Shown one piece after another: positions 1 through 64,000 of a DNA stretch of 64,000 bases. The notes under the pieces were generated by a model, which saw only the letters and a program-made list of their open reading frames with translations, was not told where the DNA came from and ran no database searches. Position numbers and translations under genes: made by a program. How positions within the stretch are numbered: the first letter of the stretch is position 1; every line of letters begins with the position of its first letter. This DNA comes from Blastococcus sp. TF02A-30 (GTDB lineage: Bacteria; Actinomycetota; Actinomycetes; Mycobacteriales; Geodermatophilaceae), in the NCBI RefSeq assembly GCF_003319185.1, contig NZ_QOHJ01000005.1, forward strand, positions 1 through 64,000. Reading direction: 5' to 3'.

Positions 1-210
1 CGCAGAAAACCCACCCTCACGGGCTTCGCTCCTGGCTGGATGTCCAACACTACGCCGGTTTCCAGCGCTCCACCTGACCGGGGGGCTGGTCCGGCGGCCC
101 TTCCGGGCCGCGCGGCGCATGGAGAACCATACACGACATCCGAGGGCGGTGTGCAAGCCCCCGGGACGCGGTCCGCGTCACACCTCTCGGCGCCGTGCGG
201 CCGGGGGCTC
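1..210. other. Left edge, no firm gene
   Basis: Downstream of dapB I see no convincing gene. A minus-strand reading frame starting with GTG at position 50 runs off the left edge (16 residues beginning VLDIQPGAKPV). It is preceded at once by an in-frame TAG and has only a weak ribosome site, so it may or may not be the start of the next gene. Confidence 0.4.
94..111 (-). terminator. Hairpin after dapB
   Basis: GCGGCCC, loop TTCC, GGGCCGC: a perfect 7-bp stem about 100 bases beyond the dapB stop. There is no clear T-run, as is usual for actinobacterial terminators, so the role is inferred from position. Confidence 0.45.
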
Positions 211-1417
<1,207 letters not shown>

Positions 1418-1427
1418 GCGCTCTTCC

Positions 1428-2789
1428 TCAGAGCCGGTCCAGGTCGGACTCGCGGTAGGGACCGACCACGGCCAGGCTCGTCTCCCGCCCGAACAGGTCC
1501 GCGGCCACCTCACGCACCTGCACCTCGTCGACGGCGTCGAGCCGGGCGAGCACCTCGCGCACCGGGAGGTACTCCCCGTAGGCGAGCTCGCTCTTGCCCA
1601 GCCGGCTCATGCGGGAGCCGGTGTCCTCGAGGCCGAGCACCATGCCGCCCTTGAGCTGGCCCTGGGCGCGCACGACCTCCTCGGGCGTGAGGCCCTCGGC
1701 GGCGACGCGGGCGAGCTCCTCGCGCACGATGCGCAGCACCTCGGGCACCCGCTTCTTCGAGCACCCCGCGTAGACGGAGAACGAGCCGGTGCCGGCGTAG
1801 TGGGTGAGCGCCGAGCCGACGCTGTAGACCAGGCCGCGCTTCTCCCGGATCTCCTGGAACAGCCGCGAGCTCATCCCACCACCGACCGCGGCGTCCAGGA
1901 CGGCGGCCGCGTACCGGCGGTCGTCGAGCCGGCCCAGCGCCGTGGAGCCGAGCAGCAGGTGCGTCTGCTCCGTGCGCCGGGAGATCAGGCCCGTGGCGCG
2001 CGCCGGGCGCAGCGACCCCTCCTCGCCGCGGCGCAGCGGCGCCGGGCGCGCATCCCCCGTCAGCCGGTCGCCGAACGCGGCGGTGACCAGTTCGAGGACC
2101 TGCTGGTGGTCGACCCGGCCGGCCGCGGCGACCACCATCGACGGCATCGCGTACCGCTGCCGGTACCAGCCGTCGACGTCGTCCCGGGTGAGCGACTCGA
2201 TGGACTCGACGGTGCCCAGCACCGAGCGACCGAGCGGGGTGTCGCCGTACAGCGTCTCGGCGAACAGGTCGTGCACGGCGTCGGAGGGCTCGTCGTCGCG
2301 CATGGCGATCTCCTCGAGCACCACCGTCCGCTCCGACTCGAGGTCCGCGGCGGTGTTGCGCGCCTCCGTCACCAGGTCGGCGAGCAGCGTGACCGCGAGC
2401 GGCAGGTCCGAGGCGAGCACGTTCGCGTAGTAGCAGGTGTGCTCCTTCGCGGTGAACGCGTTCATCTCACCGCCGACCGCGTCCATCGCCGTGGCGATCT
2501 CCAGCGCGCTGCGCGACGCCGTCCCCTTGAAGAGCAGGTGCTCCAGGAAGTGGGACGAGCCGGCGACCGCGGGCGTCTCGTCACGGGACCCAACGCCGAC
2601 CCAGATGCCGAGCGTCGCCGACAGCACGCCGGGCATCGTCTCGGTCAGGACGCGCAGGCCTCCCGGGAGCTCGGTGCGCTCCACCCGGCCGCCGACCTCG
2701 TCGAGGTCGAGCAGCACGGTCTCCCCGACGGGAACCGGGGCGGGTGCAGCAGCACCCGCCCCGGCCCCGATCACATCAGTCGTGGTCAC
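1428..2789 (-). CDS. M16 family zinc peptidase (pitrilysin-like)
   Basis: A 453-aa zinc metalloprotease of the M16 family with the inverted zinc motif HFLEH near residue 81, followed about 75 residues later by the third-ligand region (ENAFTAKEH-type helix, here [12 protein letters not shown], then the Glu in [12 protein letters not shown]). A C-terminal M16 half-domain contains the characteristic R-Y segment in [10 protein letters not shown]. Homologues sit directly after pnp in many actinobacteria (Rv2782c in M. tuberculosis) and are soluble cytoplasmic proteases of unclear substrate. Its GTG start overlaps the pnp stop by 4 bases, indicating translational coupling. The first 20 residues are Ala/Pro-rich. 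Confidence 0.93.
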
Positions 2790-5053
2790 TCACCCGCGGG
2801 TGCAGCGGCCTCGGCGGGGGCCTCCGCAGCGGCGTCGGCCGAGCCCTCGGCAGCGACCGGCACGAGGCTGATCTTGCCGCGGGCGTCGATGTCGGTGATC
2901 TCCACCTGCATCTTGTCGCCGACGTTCGCCACGTCCTCGACCTTGCCGATGCGCTTGCCGCCACCGAGCTTGCTGATGTGCACCAGCCCGTCCTTGCCCG
3001 GGAGCAGGGAGACGAAGGCGCCGAACGGCGTGGTCTTGACGACCGTGCCGAGGAAGCGCTCGCCCACCTTGGGCATCTGCGGGTTGGCGATGGCGTTGAT
3101 CCGGTCCACCGCGGCCTGGGCCGAGGGGCCGTCGGACGCGCCGACGTAGATCGTGCCGTCGTCCTCGATGGTGATGTCGGCGCCGGTCTCGTCCTGGATC
3201 GCGTTGATCATCTGGCCCTTGGGGCCGATGACCGCACCGATCTTGTCGACCGGGATGCGCACCGTGGTCACGCGCGGGGCGTACGGGCTCATCTCGTCGG
3301 GGGCGTCGATGGCCTCGTTCATCACGTCGAGGATGTGCAGGCGGGCGGCGCGGGCCTGGGTCAGCGCCTGGGCGAGCACGTCGGACGGGATGCCGTCGAG
3401 CTTGGTGTCCAGCTGCAGCGCGGTGACGAACTCCCGCGTGCCGGCGACCTTGAAGTCCATGTCCCCGAAGGCGTCCTCGGCACCGAGGATGTCGGTGAGC
3501 GCGACGTACTCGGTCTTGCCGTCGACCTCGTCGGAGACCAGGCCCATGGCGATGCCGGCGACCGGCGCCTTCAGCGGCACACCGGCGTTGAGCAGGGCCA
3601 GCGTCGAGGCGCAGACCGAACCCATCGAGGTGGACCCGTTGGAGCCCAGCGCCTCGGACACCTGGCGGATCGCGTAGGGGAACTCCTCGCGGTCCGGCAG
3701 CACCGGCACCAGCGCGCGCTCGGCGAGCGCGCCGTGGCCGATCTCGCGCCGCTTGGGCGAGCCCACGCGGCCGGTCTCACCGGTGGAGTACGGCGGGAAG
3801 TTGTAGTTGTGCATGTAGCGCTTGCGGTTCACCGGCGAGAGCGTGTCCAGCTGCTGCTCCATGCGGAGCATGTTCAGCGTGGTGACGCCCAGGATCTGGG
3901 TCTCGCCGCGCTCGAACAGCGCCGAGCCGTGCACCCGCGGGATGACCTCGACCTCGGCCGACAGCGGCCGGATGTCGGTGAGGCCACGACCGTCGATGCG
4001 GACCTTGTCGCGCAGGATGCGCTGCCGCACGACCTTCTTGGTGACGGCGCGGAAGGCCCCGGAGATCTCCTTCTCGCGGCCCTCGAACTGGCCGGCCAGC
4101 GCGGCCTTGACCTCGTCCTTGAGCGCGTCGGTGGCCTCCTCGCGCTCCTGCTTGCCGGCGATCTGCTGCGCCTGGGCCAGCTTGTCGCCGACCTGCGCCT
4201 CGACGGCGGCGTAGACGTCGTCCTGGTAGTCCAGGAAGCGCGGGAAGTCGGCGACCGGCTTGGCGGCCTTCTCGGCCATGGCCGACTGCGCGTCGCACAG
4301 CGCCTTGATGAAGGGCTTGGCGGCCTCGAGGCCCTGGGCCACGACCTCCTCGGTCGGGGCGGTGGCACCACCGGCGACCAGCTCGATGGTCTTCTCGGTG
4401 GCCTCGGCCTCGACCATCATGATCGCGACGTCGCCGTCCGGGAGGACGCGACCGGCGACGACCATGTCGAAGATGGCGTCCTCGAGCTCGGCGTGCGTCG
4501 GGAAGGCGACCCACTGGCCGCGGATGAGCGCGACGCGGGTGCCGCCGACCGGGCCGGAGAACGGCAGGCCGGAGAGCTGGGTCGACGCCGAGGCGCCGTT
4601 GATGGCGAGCACGTCGTACAGGTGGTCGGGGTCCAGGGACATGACCGTGATGACGACCTGGACCTCGTTGCGCAGGCCCTTGGCGAACGTCGGCCGCAGC
4701 GGGCGGTCGATGAGGCGGCAGGTCAGGATCGCGTCCTCGGAGGGGCGGCCCTCGCGGCGGAAGAACGAGCCGGGGATGCGGCCCGCGGCGTACATCCGCT
4801 CCTCGACGTCGACGGTCAGCGGGAAGAAGTCGAACTGCTCCTTGGGCTGACGGCCGGCCGTGGTGGCCGACAGCAGCATGCTGTCGCCCATCGTGACGAC
4901 GACGGAGCCGGCGGCCTGCTTGGCGAGGCGGCCGGTCTCGAAGGTGATGGTGCGGCTGCCGAAGCTGCCGTTGTCGATGACCGCGGTCGCGGTGGTGACC
5001 CCGTCCTCGGGGTCGAACTCGGCGGCGGTGCTGCCGGTGGTGGGTGCGGACAT
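2786..5053 (-). CDS. pnp: Polyribonucleotide nucleotidyltransferase (PNPase)
   Basis: 3'-5' phosphorolytic exoribonuclease, and in actinobacteria also a GDP/ppGpp-related synthase by older literature (guanosine pentaphosphate synthetase). The 755-aa protein shows two RNase PH repeats separated by an all-helical linker, then a KH domain with [17 protein letters not shown] and an S1 domain with [13 protein letters not shown] and DGLVHIS, then an Ala/Glu tail. ATG at 5053 is preceded by AGAAGGA, a good ribosome site; the frame continues upstream without family sequence. It is followed with a 4-base overlap by the M16 protease. rpsO-terminator sequence lies just upstream, so pnp has its own promoter in 5054-5285. 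Confidence 0.97.
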
Positions 5054-5285
5054 GTGTCCTTCTCTCTTCTCGTCGCCACCGGCCTCGTACCGGTTCGCGA
5101 CTCCTCTTCGCGGCGAGCCTCGCCGTCTGCGTCCGGGGCGACCGGTGCTCGATCGAAGCCCTCGGGCCGTGCCGTTCCCCTCCTGGGGTCCGGCCACTCC
5201 TCCCGGGGGCCACTACCGAGGACCGGCCCTTCGCGGACGGCCGACGGGGTACCCGCCTGGCTCGTGCGGCGGGTGCCGCACGAGA
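5054..5285. promoter_or_regulatory. pnp leader and promoter region
   Basis: The 230-base gap between the rpsO terminator and the pnp ATG should hold the pnp promoter and 5' leader. I see several GC-rich inverted repeats but no clear -10/-35 pair. pnp leaders in other bacteria are targets of autoregulation; nothing here proves it. Confidence 0.35.
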
Positions 5286-5323
5286 GAGGGGACCGTTCCC
5301 GGTGCTCCGGGAGCGGTCCCCTC
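5286..5323 (-). terminator. rpsO terminator
   Basis: A strong hairpin: GAGGGGACCG (5286-5295) pairs with CGGTCCCCTC (5314-5323), and the inner TCCCGG/CCGGGA extends the stem. It begins 7 bases beyond the rpsO stop and separates rpsO from pnp. Confidence 0.85.
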
Positions 5324-5329
5324 GACGTG

Positions 5330-5599
5330 CTAGCGGCGCAGACCGAGCCGCTCGATGAGCGAGCGGTACCGGTTGATGTCGGTCTTCGCCAGGTAGTTGA
5401 GCAGCCGGCGACGACGGCCGACCAGCAGCAGCAGGCCGCGCCGGCTGTGGTGGTCGTGCTTGTGCATCTTCAGGTGCTCGGTCAGGTCGCTGATCCGGCG
5501 GGTCAGCATCGCGACCTGCACCTCGGGCGAGCCGGTGTCGTTCTCGACCGTGGCGTACTCGGTCATGATCTGCTTCTTGAGCGCGCTCTCGAGCGCCAT
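5330..5599 (-). CDS. rpsO: 30S ribosomal protein S15
   Basis: Small-subunit protein binding the 16S rRNA three-way junction. At 89 aa it has the standard length and the family signature: the N-terminal TGSPEVQ, then [16 protein letters not shown] and [11 protein letters not shown] at 5599 follows CCGGAGGCGATCC, a strong ribosome site. The usual order rpsO then pnp is kept, but a strong terminator stands between them. A short hairpin lies in its leader. Confidence 0.98.
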
Positions 5600-5627
5600 G
5601 GATCGCCTCCGGGGCGGGTCACGTGTG

Positions 5628-5651
5628 GCCCCCGGTCTGACTCACGGGGGC
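5628..5651 (-). promoter_or_regulatory. Hairpin in the rpsO leader
   Basis: GCCCCCG and CGGGGGC form a 7-bp stem about 30 bases upstream of the rpsO start. S15 represses its own mRNA through leader structures in several phyla, so this could be part of such an element; it could equally be a weak ribF terminator. Confidence 0.35.
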
Positions 5652-5703
5652 AGGTTGCACACAGGCCGCGCAGACGCGGCCGCGATCAGACTACCAGCGG
5701 GCG

Positions 5704-6663
5704 CTAGAGCCCCAGCACCGATCGGGTGTCGGCGACGTCCCGCGCCATGGCTGCGACCAAGGCGTCGACGTCCGGGAACGCGGCCATGGGACGCAGCCTG
5801 CGGACGAACTCCACGCCCACGTGCTCGCCGTACAGGTCGCCGTCGTAGTCGAGGACGTAGGCCTCGACCGTGCGCCGCGACCCCTGGAACGTCGGGTTGG
5901 TGCCGACCGAGATCGCCGCCGGGAACCGCTCCCGGCTGGCGCCGCTGCGCGGGTCGCGGGTGACCAGGTGGCCGGCGTAGACGCCGTCGGCCGGGATCGC
6001 GGTGTACTGCGGGGTCTCGACGTTGGCGGTCGGGTACCCGAGCTCCCGGCCGCGCCGGTCCCCCCGGACGACGACGCCGTCGACGCGGTGCGGGCGGCCG
6101 AGGGCGCGCGCGGCCGACTCCATGTCGCCGGCGGCCACGCAGGCCCGGGTGTAGGTGGAGGAGATCGTCACGTCGGCGCCGTCGGCGGTGTCCTGGGCGA
6201 GCGGGACGCCCTCGACGGCGAAGCCGAAGCGGCGGCCCTCCTCGGTGAGGGTGGCGACGGTGCCCGCGGCCTTGTGCCCGTAGGTGAAGTTCTGGCCCAC
6301 CACGACCTGCGCGGCGTGCAGGTGCTCGACCAGCACGGTGTGCGTGAACGTCTCCGGCGGCAGCCGCATGAAGTCGGCGGTGAACGGCAGCACGCACATG
6401 GCGTCGACGCCGAGCTCGGCCACCAGCTCGGCCTTGCGGTCCATGCTGGTGAGGATCGCCGGGTGCGAGCCGGGGCGGATCACCTCGGCCGGGTGCGGGT
6501 CGAAGGTCAGCAGCAGGCAGGGCCGGCGCATCGCCCGGGCGCGGGCGACCGCGGTGCCGATCAGCGACTGGTGCCCCCGGTGGACGCCGTCGTACATCCC
6601 GACCGTGACGACCGTCCGCCCGAGGTCACCCGGGGTGGCCTCCAGGCCCCGCCAGCGCAGCAT
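5704..6663 (-). CDS. ribF: Bifunctional riboflavin kinase / FAD synthetase
   Basis: Makes FMN from riboflavin and FAD from FMN. The 319-aa protein has the N-terminal nucleotidyltransferase module with GMYDGVHRGHQ (the HxGH-like adenylylation motif) and the ISSTYTR segment, and the C-terminal kinase module with GRELGYPTANVE and the SVGTNPTF segment. Length is normal for the family. ATG at 6663. The order truB...ribF-rpsO is common in actinobacteria; here ilvE and a haem monooxygenase gene have been inserted between truB and ribF. Confidence 0.96.
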   Translation of the reverse strand: MLRWRGLEATPGDLGRTVVTVGMYDGVHRGHQSLIGTAVARARAMRRPCLLLTFDPHPAEVIRPGSHPAILTSMDRKAELVAELGVDAMCVLPFTADFMRLPPETFTHTVLVEHLHAAQVVVGQNFTYGHKAAGTVATLTEEGRRFGFAVEGVPLAQDTADGADVTISSTYTRACVAAGDMESAARALGRPHRVDGVVVRGDRRGRELGYPTANVETPQYTAIPADGVYAGHLVTRDPRSGASRERFPAAISVGTNPTFQGSRRTVEAYVLDYDGDLYGEHVGVEFVRRLRPMAAFPDVDALVAAMARDVADTRSVLGL

Positions 6664-6690
6664 CGTCTACCCGACCCGCCCAGCCCGCCC

Positions 6691-7830
6691 TCAGCCGACC
6701 CGGTGCAGCCAGCCGTGGGTGTCGGCCACCCGCCCGTGCTGGATGTCGAGCAGCGCCGCGCGCAGCCGCGTGGTGAGCGGACCTGGCTCCCCGTCGCCGA
6801 CGGTGAAGTCGCCCGTGCGCGCCTTGACCTCGCCGACCGGCGTGATGACCGCTGCCGTGCCGCAGGCGAAGGTCTCGGTGACGGTGCCGTCGAGGACGCC
6901 GCGCCGCCACTCCTCGAGGCTGTACTTGCGCTCCGTCACGCGGTGGCCCAGCTCGCGGGCGAGGGTGATCAGCGAGTCGCGCGTGATGCCGGGCAGCAGC
7001 GTGCCGGAGAGCTCGGGGGTGACCAGCTCGGCGTCGTCCCCGGAGCCGAGGACGAAGAACAGGTTCATCCCGCCCAGCTCCTCGATGTAGCGCTTCTCCA
7101 CGGCGTCGAGGTAGACCACCTGGTCGCAGCCGAGGGCGCTGGCCTCCTGCTGCGGGAGCAGGCTGGCCGCGTAGTTGCCGGCGCACTTGACGTCGCCGGT
7201 GCCGCCGGGCGCGGCCCGGACGTAGTCCTCGGAGACGTACACCGAGACCGGGCGCACGCCGCGCGGGAAGTACGCACCGGCCGGGCTGGCGACGACCAGG
7301 AACAGGTACTCGTGCGCCGGGCGGACACCGAGGAACGACTCGCTGGCCAGCTGGTAGGGGCGCAGGTACAGCGTCTGGTCCGGGCCGGTGGGCACCCAGT
7401 CGCGGTCGGCGTCCACGAGCGCGTCCACGGCGGCGAGGAACGCCTCCTCCGGCACCGGCGGCATCGCCAGGCGCTGGGCGCTGCGGACGAAGCGGGCCGC
7501 GTTGGCCTGGGGGCGGAAGGTCGCCACGCTGCCGTCGGGCTGGGCGTAGGCCTTGAGCCCCTCGAAGATCGACTGCGCGTAGTGCAGGGCGGCGGTACCG
7601 GGGTCCAGCTGCAGCGGCGCGTACTGCGTCAGCCGGGCGTCGTACCAGCCGCGCCCGGCCTCGTACCGGGCCACGAACATGGAGTCGGTGAAGTAGCGGC
7701 CGAACCCGGGGTCGGCCAGCAGCTGCTCGCGCTCCGCCGCGGGCCGGCGGACGACGTCCTCCACGACCACCGGCACGCCCTCGACGAAGGTCCGCGAGGA
7801 GGTACGGCTGTCGGCGATCGTGTCGGTCAT
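6691..7830 (-). CDS. ilvE: Branched-chain amino acid aminotransferase
   Basis: PLP enzyme that interconverts Leu, Ile and Val with their 2-oxo acids. The 379-aa protein is the long fold-type-IV class: HYAQSIFEGLKAY near the N-terminus, the PLP-lysine region TGDVKCAGNYAASL, the family stretch LGGMNLFFV, and the C-terminal ACGTAAVITPVG that binds the cofactor phosphate. ATG at 7830 is preceded by GGGTGGGAG. A longer in-frame reading to 8247 only overlaps the neighbouring gene in another frame. It is separated from the upstream monooxygenase gene by a hairpin and from ribF by 27 bases. Confidence 0.96.
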   Translation of the reverse strand: MTDTIADSRTSSRTFVEGVPVVVEDVVRRPAAEREQLLADPGFGRYFTDSMFVARYEAGRGWYDARLTQYAPLQLDPGTAALHYAQSIFEGLKAYAQPDGSVATFRPQANAARFVRSAQRLAMPPVPEEAFLAAVDALVDADRDWVPTGPDQTLYLRPYQLASESFLGVRPAHEYLFLVVASPAGAYFPRGVRPVSVYVSEDYVRAAPGGTGDVKCAGNYAASLLPQQEASALGCDQVVYLDAVEKRYIEELGGMNLFFVLGSGDDAELVTPELSGTLLPGITRDSLITLARELGHRVTERKYSLEEWRRGVLDGTVTETFACGTAAVITPVGEVKARTGDFTVGDGEPGPLTTRLRAALLDIQHGRVADTHGWLHRVG

Positions 7831-7856
7831 GTCTCCCACCCGAGGTCGTTCCGGCA

Positions 7857-7881
7857 CCGGCCCCGCGGCGTGCGGGACCGG
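7857..7881 (-). terminator. Hairpin after the haem monooxygenase gene
   Basis: On the minus strand CCGGTCCCGC pairs with GCGGGGCCGG around a 5-base loop, with one U-G wobble that works only in the minus-strand transcript. It lies 20 bases after the monooxygenase stop and before ilvE. Confidence 0.6.
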
Positions 7882-7901
7882 CGCCGTCACACTAACCCCG
7901 G

Positions 7902-8240
7902 TCAGCCCTGGGTCTGCTGCTCGCCCTTCGGGCCGGCGGTCTCGAGCACCTCGTAGGTCCACACGTGGGCCGAGTGCGGCGCCGCGGAGGCGAGCGTGTC
8001 GCCGCCCCCGTCGTGCGCGCGGTCGAAGTCCTGACCCGACTGCCAGGCCTCGTAGGCCTCGACGCTGCTCCACCGCGTGTAGACCAGGTACTGGTCGGTG
8101 CCCTCCACCGGCCGCAGCAGCTCGAACCACTCGAAACCCGGTGTGCTCTCCACCGCGCCCGCACGGCCGCGGAACCGCTCCTCGAAGCGCTCCTGCTTGT
8201 CCTTGGGCACGGTGACCGCGTTGATCTTGACGACGCTCAT
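7902..8240 (-). CDS. MhuD-like haem-degrading monooxygenase (ABM fold)
   Basis: A 112-aa single-domain antibiotic biosynthesis monooxygenase (ABM) protein. It begins MSVVKINAVTVP, closely like mycobacterial MhuD as I remember it (MPVVKINAIEVP), and keeps Asn7 and Trp66 (in EAYEAW), with a His at 76, one position off MhuD His75 after a one-residue insertion. In MhuD these residues hold and distort haem, which is opened to release iron and mycobilins. The loop 76-85 (HDGGGDT) differs. ATG at 8240. Flanked by truB and ilvE with no haem-uptake genes nearby, so the iron-recycling role is inferred from the residues. Confidence 0.82.
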   Translation of the reverse strand: MSVVKINAVTVPKDKQERFEERFRGRAGAVESTPGFEWFELLRPVEGTDQYLVYTRWSSVEAYEAWQSGQDFDRAHDGGGDTLASAAPHSAHVWTYEVLETAGPKGEQQTQG

Positions 8241-8290
8241 GGGCCACACCTTCCCGGGGCGGAGCGCGCTCAATCCCCCCGCGTCGGCCG

Positions 8291-9208
8291 TCAGGACGGC
8301 GGGAAGCCGACGACGACGCGGGCGGTGGACCCGGCGTCCTCGACGAGGGCAGCCAGCCGGCCGGCCGGGTCGAGGGCGGCGTGCACGCCCGGTGCGCCGG
8401 TGGCGGGGACCCGCTGGCCGTACCCGATGGCCCGTGCCTCGTCCTCGGTCAGGGCCCGCTCGGGGAAGACCAGCCGGGCCGCCTCGCTAAGGCCGAGGAA
8501 GCCGGTGCCGCCGTCGGCGACCAGCGCCGCTGCCGCCTCCTCGACCGGCGCCGCCTGCGCCGTGGAGAAGGGGCCCGAGACCGTGCGCCGCAGCTCGGTG
8601 AGGTGCCCGCCCACCCCCAGCGCGGCCCCGGCGTCGCGGGCGATCGCGCGGATGTAGGTGCCGGCGGTGCACTCGACGGTCACCTCGACGTCGAGCAGCT
8701 CCGCCTCCGGGCGGGCGATCCGGTGCACCTCGATGCGGTGCACTGTCACCGACCGGGGCGCCAGCTCGACGGCCTCCCCTGCCCGCACCCGGTCGTAGGA
8801 ACGGATCCCGGCCACCTTCACCGCGCTGACCGACGAGGGCACCTGCTGCAGCGGGCCGGTCTGCGCGGCCAGCGCGGCGCGCACGGCGTCGTCGTCCAGA
8901 CCCGCGGTGGAGGCGCTGGTGAGCACCTCGCCCTCGCGGTCGTCGGTGACCGTCGCCTGGCCGAGCCGGATCGTCGCCTCGTAGGTCTTGTCGTGCCCGC
9001 CGACGTAGCCCAGCAGCCGGGTGGCGGTGCCGACGCCGAGCACGAGCAGGCCGGTGGCCATCGGGTCGAGCGTGCCGGCGTGACCGACCTTGCGCACCGA
9101 GAGCGCCCGCCGGGCGCGGGCGACCACGTCGTGCGAGGTCATGCCGCCGGGCTTGTCGACCAGCAGCAGGCCGGGCGGGACGTCGGCGTCAGGGCGCTTG
9201 GGGCTCAC
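8291..9208 (-). CDS. truB: tRNA pseudouridine(55) synthase
   Basis: Makes pseudouridine 55 in the tRNA T-loop. The 305-aa protein has the family opening LLVDKPGGMTSHDVV, the catalytic-Asp motif HAGTLDPMATG, the KTYEATIRLG strand, and the RNA-binding ECTAGTYIRAIARD. The C-terminal part is a short PUA-like region. GTG start at 9208 overlaps the stop of the upstream MATE gene by 4 bases. Placement after rbfA-DHH-MATE is the standard actinobacterial order. Confidence 0.96.
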   Translation of the reverse strand: MSPKRPDADVPPGLLLVDKPGGMTSHDVVARARRALSVRKVGHAGTLDPMATGLLVLGVGTATRLLGYVGGHDKTYEATIRLGQATVTDDREGEVLTSASTAGLDDDAVRAALAAQTGPLQQVPSSVSAVKVAGIRSYDRVRAGEAVELAPRSVTVHRIEVHRIARPEAELLDVEVTVECTAGTYIRAIARDAGAALGVGGHLTELRRTVSGPFSTAQAAPVEEAAAALVADGGTGFLGLSEAARLVFPERALTEDEARAIGYGQRVPATGAPGVHAALDPAGRLAALVEDAGSTARVVVGFPPS

Positions 9209-10521
9209 CGGGCAACCGTCTCAGGCGCGGTCAGCCACCGGTCACCCGCCACCCGGGCCAGGACGCCCACCAGCCGCAGCCCGATGAACAGCGTCAGCCC
9301 GGTCCACACGCCGGCCAGGCCCCAGTCCAGCGGCCCGGACAGCAGCGACAGCGGCAGGAACCCCAGCAGGGCGGAGCCGATGGTGACCGTGCGCAGGTAC
9401 CCGACGTCGCCGGCGCCCATCAGCACCCCGTCCAGGGCGAACACCACACCGGCCAGCGGCTGGAAGCCGGCCAGGAACCACCAGACGAGCTCCGCCTGGT
9501 CGACCACGGCCGGGTCGTCGGTGAACAGCGCGGGCAGCACGCCGCGCAGCACCAGCAGGAGGCCACCGACCGCCAGCCCCGTGCCCAGCCCCCAGGCGAC
9601 CACCCGGCGGGCCGTGGCCCGCGCCCTCACCGGGTGCCCCGCGCCGAGGGCGTGCCCCACCAGGGTCTGCGCGGCGATCGCGTAGGCGTCCAGCACCAGG
9701 GCGAGGAAGAAGAACAGCTGCAGCGCGATCTGGTGCGCGCCCAGCTCCGCGGTGCCGGCCCGGGCGGCGACTCCGGCGGCGACGAGGAAGGACACCTGCA
9801 GCACGGCCGCCCGCAGCAGCAGGTCGCGGCCGATCACCAGCTGGGCGAGCACGGCCCGCGGGCGCGCGTGCCACCCGGCCCCCTCCCGGGCGAGCGCCCG
9901 CAGGAAGAGGGCGGCGGTGACCCCCTGGCCCAGCACGTTGGCGACCGCGGAGCCGGGCAGGCCCCAGCCGGCGACGTGCACCAGCAGCGGGCAGAGCACC
10001 AGGCTGACCAGGCTGCCGGCGAGCACGAACCGCACCGGGCGGCGCAGCTCCTGCACGCCGCGCAGCCAGCCGTTGCCCGCCAGGGACACCAGCAGCAGCG
10101 GGGCGCCGAGCGAGGCGATCCGCAGCCACTCCTCGCCGGCCTCGGCCACCGCTCCCCCGCCGCCGGCCAGGAGCCGGGTCAGCGGACCGGCGAGCACCTG
10201 GAAGACGAGGAGCACGACGACGCCCAGGGCGAGCGCGAGCCAGGTCGCCTGCACCCCCTCGTCGACGGCGCCGCGCCGGTCACCGGCCCCGGCCCGGCGG
10301 GCGGCGCGCGCCGTCGTGCCGTAGGCGAGGAAGTTGAGCAGCGCCGCGGCCCAGGCGAACAGCCCGCCGCCGACGGCGAGCCCGCCCAGCGCCACCGTGC
10401 CGAGGTTGCCCACCACCGCGGTGTCCACCAGCAGGTAGAGCGGCTCGGCCGCCAGCACGACCAGCGCCGGCAGCGCCAGGGAGAGGACCGACGGCTCGGG
10501 TGAGCCGGCGCGCTCAGCCAA
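9205..10521 (-). CDS. MATE family efflux transporter (DinF type)
   Basis: A 438-aa polytopic membrane protein with about twelve helices, of the MATE family, which exports drugs or metabolites in exchange for H+ or Na+. The opening PALVVLAAEPLYLLVDTAVV matches the DinF branch. The start used is a TTG at 10521; no ATG or GTG lies between it and the first helix. It overlaps the DHH gene stop by 8 bases and truB by 4, so it is embedded in the ribosome-maturation operon, as dinF (Rv2836c) is in M. tuberculosis. Substrate unknown. Confidence 0.9.
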   Translation of the reverse strand: MAERAGSPEPSVLSLALPALVVLAAEPLYLLVDTAVVGNLGTVALGGLAVGGGLFAWAAALLNFLAYGTTARAARRAGAGDRRGAVDEGVQATWLALALGVVVLLVFQVLAGPLTRLLAGGGGAVAEAGEEWLRIASLGAPLLLVSLAGNGWLRGVQELRRPVRFVLAGSLVSLVLCPLLVHVAGWGLPGSAVANVLGQGVTAALFLRALAREGAGWHARPRAVLAQLVIGRDLLLRAAVLQVSFLVAAGVAARAGTAELGAHQIALQLFFFLALVLDAYAIAAQTLVGHALGAGHPVRARATARRVVAWGLGTGLAVGGLLLVLRGVLPALFTDDPAVVDQAELVWWFLAGFQPLAGVVFALDGVLMGAGDVGYLRTVTIGSALLGFLPLSLLSGPLDWGLAGVWTGLTLFIGLRLVGVLARVAGDRWLTAPETVAR

Positions 10522-11512
10522 GGGCCAGCTGGTCCCTCAGCGCGGCGACCGTGCCCTCGCGGTCGAGGTGCGAGGTGTACCCGGCCGCGAGCGTGTGCCC
10601 ACCGCCGCCGAGCGCGATGGCCACCCGGGCGACGTCGGTCCCGCCGCGCGAGCGCAGGGACACCGACCAGGAGCCGTCGTCCTGGCCCTTGAGCACGCAG
10701 GCGACGTCGGCCTCCTGCGCGGAGCGGATGACGTCGACGAGGGCCTCGAGCTGCTCACCGGGCAGACCGTGCTCGGCCGCCTCGGCCGTGCTCGACCACG
10801 TCCAGACCAGTCCGCGGCCGACGCCGGGCTCGAGCGCGGCCCGGCCGGTGACCACCGAGAGCAGGCCGAGCCAGCCGAACGGCGCGGTGTCGAAGAGCCG
10901 GCGGCTGATCGCGGCGTGGTCGATACCGGTGGCCAGCAGGCGCGCGGCGAACTCGTGGGTGTCCGGGCGGGTGTTGCCGAACCGGAAGGAGCCGGTGTCG
11001 GCGGCCAGGCCGGCGTAGAGGCAGGTGGCCAGCTGCTGGTCGACCAGCACGCCCAGGTCGTCGAGCAGCCCGGCCACCAGCGCGACGGTCGCGGGGGCGC
11101 CGGGGTCGACCAGCTGCACCCCGCCGAAGCCGGGGTTGCTGGCGTGGTGGTCGACGACGACGGACGTCCCGGCCCGGTCCAGCAGCACGGCCAGCTCGCC
11201 GAGCCGGCCCGGGGAGGCGGCGTCGAGGCTGACGAAGACGTCGGGTGACGACGGCACGGACGACGGCGGGACGAGCCCCTCCGCGCCCGGCAGCCAGCCC
11301 AGGGACGCCGGCAGGGTGAACGGCGCCGGGAAGGTCGGCAGCACGCGGGCGCCGCGCCGGCGCAGCCCCTCGGCCAGCGCCAGCGTGCTGCCCAGCGCGT
11401 CGGCGTCGGGCTGGACGTGCCCCGAGAGGACGACGGTGGCCCGTGCCTCGGCGGCCTCGGCCAGCACGGCCCCGACGCTGCGGGTCGCGTGCTCGGTGGT
11501 CGGTGCGCCCAC
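10514..11512 (-). CDS. DHH/DHHA1 phosphoesterase (NrnA-like oligoribonuclease)
   Basis: A 332-aa protein of the NrnA/cyclic-dinucleotide phosphodiesterase group: N-terminal DHH domain with GHVQPDADALGS, the SLDAAS Asp, VVDHHAS and AADTGSFRF metal-binding motifs, then a DHHA1 domain with the substrate-binding ALGGGGHTLAAGY. Family members degrade nano-RNA, dephosphorylate pAp, and in mycobacteria cleave c-di-AMP and pApA (Rv2837c). Which of these this protein does cannot be told from sequence. GTG start at 11512 follows two bases after the small acidic gene. Conserved position after rbfA. Confidence 0.93.
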   Translation of the reverse strand: MGAPTTEHATRSVGAVLAEAAEARATVVLSGHVQPDADALGSTLALAEGLRRRGARVLPTFPAPFTLPASLGWLPGAEGLVPPSSVPSSPDVFVSLDAASPGRLGELAVLLDRAGTSVVVDHHASNPGFGGVQLVDPGAPATVALVAGLLDDLGVLVDQQLATCLYAGLAADTGSFRFGNTRPDTHEFAARLLATGIDHAAISRRLFDTAPFGWLGLLSVVTGRAALEPGVGRGLVWTWSSTAEAAEHGLPGEQLEALVDVIRSAQEADVACVLKGQDDGSWSVSLRSRGGTDVARVAIALGGGGHTLAAGYTSHLDREGTVAALRDQLALG

Positions 11513-11514
11513 GG

Positions 11515-11757
11515 TCAGGCGTCCGGACCCGGGTCGGCGACCGGCGGGGCGTTCTCCTCCTCGCCCACCGAGCCGCCACCGACCGGGTAGCGGCTGCCGT
11601 CGGTGGGCTGGTCGTCGGCGATGCTCGGGACCTCGCCGATCTGGCCGGTGCGGCCGCCGTCGGTCGGGTCGCCGTCGGCCGGCACCTCGGGGCCGCCGAG
11701 CACGGACTCGCCCTGCCCCTCGGCGGGCTCGTACGGGTCGGGGTCGACTTCGGTCAC
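11515..11757 (-). CDS. Small acidic disordered protein
   Basis: An 80-aa protein, strongly acidic, with Gly/Pro/Asp-rich low complexity and no hydrophobic core, so predicted to be disordered. Its GTG overlaps the rbfA stop by 4 bases and it ends two bases before the DHH gene, which argues that it is translated as part of the operon. I recognise no domain. It follows an RbfA with an acidic tail, so it could once have been a continuation of that tail. Confidence 0.55.
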
Positions 11758-12284
11758 AGCGTGCTCCCGGTGCGGGCGGTCAGGTCCTCGCCACTGTCAT
11801 CGGCAGGGTCGTGCCCGACCGTGTCGTGCGCCTCGGACCCGACCGCGTCGTCGTCCTCGTCGTCCTCGGCGGGGCGCCGGTACGGGTCGGCGTCGCCGGC
11901 GTAGGTCGCGCCCTCGCGGGCGCGGGCGAGCTCGGCGTCGGCGTGCCGGGCGCGCTCCAGCGCCTCCTCGAGCTCGCGGGCGGTGTCGGGGACGATGTCG
12001 GCGACGAACTCCAGCGTGGGCACGAACTTGATGCCGGTCTGGCGGCCGACGGTGGACCGCAGCACGCCGGTGGCGCTGGCCAGCGCCTTGGCCGAGTCGG
12101 CGATCGCCTCGGCGTCGCCGTAGACGGTGTAGAAGACCGTGGCCTCGCGGAGGTCGCCGGTCACCTTGGCGTCGGTGACGGTCACCATGCCCAGGCGGGG
12201 GTCCTTGATCTGGGTCTCGATCGCGGCGGAGACGATCTGTCGGATGCGCACCGCCAGCTTGCGGGCGCGGGCCGGATCGGCCAT
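11754..12284 (-). CDS. rbfA: Ribosome-binding factor A
   Basis: Binds the pre-30S subunit and helps late 16S rRNA maturation. The first 120 residues form the KH-like RbfA domain, with [20 protein letters not shown] and [10 protein letters not shown]. The remaining 55 residues are an acidic Asp/Glu-rich extension ([12 protein letters not shown]) not found in short RbfA proteins. ATG at 12284 follows GGAGGTCCG. It belongs to the infB operon and is coupled to the small acidic gene. Confidence 0.96.
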
Positions 12285-12301
12285 CGGACCTCCTCGGAAG
12301 G

Positions 12302-12322
12302 GGTGCCGGGGACCCCGGCACC
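12302..12322 (-). terminator. Hairpin between the DUF503 gene and rbfA
   Basis: GGTGCCGGG, loop GAC, CCCGGCACC: a perfect 9-bp stem in the 61-base gap. It may attenuate rather than end transcription, since the genes belong together. Confidence 0.45.
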
Positions 12323-12345
12323 GTCGGACGGGACGGCAGGTGTCT

Positions 12346-12642
12346 TCAGCCGTCGCTGTCGGAGAACAGCTGCCGGTGCGTCGACAGCAGCGTCACCTCC
12401 GGCCGCTCGGCCAGCAACCGCTCGCACGCGTCGAGGACGTCGGTCACCTGACCGGCGTCCCCGGCGACGGTGGCGACGCCGACCTGCGCCCGGCGGTGCA
12501 GGTCCTGGTCGCCGACCTCGGCGGCGGAGACGGCGAAGCGGCGCCGCAGCTCGGCCACGATCGGCCGCACCACGGCGCGCTTGCCCTTGAGCGAGTGGAC
12601 GTCGCCCAGCAGCAGGTCGGCGGAGAGCGAACCGGTGAACAC
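12346..12642 (-). CDS. DUF503 (YlxP-like) protein
   Basis: A 98-aa protein of the DUF503/YlxP family, found between infB and rbfA in many Gram-positives. Family hallmarks are [13 protein letters not shown] near the N-terminus, the [10 protein letters not shown] helix and [15 protein letters not shown]. Function unproven; links to ribosome maturation come from context. GTG at 12642 is chosen because the conserved domain begins at once; the longer frame to 12768 overlaps the infB end in another frame. Confidence 0.88.
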
Positions 12643-12680
12643 CGGATCACCACTTCCCCGCTGCCGGGCGACGGAACCCC

Positions 12681-15575
12681 TTACGCGCGCGGCTTCTCGC
12701 GCATCTCGAAGGTCTCGATCACGTCCTCGACCTTGATGTCGTTGAACGAGCCGAGGCCGATACCGCACTCGTAGCCCTCGCGGACCTCGGTGACGTCGTC
12801 CTTGAACCGGCGCAGCGACTCCACGGTGAGGTTGTCGGCGACGACGACGCCGTCGCGGACCAGCCGGGCCTTGGAGTTCCGGTTGATCGTGCCGGTGCGC
12901 ACGATCGAGCCGGCGACGTTGCCGATCTTCGGCACGCGGAAGACCTCGCGGACCTCCGCCGAGCCGAGCTGGACCTCCTCGTACTCCGGCTTGAGCATGC
13001 CCTTGAGGGCCGCCTCGATCTCCTCGATCGCCTGGTAGATGACCGAGTAGTACCGGACGTCGACGCCCTCGCGGTTGGCGAGCTCGGTGGCCTGCCCCTC
13101 GGCCCGGACGTTGAAGCCCAGGACGATGACGTCGTCGGCCAGCGCCAGGTCGATGTCGCTCTTGGTGATCCCACCGACGCCGCGGTGGATGACCCGCAGC
13201 GAGATCTCGTCGTCGACCTCGATCTTCATCAGCGCCTCTTCGAGCGCCTCGACGGTGCCCGAGTTGTCGCCCTTGATGATCAGGTTGAGCTGACGGGTCT
13301 CCTTGAGCGCCGCGTCGAGGTCCTCCAGGCTGATCCGCTTGCGCATCGAGGCGTTCTGCGCGTTGCGGATGCGGGCCTGGCGGCGGTCGGCGATCTGCCG
13401 GGCGACGCGGTCCTCCTCGACGACGAGGAAGGTGTCACCGGCGCGCGGCACCGAGGTGAGCCCGACGACCTGCACGGGGCGGGCCGGGAGGGCTTCCTTC
13501 AGCTTGTTGCCGTGCTCGTCGAGCAGCGAGCGGACGCGGCCGTAGGCGTCGCCGGCGACGATCGAGTCGCCCTGGCGCAGCGTGCCGCGCTGGACCAGCA
13601 CCGTGGCGACGGGGCCCCGGCCCTTGTCCAGCTTGCCCTCGATGACGACACCCTGCGGGTCCTGCTCGGTGTTGGCGCGCAGGTCCAGCGAGGCGTCGGC
13701 GGTGAGCAGGATCGCCGCGAGGAGCTCGTCGAGGCCCTGGCGGGTGGTCGCGGAGACGTCGACGAACATCGTGTCGCCGCCGTACTCCTCGGCCACCAGC
13801 CCGTACTCGGTGAGCTGCTGGCGGATCTTGGCGGGGTTGGCCCCCTCCTTGTCGATCTTGTTGACCGCGACCACGATCGGCACATCGGCGGCCTGGGCGT
13901 GGTTGAGCGCCTCGACCGTCTGCGGCATGACGCCGTCGTCGGCGGCGACCACCAGGACGACGATGTCGGTCACCTTCGCGCCGCGGGCACGCATCGCGGT
14001 GAACGACTCGTGACCCGGGGTGTCGATGAAGGTGATGGGGCGCTCGTCGCCCTCCAGCTCGGTGACGATCTGGTAGGCGCCGATGTGCTGCGTGATGCCA
14101 CCGGCCTCCTTGGCCGCCACGTTGGCGTGCCGCAGGGCGTCCAGCAGCTTGGTCTTCCCGTGGTCGACGTGACCCATGACGGTCACGACCGGCGGACGGG
14201 CCGACCAGTCGTCCTCGTCGCCCTCCTCGTCACCGAAGGTGAGGTCGAAGGTCTCGAGGAGCTCGCGGTCCTCGTCCTCGGGCGAGACGACCTGGATGAC
14301 CCAGCCGATCTCGGCACCGAGCAGCTGCAGCGTCTCGTCGTTGACCGACTGCGTCGCGGTGACCATCTCGCCCAGGTGGAACAGGGCGGTGACCAGCGCG
14401 GCGGGCTGGGCGTTGATGCGCTCGGCCAGGTCGGTCAGCGAGGCGCCACGGGGCAGCCGGACGGTCTGCCCGTTGCCGCGCGGCAGGCTGACGCCGCCCA
14501 TGCTGGGCGCCGCCATGGAGTCGAACTCCTGACGCCTCTGCTTCTTGCTCTTGCGACCGCGGACCGGGCCGCGGCCACCGGGGCGCCCGAAGGCACCCGC
14601 GGTACCGGCACCCGAGCCACCTCGGCCACGGCCACGACCGCCGCCGCCACCGCGGAAGCCACCACCGGCCGGCGCACCGGCACCGGGGGCACCGCCGCCG
14701 CCACCGGGGCGGAAGCCGCCACCGCCGCCGGGACCACCCGGACGACCGCGACCGCCGGGGCCACCGGGGCCGCCTCCGGGGCGACCGCCGGCGGCGGGAC
14801 GCGGCGGCATCATGCCGGGCGACGGGCGCTGCGGCATCATGCCCGGGTTCGGACGGGGCCCACCGGAACCGGCCGCCGGACGCGGACCACCGGCACCCGG
14901 GCCGGGACGCGGACCACCCGGACCGGAGGCCGGACGCGGACCACCGGCACCCGGGCCGGGACGCGGACCACCCGGACCGGAGGCCGGACGCGGACCGGCG
15001 GTACCGGGGCCGGGGCGCGCGGCGCCGCCGGCCGGAGCCGGACGCGGGGAGCTGAAGGGGTTGTTGCCCGGACGCGGGGCCGGCCGGGGGCCGGGACGCG
15101 GACCGGCGCCGGGAGCGGCACCGCCGGGACGGGGAGCACCCGGGCGGGGAGCCGCCGGCTGCTGGGTCGGAGCCGCCGGGGCCGGGGCCGCGGGGGCCTG
15201 CGCCGCCGGCGCCTGGGGCGCGGCGGGGCGGGGCGCGGGACGCGGACCGGGGGTCGGTCCGGCCGGCCGGGCCGGAGCCGGCGCCGAGGCGGCCGGAGCC
15301 GAGGCAGCCGGAGCCGACGGGGCCACGGGGGCAGCCGGAGCCGCGGGGGCAGCCGGAGCCGACGGGCGGGCCGGGGCGGCGGGCTTGGGCGCGGCGGGGG
15401 CGCTGCCACCGGTGGCGGCGCCCAGGGCCTCCCGGAGCCGTCGGGCCACGGGGGCCTCGACGGTCGAGGAGGCGGACTTCACGAACTCGCCCTGCTCCTT
15501 GAGCTTGGCGAGCACGGTCTTGCTGTCGACACCGAACTCCTTGGCGAGTTCGTGTACGCGGGCTTTGCCTGGCAC
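12681..15575 (-). CDS. infB: Translation initiation factor IF-2
   Basis: GTPase that brings initiator tRNA to the 30S subunit. The 964-aa protein begins with an IF2_N motif ([19 protein letters not shown]), then a very long Pro/Ala/Gly-rich disordered region (about residues 55-330), a basic KSKKQRR stretch and a second IF2_N domain. The G domain starts near residue 466 with GHVDHGKT, and contains DTPGHE and NKID; domains II-IV complete the protein. The linker holds an exact 54-base tandem repeat. GTG at 15575. Sits in the rimP-nusA-ylxR-infB-rbfA order. Confidence 0.98.
14878..14985 (-). repeat. 54-bp tandem repeat inside infB
   Basis: Two identical 54-base units (14878-14931 and 14932-14985), continued by 11 more bases of the unit. 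They encode an 18-residue block of the [10 protein letters not shown] / PRPGPGAG type in the disordered linker. Length variation by slippage is likely. Confidence 0.9.
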
Positions 15576-15687
15576 GGGTCTCCTCTTTGTGAGGCCGGCG
15601 GCTTGCCCGCTCGACCTCGTCGTTAGTGGCGCATGGTCATCGTGAGAACTTCACGGCTGAGTCATCCGACGACGTCCTGTCGACATG

Positions 15688-15710
15688 CGGACCGGCCTCG
15701 TGCCGGTCCG
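15688..15710 (-). terminator. Hairpin between ylxR and infB
   Basis: CGGACCGGC, loop CTCGT, GCCGGTCCG: a perfect 9-bp stem in the 178-base gap between ylxR and infB. It suggests partial termination after ylxR, with infB also started from its own promoter in this gap. Confidence 0.5.
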
Positions 15711-15753
15711 TCGCTGGAACTGCTGGTGGTCGTTCCCGCGGCGGCTACCGCGG

Positions 15754-16065
15754 TCACTCGCCCGCCCGGGACCCGGTCCCGGCCGCCTCCGGGGAGGCAC
15801 CGAGGACGTGGGCCCTCAGCGGACCGGCCTCCAGCGGGGCACCGGCGCCTCCGGGGAGGCGCAGCGCTCGCGGGAAGGCCCGGCGTCGCTCTGCTGCGTG
15901 CAGGCACTCCGGTGTGGGGTGCACCGACGCTCCCCGGCCGGGGAGCCGCCGCCGGGGATCCGGGACCAGGGCCCCCGACCGCACGACGACGCGCAGCAGT
16001 TCGTTGACCGGCGCTCGTTTCCGGCACCCCACGCAGGTGCGGACCGGGATCGACGTTTCGGCCAC
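15754..16065 (-). CDS. ylxR: YlxR family RNA-binding protein (DUF448)
   Basis: A 103-aa protein whose first 75 residues are the YlxR fold: IPVRTCVGCRKRAPVNELLR, then GRGASVHPTPECL and a RRAFPRAL helix. YlxR proteins bind nucleic acid and have been tied to RNase P and nusA-operon regulation in Firmicutes; the actinobacterial role is unproven. The last 25 residues are Ala/Gly-rich. GTG at 16065 is 8 bases after the nusA stop. The frame is also open through nusA, so the start is set by the conserved domain. Confidence 0.9.
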   Translation of the reverse strand: MAETSIPVRTCVGCRKRAPVNELLRVVVRSGALVPDPRRRLPGRGASVHPTPECLHAAERRRAFPRALRLPGGAGAPLEAGPLRAHVLGASPEAAGTGSRAGE

Positions 16066-16073
16066 CCTGCACT

Positions 16074-17192
16074 CTAGCGCGTGGCCGGCCCCGGATGTTC
16101 CGCGCGTCGGGGCGGAGGCCGGTGACCGCCCGGACGTCCCCCCGCCGAGGGAGACGGCGGGCCGGAGCGGAGCGGCGGGCGCCCGACCCCGGGCGAGGGG
16201 GCGGCGGCGTCGTCGTCGGTCTGCGCGTCGCTGCGGATGTCGATCCGGCAGCCGGTCAGCCGCGCGGCCAGGCGGGCGTTCTGCCCTTCCTTCCCGATGG
16301 CCAGCGACAGCTGGTAGTCGGGCACGACCACGCGGACGGCCTTGGCCTGGGGGTCGACGACCCGGGCCTCGGACACCCGGGCCGGGCTCAGCGCCGAGGC
16401 GACGAACGTGGCCGGGTCGTCGGACCAGTCGACGATGTCGATCTTCTCGCCGTGCAGCTCGCTCATCACGTTGCGGACCCGCTGCCCCATGGGACCGATG
16501 CAGGCGCCCTTGGCGTTGAGGCCCGGCACCTTGGTGCGGACGGCGATCTTGGACCGGTGCCCCGCCTCGCGGGCCACCGCGACGATCTCCACGCTGCCGT
16601 CCGCGATCTCGGGGACCTCGAGCGCGAACAGCTTGCGCACCAGGTTGGGGTGGGTGCGCGAGACGGTGACCTGCGGCCCCCGGAAGGTGCGCGCCACCGA
16701 CACCACGTAGGCCTTGAGCCGGCTGCCGTGCGGGTAGCTCTCCCCCGGCACCTGCTCGGCTGCCGGAAGCACGGCCTCGACCTTGCCGATGTCGATCATC
16801 ACGACACCGCTGGCGTTGCGCCGCTGGTCGGCCTGGACGATGCCGCTGACGATGTCGCCTTCCTTGCCGGCGTACTCGCCGAAGGTCTGCTCGTGCTCGG
16901 CGTCGCGCAGCCGCTGGACGATGACCTGCTTGGCGGTGCTGGCCGCGATGCGACCGAAGTCGGACGGGGTGTCGTCCCACTCGCGCACGACCTCGCCGTC
17001 GGGGCCGAGCTCCTGGGCGAGGACGGCGACCTCGCCGGACTTGCGGTCCACGTGCACCCGCACGTGCTTGGCCGCGCCGTCGGCGTGCCGGTAGGCGGTG
17101 ACCAGGGCCGTCTCGATGGCCTCGATCACCGTGTCGGCGGGGATGCCCTTCTCCCGCTCCACCGCCTTGAGCGCGGTGACGTCGATGTTCAC
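16074..17192 (-). CDS. nusA: Transcription termination/antitermination factor NusA
   Basis: Binds RNA polymerase and nascent RNA to modulate pausing, termination and antitermination. The 372-aa protein has the N-terminal polymerase-binding domain, an S1 domain ([20 protein letters not shown]), and two KH domains ([11 protein letters not shown] and [20 protein letters not shown]). The acidic C-terminal repeats of enterobacterial NusA are absent, as in other actinobacteria; a 40-residue Pro/Gly/Arg tail replaces them. GTG start overlaps the rimP stop (GTGA). Confidence 0.97.
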
Positions 17193-17788
17193 AGTTCCCC
17201 TCCGTCGTCGTCCACGGCGCTGTCCGCGTCGACGCCCCCGTCCTCATCGCCATCCTCGGTCCCGGGACGGCCGAACTCCACCTGCACGTGGCCGGCGCCC
17301 AGCTCCGCCCACGGCACCTGCCGGGGCGTGGGCGGGCGCTTCTTCGCCCCGGGCTTGCCGGCGGCCTCGACGGCGAGGGTCACGCCCTGGTCGTCCACCG
17401 CGGTGATCCGCCCGGTGACCTGCTCCGTCGAGCCCGCCGGGCCGACGGCCACGACGACCAGCCGGCCGGCGTTGCGCCGCCAGTGCCGCTGCTCGGTGAG
17501 CGGGCGGTCGACGCCGGGGCTGGTGACCTCCAGGACGTACGGCGTGCGGCCCATCCCGTCGTCGTGCGCGTCCAGCGCGTCGGAGACGGCACGGCTGACG
17601 TCGGCGACGTCGTCGAGGCTGACGCCCTGGTCCCGGTCGACCACGACGCGGACGATGCTGCGCCGGCCGGCGGGGGTGACCACGAGCTCCTCGAGGTCGT
17701 AGCCGGCGTCGCCGACGACGGGCTCGATCCAGCCGGCGAGGCGAGCGGCGGTGGGGTCGGTCCGCGGGGTGCCGCGAGAGGCGGACAC
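17189..17788 (-). CDS. rimP: Ribosome maturation factor RimP
   Basis: Needed for 30S maturation. The 199-aa protein has the N-terminal domain with GYDLEELVV and [20 protein letters not shown], then [14 protein letters not shown] and the SH3-like C-terminal domain, closed by an acidic tail of about 25 residues. GTG at 17788 is preceded by GGAGGAGGAAG. First gene of the nusA-infB operon, so the promoter lies in 17789-18002, shared with the divergent lipoprotein gene. Confidence 0.95.
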
Positions 17789-18002
17789 GGCTTCCTCCTC
17801 CAGGCTCGGGCGGCCGCACGGTGCGGGGCGCATCCCCCGGACCGGCCTCCGGCGACGGCCGAGCCCGGGATCCGAGGGGAAGTGGTCAGGCTACCGCCCG
17901 CTGGGACGCGAGGGACGAACGGGACGGCACGGGGCAGCGGGTGCGACGGCCCTCCGGCCGGTCTCCCGACCGACGGGCCCCGCGGCTGCGAGGATGGCAC
18001 CG
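17789..18002. promoter_or_regulatory. Divergent promoter region, rimP operon and lipoprotein gene
   Basis: The 214-base gap must carry the rimP-nusA-infB promoter (minus) and the promoter of the plus-strand lipoprotein pair. I see no unambiguous -35/-10 boxes. Confidence 0.4.
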
Positions 18003-18482
18003 ATGCATCCCACCGCCGCTCCCCCGTCGCGGGGCTTCTCCCGGCGCACCCTGCTCGTGGCCTCCTCGGTCGGGGTGGCCGTCCTCGCCGCCGGCTGCAC
18101 CTCCTCCCCGGACGAGCGCGAGCAGGTCACCGGCCGGCAGGCCGACGAGCTGGCCGCCCAGGTGGGCGTGCAGGAGGCGCTGGTCGCCGCCTACACCGCC
18201 GCGGGCGCAGCCGAGCCGGCCCTGGCCGCGGAGGTCGCCGACCTCGCCGCGCAGGCCGGGGAGCAGCTCGACCGGCTGCGCGCGGCGGCTCCCGGGGCGA
18301 CGTCGTCGGCCCCGGCCTCCGACGCTCCGCCGGCCGGCGGCGCCCGCGCCTGGCTGCGGGGCCAGGTCGCGGCGGCGGCCACATCCCACGCGACGGCCTG
18401 CGTGGGCCAGTCGGGGGCCCGCGCCGCGCTGCTGGGCTCGATCGCGGCGGGGCTGCGCGGGCAGGACGGACGACTGGCATGA
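18003..18482 (+). CDS. Tat-type lipoprotein of unknown function
   Basis: A 159-aa protein with an RGFSRRTLLVASSV twin-arginine-like signal and a lipobox LAAGC, so probably exported and anchored to the membrane outer face. The mature part is Ala-rich and helical, with a Pro/Ser/Ala stretch near residue 105. I recognise no catalytic motif. ATG at 18003 is preferred over 17994 because GAGG lies 10 bases before it. It is 12 bases ahead of the DUF4439 gene; this pair next to rimP matches Rv2843-Rv2844 of M. tuberculosis by position. Confidence 0.75.
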   Translation: MHPTAAPPSRGFSRRTLLVASSVGVAVLAAGCTSSPDEREQVTGRQADELAAQVGVQEALVAAYTAAGAAEPALAAEVADLAAQAGEQLDRLRAAAPGATSSAPASDAPPAGGARAWLRGQVAAAATSHATACVGQSGARAALLGSIAAGLRGQDGRLA

Positions 18483-18494
18483 CGGGAGCCGGCA

Positions 18495-18962
18495 GTGGCT
18501 GACGACAGCACCGGTGCGCTCACCGAGGCGACGGAGAACGCCGCCCTGGACGACGCGCTGACCGCGGAGCACACGGCGGTGTGGGGCTACGGCGTGGTGG
18601 GCGCCGCGCTGGACCCGACCGCCCAGGGGACCGCGTCGGCGGCCGAGACGGCGCACCGCGACCTGCGCGACCGCGTCGTCGCGCTGCTCACCGAGCGCGG
18701 CGCCGACCCGGCCCAGGCCGAGGGCGCCTACGCCCTGCCGTTCCCCGTGCTGTCCGCGGTGGACGCCGCGGCGCTGGCCGTGGAGCTCGAGGACGGCGTC
18801 GCCGCGGCGTGGGTGCGCGTGCTGGACCAGGCCGTGGAGAGCTCCACCCGCGAGCTCGCCGTCACGGCCCTGGGCGAGGCCGAGGTGCGCGCGGTGAGCT
18901 GGCGGACGGCAGCGGGCCGCACCCCCGTCACGACCCCCTTCCCGGGGCTGCCGGCCAGCTGA
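18495..18962 (+). CDS. DUF4439 ferritin-like domain protein
   Basis: A 155-aa protein predicted to be a four-helix bundle of the ferritin-like DUF4439 family. Helix one carries LTAEHTAVWGYGVVG, and AHRDLRDRV and ELEDGVAAAW supply further acidic or His residues, though a full di-iron ligand set is not obvious. No signal peptide. GTG at 18495. It is probably co-transcribed with the lipoprotein. Function unknown; conserved position upstream of rimP in actinobacteria. Confidence 0.8.
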   Translation: MADDSTGALTEATENAALDDALTAEHTAVWGYGVVGAALDPTAQGTASAAETAHRDLRDRVVALLTERGADPAQAEGAYALPFPVLSAVDAAALAVELEDGVAAAWVRVLDQAVESSTRELAVTALGEAEVRAVSWRTAAGRTPVTTPFPGLPAS

Positions 18963-19065
18963 CCCACCCGCTCTGCAGTGGCGTCCAAGTACGCCGCAAG
19001 CGACCGGTCCGACGCTGCGGGCACCGGGGCACCGAGCCCCTGCCACCGCACGAGAGGACCGCTCG

Positions 19066-19794
19066 ATGAGCACCACCACGCACCGCCCGGCCGGCCCGGC
19101 CCTGCTGGACCTGCCCGGTCAGACGCACGTGGCCGAGGGACCGCTGGACCTCAACGGCATGTACCTGGCCCACCACGCCTTCCGCCGCGACCTCGCCTCG
19201 TTCGCCGCGGCGGCCGCCGGCACCCCCGTCGGGGAGATCGACGTCTGGCGCGGGCTCGCGGTGCGGTGGGAGCGGTTCAGCCACGTCCTGCACCACCACC
19301 ACACGACCGAGGACGACGTGCTGTGGCCGCAGCTGCTCGACCTCGTCGACGCCGACGGCGACACGGCGGGACGGGCCACGCTCGAGGCGATGGAGGCCGA
19401 GCACCAGCTCATCGACCCGCTCCTGGCCGCCTGCGCGGAGGGGTTCGCACGGATGGCGGACCGCCCGGACGAGGAGACCCGGAGCCGGCTCGCCGGGACC
19501 ACCCGGCAGGCGTGCGACGTCCTCGGCGAGCACCTGCGGCACGAGGAGACCGGCGCGTTGCCGATCGTGCAGCGGCTGCTGCCGCAGGAGGGCTGGGACC
19601 GCGTGGAGGAGGCCGCCGGCTCCGGTGCCACCTTCGCCCGGACGAGGTTCCTCGTCCCGTGGGTCGCCGACGGCCTGACACCCGAGCAGCGCGACACCGC
19701 CTTCTCGTCCGTGGGCAACGGCTTCCGCGTCCTGCTGTGGTTCACGCGGCGGCGCTACGCCCGGGAGACCGCGCTGGCCTTCCGCTACGCCTGA
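19066..19794 (+). CDS. Hemerythrin HHE domain protein
   Basis: A 242-aa protein with a hemerythrin-like bundle. Candidate iron ligands are the His pair in YLAHHAFRRD (helix 1), the HVLHHHHTTEDDVLWP cluster with its Glu (helix 2), EAEHQLID (helix 3) and GEHLRHEETG (helix 4). Such proteins bind a di-iron centre and sense or carry O2, NO or peroxide. The last 80 residues are an extra helical region. ATG at 19066. It ends 3 bases before the stop of the convergent PBP gene. Confidence 0.9.
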   Translation: MSTTTHRPAGPALLDLPGQTHVAEGPLDLNGMYLAHHAFRRDLASFAAAAAGTPVGEIDVWRGLAVRWERFSHVLHHHHTTEDDVLWPQLLDLVDADGDTAGRATLEAMEAEHQLIDPLLAACAEGFARMADRPDEETRSRLAGTTRQACDVLGEHLRHEETGALPIVQRLLPQEGWDRVEEAAGSGATFARTRFLVPWVADGLTPEQRDTAFSSVGNGFRVLLWFTRRRYARETALAFRYA

Positions 19795-19797
19795 GGC

Positions 19798-21690
19798 CTA
19801 CCCGACCGCGCCGAGGAAGGCGTCCGCCACCGCGACGGCGGCGCTGCTGGACTGCCCGCCCTCGACCAGGACGGCGAACGCGATGTCACCGGTCGCCCCG
19901 CCGGTGCGGTAGCCGGCGAACCAGCCGTGCGAGTCGGGCGGGGTGTTGCTGCCGTACTCGGCGGTGCCGGTCTTGCCGAACACCTCGCCGCGGTCGGCGA
20001 GCGCGGCGGCGGTGCCGGTGAGCACCACCTGGCGCATCATCGGCCGGAGCGCGTCGAGCACCGCCTGCCCCGGGCCGGCCGGCGCCTCACCGGCGGCGGT
20101 CGAGCCGGACACCTCGACGGGCGCGGCCGGCGTGCCGCTGGCGATGCCGGCGACGACGAGCGCCATCTGCGCCGGGCTCATCAGCACCTGCCCCTGGCCG
20201 ATGGCGTTGGCCGCCTTCGTCGTCCCGGTGCTGTCGGAAGGCACGCTCCCGCCGAACACGTCGACCGGCAGCTGCCAGTCCGAGCCGACACCGTAGGAGC
20301 GCGCCGCCTCGGCCAGCGCGCCGTCGGGGAGCTCCATCGCCGCCTGGATGAAGGTGGTGTTGCAGGACTCGGCGAAGGCCTCGGTGAACGGCACGGTGCC
20401 CAGGTCGAACTGGTCCTGGTTCTCGAACTCCCGCCCCTCGACCACGGTGGTGCCCGGGCAGGGAACGGGCGTAGTCGGCGTCACCGCGCCCGCACCGAGG
20501 AGGGCGGTCGCGGTGATCGCCTTCATGCTCGAGCCCGGCGGGAACTGCCCGGACAGGGCGTTGCCGGCGTCGGCGATCTCGTTGGAGGAGACGGCCAGGA
20601 TCTCGCCGGTACCGGGCCGCACGACCACCAGGTGCGTGGGCCGGGTCTCGGCGGCGACGGCGGCGTCGGCGGCGGTCTGGATCGCCGGGACCAGCGGCGT
20701 CTGCGCCGGCTCGCCCGGCACCGGGTCGACGCCGGCGATCTCGCGGCCCTCGTCCCCGATGCTCTCGTCGAGCGCGGTCACCCGGACGGTGAACCCGGGC
20801 GTGCCGGTCAGCTGCTCCTGCAGGGCACGCTGCAGACCGGAGAGGCCGACCTGGTCGCCGGCGGCGTAGCGCGGGGCGCCGTCCTCGGCGGTCTCCTCGA
20901 TGATCTCCGCGGTGGCGTCGCCGACCCGCCCGAGCAGCGCCTCGGCGAACCGCGGGGAGGGGGCCAGCAGCCGGGTGCTGGTCGGGAAGACCGCGCCGGG
21001 GAGGTCGAAGACCTGGGCGCGGATCGCCTCGAAGTCCGGCCTGCGCAGGGTGATGACCGGGACGAACTGCCCCGCCGGAGCGGCCTGGACGTCCGCGGTG
21101 ATCTCCGCGGCGTCGGTGCCCGTGGCCGCGGCCAGCGCCGAGGCCAGCGCCGGGAGGTCGGTGACCTGCGCCGGGTCGACGCCGACGTTCACCACCTCGG
21201 TGGGGGTGAACAACGGCGCGCCGTCCGCACCGGTGATCGGCGCGCGCTCGGGCAGGCTGCGCTCCAGCTCGAGGTGCTGCCCCTCCCCCAGCTCGGGGTG
21301 CACCAGCGACGGCTCGGCGACCACCGCCCACCCGTCGCCGTCCTCCTCGAGCCGCAGGGTGGCGTCGTAGCTCCAGTCCGGCGCGGCCGCGAGGTCCCAG
21401 GTCGCGGTCCAGCCCACCGACGCGCCGCCGTCCTCGACCGTGACCTCGCCCAGCTCGGTGCTCAGCTGCGCGTCGGGGAGGTCGGTGGCCGTCTGCTGGA
21501 GCAGCGCGGTCGCGGTGTCGGGGTCCGTGGTGGCCGCCGCGGCGGCATCGGTCTCGCCCCCGGCCCAGTCGTCGAGGAAGGCCTGCGCGGCCTCGCGGGC
21601 CTCGTCCTCACCGCCGCCCGAGCAGGCGCCGAGCACCGGTACGGCGAGCAGCAGCGAGGTGACCAGGACCGAACCGGAACGCGCGCGCAC
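19798..21690 (-). CDS. Penicillin-binding lipoprotein (class B, MecA_N type)
   Basis: A D,D-transpeptidase that cross-links peptidoglycan. The 630-aa protein has a lipoprotein signal ending PVLGAC, an NTF2-like MecA_N domain (about residues 28-140), a PBP dimerisation domain and a C-terminal transpeptidase domain with SSMK near 386, SCN near 442 and KTGTAE near 571. This is the architecture of PBP-lipo (Rv2864c) and of staphylococcal PBP2a. GTG at 21690 gives the lipoprotein signal; the longer open frame runs through the GNAT gene antiphase. Conserved next to the GNAT gene and ispG. Confidence 0.95.
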   Translation of the reverse strand: MRARSGSVLVTSLLLAVPVLGACSGGGEDEAREAAQAFLDDWAGGETDAAAAATTDPDTATALLQQTATDLPDAQLSTELGEVTVEDGGASVGWTATWDLAAAPDWSYDATLRLEEDGDGWAVVAEPSLVHPELGEGQHLELERSLPERAPITGADGAPLFTPTEVVNVGVDPAQVTDLPALASALAAATGTDAAEITADVQAAPAGQFVPVITLRRPDFEAIRAQVFDLPGAVFPTSTRLLAPSPRFAEALLGRVGDATAEIIEETAEDGAPRYAAGDQVGLSGLQRALQEQLTGTPGFTVRVTALDESIGDEGREIAGVDPVPGEPAQTPLVPAIQTAADAAVAAETRPTHLVVVRPGTGEILAVSSNEIADAGNALSGQFPPGSSMKAITATALLGAGAVTPTTPVPCPGTTVVEGREFENQDQFDLGTVPFTEAFAESCNTTFIQAAMELPDGALAEAARSYGVGSDWQLPVDVFGGSVPSDSTGTTKAANAIGQGQVLMSPAQMALVVAGIASGTPAAPVEVSGSTAAGEAPAGPGQAVLDALRPMMRQVVLTGTAAALADRGEVFGKTGTAEYGSNTPPDSHGWFAGYRTGGATGDIAFAVLVEGGQSSSAAVAVADAFLGAVG

Positions 21691-21722
21691 GGCTGACAGC
21701 CTCGCAGACGGACCCGGCGGTC

Positions 21723-22574
21723 TCAGAAGAGCACGCTGGAGTAGGTCCCGACCTCGCGGAACCCGACCTTCGCGTAGGACGCCCGGGCCGCGGCGTTGAA
21801 GTCGTTGACGTACAGGCTGACCACCGGCGCGATGGTGGCGCGGGCGTACTCCACGACCGCCGCGGTGCCTGCGGTGCCGATGCCGCGACCCCGGTGGCCG
21901 GGGGCGACCCAGACGCCCTGCACCTGGCAGGCGGCGCGGGACACCGCCCCGATCTCGGCCTTGAACAGCACCTCGCCGTCCTCGATCCAGGCCAGCGACT
22001 GCCCGGCCCGCACGAGGTCGGCCACCCGGGCCCGGTAGGCGGCACCGCCGTCGGAGCGCAGCGGGCTGACCCCGACCTCCTCGGTGAACATGGCGATGGA
22101 GGCCGGCAGCAGCGTCTCCAGCTCGGCCGGGCGCACCGGGCGCACCCGCGGTTCGGGCGCGACCGCCGGCGGACCGTCGATGGCCAGCAGCGGCTGGCGC
22201 GGGCGGAGGTCGCGGGCCGGCCCCCAGGACGGCTCCAGGAGCTCCCACAGCGGTCCGACGGCGGCGGCCGGGCCGACGATGGTGCTGCACCGGCGGCCGG
22301 CGCGACGGGCCCGCTCGGCGAACGCGGCCGCGGCGGCCTGCTCCGCGCCCGGTCGGGCGAACGGGATCAGGTTGGCCCCGGCCAGGCACACCGCGTCGAG
22401 GGAGTCGCGCGAGCCCATCCCCCACAGCGGCGCCCCGAGGGACACCGGCGCGACGCCGACCTGCTCCACCCGGCCGGCCAGCCAGCAGGTGGCCACCGGG
22501 TCGGTGGCCAGCAGCCGGGTGACCGCCGGCTCGTCCGCGTCGTCCAGGACGCGCGCGGTGGGCGTGCTCAGCAC
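21723..22574 (-). CDS. GNAT acetyltransferase with DUF4081 domain
   Basis: A 283-aa protein with an N-terminal DUF4081 half (about residues 10-130) and a C-terminal GNAT domain with the acetyl-CoA loop GVWVAPGHRGRGIGTAG and a closing YAKVGFREVGTY. Orthologous by position to Rv2867c, between ispG and the PBP lipoprotein. Substrate unknown. ATG at 22574, 7 bases after ispG. Confidence 0.9.
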   Translation of the reverse strand: MLSTPTARVLDDADEPAVTRLLATDPVATCWLAGRVEQVGVAPVSLGAPLWGMGSRDSLDAVCLAGANLIPFARPGAEQAAAAAFAERARRAGRRCSTIVGPAAAVGPLWELLEPSWGPARDLRPRQPLLAIDGPPAVAPEPRVRPVRPAELETLLPASIAMFTEEVGVSPLRSDGGAAYRARVADLVRAGQSLAWIEDGEVLFKAEIGAVSRAACQVQGVWVAPGHRGRGIGTAGTAAVVEYARATIAPVVSLYVNDFNAAARASYAKVGFREVGTYSSVLF

Positions 22575-22581
22575 GGGACGG

Positions 22582-23742
22582 TCAGCTGACGGTGACCACG
22601 GGCGGGCCGGACGGCGTGCCGGCGTCCACCTGCTCCCCGGCGATGCGCATGGCCTCCTCGATCAGCGTCTCGACGATCTGCGACTCCGGCACGGTCTTCA
22701 CGACCTCGCCCTTGACGAAGATCTGCCCCTTGCCGTTGCCGGAGGCCACGCCCAGGTCGGCCTCGCGGGCCTCACCCGGGCCGTTCACGACGCAGCCCAT
22801 GACCGCCACGCGCAGCGGCACCTCCATGCCCTCCAGGCCGGCGGTGACCTCGTTGGCCAGCTTGTAGACGTCGACCTGCGCGCGGCCGCAGGACGGGCAG
22901 CTGACGATCTCCAGGCCACGCTGCTTGAGGTTCAGCGACTCCAGGATCTGGTTGCCGACCTTGACCTCCTCGGCCGGCGGCGCGGACAGCGAGACGCGGA
23001 TGGTGTCGCCGATGCCCTGGGACAGCAGGGCGCCGAAGGCGACGGCGGACTTGATCGTGCCCTGGAACGCCGGGCCGGCCTCGGTGACGCCGAGGTGGAG
23101 CGGGTAGTCGCACTGCGCGGCCAGCAGCTCGTAGGCGCGGACCATGACCACCGGGTCGTTGTGCTTGACCGAGATCTTGATGTCGCGGAAGTCGTGCTCC
23201 TCGAACAGCGAGCACTCCCAGAGCGCGGACTCGACCAGCGCCTCCGGGGTGGCCTTGCCGTACTTGGCCAGCAGCCGCTTGTCCAGGGAACCGGCGTTGA
23301 CGCCGATGCGGATCGGGATGCCGGCGTCCTTGGCCGCCTTGGCGATCTCCCCGACCTTGTCGTCGAACTTCTTGATGTTGCCCGGGTTCACGCGGACGGC
23401 GGCGCAGCCGGCGTCGATCGCGGCGAACACGTACCGCGGCTGGAAGTGGATGTCGGCGATGACCGGGATCTGCGACTTCTTCGCGATGATCGGCAGCGCC
23501 TCGGCGTCGTCGGTGTCGGGCACCGCGACCCGCACGATCTGGCAGCCGGAGGCGGTCAGCTCGGCGATCTGCTGCAGCGTCGCGTTGATGTCGGCGGTCT
23601 TGGTGGTGCACATGGACTGCACGCTCACCGGGAAGTCGCTGCCGACGCCGACACCGCCCACGTCGAGCTGGCGGGTCTTGCGCCGGGGCGCGAGCACGGG
23701 AGGGGGCGCAGCGGGCATGCCGAGACCGACGGGGATGGCCAT
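22582..23742 (-). CDS. ispG: 4-hydroxy-3-methylbut-2-enyl diphosphate synthase (GcpE)
   Basis: Iron-sulfur enzyme of the MEP isoprenoid pathway, converting MEcPP to HMBPP. The 386-aa protein has the TIM-barrel start [16 protein letters not shown], the conserved VRVNPGN segment, and the [4Fe-4S] ligands in SCPSCGR and [10 protein letters not shown]. Normal length for the short bacterial form. ATG at 23742. It lies with rip1 and dxr, so two MEP genes are close together but separated by the protease. Confidence 0.97.
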
Positions 23743-23806
23743 GCGCCCAGTATCCCCCGCCGCGTCCGGCGCGCCGCGGACACGGCTGTGACCTGCGCCC
23801 GGCCGG

Positions 23807-25174
23807 TCAGCCCAGCGTGATCGGGTTGACCAGGTCGGCGACGACGAGCAGCAGCGACAGCGCGAGGAACAGGCCGGCGACGGCGTAGGCCACCGGCATC
23901 AGCCGGGCGATGTCGAAGGGGCCCGGGTCCGGGCGTCCGCGCAGGCGGGCGACCGTGGCCCGGGCCTTCTCGTACAGCGCGCCGGCGATGTGCCCGCCGT
24001 CGAGCGGGTAGATCGGCAGCAGGTTGAACAGGAACAGCACCAGGTTGACGCTGGCCAGCAGGCTGAGGAAGAAGCTCAGCTTCTCCATGCCGGACAGCTG
24101 CTCCAGCGCGAACGCCTCACCGGAGATGCGGCCGACGCCGACGACGCCGATCGGCCCGTTCACGTCGCGCTCCTCGCCGAGGAAGGCGGCCCGGAACAGC
24201 TGCGGGATCTTCTCCGGGATCTCGACCAGCCGCTGCACGGAGTTGGTCACGATCATCCCGAAGTAGCCGGGCACGTCCGCTACGTCCTGGCGGGCCAGGG
24301 TGCCCAGCGGGCTGATCCCGAGGTAGCCCGCGGTCGTCGTCTCGTCGCTGCCGGCCTCGGTGTAGACCGTGTTGGCGATCGGGGTGACGGTCAGCTCCCG
24401 CCGCTCGCCGTCCCGCTCGATGACCAGGTCGAGCGGCTCGCCCGGGCTGCTGCGGATCGCGTCCTGGACCGTGGTCCACGAGGAGTAGTCGGTCGGCTCG
24501 ACCGGGGTGCCGCCGATGGCCACGATCGTGTCGCCGGGGCGCAGCCCCGCCTCGGCCGCCGGGCTGCGCTGGGGCAGCGCGCACCCCTCGGCGCCGGCGG
24601 TGCACTCCTCGCCCGCCGCGGTGATCGGCACGGCGCACGGGTCCTCGGCCCCGGCCGTGGCCGCCCCGGCCGGCAGGACGCAGGCCGGGACGGTGCGGAT
24701 CTGGGTGCTGAGCACGCTGGTGCCGACGGCGGTCAGCACGATCGCGAAGAAGACGACGGCCAGCACCAGGTTGTGGAAGGGGCCGGCGAACATCACGATG
24801 ACCCGCTGCCACCAGGGCTTCTTCCAGAACACCCGGTCGGCGTCGGTGGGCAGCACGTCGTCCTGCGCCTGGCCGCGCACCTCGGCGATGAAGCTGCGCA
24901 TGCGGGTCGCGCGCTTGCTCTCGCCCTCCTCGGCCGGCGGGATCATGCCGACGATGCGGATGTAGCCGCCGAGCGGCACGGCCTTGATGCCGTACTCGGT
25001 CTCGCCGCGGGTGCGGGAGAGGACCGTCGGCCCGAAGCCGACCATGAACTGCGGGACGCGCATGCCGAACTTCCGCGCCCAGTAGAAGTGACCGGCCTCG
25101 TGGAAGCCGATCGAGAACAGCAGCCCGACGGCGAAGGCGACGATCCCCAGGACCGTCAGGAGGATCCCGCTCAG
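23807..25174 (-). CDS. rip1: M50 site-2 intramembrane protease (Rip1/RseP type)
   Basis: Membrane zinc protease that cuts anti-sigma factors and other membrane proteins. HEAGH near residue 22 sits in the first helix and the LDGGH motif (IYPLDGGHI) in a later one; a PDZ domain lies between. A Cys-bearing insertion (four Cys, about residues 160-195) precedes the PDZ domain. The start is unusual: a CTG at 25174, one base after the dxr stop, with GGAGG five bases ahead. The only canonical start keeping the HEAGH helix is far upstream at 25258 inside dxr. With the CTG the protein has 455 aa. Confidence 0.88.
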
Positions 25175-25175
25175 C

Positions 25176-26372
25176 TCAGCCTCCGGCGATGACTCCCCGG
25201 GCGTGCTCCCGGGCCCACTTCTCGGCGGCGAGGACGTCCTCGACGCTGGTGGGGGCACCGAGGTCCGGCGCCTCGTCGAGGGTACGCGCGACGAGCTGGA
25301 CGATCCCTGGGAACGAGAGCCGACCCGCCGTGAACGCGGCGACGGCCTCCTCGTTGGCGGCGTTGTAGAGCGCGGGGACCACGCCCCCCGCCTCCCCCGC
25401 GGCCCGGGCCAGGCGGACGGCCGGGAACGCGTCGGAGTCCAGCGGCAGGAACTCCCACGTGCTCGCCGTCGACCAGTCCAGCGCCGGCTGGACGTGCGGC
25501 AGCCGGTCGGGCCACGCCAGCCCGAGGGCGATCGGCAGCCGCATGTCCGGCGGGCTGGCCTGCGCCAGCGTGGCCCCGTCGCTGAAGGTCACCATCGAGT
25601 GCACGATCGACTGCGGGTGGACGACGACGTCGATGTCGGCGTACGGGACGCCGAAGAGCAGGTGCGCCTCGATCAGCTCCAGCCCCTTGTTCACGAGCGT
25701 GGCCGAGTTGATGGTGACGACCGGCCCCATGTCCCAGGTGGGGTGCGCCAGCGCCTCGGCGACGGTGACCCCCTCGAGCTCCGCGGCCGACCGGCCCCGG
25801 AACGGGCCGCCGCTGGCGGTGAGCACGAGCCGGGCGACCTCGTCGCGGGCGCCCCCGCGGAGGCACTGCGCCAGGGCCGAGTGCTCGGAGTCGACGGGCA
25901 CCAGCTGGCCAGGGGCGGCAGCGGCGAGCACCAGGCCACCCCCGGCGATGAGCGACTCCTTGTTCGCCAGCGCCACGGTGCGCCCGGCATGCAGCGCCGA
26001 CAGCGTGGGGCCCAGGCCGATCGAGCCGGTGATGCCGTTGAGGACGACGTCGGCCGGCCGGGCGGCCAGCTCCTCGGCGGCGCGCGGACCGGCCAGGATC
26101 TCCGGCAGCGCGTACTCGCCCTTGGACCAGCCGCGCTGCGAGGCGGCGGCGTAGAAGGCCAGCTGCAGGTCCTGGGCGGCGGTGGCCCGGGCGACGGCGA
26201 CGGTGCGCACGCCGAGCGAGAGCGCCTGCTCGGCGAGCGTGGCGACGTTCCCCCCGCCCGCGGCCAGGCCCGTGATGCGCAGCCGGTCGGGGTTCTGCAT
26301 GGCGACCTCGATCGCCTGCCGGCCGATGGACCCGGTGGAACCGAGGACCGTCACCTCGCGCTGCGTCGTCAC
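25176..26372 (-). CDS. dxr: 1-deoxy-D-xylulose 5-phosphate reductoisomerase
   Basis: Second step of the MEP pathway, DXP to MEP with NADPH. The 398-aa protein starts with the nucleotide motif VLGSTGSIG, then [19 protein letters not shown] and [10 protein letters not shown] substrate/metal motifs, and ends in a helical domain with [12 protein letters not shown] at 26372. The upstream gap of 85 bases is shared with the divergent DUF2631 gene. Confidence 0.97.
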
Positions 26373-26457
26373 GGCTGCATCCTCCCCGACGGCGCGGCGC
26401 GCCGGTCCAGGGGAACCTCGCCGGGTGCCGGCCGGGGGCAGCTGTCAGAATGCGGGC

Positions 26458-26784
26458 GTGAGCGAATCGACCCACCACAGCCGGGCCGCGCTGGACAACC
26501 CCGCGACGTCCCGGGTCAGCCAGCCCGGCCGCGAGGAAGCCGTCGTCCGCGCCGGCGAGCACCCCGTCACGCACGAGGAGCCGGCCGACTGGGGCTGGCA
26601 CGCCGAGACCGGGAAGAAGGGCCGGATCGCCGCCTGGGTGGCGGTGCTGATCATGCTCTCCTACCTGATCGGCAACCACGAGGGGCGCGTCGAGGACCTG
26701 TGGGTCGTCGGCACCGCGGCCGTGATGGTGCTGATCCTGGTGTGGGACATCTTCCGGCGGAAGAACGCCTGGCGCAGCCGCTGA
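26458..26784 (+). CDS. DUF2631 membrane protein
   Basis: A 108-aa protein: a soluble N-terminal half with ADWGWHAE, then two predicted helices (residues about 58-73 and 82-98) and a basic tail. This matches the actinobacterial DUF2631 family, seen near dxr in mycobacteria. Function unknown. GTG at 26458, followed by a strong terminator. Confidence 0.8.
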   Translation: MSESTHHSRAALDNPATSRVSQPGREEAVVRAGEHPVTHEEPADWGWHAETGKKGRIAAWVAVLIMLSYLIGNHEGRVEDLWVVGTAAVMVLILVWDIFRRKNAWRSR

Positions 26785-26803
26785 CGCGGCTCCCCTGACG
26801 ACC

Positions 26804-26838
26804 GGAAGGCCGGCTCCCCGCGCGGGGGCCGGCCTTCC
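26804..26838 (+). terminator. Terminator after the DUF2631 gene
   Basis: GGAAGGCCGGC (26804-26814) pairs with GCCGGCCTTCC (26828-26838), and an inner CCCCGCGCGGGG makes the stem longer. It lies 20 bases beyond the stop. Confidence 0.85.
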
Positions 26839-26963
26839 GCCGTTCGGGGGACATCGGGGGGAACGCGCAGTTCCCGGGCCCGCGGGTGCTTGGCCGGGAA
26901 CGGCGCGGACCGTACCGTTCCGCCGAGCTCGGGCGCGCCGGGCCGTGCGCCCGACGGAGTCCG

Positions 26964-28097
26964 ATGCCCCGCCTGCTCGCCACCCTGACCACCGCGGCCG
27001 TCGCGGTGCTGCTCCTGCCGGCGCCGGTCGCCCAGGCGGCGCCCGCTCCGGTCGTCTCCCCCTCGACGGTGCCGCGCGGCGGGTCCTTCACCGTGTCGGG
27101 GACCGGCTGCTGGGATCCCGAGCACGACCCGTACACCGAGGGGCGCCGGGCCTGGTACGTCGTGGTCACCGCAGCACCGGCGGGCGCCACGTCCTACCAC
27201 TCCGCCGACGGCTACGCCCAGACCGACGAGTGGCACGACGGCAACTGGTCGACGGGCCTGCGCCTGGTCGACGCAGCCGGCCCCGGCACCTACGTCGTGC
27301 GCGCGCGGTGCTCCCTGGGCGACGTCGAGTTCGACTACCCGGCGGTGGCCCTGACCGTCGTCGGGGCGCCCGACCCGCCGCAGTGGTGGGAGCCGGGCGG
27401 CAGCGGACCGCCGGGTCAGCCGAAGGGCCCGTCGGCAGCGGCCCCGCCGGCAGCTCCCGCACCGCCGGCCACCGGTGCGCCCCGGGCGCCGGCACCCCCT
27501 CCCGCCGGGGCCGCTCCCGGCGCACCGGCTCCCGCTACCGGTGCCCCGAGCAGCGCGACCGCGACCGGCGCCGCGCCCGGCTGCGCCGACTGCGCACGGC
27601 TGCCCGGCGGCCGGTTCGCGCCCGGCGACGCGCTCCGCCTCGCCTACACCGGGTTCCGGTCCGGCGAGCAGGTGACGGTCGTCCTCCGCTCGGCACCGGT
27701 GACCCTCGGGACGTTCACCGCGGACGGTACGGGCACGGTGACCGCCGACGTCACGCTGCCGGCCGACGCCGAGACCGGGTCGCACACCCTCACGTTCTCG
27801 GGCGCGACCAGCGGTGATCTCGTCGTCCTGCCGTTGGAGCTGGCCGCCGCTGCCGCGGCGGCGTCGTCGTCCGCGCCCGCGGTGGCAGCGAGGTCGGCGC
27901 GCCCAGGGTCGGCCGCGCTGCTGATCACCGGCGCGGCGGCTGCCGCCCTGCTCCTCACCGGCGCCGGCCTGGCGGTCGTGGACCGGCGCCGGACGGCCCG
28001 CCGTCGTACCGCCGTGTCAGGCGACGCTGACGCCGATCGCGGCACCCACGAGGTACGTGATCCCGGCGGCGGCCGCGCCGAAGACCAGCTGGCGTAG
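26964..28097 (+). CDS. Secreted, C-terminally anchored protein with Pro/Ala linker
   Basis: A 377-aa protein with a signal peptide (residues 1-29, ending PVAQAAPA), a first Ig-like beta domain rich in Tyr/Trp with two Cys (CWDPEH and CSLGD), a long Pro/Ala/Gly linker, a CADC motif, a second beta domain (RLAYTGFRSGEQVTVVL) and a C-terminal helix (LLITGAAAAALLLTGAGL) followed by Arg-rich residues, like a membrane or wall anchor without LPXTG. Function unknown. ATG at 26964. Its last 81 bases overlap the 3' end of the convergent VIT gene. Confidence 0.75.
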   Translation: MPRLLATLTTAAVAVLLLPAPVAQAAPAPVVSPSTVPRGGSFTVSGTGCWDPEHDPYTEGRRAWYVVVTAAPAGATSYHSADGYAQTDEWHDGNWSTGLRLVDAAGPGTYVVRARCSLGDVEFDYPAVALTVVGAPDPPQWWEPGGSGPPGQPKGPSAAAPPAAPAPPATGAPRAPAPPPAGAAPGAPAPATGAPSSATATGAAPGCADCARLPGGRFAPGDALRLAYTGFRSGEQVTVVLRSAPVTLGTFTADGTGTVTADVTLPADAETGSHTLTFSGATSGDLVVLPLELAAAAAAASSSAPAVAARSARPGSAALLITGAAAAALLLTGAGLAVVDRRRTARRRTAVSGDADADRGTHEVRDPGGGRAEDQLA

Positions 28098-28736
28098 CCC
28101 GGCGTACCACCACGGCCGGGGCGTGAAGCGGGAGCTGATCGCCCCGGCCGCGAACAGGCCCGCGCCGCCGCAGAGCAGCGCCACCCACAGCAGGGAGCCG
28201 CCGAGCAGGAACGGCAGCAGCGGGATCACCGCGCCGGTGCCGAACGTCAGGAAGGAGGAGACCGCCGCGACCCACGGCGACGGCTTGTCCTCCGGGTTGA
28301 GGCCGAGCTCGGCGACGACGTGCAGCCGCAGCGCGATCTCCGGGTCCTCCGAGAGCTGCACGGCCACCTTGCGGGCCAGCCGGTCGTCGACCCCGCGGGC
28401 GCGGAGCATCTCCACGAGCTCGGCCAGCTCGCCCTCGGGGTTGCGCTGGAGCTCGCGCCGCTCCTTGTCGACCTCCAGGTCGAGCTGCTCGTTCTGCGTC
28501 TTCACCGACGTGTACTCGCCGAGCGCCATCGAGATCGCGCCCGCGACGAGGCTGGCCACGCCGGAGAGCACGATGGCCCGCGACGAGGCGCCGCCCCCAC
28601 CGACGCCGGCGACCAGGGCGGTGTTGGTGACCAGCCCGTCCATCGCGCCGAAGACGGCGGCCCGCAGCCAGCCGCCGGAGACGTCGGCGTGGGTGTGCTC
28701 GTGCGCCTCGGCGTCGGACGGGGCGCCGGCGCTCAC
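28017..28736 (-). CDS. VIT1/CCC1 family metal transporter
   Basis: A 239-aa membrane protein of the vacuolar iron transporter family, which moves Fe2+ or Mn2+. Features are the opening [22 protein letters not shown], the [12 protein letters not shown] region leading into a charged cytoplasmic helix ([20 protein letters not shown]), and three C-terminal helices. His-rich N-terminus (EAHEHTHAD). GTG at 28736 overlaps the rlmN stop (GTGA), so the two are coupled. Whether it exports or sequesters metal in this organism is not known. Confidence 0.9.
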
Positions 28737-29932
28737 TCCTGGTCCGCCTCGGCGCCGAGCGCGACCGGGGGCTCGACCGGCTCGGCCGACGGCGTGGCGA
28801 CGGCGACGCTCGGGACCCCGTCGACCTGGTCGGCGGCGGCCAGCTGCCCGCAGGCGCCGTCGATGTCCTGGCCCCGGGTGTCCCGCACCGTCGTCGGGAC
28901 CCCGGCGGCGCGCAGCCGAGCCACGAACTCGCGCTGGGCGGGCAGCGGGCTGGCGTCCCACTTGCTGCCCGGCGTCGGGTTGAGCGGGATCAGGTTGACG
29001 TGCGCGAGCCGGCCGGCGAGGAGCTTGCCGAGGAGGTCGGCGCGGAACGGCTGGTCGTTGACGTCGCGGATGAGCGCGTACTCGATGGAGTAGCGGCGCC
29101 CGGTCCTCGTCGCGTAGGCGTCGGCGGCCTCGACCACCTCGCCGACCTTCCAGCGGGTGTTGATCGGCACCAGGGTGTCGCGCAGCTCGTCGTCGGGGGC
29201 GTGCAGGCTGACCGCGAGGGTGACGTTGCGGCCCTCATCCGTGAGCCGCCGGATCGCCGGCACGAGGCCCACCGTCGACACGGTGACCGAGCGCTGCGAC
29301 AGCCCGAGCCCGTGCGGCGCGGGGGTGAGCAGGGCGTCGAGGGTCTTGCGCACGCGGGCGTAGTTGGCCAGCGGCTCCCCCATGCCCATGAAGACGACGT
29401 TGGACAGCCGGCCCGGGCCACCCGGGATCTCCCCGTTCGCCATCGCGGCGGCCGCGGCGACGGCCTGGCCGATGATCTCGGCGGCGGACAGGTTGCGGGT
29501 CAGCCCCTGCTGGCCGGTCGCGCAGAACGGGCAGGCCATGCCGCAGCCGGCCTGGCTGGAGATGCAGACGGTGGCCCGGTCCGGGTAGCGCATGAGCACG
29601 CTCTCGACCAGGGCGCCGTCGTGCAGCCGCCACAGCGTCTTCCGGGTGCGCCCGCCGTCGGCCTCCTGGTGCCGCACCGGCGTGAGCAGGCCCGGGAGCA
29701 GCGCCTCGGTGAGCGTCTCGCGCACCGCGGCCGGCACGTCGGTCATCTGCGCGGGGTCGGTGACGCCGCGGTAGTAGTGCCGCGCCAGCTGGTCGGCCCG
29801 GAACGCCGGCTGCCCCAGCTCGGCGACCGCCGCGCGGGCCTCCTCGCGGGTGAGGTCGGCGAGGTGGCGCGGCGGCTTGCCGCGGCGGGGGGCGTCGAAG
29901 ACGAGGGGCAGGGCAGTCATGGCGTCGTCCAT
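28733..29932 (-). CDS. rlmN: 23S rRNA A2503 / tRNA A37 C2-methyltransferase
   Basis: Radical SAM enzyme. The 399-aa protein has the cluster motif CGMACPFC near residue 135, the GMGEPLANY segment, VTVSTVG, and the methyl-carrying Cys region DGACGQLA near the C-terminus. A 25-residue acidic tail follows. ATG at 29932 with GGGGGAG seven bases ahead is preferred; another ATG lies at 29920. It sits upstream of the VIT gene as in a small operon. Confidence 0.95.
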
Positions 29933-30016
29933 GGTCCCACTCCCCCGCCGCTCCCGGGGCCGGCCGAGAGGGAACTCACCAGGGCGGGCGAGGGCGCGGG
30001 CTGGCAGGGTCGGGGC

Positions 30017-30784
30017 ATGAGCCGGCTCGCCGACGTCGACCTGTCCCTGCGCCTGGGCAAGAAGGAGGGCAAGACCCAGCTCGCCGCGGCGCAGCAGCGG
30101 CTGGTGCACCTGCGGTTGCTGCTGGGCGGCCAGCTCGGCTCCGGGGAGCTCGGGCCGCCGCTGTGCGTGCTGATCGAGGGCTGGGACGCCTCGGGCAAGG
30201 GCGGGGCGATCAAGCGGCTGGTCGGCGAGCTGGACCTGCGGCACGTGCGGGTGGCCCAGTTCTCCGCGCCCACGCCCGACGAGAAGCGGCACCACTTCAT
30301 GTGGCGGTTCTGGCCGGTGCTGCCGGGCTGGGGCGGGATGGCCGTCCTCGACCGCACCTGGTACGGCCGGGTGCTCGTGGAGCGGGTGGAGGGGTTCGCG
30401 CCGGAGGAGGCGTGGCGGCGGGCCTACGACGAGATCGTCGACCTCGAGACGACGCTCGCCGCCGAGGGCATGGTCCTGGTCAAGCTGTGGCTGCACCTGT
30501 CGCCCGAGGAGCAGCTGCGCCGGTTCGAGGCCCGGCGGGACGACCCCTACAAGGCCTGGAAGCTGACGGACGAGGACTGGCGCAACCGCGGGAAGCGCCC
30601 CGAGTACACCGCGGCGGTCGAGGAGATGCTCGCCCGCACCGACTCCCCGGCCGCGCCGTGGCACCTGGTCGCCGCGGAGGACAAGCGGTGGGCGCGGGTG
30701 GACGTCGTCCGCACCGTCTGCGCGGCGGTCGAGCAGGCGCTGCGCGCCCGCGGCATCGACCCCGACGCACCGCTGCACCGATGA
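30017..30784 (+). CDS. Polyphosphate kinase 2 family protein
   Basis: A 255-aa PPK2-type P-loop kinase, which uses polyphosphate to phosphorylate nucleotides or the reverse. Walker A is GWDASGKGG, the lid region has [13 protein letters not shown], and Walker B is in [27 protein letters not shown] replaces the more usual HFLWRFW..P-G. Length fits single-domain class I-III enzymes; the preference for ADP, AMP or GDP cannot be read from sequence. ATG at 30017; overlaps the next gene by 4 bases. Confidence 0.9.
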
Positions 30785-31671
30785 CTTCCCGGGACGGCGC
30801 CGGTCAGGACGGCATGACCACGACGCTGTCGCTCCCCGTCCCGGGCGCCACCCTCGCCTACGACGTCCGCGGTCCGGTGCCGGCCGCGGACGGGCGGCCG
30901 CCGCTGCTGATGATCGCCCAGCCGATGGACGCCACCGGCTTCGGCACGCTCGCCGGGCTCTTCCCCGACCGCACGGTGGTCACCTACGACCCGCGGGGGC
31001 TGGGCCGCAGCACGCGCACCGACGGGCGGACCGACCACGACCCCGTCCGGCAGGCCGAGGACCTGCACCTGCTGGTCGAGGCGCTCGGCGCCGGGCCGGT
31101 CGACGTGCTGGCCAGCAGCGGCGGCGCGGTGACCGGGCTGGCGTGGGTGGCCGCGCACCCCGGCGACGTGCGCACCCTGGTGGCGCACGAGCCGCCGGTC
31201 CTGTCGGTCCTGCCGGACGCCGAGCGGGCCTTCGCCGCCGAGCGGCAGGTGCAGCTGACCTACGAGAAGAGCGGCTGGGGCGCGGGCATGGCCGCGTTCA
31301 TCGCGCTCACCTCGTGGCAGGGCGAGCTCCCCGACGAGCTGCCCCTCCCGGACCCGGCAGCGTTCGGGCTGCCCACCGAGGACGACGGCTCCCGACGGGA
31401 TCCGCTGCTCTCCGGCGTCTCGAACGCGGTCACCGCCTACCGCCCGGACGCCGATGCGCTCCGGGCGGCACCCACCCGCGTCGTGATCGCCGCCGGGATC
31501 GAGTCGAGGGGCACGCTGACCTGGCGCACCGCCGAGGCGACCGCGCGGCTGCTGGGCTCGGAGCTGGCCGTCTTCCCCAGCCACCACGGCGGCTTCATGG
31601 GCGGCGAGTTCGGCCTCCCCGGCCAGCCGGAGGCGTTCGCGGCGCGCCTGCGCGAGGTGCTCGCCGGCTAG
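30781..31671 (+). CDS. Alpha/beta hydrolase
   Basis: A 296-aa alpha/beta-hydrolase-fold protein. The strand-turn YDPRGLGRS and the nucleophile elbow region [14 protein letters not shown] carry the pattern G/A-x-S-x-G; a late His in SHHGGFMG would be the catalytic base. The oxyanion region is the QPMD segment. Substrate unknown. ATG at 30781 overlaps the PPK2 stop (ATGA); a second ATG at 30814 is possible. Its stop shares CTAG with the convergent TrmH gene stop. Confidence 0.85.
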
Positions 31672-32312
31672 GCGGAGGGGCCGGCGTGCTGCCGGATCCA
31701 GGCGTGCATCGCGATGCCGGCGGCGACCCCCACGTTGATCGACCGGGTGGAGCCGAACTGGGCGATGGAGACGGTGAGGTCCGCGCCGTCCCGGGCCGGC
31801 TCGGTGAGCCCGGGACCTTCCTGCCCGAACAGCAGCACGCACCGCTCGGGCAGGTCGGCGGTCTCCAGCGGGACGGCGCCGGGGTGGTTGTCGACGGCGA
31901 CGACCGGGATGCCCTCCCCGCGGGCCCAGCCGAGCAGCCCGTCGACGTCGGCGTGGTGGCGCAGGTGCTGGTAGCGGTCGGTGACCATCGCGCCGCGCCG
32001 GTTCCACCGCCGCCGCCCCACGACGTGCACCTCCGCGGCGAGGAAGGCGTTGGCGGTGCGCACGACCGTGCCGATGTTCAGGTCGTGGCCGAAGTTCTCG
32101 ATGGCCACGTGGAAGGGGTGCCGGCGGCCGTCGAGGTCGGCCACGATCGCCTCGACCGTCCAGTAGCGGTAGCGGTCGACGACGTTGCGCCGGTCGCCGT
32201 GCTCGAGGAGCTCCCGGTCGTAGCGGGGGTCGTCGGGCCACGGGCCCTCCCAGGGGCCGACGCCGACCGTCGTCCCCCAGTCGGTGGGGCCGGGCAGCAC
32301 GTCGTCGGTCAC
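31668..32312 (-). CDS. TrmH-family (SPOUT) RNA 2'-O-methyltransferase
   Basis: A 214-aa SPOUT methyltransferase. The three family motifs are ENFGHDLNIGTVVRTAN, LLFGQEGPGLT and GSTRSINVGVAAGIAMHAW, forming the trefoil-knot SAM site. The first 60 residues are an extension with DRYRYWTVEAIVADLD. Target RNA position cannot be assigned; it lacks the L30e-like N-domain of some TrmH proteins. GTG at 32312. Divergent from the DUF952-GNAT gene with only 17 bases between starts as annotated. Confidence 0.88.
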   Translation of the reverse strand: MTDDVLPGPTDWGTTVGVGPWEGPWPDDPRYDRELLEHGDRRNVVDRYRYWTVEAIVADLDGRRHPFHVAIENFGHDLNIGTVVRTANAFLAAEVHVVGRRRWNRRGAMVTDRYQHLRHHADVDGLLGWARGEGIPVVAVDNHPGAVPLETADLPERCVLLFGQEGPGLTEPARDGADLTVSIAQFGSTRSINVGVAAGIAMHAWIRQHAGPSA

Positions 32313-32329
32313 CCCGGCAGGATCGCAGG

Positions 32330-33493
32330 GTGTCGACAAGCACTTCCCGGCCGCGTCCCGGGTCCCGCCCTGAGCGTGCGAAGGGTGGGGAGGACGTGCT
32401 CCTCCACCTCCTCGAGCCGGCCGGCTGGCGCGCGGCGCTGGCCACCGGCGCGCTGCGACCGCCCTCGCTGGCCGAGGTCGGCTTCGTGCACCTCTCCACG
32501 CCGGAGCAGGTGCACCTCCCGGCACAGGCCCTGTTCCCGGGCCGCCGCGACCTCGCGCTGCTGGTCGTCGACCCGGCGCGGCTGGCCGATCCGGTGCGTT
32601 TCGAACCGGGCCGACCCGACGACCCGGACGGCATGCTCTTCCCGCACCTCTACGGCGCGCTGCCGACGAACGCGGTCGTCGCCGTCCTCCCCTACCGGCC
32701 GCCGCTCGGGCCGCTGCCCGCGCCCGGCGACCACCTCGCCCGGGCAGTGGCCCTGTGCACGTCGGTGCCGGTGCGCCGGGCGGTCGGCGTGGGCGACGTC
32801 CCCGGTGGCGTCGCGGTGCTCGACCCCGACGTCGCCGCCTCGCAGGACAACAACCGGCTGCTGCTCACCGCACCGGTCGACGCCGCGGCCGTGGCGGCCG
32901 CGGCAGAGGAGGTCGGCGGCAACGCCGGCTGGCCGCACCGCGCGGCGCTGCTGGCCTGGCCGGGCGCCGGGGACGTCGCCGCGGAGCTCGGGCGGCTCGG
33001 CTGGGACGTCCAGGAGCTGGTGCTCATGGCCCGCTCCCCCGCCGACCCGCCCGCCGTCGCGACGGACCGCGTCGAGGTCGTGGAGCAGACCGCCGTGCAC
33101 GACCTGTGGGAGCGCTCCTGGCGCCGCGACCTCGCCGGCCTGGGCGAGCGGCTGGACGCCGTCGTGGCCCAGCTGATCGCCCGCGAGGAGCTCAACGACC
33201 GGGTCGTCGCGGTGACCGACCTCGTGGCGCGCGAGCAGGGCCGCGTCGTGGCCGCCGCGCAGCTGCGGGTCGACGGCGCGACGGCCGCGGTGGAGTCGGT
33301 GCTGACCGACCCCGGGGCCCGAGGGCGGGGGCACGCCGACGCGCTGCTGGCCCGCGCGCTCGAGCTGGCCGCGGGCGCCGGCTGCGACCTGGTGGTGCTC
33401 GAGGCGGCGGCCGACGACTGGCCGCGCCGCTGGTACGCCCGCCGCGGGTTCGCCGAGCTCGGCCGCACCTGGTCGGTCAGCCGGCAGCCCTAG
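32330..33493 (+). CDS. DUF952-GNAT fusion protein
   Basis: A 387-aa protein. Residues 23-125 match DUF952 (LLHLLEPAGW, VGFVHLSTPEQV, FPHLYGALP); the middle is a degenerate acetyltransferase-like half (about 145-230) and residues 235-385 a GNAT domain with the acetyl-CoA loop DPGARGRGHADALL and a closing WYARRGFAELGRTW. The substrate is unknown. GTG at 32330 is used here; GTG at 32396 is just as likely, since it begins the DUF952 domain and the intervening DNA resembles an intergenic repeat. The stop shares CTAG with cdsA. Confidence 0.82.
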   Translation: MSTSTSRPRPGSRPERAKGGEDVLLHLLEPAGWRAALATGALRPPSLAEVGFVHLSTPEQVHLPAQALFPGRRDLALLVVDPARLADPVRFEPGRPDDPDGMLFPHLYGALPTNAVVAVLPYRPPLGPLPAPGDHLARAVALCTSVPVRRAVGVGDVPGGVAVLDPDVAASQDNNRLLLTAPVDAAAVAAAAEEVGGNAGWPHRAALLAWPGAGDVAAELGRLGWDVQELVLMARSPADPPAVATDRVEVVEQTAVHDLWERSWRRDLAGLGERLDAVVAQLIAREELNDRVVAVTDLVAREQGRVVAAAQLRVDGATAAVESVLTDPGARGRGHADALLARALELAAGAGCDLVVLEAAADDWPRRWYARRGFAELGRTWSVSRQP

Positions 33494-34593
33494 ACCGGGG
33501 CGAGCACCGACAGCAGCAGGTAGGCCACCGCGGCCGAGGGCAGCAACGAGTCCAGCCGGTCCATGATCCCGCCGTGGCCGGGCAGCAGGTTGCCCATGTC
33601 CTTGATGCCCAGGTCGCGCTTGATGAGCGACTCGGCGAGGTCGCCGAGGGTGGCCGACGCGGCCAGCGCCACCCCGAACAGGACCCCGCCCCACCACGCC
33701 ACGTGGAAGGTGAGGGTGAAGACGAGGACGCCGACCAGCACGCAGGCGGCCACCGACCCGGCGAACCCCTCCCAGGACTTCTTCGGGCTGATCGAGGGCG
33801 CCATCGGGTGCTTGCCGAACAGGACACCGGCCGCGTAGCCGCCGACGTCGCTGCACACCACCGTGCCGATGAACACCAGCACCCGGGCGACGCCGTCGTC
33901 GGCCTCGAGCAGCAGGACGGCGAAGCCCGCCAGCAACGGCACGTAGAGGGCGACCAGCACGCCGGCGGAGGCGTCGCGCAGGTACCCGGCCGGCCCGTCC
34001 GCCAGCCGCCACAGCAGGACGGCGAGGACGGTCAGCAGGAAACCGGTGATCAGGCCGGTCGGCCCGCGCGACCACGCCAGCGAGAGCATCGCCAGCACAC
34101 CGACCAGCAGCGGGACCAGCGGGGCGCGGAAGCCGCCGGCCTTGAGCGCCCGGGTCAGCTCGACCACCGCGACGAGCATCGCCGCGATGATCACGCCGAG
34201 GAACGAGGGGCGCCAGATGAACAGCGTCGCGAGGATCAGCGCGCCGAGGCCCGCACCGACACCGATGGCCGCGCCGAGGTCACGCCCGGCCCGACCGGGC
34301 TGCTTCACCGGCTTCTCCGTCTCCGGCAGCTCGTCGACGGGCACCGCGTCGTCGGGCACGACGGCCGGGACCTCGGTCGTCTCGTCGGGGACGACGGCAG
34401 GGACCTCCGCCGTCGCGTCGGCGGCCGGCTCCGGTGCGCGGGCGGCGAGCGGTGGCAGGGGCGGCACGGGCCGCGAACGGTGCACCGGGCCGGTGTCATC
34501 GCCCGGGCCGGCCTCGGCGCGGGTGCCGGCCCGGGAGAAGGGCTGGGCACCCGGCCGCAGGGCGCCGGGGCGGTCGGCGGGGGTGGGGGTCAT
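33490..34593 (-). CDS. cdsA: Phosphatidate cytidylyltransferase
   Basis: Makes CDP-diacylglycerol from phosphatidate and CTP at the membrane. The 367-aa protein has a disordered Pro/Ala/Glu N-terminus of about 100 residues, then eight or so helices, with the full family signature SLIKRDLGIKDMGNLLPGHG followed by GIMDRLD near the C-terminus and SPKKSWEGFAGS before it. The long cytoplasmic N-tail is not needed for the catalytic core. ATG at 34593, 23 bases after the frr stop; frr-cdsA is a standard pair. Confidence 0.95.
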   Translation of the reverse strand: MTPTPADRPGALRPGAQPFSRAGTRAEAGPGDDTGPVHRSRPVPPLPPLAARAPEPAADATAEVPAVVPDETTEVPAVVPDDAVPVDELPETEKPVKQPGRAGRDLGAAIGVGAGLGALILATLFIWRPSFLGVIIAAMLVAVVELTRALKAGGFRAPLVPLLVGVLAMLSLAWSRGPTGLITGFLLTVLAVLLWRLADGPAGYLRDASAGVLVALYVPLLAGFAVLLLEADDGVARVLVFIGTVVCSDVGGYAAGVLFGKHPMAPSISPKKSWEGFAGSVAACVLVGVLVFTLTFHVAWWGGVLFGVALAASATLGDLAESLIKRDLGIKDMGNLLPGHGGIMDRLDSLLPSAAVAYLLLSVLAPV

Positions 34594-34616
34594 GGCGGAC
34601 GGGCCGTCGGGGTGGG

Positions 34617-35174
34617 TCAGACCTCGAGCAGCTCGGCTTCCTTGTTCTTCATCGCCTCGTCGACCTGGGTCACGTGCTGCTCGGTGAGGTGGTCGAGCTC
34701 CTTCTCCGCGCGGCGCACGTCGTCCTCACCGGCCTCGCCGTCCCTCGCGATGCGGTCGAGCTCTTCCTTGGCGCGGCGGCGGATGTTGCGGATCGCGACC
34801 TTGGCGTCCTCGCCCTTGCTCCGCGCCTGCTTGACCAGGTCGCGGCGGCGCTCCTCGGTCAGCTGGGGGAAGACCACGCGCAGGATCGTGCCGTCGTTGG
34901 TCGGGTTGACGCCGAGGTCGCTGTCGCGGATGGCCTTCTCGATGGCCTGCAGCTGCCCGGTGTCGTAGGGCTTGATGACCGCCATGCGGGCCTCGGGCAC
35001 GGTGATCGACGCCATCTGCGGCACCGGGGTGTAGGCGCCGTAGTAGTCGACCATGATCTTGTTGAACATCGACGGAGCGGCCCGGCCGGTGCGCACCGCG
35101 CCGAGGTCCTCCCGGGCGACGGACAGCGCCTTGTCCATGCGCTCCTCGGCGTCGAGCAGGGTGTCGTCGATCAC
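34617..35174 (-). CDS. frr: Ribosome recycling factor
   Basis: Splits post-termination ribosomes with EF-G. Exactly 185 aa from the GTG at 35174, the usual length; GGAGGG precedes it. Family motifs are [23 protein letters not shown] and the basic [20 protein letters not shown] helix. An upstream ATG at 35189 would add five residues and lacks support. Follows pyrH. Confidence 0.97.
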
Positions 35175-35192
35175 GGGTCTTCCCTCCATCGG

Positions 35193-35244
35193 CGGCGGGC
35201 CCTCGCCCGCCGTCGTCCTCGTCTCTCGTGCCGGCAGCGCCGGC
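35193..35244 (-). terminator. Hairpins between pyrH and frr
   Basis: Two stems in the 74-base gap: CGGCGGG/CCCGCCG (35193-35212) and GCCGGC/GCCGGC around AGC (35230-35244). They may terminate pyrH in part or attenuate frr. Confidence 0.4.
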
Positions 35245-35248
35245 CGGG

Positions 35249-36019
35249 TCAGGCCGGCTGGCTGATCAGCGTGCCGATCCTCTCACCTGCGGCCGCCCGC
35301 GCGATGTTGCCGTCGCGCAGCAGGTTGAACACCACGATCGGCATGCGGTTGTCCATGGCCAGGCTGATCGCCGTCGCGTCGGCGACCTTCAGCTGCTTGG
35401 CCAGCACCGTGCCGTAGTCCAGGTCGTCGTACATGACCGCGTCGGGGTTCGTGCGCGGGTCGTCGTCGTACACGCCGTCGACGCCGTTCTTGGCCATGAG
35501 CAGCACCTGGCAGCCGATCTCCAGCGCGCGCTGGGCGGCGACCGTGTCGGTGGAGAAGTACGGCATGCCCGCACCGGCGCCGAAGATGACCAGCCGGTCC
35601 TTCTCCATGTGCCGGACGGCCTTGCGCGGGATGTAGGGCTCGGCGACCTGCCCCATGGTGATCGCGGTCTGCACCCGGGTCTCCAGGCCGACCTGCTCGC
35701 AGAAGGCCTGGAGGGCCAGCGCGTTCATGACGGTGCCCAGCATGCCCATGTAGTCGGCCTGCCGGCGGTCCATGCCCGCCACGGCCAGCTCGGCGCCGCG
35801 GAAGAAGTTGCCCCCGCCGACGACGACGGCGACCTGCGTGCCGCCGTGGACGACCTGCTTGAGCTGCTCGGCGATGCTCCGGACGACGTCGGAGTCGACG
35901 CCGACCTTGCCGCCGCCGAACGCCTCGCCGGAGAGCTTGAGCAGCACGCGCTTGTAGCCGTGCCCGTCCGCCGGCTCGAATGCGGTCGGCGCGGACAGCG
36001 GTGCGGTGGTCTCGGTCAA
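35249..36019 (-). CDS. pyrH: UMP kinase
   Basis: Hexameric amino-acid-kinase-fold enzyme making UDP from UMP. The 256-aa protein has a 20-residue N-terminal extension, [20 protein letters not shown], the [20 protein letters not shown] helix and the acceptor region [16 protein letters not shown] at 36019. Located between tsf and frr as usual, but a strong terminator upstream suggests its own promoter. Confidence 0.97.
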
Positions 36020-36072
36020 CGGCTCATCCTCGTGTCGTCGTCTGTTCGCTGGGATCCTGCCGCACGGACGAA

Positions 36073-36102
36073 CGGCCCCGCTCCCGGAAGGGAGCGGGGC
36101 CG
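36073..36102 (-). terminator. tsf terminator
   Basis: CGGCCCCGCTCCC, loop GGAA, GGGAGCGGGGCCG: a perfect 13-bp stem about 80 bases past the tsf stop. Confidence 0.85.
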
Positions 36103-36113
36103 CCGCAACGTGC

Positions 36114-36177
36114 TGGAACGGCCCCCCTTGCAGGGCCCCACCGCGAGCGTGCGAGCGATGGGGGGCAAGGGGGTCCT
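36114..36177 (-). repeat. Intergenic hairpin repeat, copy B
   Basis: On the minus strand it opens GGACCCCCTTGCCCCCCATC, continues through GCTCGCACGCTCGCGG, and closes with CCTGCAAGGGGGGCCGTTCC. The ends pair to form a long hairpin. It shares layout and sequence with the element between rpsB and tsf. Confidence 0.65.
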
Positions 36178-36180
36178 TCG

Positions 36181-36996
36181 TCAGGCCTGGCCGACCTCGA
36201 AGCGGGCGAACCGCTCCACGGTCAGGCCGGCCTCGTCGACGATCTGCTTGACCGTGCGCTTGGGCTCGGTGATCGACGGCTGCTCGAGCAGGACGAAGTC
36301 CTTGAAGTAGGCGTTGACCCGACCCTCGACGATCTTGGTGATCGCCTGCTCGGGCTTGCCCTCCTCCTTGGCGGTCTGCTCGGCGACCCGGCGCTCGGTC
36401 TCGACGGCCTCGGCCGGGACCTCGTCGCGGGTGAGGTAGCGCGGCCGCGCGGCGGCGATGTGCATCGCCAGGCTGCGGGCGGCGTCCTCGGAACCACCGC
36501 TGTACTGCACCGCGACACCGATGGCCGGGGGCAGGTCGGTGGCCCGCTTGTGCAGGTAGGTGGCGGTGGTGCCCTCGAAGGCGACGAAGCGCGACAGCAC
36601 GAGCTTCTCGCCGATGCGGGCCGACTCGCCCTCGACCAGCGCGGCGACGGTCTGGCCGTCGACCTCGGTGGCCAGGAGCGCCTCGGCGTCGGCCGGCTTG
36701 CCCTGCAGGCCGATCTCGAGCAGGCGCTCGGCCAGCTTGATGAAGTCGGCGTTCTTGGCGACGAAGTCGGTCTCGCAGTCGAGCTCGAGCAGGGCGCCGT
36801 CCTTGCTGACGACGATGCCGTTGGTCGTCGAGCGCTCGAGGCGCTTGCCGACGTCCTTGGCGCCCTTGACGCGCAGGATCTCGACGGCCTTGTCGTAGTC
36901 GCCGTCGGCCTCGGTGAGCGCCTTCTTGCAGTCCATCATGCCGGCGCCGGTGGCGTCGCGGAGACGCTTGACGTCGGCTGCGGTGAAGTCAGCCAT
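36181..36996 (-). CDS. tsf: Elongation factor Ts
   Basis: Nucleotide-exchange factor for EF-Tu. The 271-aa protein has the signature [22 protein letters not shown] region near the N-terminus, the [17 protein letters not shown] core and the [17 protein letters not shown] coiled domain. ATG at 36996. Downstream of rpsB with a repeat hairpin between them. Confidence 0.97.
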
Positions 36997-37020
36997 GTCT
37001 CTCTTCCCTGAAGTGTCTGG

Positions 37021-37082
37021 TCCCTGCGGCTCGGGACGGCCCCGTCCAGAGGCTCGTCCCGAGCTCGCGAGGGATGAGGAGG
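37021..37082 (-). repeat. Intergenic hairpin repeat, copy A
   Basis: On the minus strand GGACCCCGTCC ... CATCCCTCGCGAGCTCGGGA ... CTGGACGGGGCCGTCCCGAG. The ends pair (GGACCCCGTCC with GGACGGGGCC), and an inner CTCGGGACGAG forms a second stem. Same family as 36114-36177. Confidence 0.65.
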
Positions 37083-37091
37083 ACGGGGTCC

Positions 37092-38033
37092 TTACGCGTT
37101 CTGGGCGCCCTGAGTGCCGGTCTCGGTGCTACCGGTGGCGGGCACGCCCTCGACCGGGGCGACCTCGTTCGCGGTGACGGTCGGGGCCTCGGCCGGGGTC
37201 TCCGGCAGCGGGGTGGCGGTGTCGGCGGCCGGGGCGGCAGCGGCGTCGCCACCGGTCAGGAGCTCGCGCTCCCAGTCGGCCAGCGGCTCACCGGCGGCGA
37301 CGGCCGGCTCGGCGCCGTCCTCGCGACCGGCGTTGGCCTGCGCGGCCGAGCGGGCCATGAGGCCCTCGGCGACGGCGTCGGCGATCACGCGGGTCAGCAC
37401 GGTGATGCTGCGGATCGCGTCGTCGTTGCCCGGGATCTTGTAGTCGACCTCGTCCGGGTCGCAGTTGGTGTCGAGGATCGCGACGACCGGGATGTTCAGC
37501 TTGCGGGCCTCGCCGACGGCGATGTGCTCCTTCTTGGTGTCCACGATCCAGATGGCGCTGGGCACCTTCTGCATGTCGCGGATACCGCCGAGGGAGCGGT
37601 CCAGCTTGGCCTTCTCCCGGCTGAGGACCAGCTGCTCCTTCTTGGACAGGGAGACCAGCACGCCGGTCTGCTCCATGTCCTCGATCTCCTTGAGGCGCTG
37701 GAGACGCTTGTGCACGGTCTGGAAGTTGGTGAGCATGCCGCCCAGCCAGCGCTGGTTCACGTAGGGCATGCCGACGCGCTGCGCCTGCTCGGCGACGACC
37801 TCCTGTGCCTGGCGCTTGGTGCCGACGAACAGGATCGAGCCACCGTGCGCGACCGTCTGCTTGACGAACTCGTAGGCGTTGTCGATGTACCCGAGCGTCT
37901 GCTGCAGGTCGATGATGTAGATGCCGTTGCGCTCGGTGAAGATGAAGCGCTTCATCTTCGGGTTCCAGCGACGGGTCTGGTGCCCGAAGTGGACGCCGCT
38001 GTCGAGCAGCTGCTTCATGCTGACGACTGCCAT
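37092..38033 (-). CDS. rpsB: 30S ribosomal protein S2
   Basis: The 313-aa protein is normal S2 to about residue 235: [42 protein letters not shown] and [20 protein letters not shown]. Then about 75 residues of an Ala/Pro/Glu/Thr-rich acidic tail follow, as in other actinobacteria. ATG at 38033. First gene of rpsB-tsf. Confidence 0.97.
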
Positions 38034-38333
38034 GGCCGCACAGCCTTTCTTCTGCGCGCGACCGGATCCGGCCGCGCTCCTCGGTTGACGCGGGCACCGG
38101 GTGGTGCGCCGCCCTGGTGTCCTGACCGCGCCACTCCCCCGGTACGGGACCGGGACCGAGGTGGCGACTGCCCCGCCGATCGGCGGGAAGAGGACACGCG
38201 AAGTCGACCCGAATGCTCGGGCCGCACCGGACAGCATACGCGACGCCGACGGGGCCTCTCCCCAGCCGTCCGGGCCGTCCACAGATGGGCTCCGGCGACC
38301 CCGGCGGCCCGCTGCCCCGGCCAGTCTCGCCGC
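38034..38333. promoter_or_regulatory. Divergent promoter region, rpsB and M23-like gene
   Basis: A 300-base gap with no gene. It must hold the rpsB-tsf promoter (minus) and the promoter of the M23-like gene (plus). The stretch 38195-38245 is slightly less GC-rich (GAAGTCGACCCGAATGCTC), a likely promoter site, but I cannot name the boxes. Confidence 0.4.
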
Positions 38334-39542
38334 ATGCGCACGGCCGTCGTCACCCTCGTCCTCGCCGTGGCGGTCGCCCTCGCCCCGGTGGCGGCGGAGG
38401 CGGTCCCGTCGCCTGCTCCCGCGCCGGTCCCGGCCGCGGCCTGGACCGCCCCGGTGGGCGGTGACCTCCGGGTCGGCCGGCCCTTCGAGCCGCCGCCGCA
38501 CCCGTACGGGGCCGGGCACCGCGGCGTGGACCTGGTGGCCGCGCCGGGGACCCCGGTCCTCGCCGCCGGTGACGGCGTGGTGGCGTTCGCCGGGATGGTC
38601 GCCGGGCGGCCCGTGGTCAGCGTCGACCACGACGGCCTGCGGACGACGTACGAGCCGGTCCGGCCGTCGGTCGGTGCCGGCACGCCGGTCACCCGGGGCT
38701 CGCCGCTCGGCGCGCTGCTGGCCGGCCACCCCGGCTGCCCGGCGCCGGCCTGCCTGCACTGGGGTGCGCGCCGCGGGGAGGTCTACCTGGACCCGATGGC
38801 CCTGCTCCGCCCGCCCCGGGTGCGCCTGCTGCCGTGGGAGGAGGTCACGCCGGCCGGTGCGCGGTCCAGAGGGTCCACCGGTCGGACTCCTCGAGCGACC
38901 CCTCGGGCAGCCGGTCGCGCAGTGCGTCGACCAGGTGCCGCAGCTCGGCGTCGTCGAGGTCGTGCAGGATCGACCGCCCGGTGCGCGCCGCGATCTCGGC
39001 GAGGTAGTCCTCGCGGTCGGCGTAGCGCCGACGGACCTCCCACAGCGGCGTCGTCCGCAGCTCGGCGAAGCCGGCGGCCGCCAGGGCCGATTCCAGCGCC
39101 GCGGGCTCGGGACGACGACGGTTCTCGACGTCGAGCAGCCGGGGGAACACCTCGAAGAACCAGCCACGTGGGTGCGTGGACGTCCCCGGCCGGGCCACGT
39201 CGTCGGCCGTGCGGTCCTGGATCAGGACGGTGCCCCCGGGTTTCAGCAGGCGGAACGCCTCGGCCGCGACCGCCGGCAGGTCGGGCGTGTGGTGCACCAG
39301 CGCCCGCTCGAACACGACGTCGGCGCAGCCGTCGGGCAGACCCGTCGCCGTCGCGTCCCCGTGCACGAACTCGACCCCCGGGAGCGCGCCGTGCGCCTGG
39401 CGCGCGGACCCCAGGATCGGCTCGCTGGAGTCCACGCCGACGACACGGGCCGCGCCGAGCTCCTGCCAGGCCCGGGTGTAGGTGCCGCCACCGCACCCGA
39501 TGTCCACGACGACGGCGCCGACCGGGTCGACCAGCGCCGTGA
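38334..39542 (+). CDS. M23-like secreted metallopeptidase homologue, no early stop
   Basis: The first 170 residues form a signal peptide (ending VAAEAVP) and an M23/LytM-like domain: [15 protein letters not shown] holds the first His and Asp ligands, and [15 protein letters not shown] holds the last His, with Cys where the active-site His of HxH would be. In the related family this is usual and suggests no or altered activity. The family should end near 38840 (RVRLLPW), but the frame stays open to 39542, giving a 402-aa ORF whose last 230 residues are Arg/Pro-rich and antisense to the methyltransferase gene. The true end is therefore doubtful. Confidence 0.6.
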
Positions 39543-39621
39543 CCGCGTTCCGCCAGGAGGCGTCAGCCGCGCGACCGGAGTAGGTGGCGCGGTTGGCCGG
39601 GTCACCGAAGTCGATGGCCAC
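38845..39621 (-). CDS. Class I SAM-dependent methyltransferase
   Basis: A 258-aa methyltransferase with motif [12 protein letters not shown] near residue 39, the acidic ribose-binding [11 protein letters not shown], motif [13 protein letters not shown] and [12 protein letters not shown]. Small-molecule type (UbiE/Methyltransf_11 style); substrate unknown. ATG at 39621, 15 bases beyond the whiG stop, so probably co-transcribed with whiG. The reading frame has good codon bias, which makes it the real gene over the antisense one. Confidence 0.88.
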
Positions 39622-39635
39622 GCCCGGACGACCGC

Positions 39636-40436
39636 TCAGGCGATGTCGGCGAGCTTCGTGCGCAGGTGGAGGACGGCCTTGGTGTGCAGCTGGCAGATCC
39701 GGCTCTCGGTGACGCCGAGGACCCGGCCGATGTCGGCCAACGTGAGCCCCTCGAAGTAGTAGAGGGAGACGACGACCTTCTCGCGCTCGGGCAGCTGCTC
39801 GACGGCGCGGGCCAGCAGCTGGCGGGCCTCGCCGTGCTCGGCCATGGCCTGCGGGTCCAGCGCGGTGGAGTCCTTGAGCGTGTCGACCAGCCGCGGCGCG
39901 CCACCGTCGTCGTCGGTGAGCAGCTCGTCGAGCGCGACGACGTTGACCAGGGACAGTTGGCCGAGGAACTTGCGGATCTCCTCGACGTCCATGTCCATCG
40001 CCTCGGCGACCTCTTCGTCGCTGGGCGTGCGCTGCAGCCTGCTCTCCAGCTCGGCGACGGTGCGCTCGAACTGGCGGGCCTTCATGCGCACCGACCGCGG
40101 GATCCAGTCGGTGTTGCGCAGCTCGTCGATGATCGCGCCGCGGATGCGGGCCATCGCGTAGCTCTCGAACTTGACCTCGCGGGTGGGCTCGAAGCGGGTG
40201 ATCGCGTCGATCAGCCCGAAGGTGCCGTAGGAGACCAGGTCGGCCTGCTCCACGTGCGCGGGCAGGCCGCTGCCCACCCGGCCGGCGACGTACTTCACGA
40301 GCGGCGCGTAGTGCAGGATCAGCCGGTCCCGCAGGGCGGGGGCGCGGTCGGCCACGTACTCGGCCCAGAGCTCGGCGACGTAGGCGTCGGTGTCCTCGCC
40401 GGACTCGTCGATGCGGTGGATCGTGGCCTCAGGCAC
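39636..40436 (-). CDS. whiG: FliA/WhiG-type RNA polymerase sigma factor
   Basis: A 266-aa sigma-28 class factor: region 2 ([48 protein letters not shown]), region 3 ([13 protein letters not shown]) and region 4 ([23 protein letters not shown] and [16 protein letters not shown]). In Streptomyces WhiG directs early sporulation; in motile actinobacteria such as Geodermatophilaceae it may also act on flagellar genes. None are in this window. GTG at 40436. Same position relative to xerC and dprA as in Streptomyces. Confidence 0.93.
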
Positions 40437-40527
40437 CGTGGCCCTCCTCGCTGCTGCTCCGGGCTCGCGCCCCGTGGTCCTGCCCGTCGGCGGCTGCCCT
40501 GTGTCGTACCAGCACTCGGCCGTCTCC

Positions 40528-41463
40528 TCAGGCTCGTGGGTGCGCTTGCGCGTGCACGGCCCGGAGCCTCTCGACCGTCACGTGCGTGTAGATCTGCGTC
40601 GTCGCGAGGCTAGCGTGGCCCAGCAGCTCCTGAACGGAGCGGAGGTCCGCGCCGCCCTCCAGCACGTGCGTCGCCGCCGAGTGCCGCAGCCCGTGCGGGC
40701 CGATGTCGGGTGCCCCGGGTGCCGCGCGCACGGCTGCGTGCACGATCCTGCGGGCCTCGCGGGCATCCAGCCGTCGACCGCGCACTCCCAGGAGGAGCGC
40801 CGGGCCCGAGTCGCCGGTGGCCAGCGCCGGGCGCCCCCGGGTGAGCCAGGCGTCGATCGCAGACTCGGCCGGCACCCCGTAGGGGACGCTGCGCTCCTTG
40901 CGCCCCTTGCCCAGCACCCGGAGCAGCCGGCGGCCCCGGTCGACGTCGTCGACGTCGAGCCCGACGAGCTCGCTGACCCGGATGCCGCTGGCGTACAGCA
41001 GCTCCAGGACGACGGCGTCGCGCAGCCCCGCCGGCTCCTCCGCCCCGGCCGCCGACTCGACCACCGCGCGGGCCTGCTCGGGCGCCAGGACGTCGGGCAG
41101 CGTCTTGTGCGCCTTGGGGCTGACCAGCCGCTGGCCGACGTCCTCCGGGGTCAGGCCGGCGCGGCGCAGCCAGCCGGTGAACGACCGGGCGGAGGCCGCG
41201 TGCCGCGCGGTGGTGGCGCGGCTGTGCCCCGTGGTCCGACCCTGGGCCAGCCAGCTGCGCAACGCCGGCAGATCGAGCTCGTGCACCTGCCTGCCCCCGC
41301 GCCGGGCCAGGTGGTCGAGCAGCCGCACCGCGTCGGTGACGTAACCGCGCACGGTGTGCTCGGAGAGGTCGCGCTGGGCGCGCAGGTGCTCCTCGTAGCC
41401 GGCGAGCGCCTCGGCCAGCGCCGGGGGGAGCCCGGCCCGCACCTCCGCCGTCCCCGTCGCCAC
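40528..41463 (-). CDS. xerC: Tyrosine recombinase XerC
   Basis: Site-specific recombinase for chromosome dimer resolution at dif. The 311-aa protein has the SAM-like N-domain ([19 protein letters not shown]) and a catalytic domain with Arg in GIRVSEL, Lys in [20 protein letters not shown], the His in [14 protein letters not shown] and the Tyr nucleophile two residues before that His. GTG at 41463. Housekeeping context (dprA, comM) makes this XerC, not a phage integrase. Confidence 0.93.
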
Positions 41464-41494
41464 GGGGGAACCGTCCGACGGCGATCCGCAACCG

Positions 41495-42742
41495 TCAAGA
41501 CGCCGCGCCGGATCCCCGTCGCTGCGGAGTCAGCCGCCAGCCGGTGCCCGTCCACTCCACCAGCCCGGCCACCTCGAGCGCCGGCAGCACGCGCAGCACG
41601 TCGAGGACGTCGCAGCCGGCCACGGCGGCCAGCCGCTCCGGCGGCACCCCGGTGCGCACCGGGCAGGCGTCGAGCACCCGCACCGCCACGTCGGACAGCC
41701 CGTCCCGCGGGGTGACCGGCCGCGCCTCCGGCTCCGCGAGGTCACCGATGCCGCCCACCTCCTCGATCACGTGCGCGGCGGAGGTGACCAGCCGGGCACC
41801 GCCCTCCTTCTCCCGGAGCAGCTCGTGGCAGCCGACGGACATGGCGCTGGTGACCGGTCCCGGCACGACCATCACCGCCCGGCCGAGCTCGCGCGCCCGG
41901 TTCGCCGTCGCCTGGGCTCCGGAGCGCGCCGCCGCCTCGACCACCACGGTGCCGCGGGTCAGCGCGGCGATCAGCCGGTTGCGCACGAGGAAGCGGTGCC
42001 GCAGCGGGGCGCACCCGGGGGGCCACTCGCTGACCAGCAACCCGGACTCGGCGATGCGGTGGAACAGCGCTCCGTGCGCCGCGGGGTAGGGGCGGTCGAC
42101 CCCGCAGGACAGCACCGCCACCGTGGGCGCGTCCGCCGCCAGCGCCCCGCGGTGCGCCGCGCCGTCGATGCCGAACGCTCCCCCGGACACGACCGTCCAC
42201 CCGCGCTCGCCCAGCTGGTGCCCCAGCTCCGCGGCGACGTGCTCGCCGTAGGCGGTGGAAGCCCGCGAGCCGACGATCGCCACGGACCGGTCCACGAGCT
42301 CGTCGAGCCGCCCGCCGCCGCGGACCCACAGCGCGAGCGGCGGCACCAGCGCGCGGGTGCGGTCGGTCTGGTCCCGCGGCACGACCGGCTCCCCGGCGAC
42401 GCCCAGCGTGAGCGCGTGCAGCGCGAGGCCGGGCCACTCGTCGTCCTCGGGGACCACGAGCCGCCCGTCGCACCGTTGCGCCCGCTGCAGGTCCGCGAGG
42501 GTTGCGTCCTGCTCCGCCCGGGCGCCGACCAGGGACCGGATGCGGTCCGGGGCCGAGCCTGCGCGCAGCCGGCGGACCGCCTCGACCGGACCCAGGTCGT
42601 CGACGTAGCGCCAGACGTCGACGGTGCTGGGTTCGGCGGCCCGGCTCAGCCAGGCACGGGCCCGGCGGACTCCCGGGTGCACCTCCCCGGCGCCCCACGG
42701 CGTCGCGACGGCGTCCTCCAGGTCCTCCTCGAGCGACGTCAC
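41495..42742 (-). CDS. dprA: DNA-processing protein DprA
   Basis: Protects and loads RecA onto incoming single-stranded DNA. The 415-aa protein has a SAM-like N-domain, a Rossmann-like core with [29 protein letters not shown] and the [15 protein letters not shown] segment, and a C-terminal winged helix ([15 protein letters not shown]). GTG at 42742 overlaps the comM stop. Present in most bacteria, so it does not show natural competence on its own. Confidence 0.93.
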
Positions 42743-44259
42743 GCCGCAACCCGCTGCAGCCGCAGGCCGAGCGCCTCGGCGACGTCGTCGGCGACGGGCA
42801 CCGCGCGCCCGGCCAGGTCGGCCATGGTCCACGCGACCCGCTGCACCCGGTCGAAGCCGCGCACCGACAGCGCGCCGCGCTCCAGCGCGCGTTCGGCCAG
42901 CCGGAGCGCGGAGCGCGGCACGGCGAACCGCCCGCGCAGCAGCCGGCCGGGCACCTGGCTGTTGAGCGCCAGCCCGGTGCCGGCCAGCCGTTCAGCCGCA
43001 GCGGCCCGGGCCGCGCGCACGCGCGCCGCCACGGCCGCCGTCGGCTCCGGCTCCCCCAGCCCGTCGAGCCACGCCGCCCGGGTGACCGGCGGCAGGTCGA
43101 CGCGCAGGTCGATCCGGTCGAGCAGCGGCCCCGACAGCCGGGACTGGTAGCGCCGCCGTTCCAGGGCGCTGCAGGTGCACGCGGGGTCGCCCGCGGCCCC
43201 GGCGCACGGGCACGGGTTGGCCGCCAGCACGAGCTGCGCCCGGCACGGGAAGGTGGCCGCCCCCGAGGCGCGGGAGATGGTCACCTCGCCGCGCTCCAGC
43301 GGCTGGCGCAGCGTGTCCAGCACCGCGCGGGGGAACTCCGGCGCCTCGTCCAGGAACAGCACCCCGCGGTGGGCCCGGCACAGCGCTCCCGGCCGGATCT
43401 GCCCGGACCCACCGCCCACCAGCGCGGCCATGGTGGCCGAGTGGTGCGGGGCCTCGAACGGCGGCCGGCTGAGCAGCGGGGCCTCGGAGGCGAGCGTGCC
43501 GGCGATCGAGTGGATCGCGGTGACCTCCAGCGCGGCCTGCTCGTCCAGCGGCGGGAGCAGCCCCGGCAGCCGCTCGGCGAGCATCGTCTTGCCGGCACCG
43601 GGCGGCCCGGCCAGGAACAGGTGGTGCCCTCCGGCGGCGGCGACCTCGACCGCCCGGCGGCCCACGGCCTGCCCGACGACGTCCGACAGGTCAGCGGCCG
43701 GCGCCGGCTCCGGCAGCGCTCCGCGCACGTGCGCCGGGAGCACGGTCCGCCCGGACAGGTGCGCGACCAGCTGCCCCAGCGAGGCGACCGCCAGCACCTC
43801 GACGCCCGCGACCAGCGCGGCCTCGTCGGCGTTGGCGGCCGGCACGACGACCTGCCGGTGGCCGGCCTCCGCCGCGGCGAGCACGGCCGGCAGCACCCCG
43901 CGGATCGGGCGCACCGATCCGTCGAGCCCCAGCTCCCCGAGCAGCACCAGCCGCTGGATCGCCGCGCCGGGCACCGTGCCGGCCGCGGCCAGCACCGCCG
44001 CGGCCAGCGCCAGGTCGAAGCCGCTCCCCTGCTTGGGCATCGACGCCGGGGACAGCCCGATGGTGATGCGGCGGTTGGGGAACTCACCGCCCGCGTTGGC
44101 CACGGCGGCGCGCACCCGGTCCACCGACTGGCGGACCACCGCATCGGGCAGCCCGACCAGGGCGACCCCGGGCAGCCCCTGAGCGATGTCCAGCTCCACC
44201 TCGACGAGCGCACCGCGCACGCCGACCAGGCCGACCGACCAGGTCCGGGCGAGCGTCAC
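42739..44259 (-). CDS. comM: YifB/ComM family AAA ATPase (Mg-chelatase-like)
   Basis: A 506-aa protein with an N-terminal Lon-protease-like domain (VGLPDAVVRQSVDRVRAA, ASMPKQGSGFDLALA), then an AAA domain with Walker A GPPGAGKT and Walker B GVLFLDEAPEF, a zinc-like CPCAGAAGDPACTC cluster, and a C-terminal helical domain. In Vibrio ComM is a branch-migration helicase in transformation. GTG at 44259 overlaps the yraN stop. Confidence 0.93.
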   Translation of the reverse strand: MTLARTWSVGLVGVRGALVEVELDIAQGLPGVALVGLPDAVVRQSVDRVRAAVANAGGEFPNRRITIGLSPASMPKQGSGFDLALAAAVLAAAGTVPGAAIQRLVLLGELGLDGSVRPIRGVLPAVLAAAEAGHRQVVVPAANADEAALVAGVEVLAVASLGQLVAHLSGRTVLPAHVRGALPEPAPAADLSDVVGQAVGRRAVEVAAAGGHHLFLAGPPGAGKTMLAERLPGLLPPLDEQAALEVTAIHSIAGTLASEAPLLSRPPFEAPHHSATMAALVGGGSGQIRPGALCRAHRGVLFLDEAPEFPRAVLDTLRQPLERGEVTISRASGAATFPCRAQLVLAANPCPCAGAAGDPACTCSALERRRYQSRLSGPLLDRIDLRVDLPPVTRAAWLDGLGEPEPTAAVAARVRAARAAAAERLAGTGLALNSQVPGRLLRGRFAVPRSALRLAERALERGALSVRGFDRVQRVAWTMADLAGRAVPVADDVAEALGLRLQRVAA

Positions 44260-44612
44260 GAGAACGCCGCCCGCAGGTGCGTGACCTGCGCCGGGCCCTC
44301 GCGGCGCACGAGCACGCCCACGACGTCGAACCTGATCTCCGGGGCGTGCTCGTCGTGCGCGGCCAGCCAGCGCTGCGCCAGCACCCGGATCCGGCGCTGC
44401 TTGGCCGGGGTGACGGCCTCGACGGGTGCGCCGTAGCCGAGCCCGCGCCGGGTCTTCACCTCGCAGAAGACCAGCGCGTCGTGCTCGCGGGCGACGACGT
44501 CGAGCTCGCCCTCCCGGCAGCGCCAGTTCCGGTCGAGCACGCGCAGGCCGGCGTCGGTCAGGTAGGCGACGGCGATGCGCTCGCCGTGGTCGCCGAGTCG
44601 TGGAGTAGGCAC
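44256..44612 (-). CDS. UPF0102 (YraN) nuclease-fold protein
   Basis: A 118-aa protein of the UPF0102 family with the PD-(D/E)xK pattern: Glu in GERIAVAYL, GELDVVARE, and FCEVKTRR. Function not established. ATG at 44612. Forms a tight yraN-comM-dprA cluster. Confidence 0.92.
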   Translation of the reverse strand: MPTPRLGDHGERIAVAYLTDAGLRVLDRNWRCREGELDVVAREHDALVFCEVKTRRGLGYGAPVEAVTPAKQRRIRVLAQRWLAAHDEHAPEIRFDVVGVLVRREGPAQVTHLRAAFS

Positions 44613-44721
44613 GTCCCGACCCTCGGGCCGCGAGGACGCCGGCGGGGTGGCCGGGCCGGATCTGTGGACGGGGGCGTGTCTGTGGACGACCGCCGTCCCG
44701 GTGCGTGGTTACCGTCCCGGC

Positions 44722-44961
44722 ATGTACGTCGAGACCGTGGTGCAGATCAACGAGCGCGACACCTACCAGGCCACCGTGCGCACGCGGACCACCACCGCGG
44801 CCGGGCGCCCGGGCATCGACGCGCTGGTGCGCTTCTCCCCCGCCGGCTGGCTCACCATCAAGCCGCTGGCCGGCGGGCGGGTCACCGTCGTCTCCGCGTC
44901 CGAGGTGCTCGACGTGTCGAACATCGAGCGGGTCCAGGCCTACGACGACGAGCGCCGGTGA
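44722..44961 (+). CDS. Small conserved-looking protein of unknown function
   Basis: A 79-aa protein predicted to be mostly beta (ETVVQINERDTYQATVRTRT, GGRVTVVSASEVLDV). No signal or membrane helix. ATG at 44722; its stop overlaps the GTG of the next gene (GTGA), so it is the first gene of a two-gene unit. I recognise no family. Confidence 0.65.
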   Translation: MYVETVVQINERDTYQATVRTRTTTAAGRPGIDALVRFSPAGWLTIKPLAGGRVTVVSASEVLDVSNIERVQAYDDERR

Positions 44962-45932
44962 TCCTCGTCGTCGGCGCCACCGGGCAGCTCGGCAGCCAGG
45001 TCGTGCGCCGATTGCGCGCGGAGGGCACCCCGGTGCGCGCGCTGGTCCGCGACCGCGCCGCCGCGTCGGACCTCGCGGCCACCGGCGCCGAGCTGGTCGT
45101 CGCCGACCTGCGGGAACCGGGCAGCCTGGACGCCGCCCTGACCGGCGCCACCGCCGTCGTCGCGACCGCCAACGCCATCGCGCCCACCACCCGCGGTGAC
45201 ACCGCCGACGCGGTCGACGCCGGCTACGCCGAGCTGGTCGCCCGCGCGGAGCGGGCCGGCGTGAGCAGGTTCGTGCTCGCCGCCGTCCCGGAGACGCCGC
45301 TGGACGCGCGGGTGCCGGTCGCCCGCTCCAAGCGGCGCACCGAGGAGCGCCTGGCCGGATCGGGGATGTCCTGGCTGTCGCTGCGGATGCCGCCGTTCAC
45401 CGAGGTCTGGCTGGCGCTGGTGGGCAGCGAGCTGCCGCTGCGGGGCGAGCAGCGGGCCACGCTGCACCGGCCCTACGCCGCCCTGCGCCGGTTCCGCCGG
45501 CTCACCGGCCGCACGATCGACCGGTTCGGCGTCATGGTGGTGCCCGGGCCGGCGTCGGCCCGCCAGGCGTTCCTGTCCGTGCACGACGCCGCCGCCGGGC
45601 TGGCCGCGGCCGTGCGGCCGGAGGCCGGCGCCGGCCCGCTCGACCTCGGCGGCCCGGAGGCCCTGTCCTGGACCGAGGTCGCCGAGATCTACGCGCGGGT
45701 GCTGGACCGCCGGGTGCGGGTCGTCAGCCAGCCGGCCGCCGTCTACGCCGCGGTCTCGCGGCTGGCCGCGCCCGTCGCGCCGTCCCTGGCCGGTGTGCTG
45801 GCGCTGAACCGGCTGATCGCCTCGTCGGAGACCGCCTGGGACACCGCGGACGCCGCCCGGCGGCTCGGCCTCGGGCCGCTGCGGACCGTCGAGCAGGTGC
45901 TGCGGGAGAAGGCCGCGCTGCCGGTCAGGTGA
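44958..45932 (+). CDS. NmrA/atypical SDR NAD(P)-binding protein
   Basis: A 324-aa protein with the Rossmann motif VVGATGQLGSQVVRRL at its very N-terminus and an NmrA-like layout (ALVRDRAAASDLAATGAELVVADL). The usual YxxxK is absent; SKRRTEERLAGSGMSWLSLR is the equivalent of the atypical SDR segment. It is likely a nucleoside-sugar or quinone-type reductase or a regulator; no substrate can be assigned. GTG at 44958. Its end overlaps the DUF2469 gene end by 8 bases. Confidence 0.83.
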   Translation: MILVVGATGQLGSQVVRRLRAEGTPVRALVRDRAAASDLAATGAELVVADLREPGSLDAALTGATAVVATANAIAPTTRGDTADAVDAGYAELVARAERAGVSRFVLAAVPETPLDARVPVARSKRRTEERLAGSGMSWLSLRMPPFTEVWLALVGSELPLRGEQRATLHRPYAALRRFRRLTGRTIDRFGVMVVPGPASARQAFLSVHDAAAGLAAAVRPEAGAGPLDLGGPEALSWTEVAEIYARVLDRRVRVVSQPAAVYAAVSRLAAPVAPSLAGVLALNRLIASSETAWDTADAARRLGLGPLRTVEQVLREKAALPVR

Positions 45933-46245
45933 TCCGCGGGCCGTCGGGCAGCTCGAGGTCGGGCTTGTCCAGCTCCTCGACGTTGACGTCCTTGAACGTC
46001 AGCACCCGCACGTTCCGCACGAAGCGGGCCGGGCGGTACATGTCCCACACCCAGGCGTCGGAGAGCTTCAGCTCGAAGAACACCTCGCCGCCGGCCTCGC
46101 GGACCTGCAGGTCGACGGAGTTGGCCAGGTAGAACCGCCGCTCGGTCTCCACCACGTAGGTGAACTGGCGGACGATGTCCTTGTACTCGCGATAGAGCTG
46201 CAGCTCCATCTCGGTCTCGTACTTCTCGAGATCCTCGGTGCTCAT
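45925..46245 (-). CDS. DUF2469 protein
   Basis: A 106-aa protein of the actinobacterial DUF2469 family (Rv2901c type): MSTEDLEKYETEMELQLYRE at the N-terminus, then VETERRFYLANSVDL and DAWVWDMYRPARFV. Function unknown. ATG at 46245 overlaps the rnhB stop by 4 bases, as in mycobacteria, so it is coupled to rnhB. Confidence 0.92.
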   Translation of the reverse strand: MSTEDLEKYETEMELQLYREYKDIVRQFTYVVETERRFYLANSVDLQVREAGGEVFFELKLSDAWVWDMYRPARFVRNVRVLTFKDVNVEELDKPDLELPDGPRIT

Positions 46246-47033
46246 CGGTCCTCGGTGCTCGTCTCGGGCTCGCGGGACTCAGGGCGCATGGCCCCATCAT
46301 CGACCATGGCCGGTCCGCCGGTCAGCTGGAGGACCCGCCCGGCGTGCAGGTCGCGGGCCCGGGCCACGTTCACGAACCGCATCCGGTGCGCCGGGCAGGG
46401 CCCGTGCCGCTCCAGCGCCGCGGTGTGGACGTCGGTGATGTAGCCCTTGTGCCCGGCGAAGTCGTACTCGGGCCACTGCTCGTGCAGCCGCGCCATGATC
46501 CGGTCGCGGGACACCTTGGCCAGCACCGAGGCCGCCGCGACGCAGGCCGCGACCCGGTCGCCCTTCCACACGGCCAGGCCCGGCCGGCCCAGGCCGGGCA
46601 CCGGGAAGCCGTCGGTGAGCACGTAGTCCGGGGCCGGGTCGAGGGTGTGCACCGCGCGGCGCAGCGCCTCGAGGTTCGTGACGTGCATCCCGCGGGCGTC
46701 GAGGTCCTCCACCGGGATCTCCACCACCGACCAGGCGACGGCGCGGTCGAGGATCTCGGCGTGGACGCGCTCGCGGGCCGCGGCGGTGAGCAGCTTGGAG
46801 TCGGCCAGCCCGGGCACCCGCCCGCGCTTGCCCGGTGGCAGCACGCACGCGGCGGCCACGAGCGGACCGGCGCAGGCCCCCCGGCCGGCCTCGTCGGCCC
46901 CGGCCACGGCGGAGAAACCGCGGCGGCGCAGCGAGCGCTCCATGTCCCAGAGGGCGTCGGGGCGCTCGTCGTCGGACGCGCGCGGCAGCCGGGTGGCCGG
47001 CGCGGCGGCGGTGTGGACGGGTCGGGCGGGCAT
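46242..47033 (-). CDS. rnhB: Ribonuclease HII
   Basis: Removes ribonucleotides from DNA. The 263-aa protein has the catalytic DEAGRG motif (GADEAGRGACAGP), LADSKLL, the Asp in LTDGFP and KVSRDRIM. N-terminal 35 residues and C-terminal 40 residues are low-complexity additions. ATG at 47033; an internal start nearer the DEAGRG motif is possible. Confidence 0.94.
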   Translation of the reverse strand: MPARPVHTAAAPATRLPRASDDERPDALWDMERSLRRRGFSAVAGADEAGRGACAGPLVAAACVLPPGKRGRVPGLADSKLLTAAARERVHAEILDRAVAWSVVEIPVEDLDARGMHVTNLEALRRAVHTLDPAPDYVLTDGFPVPGLGRPGLAVWKGDRVAACVAAASVLAKVSRDRIMARLHEQWPEYDFAGHKGYITDVHTAALERHGPCPAHRMRFVNVARARDLHAGRVLQLTGGPAMVDDGAMRPESREPETSTEDR

Positions 47034-47087
47034 CGCCGTCCGAATCTACGTCGGCCCTCCGACGGCGCGGCGGTGACACCCGCGACA

Positions 47088-47128
47088 GCGCTCCGGGCCG
47101 GTCCCTCGAGGGGGCCGGCCCGGAGCGC
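47088..47128 (-). terminator. Terminator after the LuxR gene
   Basis: GCGCTCCGGGCCGG (47088-47101) pairs with CCGGCCCGGAGCGC (47115-47128): a perfect 14-bp stem, 35 bases past the stop. Confidence 0.85.
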
Positions 47129-47162
47129 GGGAGGGAGTGCGGGGGCGGGGTGCCCCGCAGGC

Positions 47163-47879
47163 TCAGATCTCGGCGGGCAGTTCCGCCTGGGCAGCCGGGT
47201 GGGCACCGCAGGTGCACACCGGGCTGCGCGAGGAGAGCACGAGGGAGACCGCGTGCGCCCGGTCGCGGGCACCGAGCTTGCGCAGGATGGCCTTGACGTG
47301 GCTCTTGACGGTGTCCTCGCTGATGAACAGGTTGCGGCCGATCTGCCGGTTGGACTGGCCCTGCAGCAGCTCGTCCAGGACGTCCTGCTCGCGGCGGGTC
47401 AGGGGCACCTCGGGGGTGAACGGCTTGGCGGCCGGCACGGCGGAGGGCTCCACCCGGCGGATCTGCGGGTCGACCACGGTGCGCCCGGCGCGGGCGGCCA
47501 GGATCGCCCAGCCGAGCAGGGTCGGCGAGGTGTTGATCATCAGGTAGCCGCGGATGCCGGCGGCGAGCGCCTCGTTGACCACGGCCGGGTCCTCGGAGGT
47601 CGCCAGGGCGACGATGGCCACGCGGGGGAACCGGCGGCGCAGGTCGCGGCAGGCGTTCAGGGTCGCGGCGCGACCCGAGCCCAGCTCGACGACGACGGCG
47701 TCGGGACGGGCGGACTCGACCAGCGTGAGCGCGCGACGCAGCTCGCCGGGCGTGCCCACCGACTGCATGCCGGCGGTCTCGTTGATCATGCTCACCAGGC
47801 CACGACGCAGGACGGGCGCGTCGGCGAGGAGGAGCACGCGGGTGACCCCGCGGGCGGTGCTCGCCATAGGTGCAGACAC
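47163..47879 (-). CDS. LuxR-family regulator with degenerate receiver domain
   Basis: A 238-aa protein of NarL/FixJ layout. The receiver-like half lacks the phosphorylation set: the expected Asp is Glu in DAVVVELGSG, one of the acidic pair is Ala (LLADAP), and the conserved Lys is Met (GYLMINTS). The DNA-binding half is intact: LTRREQDVLDELLQG, NRQIGRNLFISEDTVKSHVKAIL. A Cys-containing tail (CTCGAH) follows. No kinase gene is next to it. GTG at 47879 is used because GGAG stands six bases ahead; the frame is open to 47984. The upstream DNA is unusually A/T-rich. Confidence 0.85.
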   Translation of the reverse strand: MSAPMASTARGVTRVLLLADAPVLRRGLVSMINETAGMQSVGTPGELRRALTLVESARPDAVVVELGSGRAATLNACRDLRRRFPRVAIVALATSEDPAVVNEALAAGIRGYLMINTSPTLLGWAILAARAGRTVVDPQIRRVEPSAVPAAKPFTPEVPLTRREQDVLDELLQGQSNRQIGRNLFISEDTVKSHVKAILRKLGARDRAHAVSLVLSSRSPVCTCGAHPAAQAELPAEI

Positions 47880-48028
47880 AACTGACTCCGTTTCGACTCC
47901 GATTGCTTGCACAGCATCCATCGGAAGGGTGAAACGGTTGCTTGAACACTTTCCCGACATTTTTTCGATTGGTACCGGCACCACTCCGCAAATGCGCGGT
48001 CAGTCACACCTGAACCACTCGAATGGTG
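47880..48028 (-). promoter_or_regulatory. A/T-rich upstream region of the LuxR gene
   Basis: About half A/T, well above the surroundings. It holds a direct repeat TTGCTTGcAC / TTGCTTGaAC (47903-47912 and 47938-47947) and an inverted pair CCGTTTC (47888-47894) and GAAACGG (47931-47937). These are candidate operator sites, perhaps for the regulator itself. If translation really starts further upstream, part would be coding. Confidence 0.5.
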
Positions 48029-48955
48029 TCAGCGCTGACGCCTCCGGCGCCGGCGGCGCCACGCGACGATCGGGACCGCGCCGATCAGCCCGACCGCGGA
48101 GGAGGCGACGACGTCCGGCCGCACCCCCGTCGCACCTGCGGGGACGCCCGCGGCGGCCTGCGCCTCCTGGATGTCGGGGTCGTCGATGAAGCCCATCCGG
48201 CTCACCGGCCAGACGATGACCGACGCCTTGCCGATGACGTCGTCGACACCCACCGTGCCCGCGTACCGGTCGGCGACGTGCGCCTTGGAATCGGCCGAGG
48301 CCGACCGGTGGTCCCCCATCACCCAGAGCCGGCCCTCCGGAACCGTGACCGGCCCGAAGGCGCGCTGCTCGATCGGGGTGTCCTCGAAGATGTAGGGCTC
48401 GTCCAGCGGCTCGCCGTCGACGGTGACCCGGCCCTCGACGTCGCAGCACTGCACCGTCTGGCCCTCGGTGGCGATGACCCGCTTGACGAAGTCGTCCTCG
48501 CTGGGCGGTGCGACGCCGACCGTGCGCCCCAGCCAGAGCAGCGAGCCGGTGAACCAGTTCGTCGGCTCGGCGACCGACACCTCCGGCGTCCAGGTGTCCG
48601 GGCCCTTGAAGACGACGACGTCGCCGGGCTCGGGCTCGCCGAACCAGTAGGGCACCTTGTTCACGAGCACGCGGTCGCCGGTGCACCCCGGGCAGCCGTG
48701 CAGCGTCTGCTCCATCGACCCGGACGGGATGAAGAAGGCCTGGACGAAGAAGGTCTTGACGACCAGCGCCAGCAGGAACGCGATCACCAGCAGGACGGGG
48801 AGCTCGCGCAGCAGGGAGCTCTTCTTCTGCTCGCCCTCGCCGCGACCGCGGCCGGACCGTCGACCGGAGGGCTTCTCTGCGGCTTGCGTGCCCGAGCCCT
48901 CTGGCTCGTCCCCGGGAACGACGTCGGCGGGCCCCCCGGGCCGGTCGCTGCTCAT
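48029..48955 (-). CDS. lepB: Signal peptidase I
   Basis: Cleaves signal peptides at the membrane outer face. The 308-aa protein has a cytoplasmic Arg/Glu N-tail, a helix (LLVIAFLLALVVKTFF), Ser in IPSGSMEQTL and Lys in DDFVKRVIA as the catalytic dyad, the actinobacterial Cys pairs CPGC and QCC, and MGDHRSASADS. A C-terminal helix and a run of Arg follow. ATG at 48955. Follows rplS in the usual order. Confidence 0.95.
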   Translation of the reverse strand: MSSDRPGGPADVVPGDEPEGSGTQAAEKPSGRRSGRGRGEGEQKKSSLLRELPVLLVIAFLLALVVKTFFVQAFFIPSGSMEQTLHGCPGCTGDRVLVNKVPYWFGEPEPGDVVVFKGPDTWTPEVSVAEPTNWFTGSLLWLGRTVGVAPPSEDDFVKRVIATEGQTVQCCDVEGRVTVDGEPLDEPYIFEDTPIEQRAFGPVTVPEGRLWVMGDHRSASADSKAHVADRYAGTVGVDDVIGKASVIVWPVSRMGFIDDPDIQEAQAAAGVPAGATGVRPDVVASSAVGLIGAVPIVAWRRRRRRRQR

Positions 48956-48998
48956 CGAGAGCCAGCGTACGGCGCGGGGGGCCCGCCGGAAGCGTGCA

Positions 48999-49015
48999 GG
49001 GCGACGGCGTCGCCC
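48999..49015 (-). terminator. Hairpin after rplS
   Basis: GGGCGAC, loop GGC, GTCGCCC, 16 bases beyond the rplS stop and before lepB. Confidence 0.5.
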
Positions 49016-49030
49016 CGTGTCAGCGCGAGG

Positions 49031-49387
49031 TCAGCGCGAGACGGTCTCGCGCTTCTCCTTGATCTTGGCGGCCTTGCCGCGCAGCTCGCGGAGGTAGTAC
49101 AGCTTGGCCCGGCGGACGTCACCGCGGGTCAGCACCTCGATCTTCTCGACGACCGGGGTGTGCACCGGGAAGGTGCGCTCCACGCCGACGCCGAAGCTGA
49201 CCTTGCGGACCGTGAAGGTCTCGCGGATGCCACCGCCCTGGCGGCGGATGACGACGCCCTGGAAGACCTGGATGCGGGAGCGGTTGCCCTCGACCACGCG
49301 GACGTGCACCTTGACGGTGTCACCCGGGCGGAACGTCGGGATGTCGTCGCGCAACGAGTCGGCGTCGAGTGCGTCCAGGGTGTTCAT
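49031..49387 (-). CDS. rplS: 50S ribosomal protein L19
   Basis: Sits at the 30S-50S interface. The 118-aa protein has the family signature [29 protein letters not shown] and [17 protein letters not shown]. Normal length. ATG at 49387. The 150-base upstream gap, without a gene, should hold its promoter. Confidence 0.97.
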
Positions 49388-49537
49388 CTCGGCAGTCCTC
49401 AGTTCTGGCAGTAGCTCGTCTACGGGCGCGGACAGCGGAACGCCCCGGCTGTCCGTTCCGGGGAGCTGCGGCTCCGGGATCGGAGCTGTGCGTCGACGTG
49501 GCCGACGGGCGCAGCAGCTCTCTACTGTGCCACATCT
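49388..49537 (-). promoter_or_regulatory. rplS leader and promoter region
   Basis: Gap between the Nudix gene and rplS. It contains the inverted repeat CCCCGG...CCGGGG and a less GC-rich stretch near 49517-49537 (CTACTGTGCCACATCTTC). No riboswitch or clear promoter boxes recognised. Confidence 0.35.
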
Positions 49538-50050
49538 TCAGCCGACGATGCGCGGCGGCCCCGTCCACGGGCCTTCGCGCAGCTCCGTCAGCAGCTCGGC
49601 GAGCCCCGCGGGCGCGAACGTCTCCGGGCTCGCCGCGATCTCCGCCGCGCTCCACCACCGGTGCGGTTCGTCGGCCAGCAGCTCCAGCTCGGTGCGCGCG
49701 CCGGGGACGACGGCGTGGACGACGTCGCGCAGCACGAAGTACGTCTCCCGGTTGTCGTACTCGACGCCGGCGAAGGGACCGACGAAGCGGCGCAGCCACA
49801 CCGGGCCCTCGAGCGCGGCCGGGTCGGCGTCCAGGCCGATCTCCTCGGCCAGCTCGCGGACGGCGGCCGCGCGCAGCGGCTCGCCGTCCTCCACTCCCCC
49901 GCCGGGCGTGTACCAGAACAGCACGTCGCCCGGGGGCACCGCCGGATCGGTGAGCCGGGCACCGAGCAGCAGCACGCGCCCGGCCGGGTCCAGGACGACG
50001 ACGCGCGCCGACGGCCGGACCAGCGCCCTCGCCCGCCCGCCCCGGGTCAC
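49538..50050 (-). CDS. Nudix hydrolase
   Basis: A 170-aa Nudix protein. The box [20 protein letters not shown] is complete (G-x5-E-x7-REUxEExGU, ending IGL). The substrate, some nucleoside diphosphate linked to X, cannot be told. GTG at 50050 overlaps the trmD stop by 4 bases, so it is co-translated with trmD. Confidence 0.93.
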
Positions 50051-50790
50051 GAGCTCTCCAGGACCGCCCGGTCGGCCGGCCCGAGCGCGTCCTCGGGCAG
50101 CGCGGACAGCAGGTCGGGACGGCGCTGCGCGGTGCGCCGCAGCGACTGCTCGCGCCGCCACCGGGCGATCGCGGCGTGGTCGCCGGACAGCAGCACGGGT
50201 GGCACCTCGTGCCCGCGCCAGTCGGCCGGCCGGGTGTAGGAGGGACCCTCGAGCAGGCCGTCGGCGTGCGAGTCGAACTCCACCGACTCGCGGTTGCCGA
50301 CGACGCCGGGGATCAGGCGGGTGACCGCCTCGACCATGACCAGCACGGCGGACTCCCCGCCGGCCAGCACGTAGTCGCCGATGGAGACCTCGGACACCGG
50401 ACCGGCGTCGGCGGCCCAGTCGGCGACCCGCTGGTCGATGCCTTCGTAGCGGCCGCAGGCGAAGACGAGCCCCGGCTCGGCGGCCCACTCGGCGGCCATC
50501 CGCTGGGTGAACGGGCGACCGGCCGGCGTGGGCACGACCAGCCGGGTGCCGGGCGGCCGGACCGCCTCCAGGGCGCGGCCCCACGGCTCGGGCTTCATGA
50601 CCATGCCGGGACCGCCGCCGTACGGGGCGTCGTCGACGGTGCGGTGCACGTCGTCGGTCCACTGCCGCAGGTCGTGCACCGCGATGCTGACCAGCCCGCG
50701 CTCGGCGGCCTTGCCCAGCAGCGACTGGCCGAGCGGCGCCAGGTACTCGGGGAAGATCGTGACGACCTGGATGTCGTAGGCCGCGGTCAC
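50047..50790 (-). CDS. trmD: tRNA (guanine-37-N1)-methyltransferase
   Basis: SPOUT enzyme for m1G37, needed for reading frame. The 247-aa protein has VVTIFPEY, the knot loops [24 protein letters not shown] and [16 protein letters not shown], and a C-terminal helical domain. GTG at 50790 overlaps the rimM stop. Normal length for the family. Confidence 0.97.
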
Positions 50791-51332
50791 AGCTCCAGCA
50801 GCCCCTCGGGCGGGTCGAGGACCAGGAAGCCGCCGGCGACGTCGACGGTCGGGACGATCGCCGCGACGAACGGCACGAGGGCGTCGGCGGCCCCCGGACG
50901 GCGGACGACCAGCAGGTCCTGCGCCTCGTGGCGCACGGCGGTCACCTCGCCGACCACCGAGCCGTCGGTCAGCCGCGCGGAGAGGCCGACCAGCTGGTGG
51001 TCGTAGAAGGAGTCCGGCTCGTCGAGCTCGGGGAGGTCGGCGACCGGCACGAGGAGCAGGGTGTTGCGCAGGGTGTCGACGTCCTCGCGGGTGGCGTAGA
51101 CGTCCCCGGAGGGCGCGGCCAGCTGCAGCAGCAGCGTGCCGCTGTGCCAGCGCCGGTCGACGACGGTGAGCGGCCCGCGCTCGGGCGGATCGGTGCGCAG
51201 GACCTGGCCGGGGGCGAACCGCAGCTCGGGGTCGTCGGTGCGCACCTCGACGGTGGTCAGACCACGGACACCGTGGGGTCGGCCGATGCGGCCGACCACC
51301 ACGGTGTCGGTGTCGTTCGAGGGCTCCGGCAA
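50787..51332 (-). CDS. rimM: Ribosome maturation factor RimM
   Basis: Helps assembly of the 30S head. The 181-aa protein has the N-terminal RimM domain ([19 protein letters not shown]) and a PRC-barrel ([32 protein letters not shown]). The start is TTG at 51332. Between khpA and trmD as usual. Confidence 0.95.
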
Positions 51333-51343
51333 GGGAGGCGTGC

Positions 51344-51580
51344 TCAGCGCCCGTCGGTGTCGACGACGTCGACCCGCAGGCCACGCCCCCCGACACCGGT
51401 CATCACCTGGCGCAGCGCCTTGGCGGTGCGCCCCCCGCGGCCGATGACCTTCCCGAGGTCGTCCGGGTGCACCCGGATCTCGAGGGTCTTGCCGCGGCGG
51501 TTGGTGAGCAGGTCGACGGTCACGTCCTCCGGGTGGTCGACGATGCCCTTGACCAGGTGCTCGAGCGCTTCTTCGAGCAC
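51344..51580 (-). CDS. khpA: KH domain RNA-binding protein KhpA
   Basis: A 78-aa single KH-domain protein, with the loop [13 protein letters not shown] and an N-terminal [16 protein letters not shown] helix. Conserved between rpsP and rimM in Gram-positives; acts with KhpB in cell elongation or small-RNA handling in Firmicutes. GTG at 51580, three bases after the rpsP stop. Confidence 0.94.
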
Positions 51581-51583
51581 GTC

Positions 51584-52060
51584 TTACTCGGCGGGCGTCT
51601 CGGCGGCGGCGTCCGCGGCGGGGGCCTCGGGCGCAGCGTCGGCAGCCGGTGCCTCGTCGGCGGCGGCCTTCTTCGGAGCGGCCTTCTTCTTGGCGGTGGT
51701 CGCCTCGGTGGTCGGCTCGTCCATGCCGGCGCGGACGGCGGCCTCGTAGAGGGCCTTCTTGTCCGGCTTCGGCTCGGCGACCTTCATCGGGGCCGGAGCC
51801 GGCTCGCCCTTGAACTTCTGCCAGTCACCGGTGACCCGGAGGATGGCGGCGACGGCCTCGGTCGGCTGGGCGCCGACGGACAGCCAGTACTGGGCGCGCT
51901 CGCTGTCGACCTCGATGAAGGAGGGCTCCTCCTTCGGGTGGTACTTGCCGATCGTCTCGATCGAACGGCCGTCCCGCTTGGTGCGGGCGTCGGCGACGAC
52001 GATGCGGTAGTACGGCGCGCGCATCTTGCCCAGGCGCATGAGCTTGATCTTGGTGGCCAC
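51584..52060 (-). CDS. rpsP: 30S ribosomal protein S16
   Basis: The first 80 residues are S16: [35 protein letters not shown] and [16 protein letters not shown]. Then 78 residues of a Lys/Ala/Glu-rich extension ([15 protein letters not shown]) follow, about doubling the normal length, as in other actinobacteria. GTG at 52060. First gene of rpsP-khpA-rimM-trmD-Nudix. Confidence 0.96.
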
Positions 52061-52183
52061 GGTGTGTGGTGTTCTCCTCGAACGCTGTGTGGTTGCTCGC
52101 CGGCCGGACGCGTGGGGGTACGCCGGGGCGGAGCGATGGACACGCGCGGGCCCGGTGAGAGGGCCGCACCCGACGTGTTCGAC

Positions 52184-52205
52184 CCGCCATTGTGCCAGAT
52201 GGCGG
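52184..52205 (-). terminator. Terminator after proS
   Basis: CCGCCAT, loop TGTGCCAG, ATGGCGG: a 7-bp stem starting 12 bases past the proS stop. The rpsP promoter should lie in 52061-52183. Confidence 0.65.
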
Positions 52206-52216
52206 CGGGCCGCTTC

Positions 52217-53965
52217 CTACCCCCGCACGGCGGCGAGCACGCGAGCGCCGGCCTCGGCGACCGGCACCTCCTCGCGCTCGCCGGTCTTCCGGTCGCGGAC
52301 CTCGATGACGCCCTCGGCCAGGCCGCGGCCGACCGTGACGATGGTCGGCATCCCCAGCAGCTCGGCGTCCTTGAACTTCACGCCGGGGCTGACCTTGGGC
52401 CGGTCGTCGAAGAGCACGGTGAGCCCGGCGGCCACCAGCTCGCCGGCCAGCGCCTCGGCGGCCTCGAAGACGGCGGCGTCCTTGCCGGTGGCGACGAGGT
52501 GCACGTCCGCCGGCGCGACCGACCGCGGCCACACCAGGCCGAGCTCGTCGTGGGTGGACTCGGCGATCGCGGCGACGGCGCGCGAGACGCCGATGCCGTA
52601 GGAGCCCATCGTGACCGTGACGAGCTTGCCGTTCTCGTCGAGCACCTTCAGGTCCAGCGCCTCGGCGTACTTGCGGCCGAGCTGGAAGATGTGGCCCATC
52701 TCCACGCCGCGGGCCAGCTCCAGCGGACCCGAACCGTCCGGCGCGGGGTCGCCCTCGAGCACCTCGGCGGCCTCGATGACGCCGTCCCAGGTGAAGTCGC
52801 GGCCGGCGACCAGGCCGAAGACGTGCTTGCCGGGCTCGTTGGCGCCGGTGATCCAGCGGGTGCCCGCGACCACCCGCGGGTCGACCAGGTAGCGGATGCC
52901 CGACCCGCTGTCGGCGCCCAGCACCTGCGGGCCGATGTAGCCCTTCACCAGAGCGGGGTGCTCGTCGAACTCGGTGAACGGCTCGACCTCGGCCGGGGAG
53001 AGCTGGGCCTCCAGCCGCTTGGCGTCGACCTCGCGGTCGCCGGGGAGGCCGATGACCAGCGGTTCGCGGGTGCCGTCGGGGTGGACCAGGGTGACGACGA
53101 CGTTCTTGAGCGTCGAGGCGGCGGTGTAGCCGGCGTCGGGGAACAGCTGCTGCGCGACGGCGACCAGCGACTCGATGGTCGGGGTGTCGGGGGTGTCCTC
53201 GACGTGCGCGGCCGGCTGGCCCTCGACCGGGATCTCGTCGGGGACGACGGTGGTGACCGCCTCGACGTTGGCCGCGTAGCCCCCGGGCGACCGGACGAAG
53301 GTGTCCTCGCCGATCGGCGTCGGGTGCAGGAACTCCTCGCTCTTCGAGCCGCCCATGGCGCCGGACATCGCCGAGACGATCACGTAGTCCAGGCCCAGCC
53401 GGTCGAAGATCCTGATGTAGGCGGCGCGGTGCGCGGCGTAGCTCCGGTCCAGGCCGGCGTCGTCGACGTCGAAGGAGTAGCTGTCCTTCATCGTGAACTC
53501 GCGGCCGCGGAACAGCCCGGCCCGGGGTCGCGCCTCGTCCCGGTACTTGGTCTGGATCTGGTACAGCGAGACCGGCAGGTCCTTGTAGGAGCCGTAGAGG
53601 TCCTTCACCAGGAGCGTGAACATCTCCTCGTGCGTGGGACCGAGGAGGAAGTCGTTGCCGCGGCGGTCCTGCAGCCGGAACAGGTTGGGCCCGTACTCGG
53701 TCCACCGGTTGGTCGCCTCGTAGGGCTCGCGCGGCAGCAGCGCCGGGAAGTGCACCTCCTGCGCGCCCATCGCGTCCATCTCCTCGCGGACGATGCGCTC
53801 CACGTTGCGGAACACGCGGAAGCCCAGCGGCAGCCAGGTGAACCCGCCGGGTGCGGCCCGGCGGATGTACCCACCGCGCGCGAGCAGGCGGTGGCTGGGG
53901 ACCTCGGCGTCGGCCGGGTCGTCGCGGAGGGTGCGCAGGAACAGCGTCGACATGCGAAGGAGCAC
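52217..53965 (-). CDS. proS: Prolyl-tRNA synthetase
   Basis: Class II synthetase, bacterial type with an editing insertion. The 582-aa protein has motif 1 in the [20 protein letters not shown] region, motif 2 [18 protein letters not shown], motif 3 [15 protein letters not shown], the GPTHEEMFT segment, the INS editing domain between about residues 225 and 390, and a C-terminal anticodon domain. GTG at 53965 or ATG at 53953. In M. tuberculosis proS is close to rimP, not beside rpsP, so its place here is a rearrangement. Confidence 0.96.
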
Positions 53966-54013
53966 GGGAGGAGTCTCCCAGGCTGGACGAGCGGTTCCTC
54001 CCGCGCCCCGGTG

Positions 54014-54196
54014 TCAGGCCGGTTCGGGCACGCCGCCCGGATCGCCGCCCGGGTCGTCGGGCGTCGGCTCGATCGGCGGGGGCGGCAGCGTGTCCGGGGT
54101 GTCGGGCAGCAGCTCACCGGGATCGTCGGGGACCGGCTGGTCGGGGTCGATGAGCGGGTCCGGTTCTGGGATCGGCGCGACCATGACCCGAGTCAA
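54014..54196 (-). CDS. Small Pro/Asp-rich protein
   Basis: A 60-aa ORF, almost wholly Pro, Asp, Glu and Gly (PDPLIDPDQPVPDDPGE...), predicted disordered. ATG at 54196, eight bases after the amidohydrolase stop. No domain known. It could be a real small protein or spurious. Confidence 0.4.
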   Translation of the reverse strand: MTRVMVAPIPEPDPLIDPDQPVPDDPGELLPDTPDTLPPPPIEPTPDDPGGDPGGVPEPA

Positions 54197-54203
54197 CCAG
54201 TGA

Positions 54204-55291
54204 TCAGCCGACGACGCGGCCGCGCAGGACCGTCCGCTGCGGCGACTGCAACGTCACGAGATCGGCGCGCGGGTCGCGCTCGTAGACGACGACGTCGGCG
54301 GGCGCACCTTCCTCGATGCCGCGCAGCCCCAGCCACTCGCGCGCCGCCCACGAGCCCGCGGCCAGCGCCGCCTCGGCGGGGATGCCGGCCTCGCACAGCG
54401 CCCGGATCTCGTCGGCGATGACGCCGTGCTCGATGCCACCGCCGGCGTCGGTCCCGGCGAAGACCGGCACGCCGGCCTCGAAGGCCGCCCGCACGACCGC
54501 TCCGGAGTTCGCGTGCAGCCGGCGCATCGTGCTGGCGTACGAGGGGAACTTCGCCTCGCCCTGCGCGGCGAACCCCGGGAAGTTCTCGACGTTGACCAGC
54601 GTCGGGACGACGGCCGTGCCCCGGCGGGCCATCTCGGCGATGAGGTCCTCGGTCAGCCCGGTGCCGTGCTCGATGCAGTCGATGCCCGCCTCGATCAGCG
54701 CCGGCAGCGCGTCGGTGCCGAAGGTGTGCGCGGTGACGCGGGCGCCCTCCTCGTGCGCGGCGGCGATGGCCGCGGCGACGACGTCGGCGGGCCACTCGGG
54801 CGCGAGGTCGCCGACCCCGCGGTCGATCCAGTCCCCCACGAGCTTGACCCAGCCGTCGCCGCGGCGGGCCTGCACCCGCGTCTGCTCGACCAGCTCCTCG
54901 GGCTCGATCTCGACGCCCAGCCCGGGGATGTACCGGCGGGTGCGGGCGATGTGCCGCCCGGCGCGGATGATCGTCGGCAGGTCGGGGTCGTCGTCGAGGG
55001 CCCGGGTGTCCACCGGCGAGCCGCAGTCGCGCAGCGCGAGGACGCCCGCCGCGCGCTCGGTCAGCGCCTGGGCGCGGGCGTCGGCGAGGTCCTCGGCGTG
55101 CCCGCCGCCGCGCAGCAGGCCGACGTGGCAGTGCGCGTCCACCAGCCCGGGCAGCAGCCAGCCACCCCGGCTGACCGTCTCCGCACCGGGCACCGGCTCG
55201 AAGGTGAACCGGCCGTCGCGCACCCAGACGTCGCGGTGCTCCCCCTCGGGGAGCACGACGCCGGACAGGTGCAGCGACGGCAGCGGCTCGG

Positions 55292-55295
<4 letters not shown>
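54204..55295 (-). CDS. Amidohydrolase
   Basis: A 363-aa amidohydrolase-superfamily protein, imidazolonepropionase/PHP-like branch. Metal ligands visible are DAHCHVG (HxH after beta-1), the Lys in WVKLVGD, His in VTAHTFG and IEHGTGL, and the Asp in FAGTDAGG. Substrate unknown. GTG at 55295 overlaps the ffh stop. Rv2915c holds the same place next to ffh. Confidence 0.9.
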
Positions 55296-56857
<1,562 letters not shown>

Positions 56858-57145
56858 AGCACGTCCTCAGCAGTCACGGGCGCAGCACGGGGCGCGCCAC
56901 CTGACCCCAGGGTATCGAGGCCCCCGCGGGTCGGCCGTCGCGCGACGGTCCCGGCCGCGGCGCCGCGCGGACCGACGCCCGCCGGGGGATGACAGGTGAA
57001 GGCTGCTTCATCTATCGTGGGATCCGCGAGGGGAGTACCCGAACCGCATCCGCGACGCCGCACCCGTCAGTCCCGGCCCCCAGACCCGGGTCCGGCCGAT
57101 CCCCCGGGATCGCGGGGAGACCTCGCCGCAGCACCGGAGACGCCC
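56858..57145. promoter_or_regulatory. Divergent region between ffh and the USP-like gene
   Basis: A 288-base gap. On the plus strand ATGACA (56989-56994) and TATCGT (57013-57018), 18 bases apart, make a possible promoter whose transcript would begin around 57025, exactly where the riboswitch-like element starts. The ffh promoter (minus) should lie in 56858-56980. Confidence 0.5.
57021..57130 (+). promoter_or_regulatory. Putative yybP-ykoY (Mn2+) riboswitch
   Basis: The 5' element GCGAGGGGAGTA (57026-57037) and the 3' element GGGGAGACCTCGC (57114-57126) are the two hallmark sequences of this RNA class, and their outer parts GCGAGG and CCTCGC pair perfectly as stem P1. GTCAG (57066-57070), often seen between them in actinobacterial copies, is present. 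The usual GC after AGUA is here CC. The element ends 19 bases before the next start codon. In known cases Mn2+ bound between the two loops turns on manganese export or related genes. Confidence 0.7.
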
Positions 57146-57589
57146 GTGACCCTCCAGGTGACCCACCCCCCGGCCGCTCCCCCGGCCGCCCCTCCACCCG
57201 CGGCCCGCCCCGCCCCGCCCCGGAGCGCGCGCCGCCTGCTCGCCGTCGTGACCGATGCGGGGACCGCGGCCGCGAGCGTCGACGCCGCCCTGGCGGAGGC
57301 GGACCGGGCCGGAGCCGCTGCGCTGCACGTGGCCGTGGTCCTCCCCCGGACGCCGTTCACCCTCGACGCCGGGCTGCTGGCCCGCCTGTCGGAGGAGGCG
57401 GACCGGGCGGTGGTGGAGCTCATGGGCCTGGTCTCCCGCCGCACCGCCGGCGCCGCGCACCGGACCACGCTGAGCGTCCACCTGGTCCGCGGGCTCCGGG
57501 GACGGCGGCGGGAGCGGGTCCTGGACCGGCTGGCGTCGCGCCTGGCCCGGCGGCTGGACGCGGTCCGGGTGGGCGGGCCGCTGCGGTGA
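57146..57589 (+). CDS. Universal-stress-protein-like protein
   Basis: A 147-aa protein with a Pro/Ala-rich N-terminus of 25 residues, then an alternating alpha/beta pattern as in UspA: RRLLAVVTDAGTAAASVDAAL, ALHVAVVLPRTPF. A GxxGxG nucleotide loop is not present. GTG at 57146 has GGAG six bases ahead. The stop overlaps the GTG of the baeRF3 gene (GTGA). The family call is tentative. Confidence 0.6.
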   Translation: MTLQVTHPPAAPPAAPPPAARPAPPRSARRLLAVVTDAGTAAASVDAALAEADRAGAAALHVAVVLPRTPFTLDAGLLARLSEEADRAVVELMGLVSRRTAGAAHRTTLSVHLVRGLRGRRRERVLDRLASRLARRLDAVRVGGPLR

Positions 57590-58635
57590 CCACCACCCTG
57601 GACCGGATCGGCTGGCCCTCCCCCGAGCAGGTGTTCGCCCTGCACTCGGTGCGCGACGAGCCCTGCATCTCGCTGCTGGCCGCCACCACCCCGGCGCCGG
57701 CCATGACCGACGAGGACGCGCGGCGGCTGCGCCGGCTTGCGCAGGACGCGGCAGCACGCCTGGCCGCTGCCGGCGTCCCGGACCGGGACGCGCTCGTCGC
57801 CGCCCTCGAGGACGTGGTCACCGGCGCCCGGCGGGGACCGACCGGAGCCGGGATCGCGCTGTACCTCAGCCGGCACGTCCGCGAGGTCGTCCGCCTGCCG
57901 GTGCCCGTCACCGAGCGGGTGGTGGTGGATCCGACGTTCGCCACGCGGGACCTGGTCCGCTCGCTGCACCGCACCCCGCGGCACGTCGTCCTGCTGCTGT
58001 CCGAGCGCCAGGCCCGGCTGCTCGAGGGCGTGGCCGACGACCTCCGCCCACCACCGCGCTCCGCGTTCCCGATCACGGCGGACGGGGCGCCGCTCGACGC
58101 CTTCCTCCGGCGCGTCGACGAAGCGCTCGGCGCCCACCTGCGGCTGCACCCCGCGCCACTGGTGCTGGTCGGCGCCGAGCGGGTCGTGGGACGGTTCCGC
58201 CGGTCGTCGCGGAACACCGGCCGGCTGGCGGGGACGGTGGCCGCCAACGTCACCCGGTTCCCCCTGGTCGACCTGGTGCAGCGGATCAGGGTGGTGCTCG
58301 ACGCCTACCTCCTCGGCCGGCAGGACGAGGCGCTCCAGCACCTGGACCGGCGGCGGTCCCGGCAGGCGGTGGTCGACGGCATCGACGCCGCGTGGCTGGC
58401 CGCCCGGCGCGAGCGCCCGGAGATGCTGGCCGTGGAGGAGAGCTTCACCTACGCGGCGCGGCTGAGCGCCGACGGCGACTTCCTGGTCCCGGCCGACGAC
58501 GTCGAGCACCCCGACGTCGTGGACGACGTGGTGGACGAGCTGATCGAGACGGTCATCCTCCGCGGCGGGTGGATCGCCTTCGTCGACGACGGCGCCCTGG
58601 CCGAGCACGGCCGCGTCGCGCTGAGCGTGCGGTGA
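57586..58635 (+). CDS. baeRF family 3 protein (archaeo-eukaryotic release-factor-like)
   Basis: A 349-aa protein resembling the bacterial archaeo-eukaryotic release factor family 3, with PCISLLAATTPAP in the N-domain, PRHVVLLLSERQARLLEGVAD in the core and a C-terminal eL30-like part. The GGQ motif of true release factors is not present. The bacterial families are thought to act in ribosome hibernation or rescue under stress; function here is unproven. Translationally coupled to the USP-like gene and downstream of the riboswitch-like element. Confidence 0.72.
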   Translation: MTTTLDRIGWPSPEQVFALHSVRDEPCISLLAATTPAPAMTDEDARRLRRLAQDAAARLAAAGVPDRDALVAALEDVVTGARRGPTGAGIALYLSRHVREVVRLPVPVTERVVVDPTFATRDLVRSLHRTPRHVVLLLSERQARLLEGVADDLRPPPRSAFPITADGAPLDAFLRRVDEALGAHLRLHPAPLVLVGAERVVGRFRRSSRNTGRLAGTVAANVTRFPLVDLVQRIRVVLDAYLLGRQDEALQHLDRRRSRQAVVDGIDAAWLAARRERPEMLAVEESFTYAARLSADGDFLVPADDVEHPDVVDDVVDELIETVILRGGWIAFVDDGALAEHGRVALSVR

Positions 58636-58642
58636 CCCGGGG

Positions 58643-58831
58643 TCAGGCGGCGTGCCGCAGGCCGTGCACCTCGGGAACTCCGACGACGCCGAGCACCAGG
58701 GCGGCCCCGCAGTCGGCGCAGGCCCACTCCGGGCACTCCCCGCCGTCCTCGGTGTGGCCGTCCACGCACGGCGGCTGCACGAACTCGCGCTCGTCGCCGC
58801 AGTCGGAGCAGTGCCACAGCTGGCTGTCCAC
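58643..58831 (-). CDS. Small zinc-ribbon-like protein
   Basis: A 62-aa acidic protein with CSDC and CADC (CxxC pairs 31 residues apart) and two more Cys, likely binding one zinc. GTG at 58831. It starts 80 bases past the glnD stop and ends convergent with the baeRF3 gene. No named family. Confidence 0.65.
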   Translation of the reverse strand: MDSQLWHCSDCGDEREFVQPPCVDGHTEDGGECPEWACADCGAALVLGVVGVPEVHGLRHAA

Positions 58832-58911
58832 GCGCCCGTCCTTCCCCCGGTGGGACCGTTCCGTCCCGCTCGCCCTCGACGGTCGCACGGTCCACCGACA
58901 GGCGGGCGGAC

Positions 58912-61275
58912 CTACACCGGCGTGTCGGCCCCCACGGCGGCACCGGTCGCGGCCGCCAGGGCGGCGTCCACCCGCCGCCGCTGGTCGGGGTCCACCGGCG
59001 ACCCCGACGGGTTGCAGACGTAGAAGCAGTCCACCGCGTCGCCGCCGAGGGTCTCGATCCGGGCCGAGGTCACGTCGAGCCCCTCCCCCGCGATCGCGGC
59101 GGTGAGCCGGTAGAGCAGCCCGGTGCGGTCGCCGGCGCGCACCTCGACGATGCCGGTCGCGTCCCCGCTGACCTCGCCGTTGTGCCAGGAGATCCGCGGC
59201 GGCACGGTGCGCCCGCTGTCCTGGCGGTAGTCCGCCTCGCGCTGCCGCAGCCGCTGGGCCAGCGGGAGGCTGCCCTCGAGCGCGGCCCGCACGCCGTCGG
59301 CCAGGATCTCCGGCACCGGTGCCCGGCCGAACCGCGGGCGGACGGCGAACACGCTGGTCGCGTACCCGTCCTCGACGGTGATCTTCGCCGCCCGGACGTC
59401 GAGCTGGTTGAGCGCCAGCACACCGGCGCAGGTGCTGAGCAGGCCCGGCCGGTCGGGTGCCCCGATCGTCACCTGCTGGCCGTCCGCGACGTCCTCGATG
59501 CCGACCGTGACCAGCCCCGCCGCGCCGGGGATGCCGGGGACGGGCGAGGTCACCTGCGGGGTGACCGGGTGGAGCACCGGCTCCGCCTCCCCGGCCGGCA
59601 GGCCGCCGAGCCGGCCGGCCACCCGTGCCACCAGTGCGGCGACCAGGTGCGCCTTCCACGGCGACCACGCCGAGGCGCTGGTCGCCGCTCCGTCGGCCTG
59701 CGCGAGGGCGTGCAGCAGGTGCAGCACCGCGGCGTCGGAGCCGATGGTCTCCGCGACGCGCTCGATGGTGGCCGGGTCGTCGATGTCGCGACGGGTGGCG
59801 GTGGCCGGCAGCAGCAGGTGGTGGCGCACCAGGGTGGCGATCGTGGCGACGTCGGCCGGCGCGAAGCCCATCCGGGTGGCGATGGTGGCCGCGATCGGCT
59901 CACCCACCTCGCTGTGGTCGCCCGGCCAGCCCTTGCCGATGTCGTGCAGCAGCGCGGAGACCAGCAGCAGGTCGGGCCGGTCGACGTCGCGGGTGAGCTC
60001 GGCCGCGGCGGCGGCGGCCTCCACCAGGTGCCGGTCGACGGTGAACCGGTGCCAGGGGTGGCGCTGCGGCAGCGAGCGGACGCGGTCCCACTCGGGCAGC
60101 AGCCGGGTGAGCAGGCCCTCCTGGTCCAGCTGCTCCAGCACGCCCACGGCCGACCGCCCGCTGGCCAGCAGCCGCAGGAAGGACCAGCGCACCTCGGCCG
60201 GCCAGGGCTCCGGCACCGGCTGGCCGTGCACGGCGAGCACCTTGAGCGTGTAGGGCGACAGCAGCAGGTCGGCGCGGGCGGCGGCCGCGGCCGCGCGCAG
60301 CAGCAGACCGGGGTCGGCCGCGGGCTTCGCCCCCTGGGCCAGCACGACCTCGTCGCCCTGGCGCACCACGCCCTCGGCCAGGGGCTCGCGACGCACGCGG
60401 CGGTAGCGCCCCCGGGGACGGCGGACCAGCGCGGCCTCCACCCGGCGCCACGTCTCGTCGGCCACGAAGGCCAGCCGCCGCCCGGCCAGGCTCACCTCGC
60501 GCAGCAGCGCGTCCTCGTCGGCCAGGCCCAGCGCCTCGGCGACCGGGCGCTGCTCCTGCCGGACCAGGACGTCGCCGGAGCGCCCGGTGCGCCGGCGCAG
60601 CTCGTCGCGGACGTCGAGGAGGAACGCGTAGGCCTGCTCCACCTCCTCGGAGGGCTCGTCGGCCAGCTGCGCGGCGGCCACCGCCCGGAGCACCTGCGCC
60701 TCGCGCAGCCCGCCGTAGGCCTCCTTGAGGTCCGGTTCGAGGAGGAAGGCCAGCTCGCCCAGCTGGCGGGCGCGCTCGCGGCGCAGGTCCCGCAGCGCCG
60801 GCAGCAGCTTCGCCGCCGTCTGCCGCCAGCTGCCGAGGGTCGCCGTCCGGAGCCGGGAGGCCAGCTCCGCGTCACCCGCGACGAGACGGGCGTCCAGCAG
60901 GCCGAGACCGGCCTTCACGTCCGCGCCGGCGACGGCGACGGCGTCGGCGACCGACCGGACCGAGTGGTCCAGCCGCAGGCCGGCGTCCCAGACGGGGTAC
61001 CAGAGGGCGTCGGCGACCGCGGCGATCTCCGGCCGGCCGTCGTGCACGAGCACCAGGTCGAGGTCGCCGTGCGGCGGGAGCTCCCGGCGTCCCAGGCTGC
61101 CGACGGCGACCAGCGCGATCCCCTCGGTGCCGGTGCGCGGGGGCGGCCCCCCGCGGCGCGGACGCGGCGGCGGCGTGCCCGCCACCGCGTCGTCCAGCAG
61201 ACCCGACAGCCACCCGTCGATCGCCCGCACGCGCTCGGCGCGGGTCAGGCCGGGCAGCGCCTCGGTGTCCAGCAC
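58912..61275 (-). CDS. glnD: PII nucleotidyltransferase GlnD
   Basis: Modifies and demodifies the PII protein according to nitrogen status; in actinobacteria it adenylylates GlnK. The 787-aa protein has the nucleotidyltransferase motif GSLGRRELPPHGDLDLVLV, a GlnD linker, an HD domain with SALLHDIGKGWPGDHSEVGE, and two ACT domains (APDRPGLLSTCAGVLA and AGDRTGLLYRLTAAIA). GTG at 61275 with GGAGGG ahead. Separated from glnB by a strong hairpin. Confidence 0.96.
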   Translation of the reverse strand: MLDTEALPGLTRAERVRAIDGWLSGLLDDAVAGTPPPRPRRGGPPPRTGTEGIALVAVGSLGRRELPPHGDLDLVLVHDGRPEIAAVADALWYPVWDAGLRLDHSVRSVADAVAVAGADVKAGLGLLDARLVAGDAELASRLRTATLGSWRQTAAKLLPALRDLRRERARQLGELAFLLEPDLKEAYGGLREAQVLRAVAAAQLADEPSEEVEQAYAFLLDVRDELRRRTGRSGDVLVRQEQRPVAEALGLADEDALLREVSLAGRRLAFVADETWRRVEAALVRRPRGRYRRVRREPLAEGVVRQGDEVVLAQGAKPAADPGLLLRAAAAAARADLLLSPYTLKVLAVHGQPVPEPWPAEVRWSFLRLLASGRSAVGVLEQLDQEGLLTRLLPEWDRVRSLPQRHPWHRFTVDRHLVEAAAAAAELTRDVDRPDLLLVSALLHDIGKGWPGDHSEVGEPIAATIATRMGFAPADVATIATLVRHHLLLPATATRRDIDDPATIERVAETIGSDAAVLHLLHALAQADGAATSASAWSPWKAHLVAALVARVAGRLGGLPAGEAEPVLHPVTPQVTSPVPGIPGAAGLVTVGIEDVADGQQVTIGAPDRPGLLSTCAGVLALNQLDVRAAKITVEDGYATSVFAVRPRFGRAPVPEILADGVRAALEGSLPLAQRLRQREADYRQDSGRTVPPRISWHNGEVSGDATGIVEVRAGDRTGLLYRLTAAIAGEGLDVTSARIETLGGDAVDCFYVCNPSGSPVDPDQRRRVDAALAAATGAAVGADTPV

Positions 61276-61322
61276 GGTGGGCCCTCCGCAGGTCGTCGGT
61301 CGGGGATCTCCCCGGAAAGGGA

Positions 61323-61360
61323 GCCGGCCGGGGCGGTGGTCACCCACCACCCCGGCCGGC
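61323..61360 (-). terminator. Terminator between glnB and glnD
   Basis: GCCGGCCGGGGYGGTGG and its complement form a 17-bp stem (61323-61339 with 61344-61360) around TCAC, with one pair that is U-G only in the minus-strand RNA. It would reduce glnD transcription relative to amt-glnB. Confidence 0.8.
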
Positions 61361-61375
61361 GTTCAGCCCGGAGGG

Positions 61376-63042
<1,667 letters not shown>

Positions 63043-63140
63043 GGCAACCTCCTGAGTGGGTCGTCGGCACGGGGCCGGATCGGTGGACGCCGACGCGCTC
63101 GGGCCGAGCGGCGACGTGCAGTTCACCGTGCCGGGGACGT

Positions 63141-63180
63141 GTTTCCCCGAGCCGCGCGACGACGTTTCGCGGTCGTGAAC
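63141..63180 (-). promoter_or_regulatory. GlnR-like site upstream of amt
   Basis: On the minus strand TTCAC-N6-GAAAC, then a second GAAAC 23 bases on. The actinobacterial GlnR box is GTNAC-N6-GAAAC repeated at 22 bases; the first half fits with one mismatch, the second lacks a good GTNAC. It sits about 100 bases before the amt start. Confidence 0.5.
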
Positions 63181-63256
63181 TCCGCGCCGCGTGTCCGGCC
63201 GCTGCGTTTCGGCGGTGTTGCGCGCCCCACCGGAGCGGCCCCTCGGGGCCGGCCGG

Positions 63257-63865
63257 TCACTCGATCGGGCGGACCACCAGCGTCGCGGCGATGTCGTCGG
63301 CGAGCTCGGCGAGGTCGTCGGCCTCGTGCGCCCCGGCGGAGGCCCAGCACATCGTGATCTCGACCGCCTCCGGGTCGGGTCCGCTCGCCAGCAGCGGCGG
63401 CAGCACCCACCAGCGGACCTCCTCGACCAGCTCGCCGAGGCCGTCCTCGCGTGCGGCGGCGCGGATGCCGCGGGAGCGCACCGCCGGCCCCGCGGGCAGC
63501 GGGACGGTGGTGACGTCGGCCTCGCCCACGTGCTCCACCGTCCCCGCCAGCGCCGCCAGCTCCGCGACGTCGGTCGGCGTCTCCGGGAACCGCGACGCGG
63601 TCAGCCAGGCGTAGACGCCCACCTCGGCCTCCGGCACGAGCACGGCGGCCACGTCCTGCCCGGCGCGCGCCGGGTCGGCCGCCCACAGCAGCAGCTGCTC
63701 GGCGAGCCGGCCCACGGCCCCCGGCTGGCCGTCGATCTCGCTTAGCTCGGCGGCGGCGTCCCGGGCCCAGCCCGCCACGTCCGACCCGGGCGGCGGCAGC
63801 GGCAGCCAGCGGTCGACGAGCAGGTCCAGGCCGAGGTCGACGTCCCGGTGCGGCGCCGCGCTCAC
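63257..63865 (-). CDS. Protein of unknown function
   Basis: A 202-aa soluble protein, Ala- and acid-rich, with DRWLPLPPPGSDVAGWARD near the N-terminus, EQLLLWAADPARAGQDVAAV and a beta pattern after it (YAWLTASRFPETPTDVAEL). No signal, no membrane helix, no catalytic motif recognised. GTG at 63865 overlaps the stop of the upstream membrane protein (GTGA). Confidence 0.75.
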   Translation of the reverse strand: MSAAPHRDVDLGLDLLVDRWLPLPPPGSDVAGWARDAAAELSEIDGQPGAVGRLAEQLLLWAADPARAGQDVAAVLVPEAEVGVYAWLTASRFPETPTDVAELAALAGTVEHVGEADVTTVPLPAGPAVRSRGIRAAAREDGLGELVEEVRWWVLPPLLASGPDPEAVEITMCWASAGAHEADDLAELADDIAATLVVRPIE

Positions 63866-64000
63866 GATCGACGCACAGCCAGCCACAGGAGCAGCCCGAC
63901 CACGGCAACCGCGAGGTATCCGGCAGCCAGCCACTGCTGGACCGCGCCCTCGGCACCCCGGAGGAGCGCGGCACCGTTGAACGCGGCGAAGGCGCCGCAG
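63862..64000 (-). CDS. Membrane protein, C-terminal fragment
   Basis: The last 45 residues of a protein that starts beyond the right edge. They contain one helix (AGYLAVAVVGLLLWLAV) and end in RRS. It is translationally coupled to the following gene. Too short to identify. Confidence 0.65.
   Translation of the reverse strand, partial: CGAFAAFNGAALLRGAEGAVQQWLAAGYLAVAVVGLLLWLAVRRS

Follow-up and report, generated by a model that had tools for sequence, protein, structure and literature searches.

A putative manganese-sensing leader RNA of the yybP-ykoY class upstream of a probable Balon-like ribosome hibernation operon in Blastococcus

A leader RNA and its two-gene operon

The window analysed here, a 64,000-nucleotide stretch of the genome of Blastococcus sp. 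TF02A-30, carries on its forward strand a leader RNA resembling the yybP-ykoY (manganese) riboswitch class (57025..57127), followed by a gene for a small USP-like protein of 147 amino acids (57146..57589) and a gene for a baeRF family 3 protein of 349 amino acids (57586..58635). Eighteen bases separate the end of the RNA model match at 57127 from the GTG start of the first gene at 57146, a reading frame supported by 14 aligned orthologous frames, and the two genes overlap in GTGA. Directly 5′ of the RNA lies a sigma-70-type promoter on the same strand (ATGACA, 18 nt, TATCGT; 56989..57018), for which a consensus scan found one instance versus a shuffle mean of 0.0. By eye, a TA-rich −10-like box stands at the same position in the 14 other leaders printed, with a less clear −35 element. 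The sequence and the fold test described below mark GGAG (57136..57139, +), 9 nt 3′ of helix P1.1, as the likely Shine-Dalgarno sequence.

All parts of the leader are on the forward strand. P1.1 pairs GCGAGG (57026..57031) with CCTCGC (57121..57126), as indicated by RNAalifold and pair counts, which bears out the first-pass annotation in its description of class-like ends joined by a perfect 6-bp helix; the two end motifs are GGGGAGTA (57030-57037) and GGGGAGACC (57114-57122). Conserved alignment columns delimit the two sides of L1, GGAGTA (57032..57037) and GAGA (57117..57120). P1.2 joins CCC (57038..57040) to GGG (57114..57116) according to RNAalifold, with pair counts supporting its 5′ strand, and both methods place a P2 hairpin (57044..57055) that is weak in the window sequence. 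Pair counts further define P3.1 (57057..57066 with 57087..57096), where 5 of 10 pairs change on both sides among relatives, and the P3.2 hairpin (57075..57086) beyond the loop L3, TCAGTCCC (57067..57074). The P4 hairpin (CGATCCC/GGGATCG, 57097..57113) shows two-sided changes in 4 of its 5 pairs. Passages of PMC6754395 on a solved riboswitch describe an invariable L3 adenine as the Mn2+-specific contact, an A-minor contact made by A10 of L1 and a stabilization of P1.1 by Mn2+. The role we give to GGAGTA is taken from these passages, and by the same analogy adenine 57069 in L3 would correspond to the Mn discriminator.

The name USP-like, under which the first gene had been annotated, is reasonable but unproven. 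The best Foldseek hits of its AlphaFold model (pLDDT 85) are indeed universal stress proteins, none of them at E ≤ 0.001, and the window protein has no Pfam hit. Two of the 14 orthologues match the Usp model (best E 0.0073) and two match a glycosyltransferase model (best E 0.0027).

The identity of the second gene stands more firmly, with a match to PF18845 at E 1.2e-22 (81.5 bits versus a cut-off of 31.5). What had been annotated as a possible link to ribosome hibernation can now be strengthened to homology with the hibernation factor Balon of Psychrobacter urativorans: the baeRF3 profile aligns over positions 19-349 with PDB 8rd8_B (E 6.8e-31) and also matches MSMEG_1130, labelled Balon (E 0.011), and the protein matches NF052287, 'AOC03_06830 family ribosome hibernation factor' (E 1e-57). 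Chain B of 8rd8 is labelled a chemotaxis protein in the PDB file; its identification with Balon draws on a single mention of the code in PMC10901736, where AOC03 is likewise mentioned once, and on the NF052287 match. Because its 196.3 bits fall below the NF052287 equivalog cut-off of 330, a difference from the Psychrobacter protein, we file the protein as Balon-like and not as an equivalog. Balon is described in parts of PMC10901736 as devoid of GGQ and NIKS and as typically encoded within stress-response operons, and neither motif was found in 10 of 10 baeRF3 orthologues. By sequence, the second gene encodes a full-length homologue of Balon, with a putative action on the ribosome. The AlphaFold model of the protein is too poor for a structural search (pLDDT 67.8), and the same genome holds one HPF-family match. 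As a separate observation, baeRF3 residues about 216-346 (58234-58623, +) match L-arginine hydroxylases more strongly than expected, at E 0.007 with the baeRF3 profile and 2e-5 with the single protein.

Conservation, covariation and class membership

A search with the baeRF3 protein gave matches in 15 of 112 genomes of the family, and the closest named relatives of the window locus are Blastococcus and Geodermatophilus. The RNA is present at that locus in 14 of the 15: it precedes the USP-like/baeRF3 unit in 12 genomes (in G015, baeRF3 alone) and terC-baeRF3 in two, G092 and G112, the match in G112 covering residues 9-219 only. In the remaining genome, G023, where the protein match covers residues 270-348 only, no RNA was found in the 9 kb examined.

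We aligned 15 leaders from 12 genomes, four of them from a single genome (G019). Without any structure as input, RNAalifold recovered the yybP-ykoY four-way junction helix by helix, although its P3.2 is shifted relative to our own structure; P1.1, P1.2, P2, P3.1, P3.2, P4 and the loops L1 and L3 are all present, as they are in the alignment of model R2 described below. In our structure 93.1% of the cells pair and 12 of the 29 pairs change on both sides, a count that no shuffle reached (0 of 500; shuffled mean 4.0), and every slid version of the structure collapses in the pair-count test. Since the structure was drawn on the same sequences, the percentage paired is biased upwards, and more weight belongs to the double changes. 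The C and A of L3 and most of the L1 core do not vary in 15 of 15 leaders, and the aptamer has been kept, with compensatory changes, across four genera and in four copies in one genome. We take the leader, from this comparative evidence, to be a homologous, covarying aptamer with the class core, conserved upstream of the operon. Folding the segment alone, which the first-pass annotation had proposed as a check, gave no such signal (z −0.57, with 46 of 200 shuffles as good); because the fold of the segment is no better than its shuffles, the structure is unprovable from one sequence, and it is the conserved set that proves it. The four leaders of G019 belong to four RNA-usp-baeRF3 units within about 35 kb (contig C1, ~448-483 kb; L020-L022); one unit is followed by a TerC-like gene, and in one baeRF3 is divided between two frames.

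The other check proposed, an Infernal search with the Rfam model RF00080, formally went against the class reading, a non-significant score having been named there as refuting it: the window was unmatched at the gathering score (45 bits), the segment was unmatched at E ≤ 10, and the loci of eight relatives gave no match. This negative counts for little, because the same threshold excludes two E. coli leaders, those of mntP and alx, which PMC9603457 describes as Mn-sensing riboswitches. Neither was reported at gathering; under permissive settings mntP reached 41.6 bits, below 45, and alx was unreported at E ≤ 1. Among 394 genomes of the class, RF00080 had matches in 22 at E ≤ 0.1 and none over the cut-off, while in 14 control genomes it responded in E. 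coli, B. subtilis and Caulobacter, over the cut-off in two. Given only 151 bases, it matched the terC leader of one relative (18.4 bits, E 0.0014). RF00080 is thus a functioning model, but one whose cut-off shuts out known members and which has little sensitivity in this actinobacterial group.

Two models of our own address class membership from opposite sides. The training set of R1 comprised solely the 15 baeRF3 leaders, and that of R2 comprised 39 leaders, none with a usp/baeRF3 unit first: 33 precede terC, four GDT1, one a Na/Ca exchanger and one (L103) a small lipoprotein-like gene. The two are not independent, because the R2 training set was gathered with R1; gene contexts and E. coli hits were used in building neither. 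With strict filters, R1 matched at least 40 of 397 genomes of the order at E ≤ 0.01. Thirteen of the 46 matches listed in the order are baeRF3 leaders, and the other 33, all inspected, comprise 32 before terC and L103. R1 additionally lands on several of the weak RF00080 matches in the class, upstream of GDT1 or Na/Ca-exchanger genes, and found neither of the two E. coli leaders, mntP and alx. R2 with filters off scores the window leader at 62.0 bits (E 5.6e-12), against 13.6 bits for the next best match in the 64 kb. Under default Infernal filters the window and four relatives escaped it, all of which were found with filters off; over these searches each of the 15 baeRF3 leaders received at least 42.9 bits. 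R2 also has matches in the E. coli leaders of mntP (40.9 bits) and alx (25.1 bits). At E ≤ 0.01, R2 matched 244 of the 394 class genomes, and all 28 loci that we opened among its best class matches, three of which are training loci (L135, L137 and L146), have terC, GDT1 or a Na/Ca exchanger downstream.

The assignment to the yybP-ykoY class is therefore upheld by the conserved four-way junction, the core nucleotides and reciprocal model detection, which covers terC leaders as well as E. coli mntP and alx, and the gene contexts of the R1 and R2 matches agree with the annotation that metal exporters are the usual targets of the class. The disparity between R2 (244 of 394 genomes) and RF00080 (22 of 394) suggests that the Rfam Mn model overlooks many actinobacterial members. 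R2 identifies four copies of the RNA in the genome of the window: the window leader and three further Mn-aptamer-like RNAs (C17:458510-458606, C24:256076-256181 and C8:58727-58831), which precede two terC genes and one GDT1-family gene. L096, one of the terC genes, matches TerC in Pfam and R_switched_Alx in NCBIfam; the other is L160, and L161 is the GDT1-family gene. By sequence, these three genes carry the same RNA as the hibernation operon.

Two further loci came to light in these searches. The yybP-ykoY-like RNA at L103 (3066-3164, −; R1 33.3 bits) precedes a gene at 2657-3040 (−) for a small lipoprotein-like protein of 127 amino acids with no Pfam match, possibly a second non-transporter target. 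G011, a genome of the same genus as the window, has two Mn-aptamer-like RNAs within 3 kb (L145:210-316 and 1501-1598, −), each followed by a terC-like match.

Gene order and clade limits

The order RNA-usp-baeRF3, on one strand, holds for 14 of the 15 aligned leaders. Other arrangements, likewise on one strand, are RNA-baeRF3 (G015 and L117), RNA-baeRF3-terC (L125) and RNA-terC-baeRF3 (G092, G043 = L119, G112, L118, L121-L123, L127, L128 and L133), the last in some loci with further small genes in between. Among 20 named loci, the RNA accompanies the baeRF3 relative in 18: R1 matches 17 of them (E < 0.05, same strand, upstream), and R2 scores L117 at 43.7 bits. The two named loci without the RNA are L120, with terC upstream, and L126, with neither RNA nor terC. 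Ten of the 20 repeat loci of the family and order searches (three from G019), and among the other ten the RNA is present in eight.

This association does not extend to baeRF3 in general. PF18845 gave 39 matches in 296 genomes of the class, and 30 of these other loci were searched with flanks of about 1.5 kb. R2 under default filters yielded no match at E ≤ 0.1; since those filters had already cost R2 true members, the search was repeated with filters off, and scores then stayed at background (best 18.3 bits at L182, E 0.034; the rest ≤ 16.5). In G162, one of these 30 genomes, the RNA does occur at a greater distance upstream, in the order terC-baeRF3. On these scores we reject a general link between baeRF3 and the aptamer, and on the present genome sample the link appears confined to one clade of baeRF3.

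The small gene that intervenes between terC and baeRF3 in L120 and L122 was considered as a homologue of the first gene of the window operon and rejected, the hhalign matches (E 0.0098 and 0.12) being too weak. In L120, from Virgisporangium, the gene between terC and baeRF3 (3003-3368, +) encodes a YflT domain (heat-induced stress protein), in the order that has no RNA.

Expression platform, sign of control and competing readings

We compared the folds of the 15 baeRF3 leaders with those of 33 terC leaders, using energies that ignore tertiary contacts. A stretch of at least 6 nt complementary to the P1.1 3′ strand occurs in 20 of the 33 terC leaders versus 0 of the 15 baeRF3 leaders, and in many terC leaders the strand that replaces the P1.1 5′ strand contains the Shine-Dalgarno sequence. 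The state without P1.1 is favoured in 30 of 33 terC leaders versus 4 of 15 baeRF3 leaders, the remaining 11 favouring P1.1, and the median energy difference is +7.5 versus −2.6 kcal/mol. The baeRF3 leaders thus have no counterpart of the strand that competes with P1.1 in the canonical Mn2+ ON-switch platform, where Mn2+ binding frees the Shine-Dalgarno or prevents termination. When P1.1 was forbidden, the Shine-Dalgarno paired with the P1.1 3′ strand via a bulge in G016, G026, G096 and G087; no such pairing was seen in the window, nor was a terminator found there. In this fold model the window appears to have the sensor of the class without its usual output. Because the competing strand of the terC platforms is missing, its output step would be different or weakened, and may consist of a weak bulged competitor (ON), of P1.1 blocking the ribosome-binding site (OFF) or of control of RNA stability.

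High Mn2+ most likely turns the operon ON, a preference that comes mainly from its kinship with exporter operons: in relatives, baeRF3 shares the RNA with terC in the orders RNA-terC-baeRF3 and RNA-baeRF3-terC, and terC leaders are mostly of the ON type. The opposite sign, with the same aptamer, is a less likely second choice. A Mn2+-bound, stacked P1.1 beside the ribosome-binding site could block the 30S subunit, so that Mn would act as OFF and the hibernation proteins would be produced under Mn scarcity. The geometry is suitable, in that the start codons we chose for the first-gene orthologues lie 17-22 nt after the RNA match (G026 has a further, earlier GTG at 6) and the window Shine-Dalgarno is 9 nt from P1.1 with no competing strand found. 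The folds themselves divide: with P1.1 formed, the Shine-Dalgarno is less free in six of the 15 baeRF3 leaders, including the window, where forcing P1.1 does not free it (0.31 with, 0.47 without), but it is freer in seven and equal in two. L117, in which the RNA directly precedes baeRF3, does not fold like an ON switch (Shine-Dalgarno 0.19 with P1.1, 0.57 without), whereas L125, from the RNA-baeRF3-terC order, does; the ON-type platform of L125 and the existence of RNA-terC-baeRF3 orders both argue against OFF control.

We therefore favour, at a probability of roughly 80% for the explanation as a whole, a leader with its own promoter that belongs to the yybP-ykoY class, senses Mn2+ through its aptamer and controls in cis an operon in which a USP-like protein is translationally coupled to a Balon-type hibernation factor; in this account we infer the Mn binding and the regulation. 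As in the solved riboswitches, Mn2+ would dock L1 on L3 and stabilize P1.1, and this stabilization would change translation of the operon, such that the Mn level would set the supply of the hibernation factor.

An aptamer that has kept the fold and binds a different ion or ligand is unlikely. The baeRF3 leaders do form a distinct subgroup, scoring 75-101 bits with R1 (85 for the window), of which they are training members, versus at most 45.6 bits for other leaders, and their L3 reads NCA(G/A)TC(C/A)C; yet all 15 keep the L3 CA and most of the L1 core unchanged, the discriminator adenine being the metal-specific contact in the passages of PMC6754395 cited above, and exporter leaders vary in L3 length too (7-9 in 38 of 39 in the model-fitted alignment). 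A lengthened L3 was for that reason discarded as a mark of the baeRF3 leaders, the lengths being also alignment-dependent. That the leader is a decayed relic, left functionless after the loss of terC from an exporter operon, is improbable: the strand-exchange platform is indeed missing and terC-first relatives exist, but compensatory changes have accumulated across four genera and four copies in one genome, and the −10-like box and the tight spacing to the gene have been kept. Chance resemblance in GC-rich DNA, with no Mn riboswitch at all, would fit the silence of RF00080 and the shuffle-like fold of the single sequence, and is very improbable given the R2 score of the window, far above the next best in the 64 kb, and the conservation and covariation.

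The favoured Mn2+ aptamer shares with known yybP-ykoY leaders (RF00080; E. coli mntP and alx, actinobacterial terC) the arrangement P1.1-L1-P1.2-P2-P3.1-L3-P3.2-P4, a promoter of its own, action in cis, and the motifs GGGGAGTA, GAGACC and CA in L3; it differs in preceding a USP-like/Balon-like operon in place of a metal exporter, in having no P1.1-competing strand, and in going unreported by RF00080. The nearest comparison is with actinobacterial terC leaders, including the two of the same genome (L096 and L160), a context in which PMC3890552 records an observed yybP-ykoY leader for C. glutamicum terC. These are linked to the window leader by reciprocal model detection and by relatives in which baeRF3 stands beside terC behind one RNA, and are set apart by the gene adjoining the RNA and by the expression platform. 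What would be new is a putative Mn aptamer on a hibernation operon that dispenses with the strand-exchange switch of most terC leaders. The main text of PMC10901736 does not mention manganese, riboswitches or TerC, and among the matches listed in open-licence PMC full text, judged by titles and abstract openings, no paper pairs a Mn riboswitch with a hibernation factor.

The arrangement suggests that the Mn level may have a say in when ribosomes become dormant. Hibernation genes would be a target of another kind for the class, coupling the shutdown of ribosomes to metal status through an RNA, and the leader would offer a concrete handle on what triggers a Balon-like factor. We lean somewhat towards a broader scenario in which Mn is a direct, RNA-sensed hibernation signal in this actinobacterial branch: a Balon-like factor would have joined the Mn regulon via terC-baeRF3 operons, and in Geodermatophilaceae the aptamer would have stayed after terC dropped out, with a new kind of platform. 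A tie to the desiccation or radiation biology of the family is a thought and not a result. Elsewhere in the window, an Actino-pnp RNA lies at 5141-5227 on the reverse strand, scoring 50.2 bits, over its Rfam gathering score.
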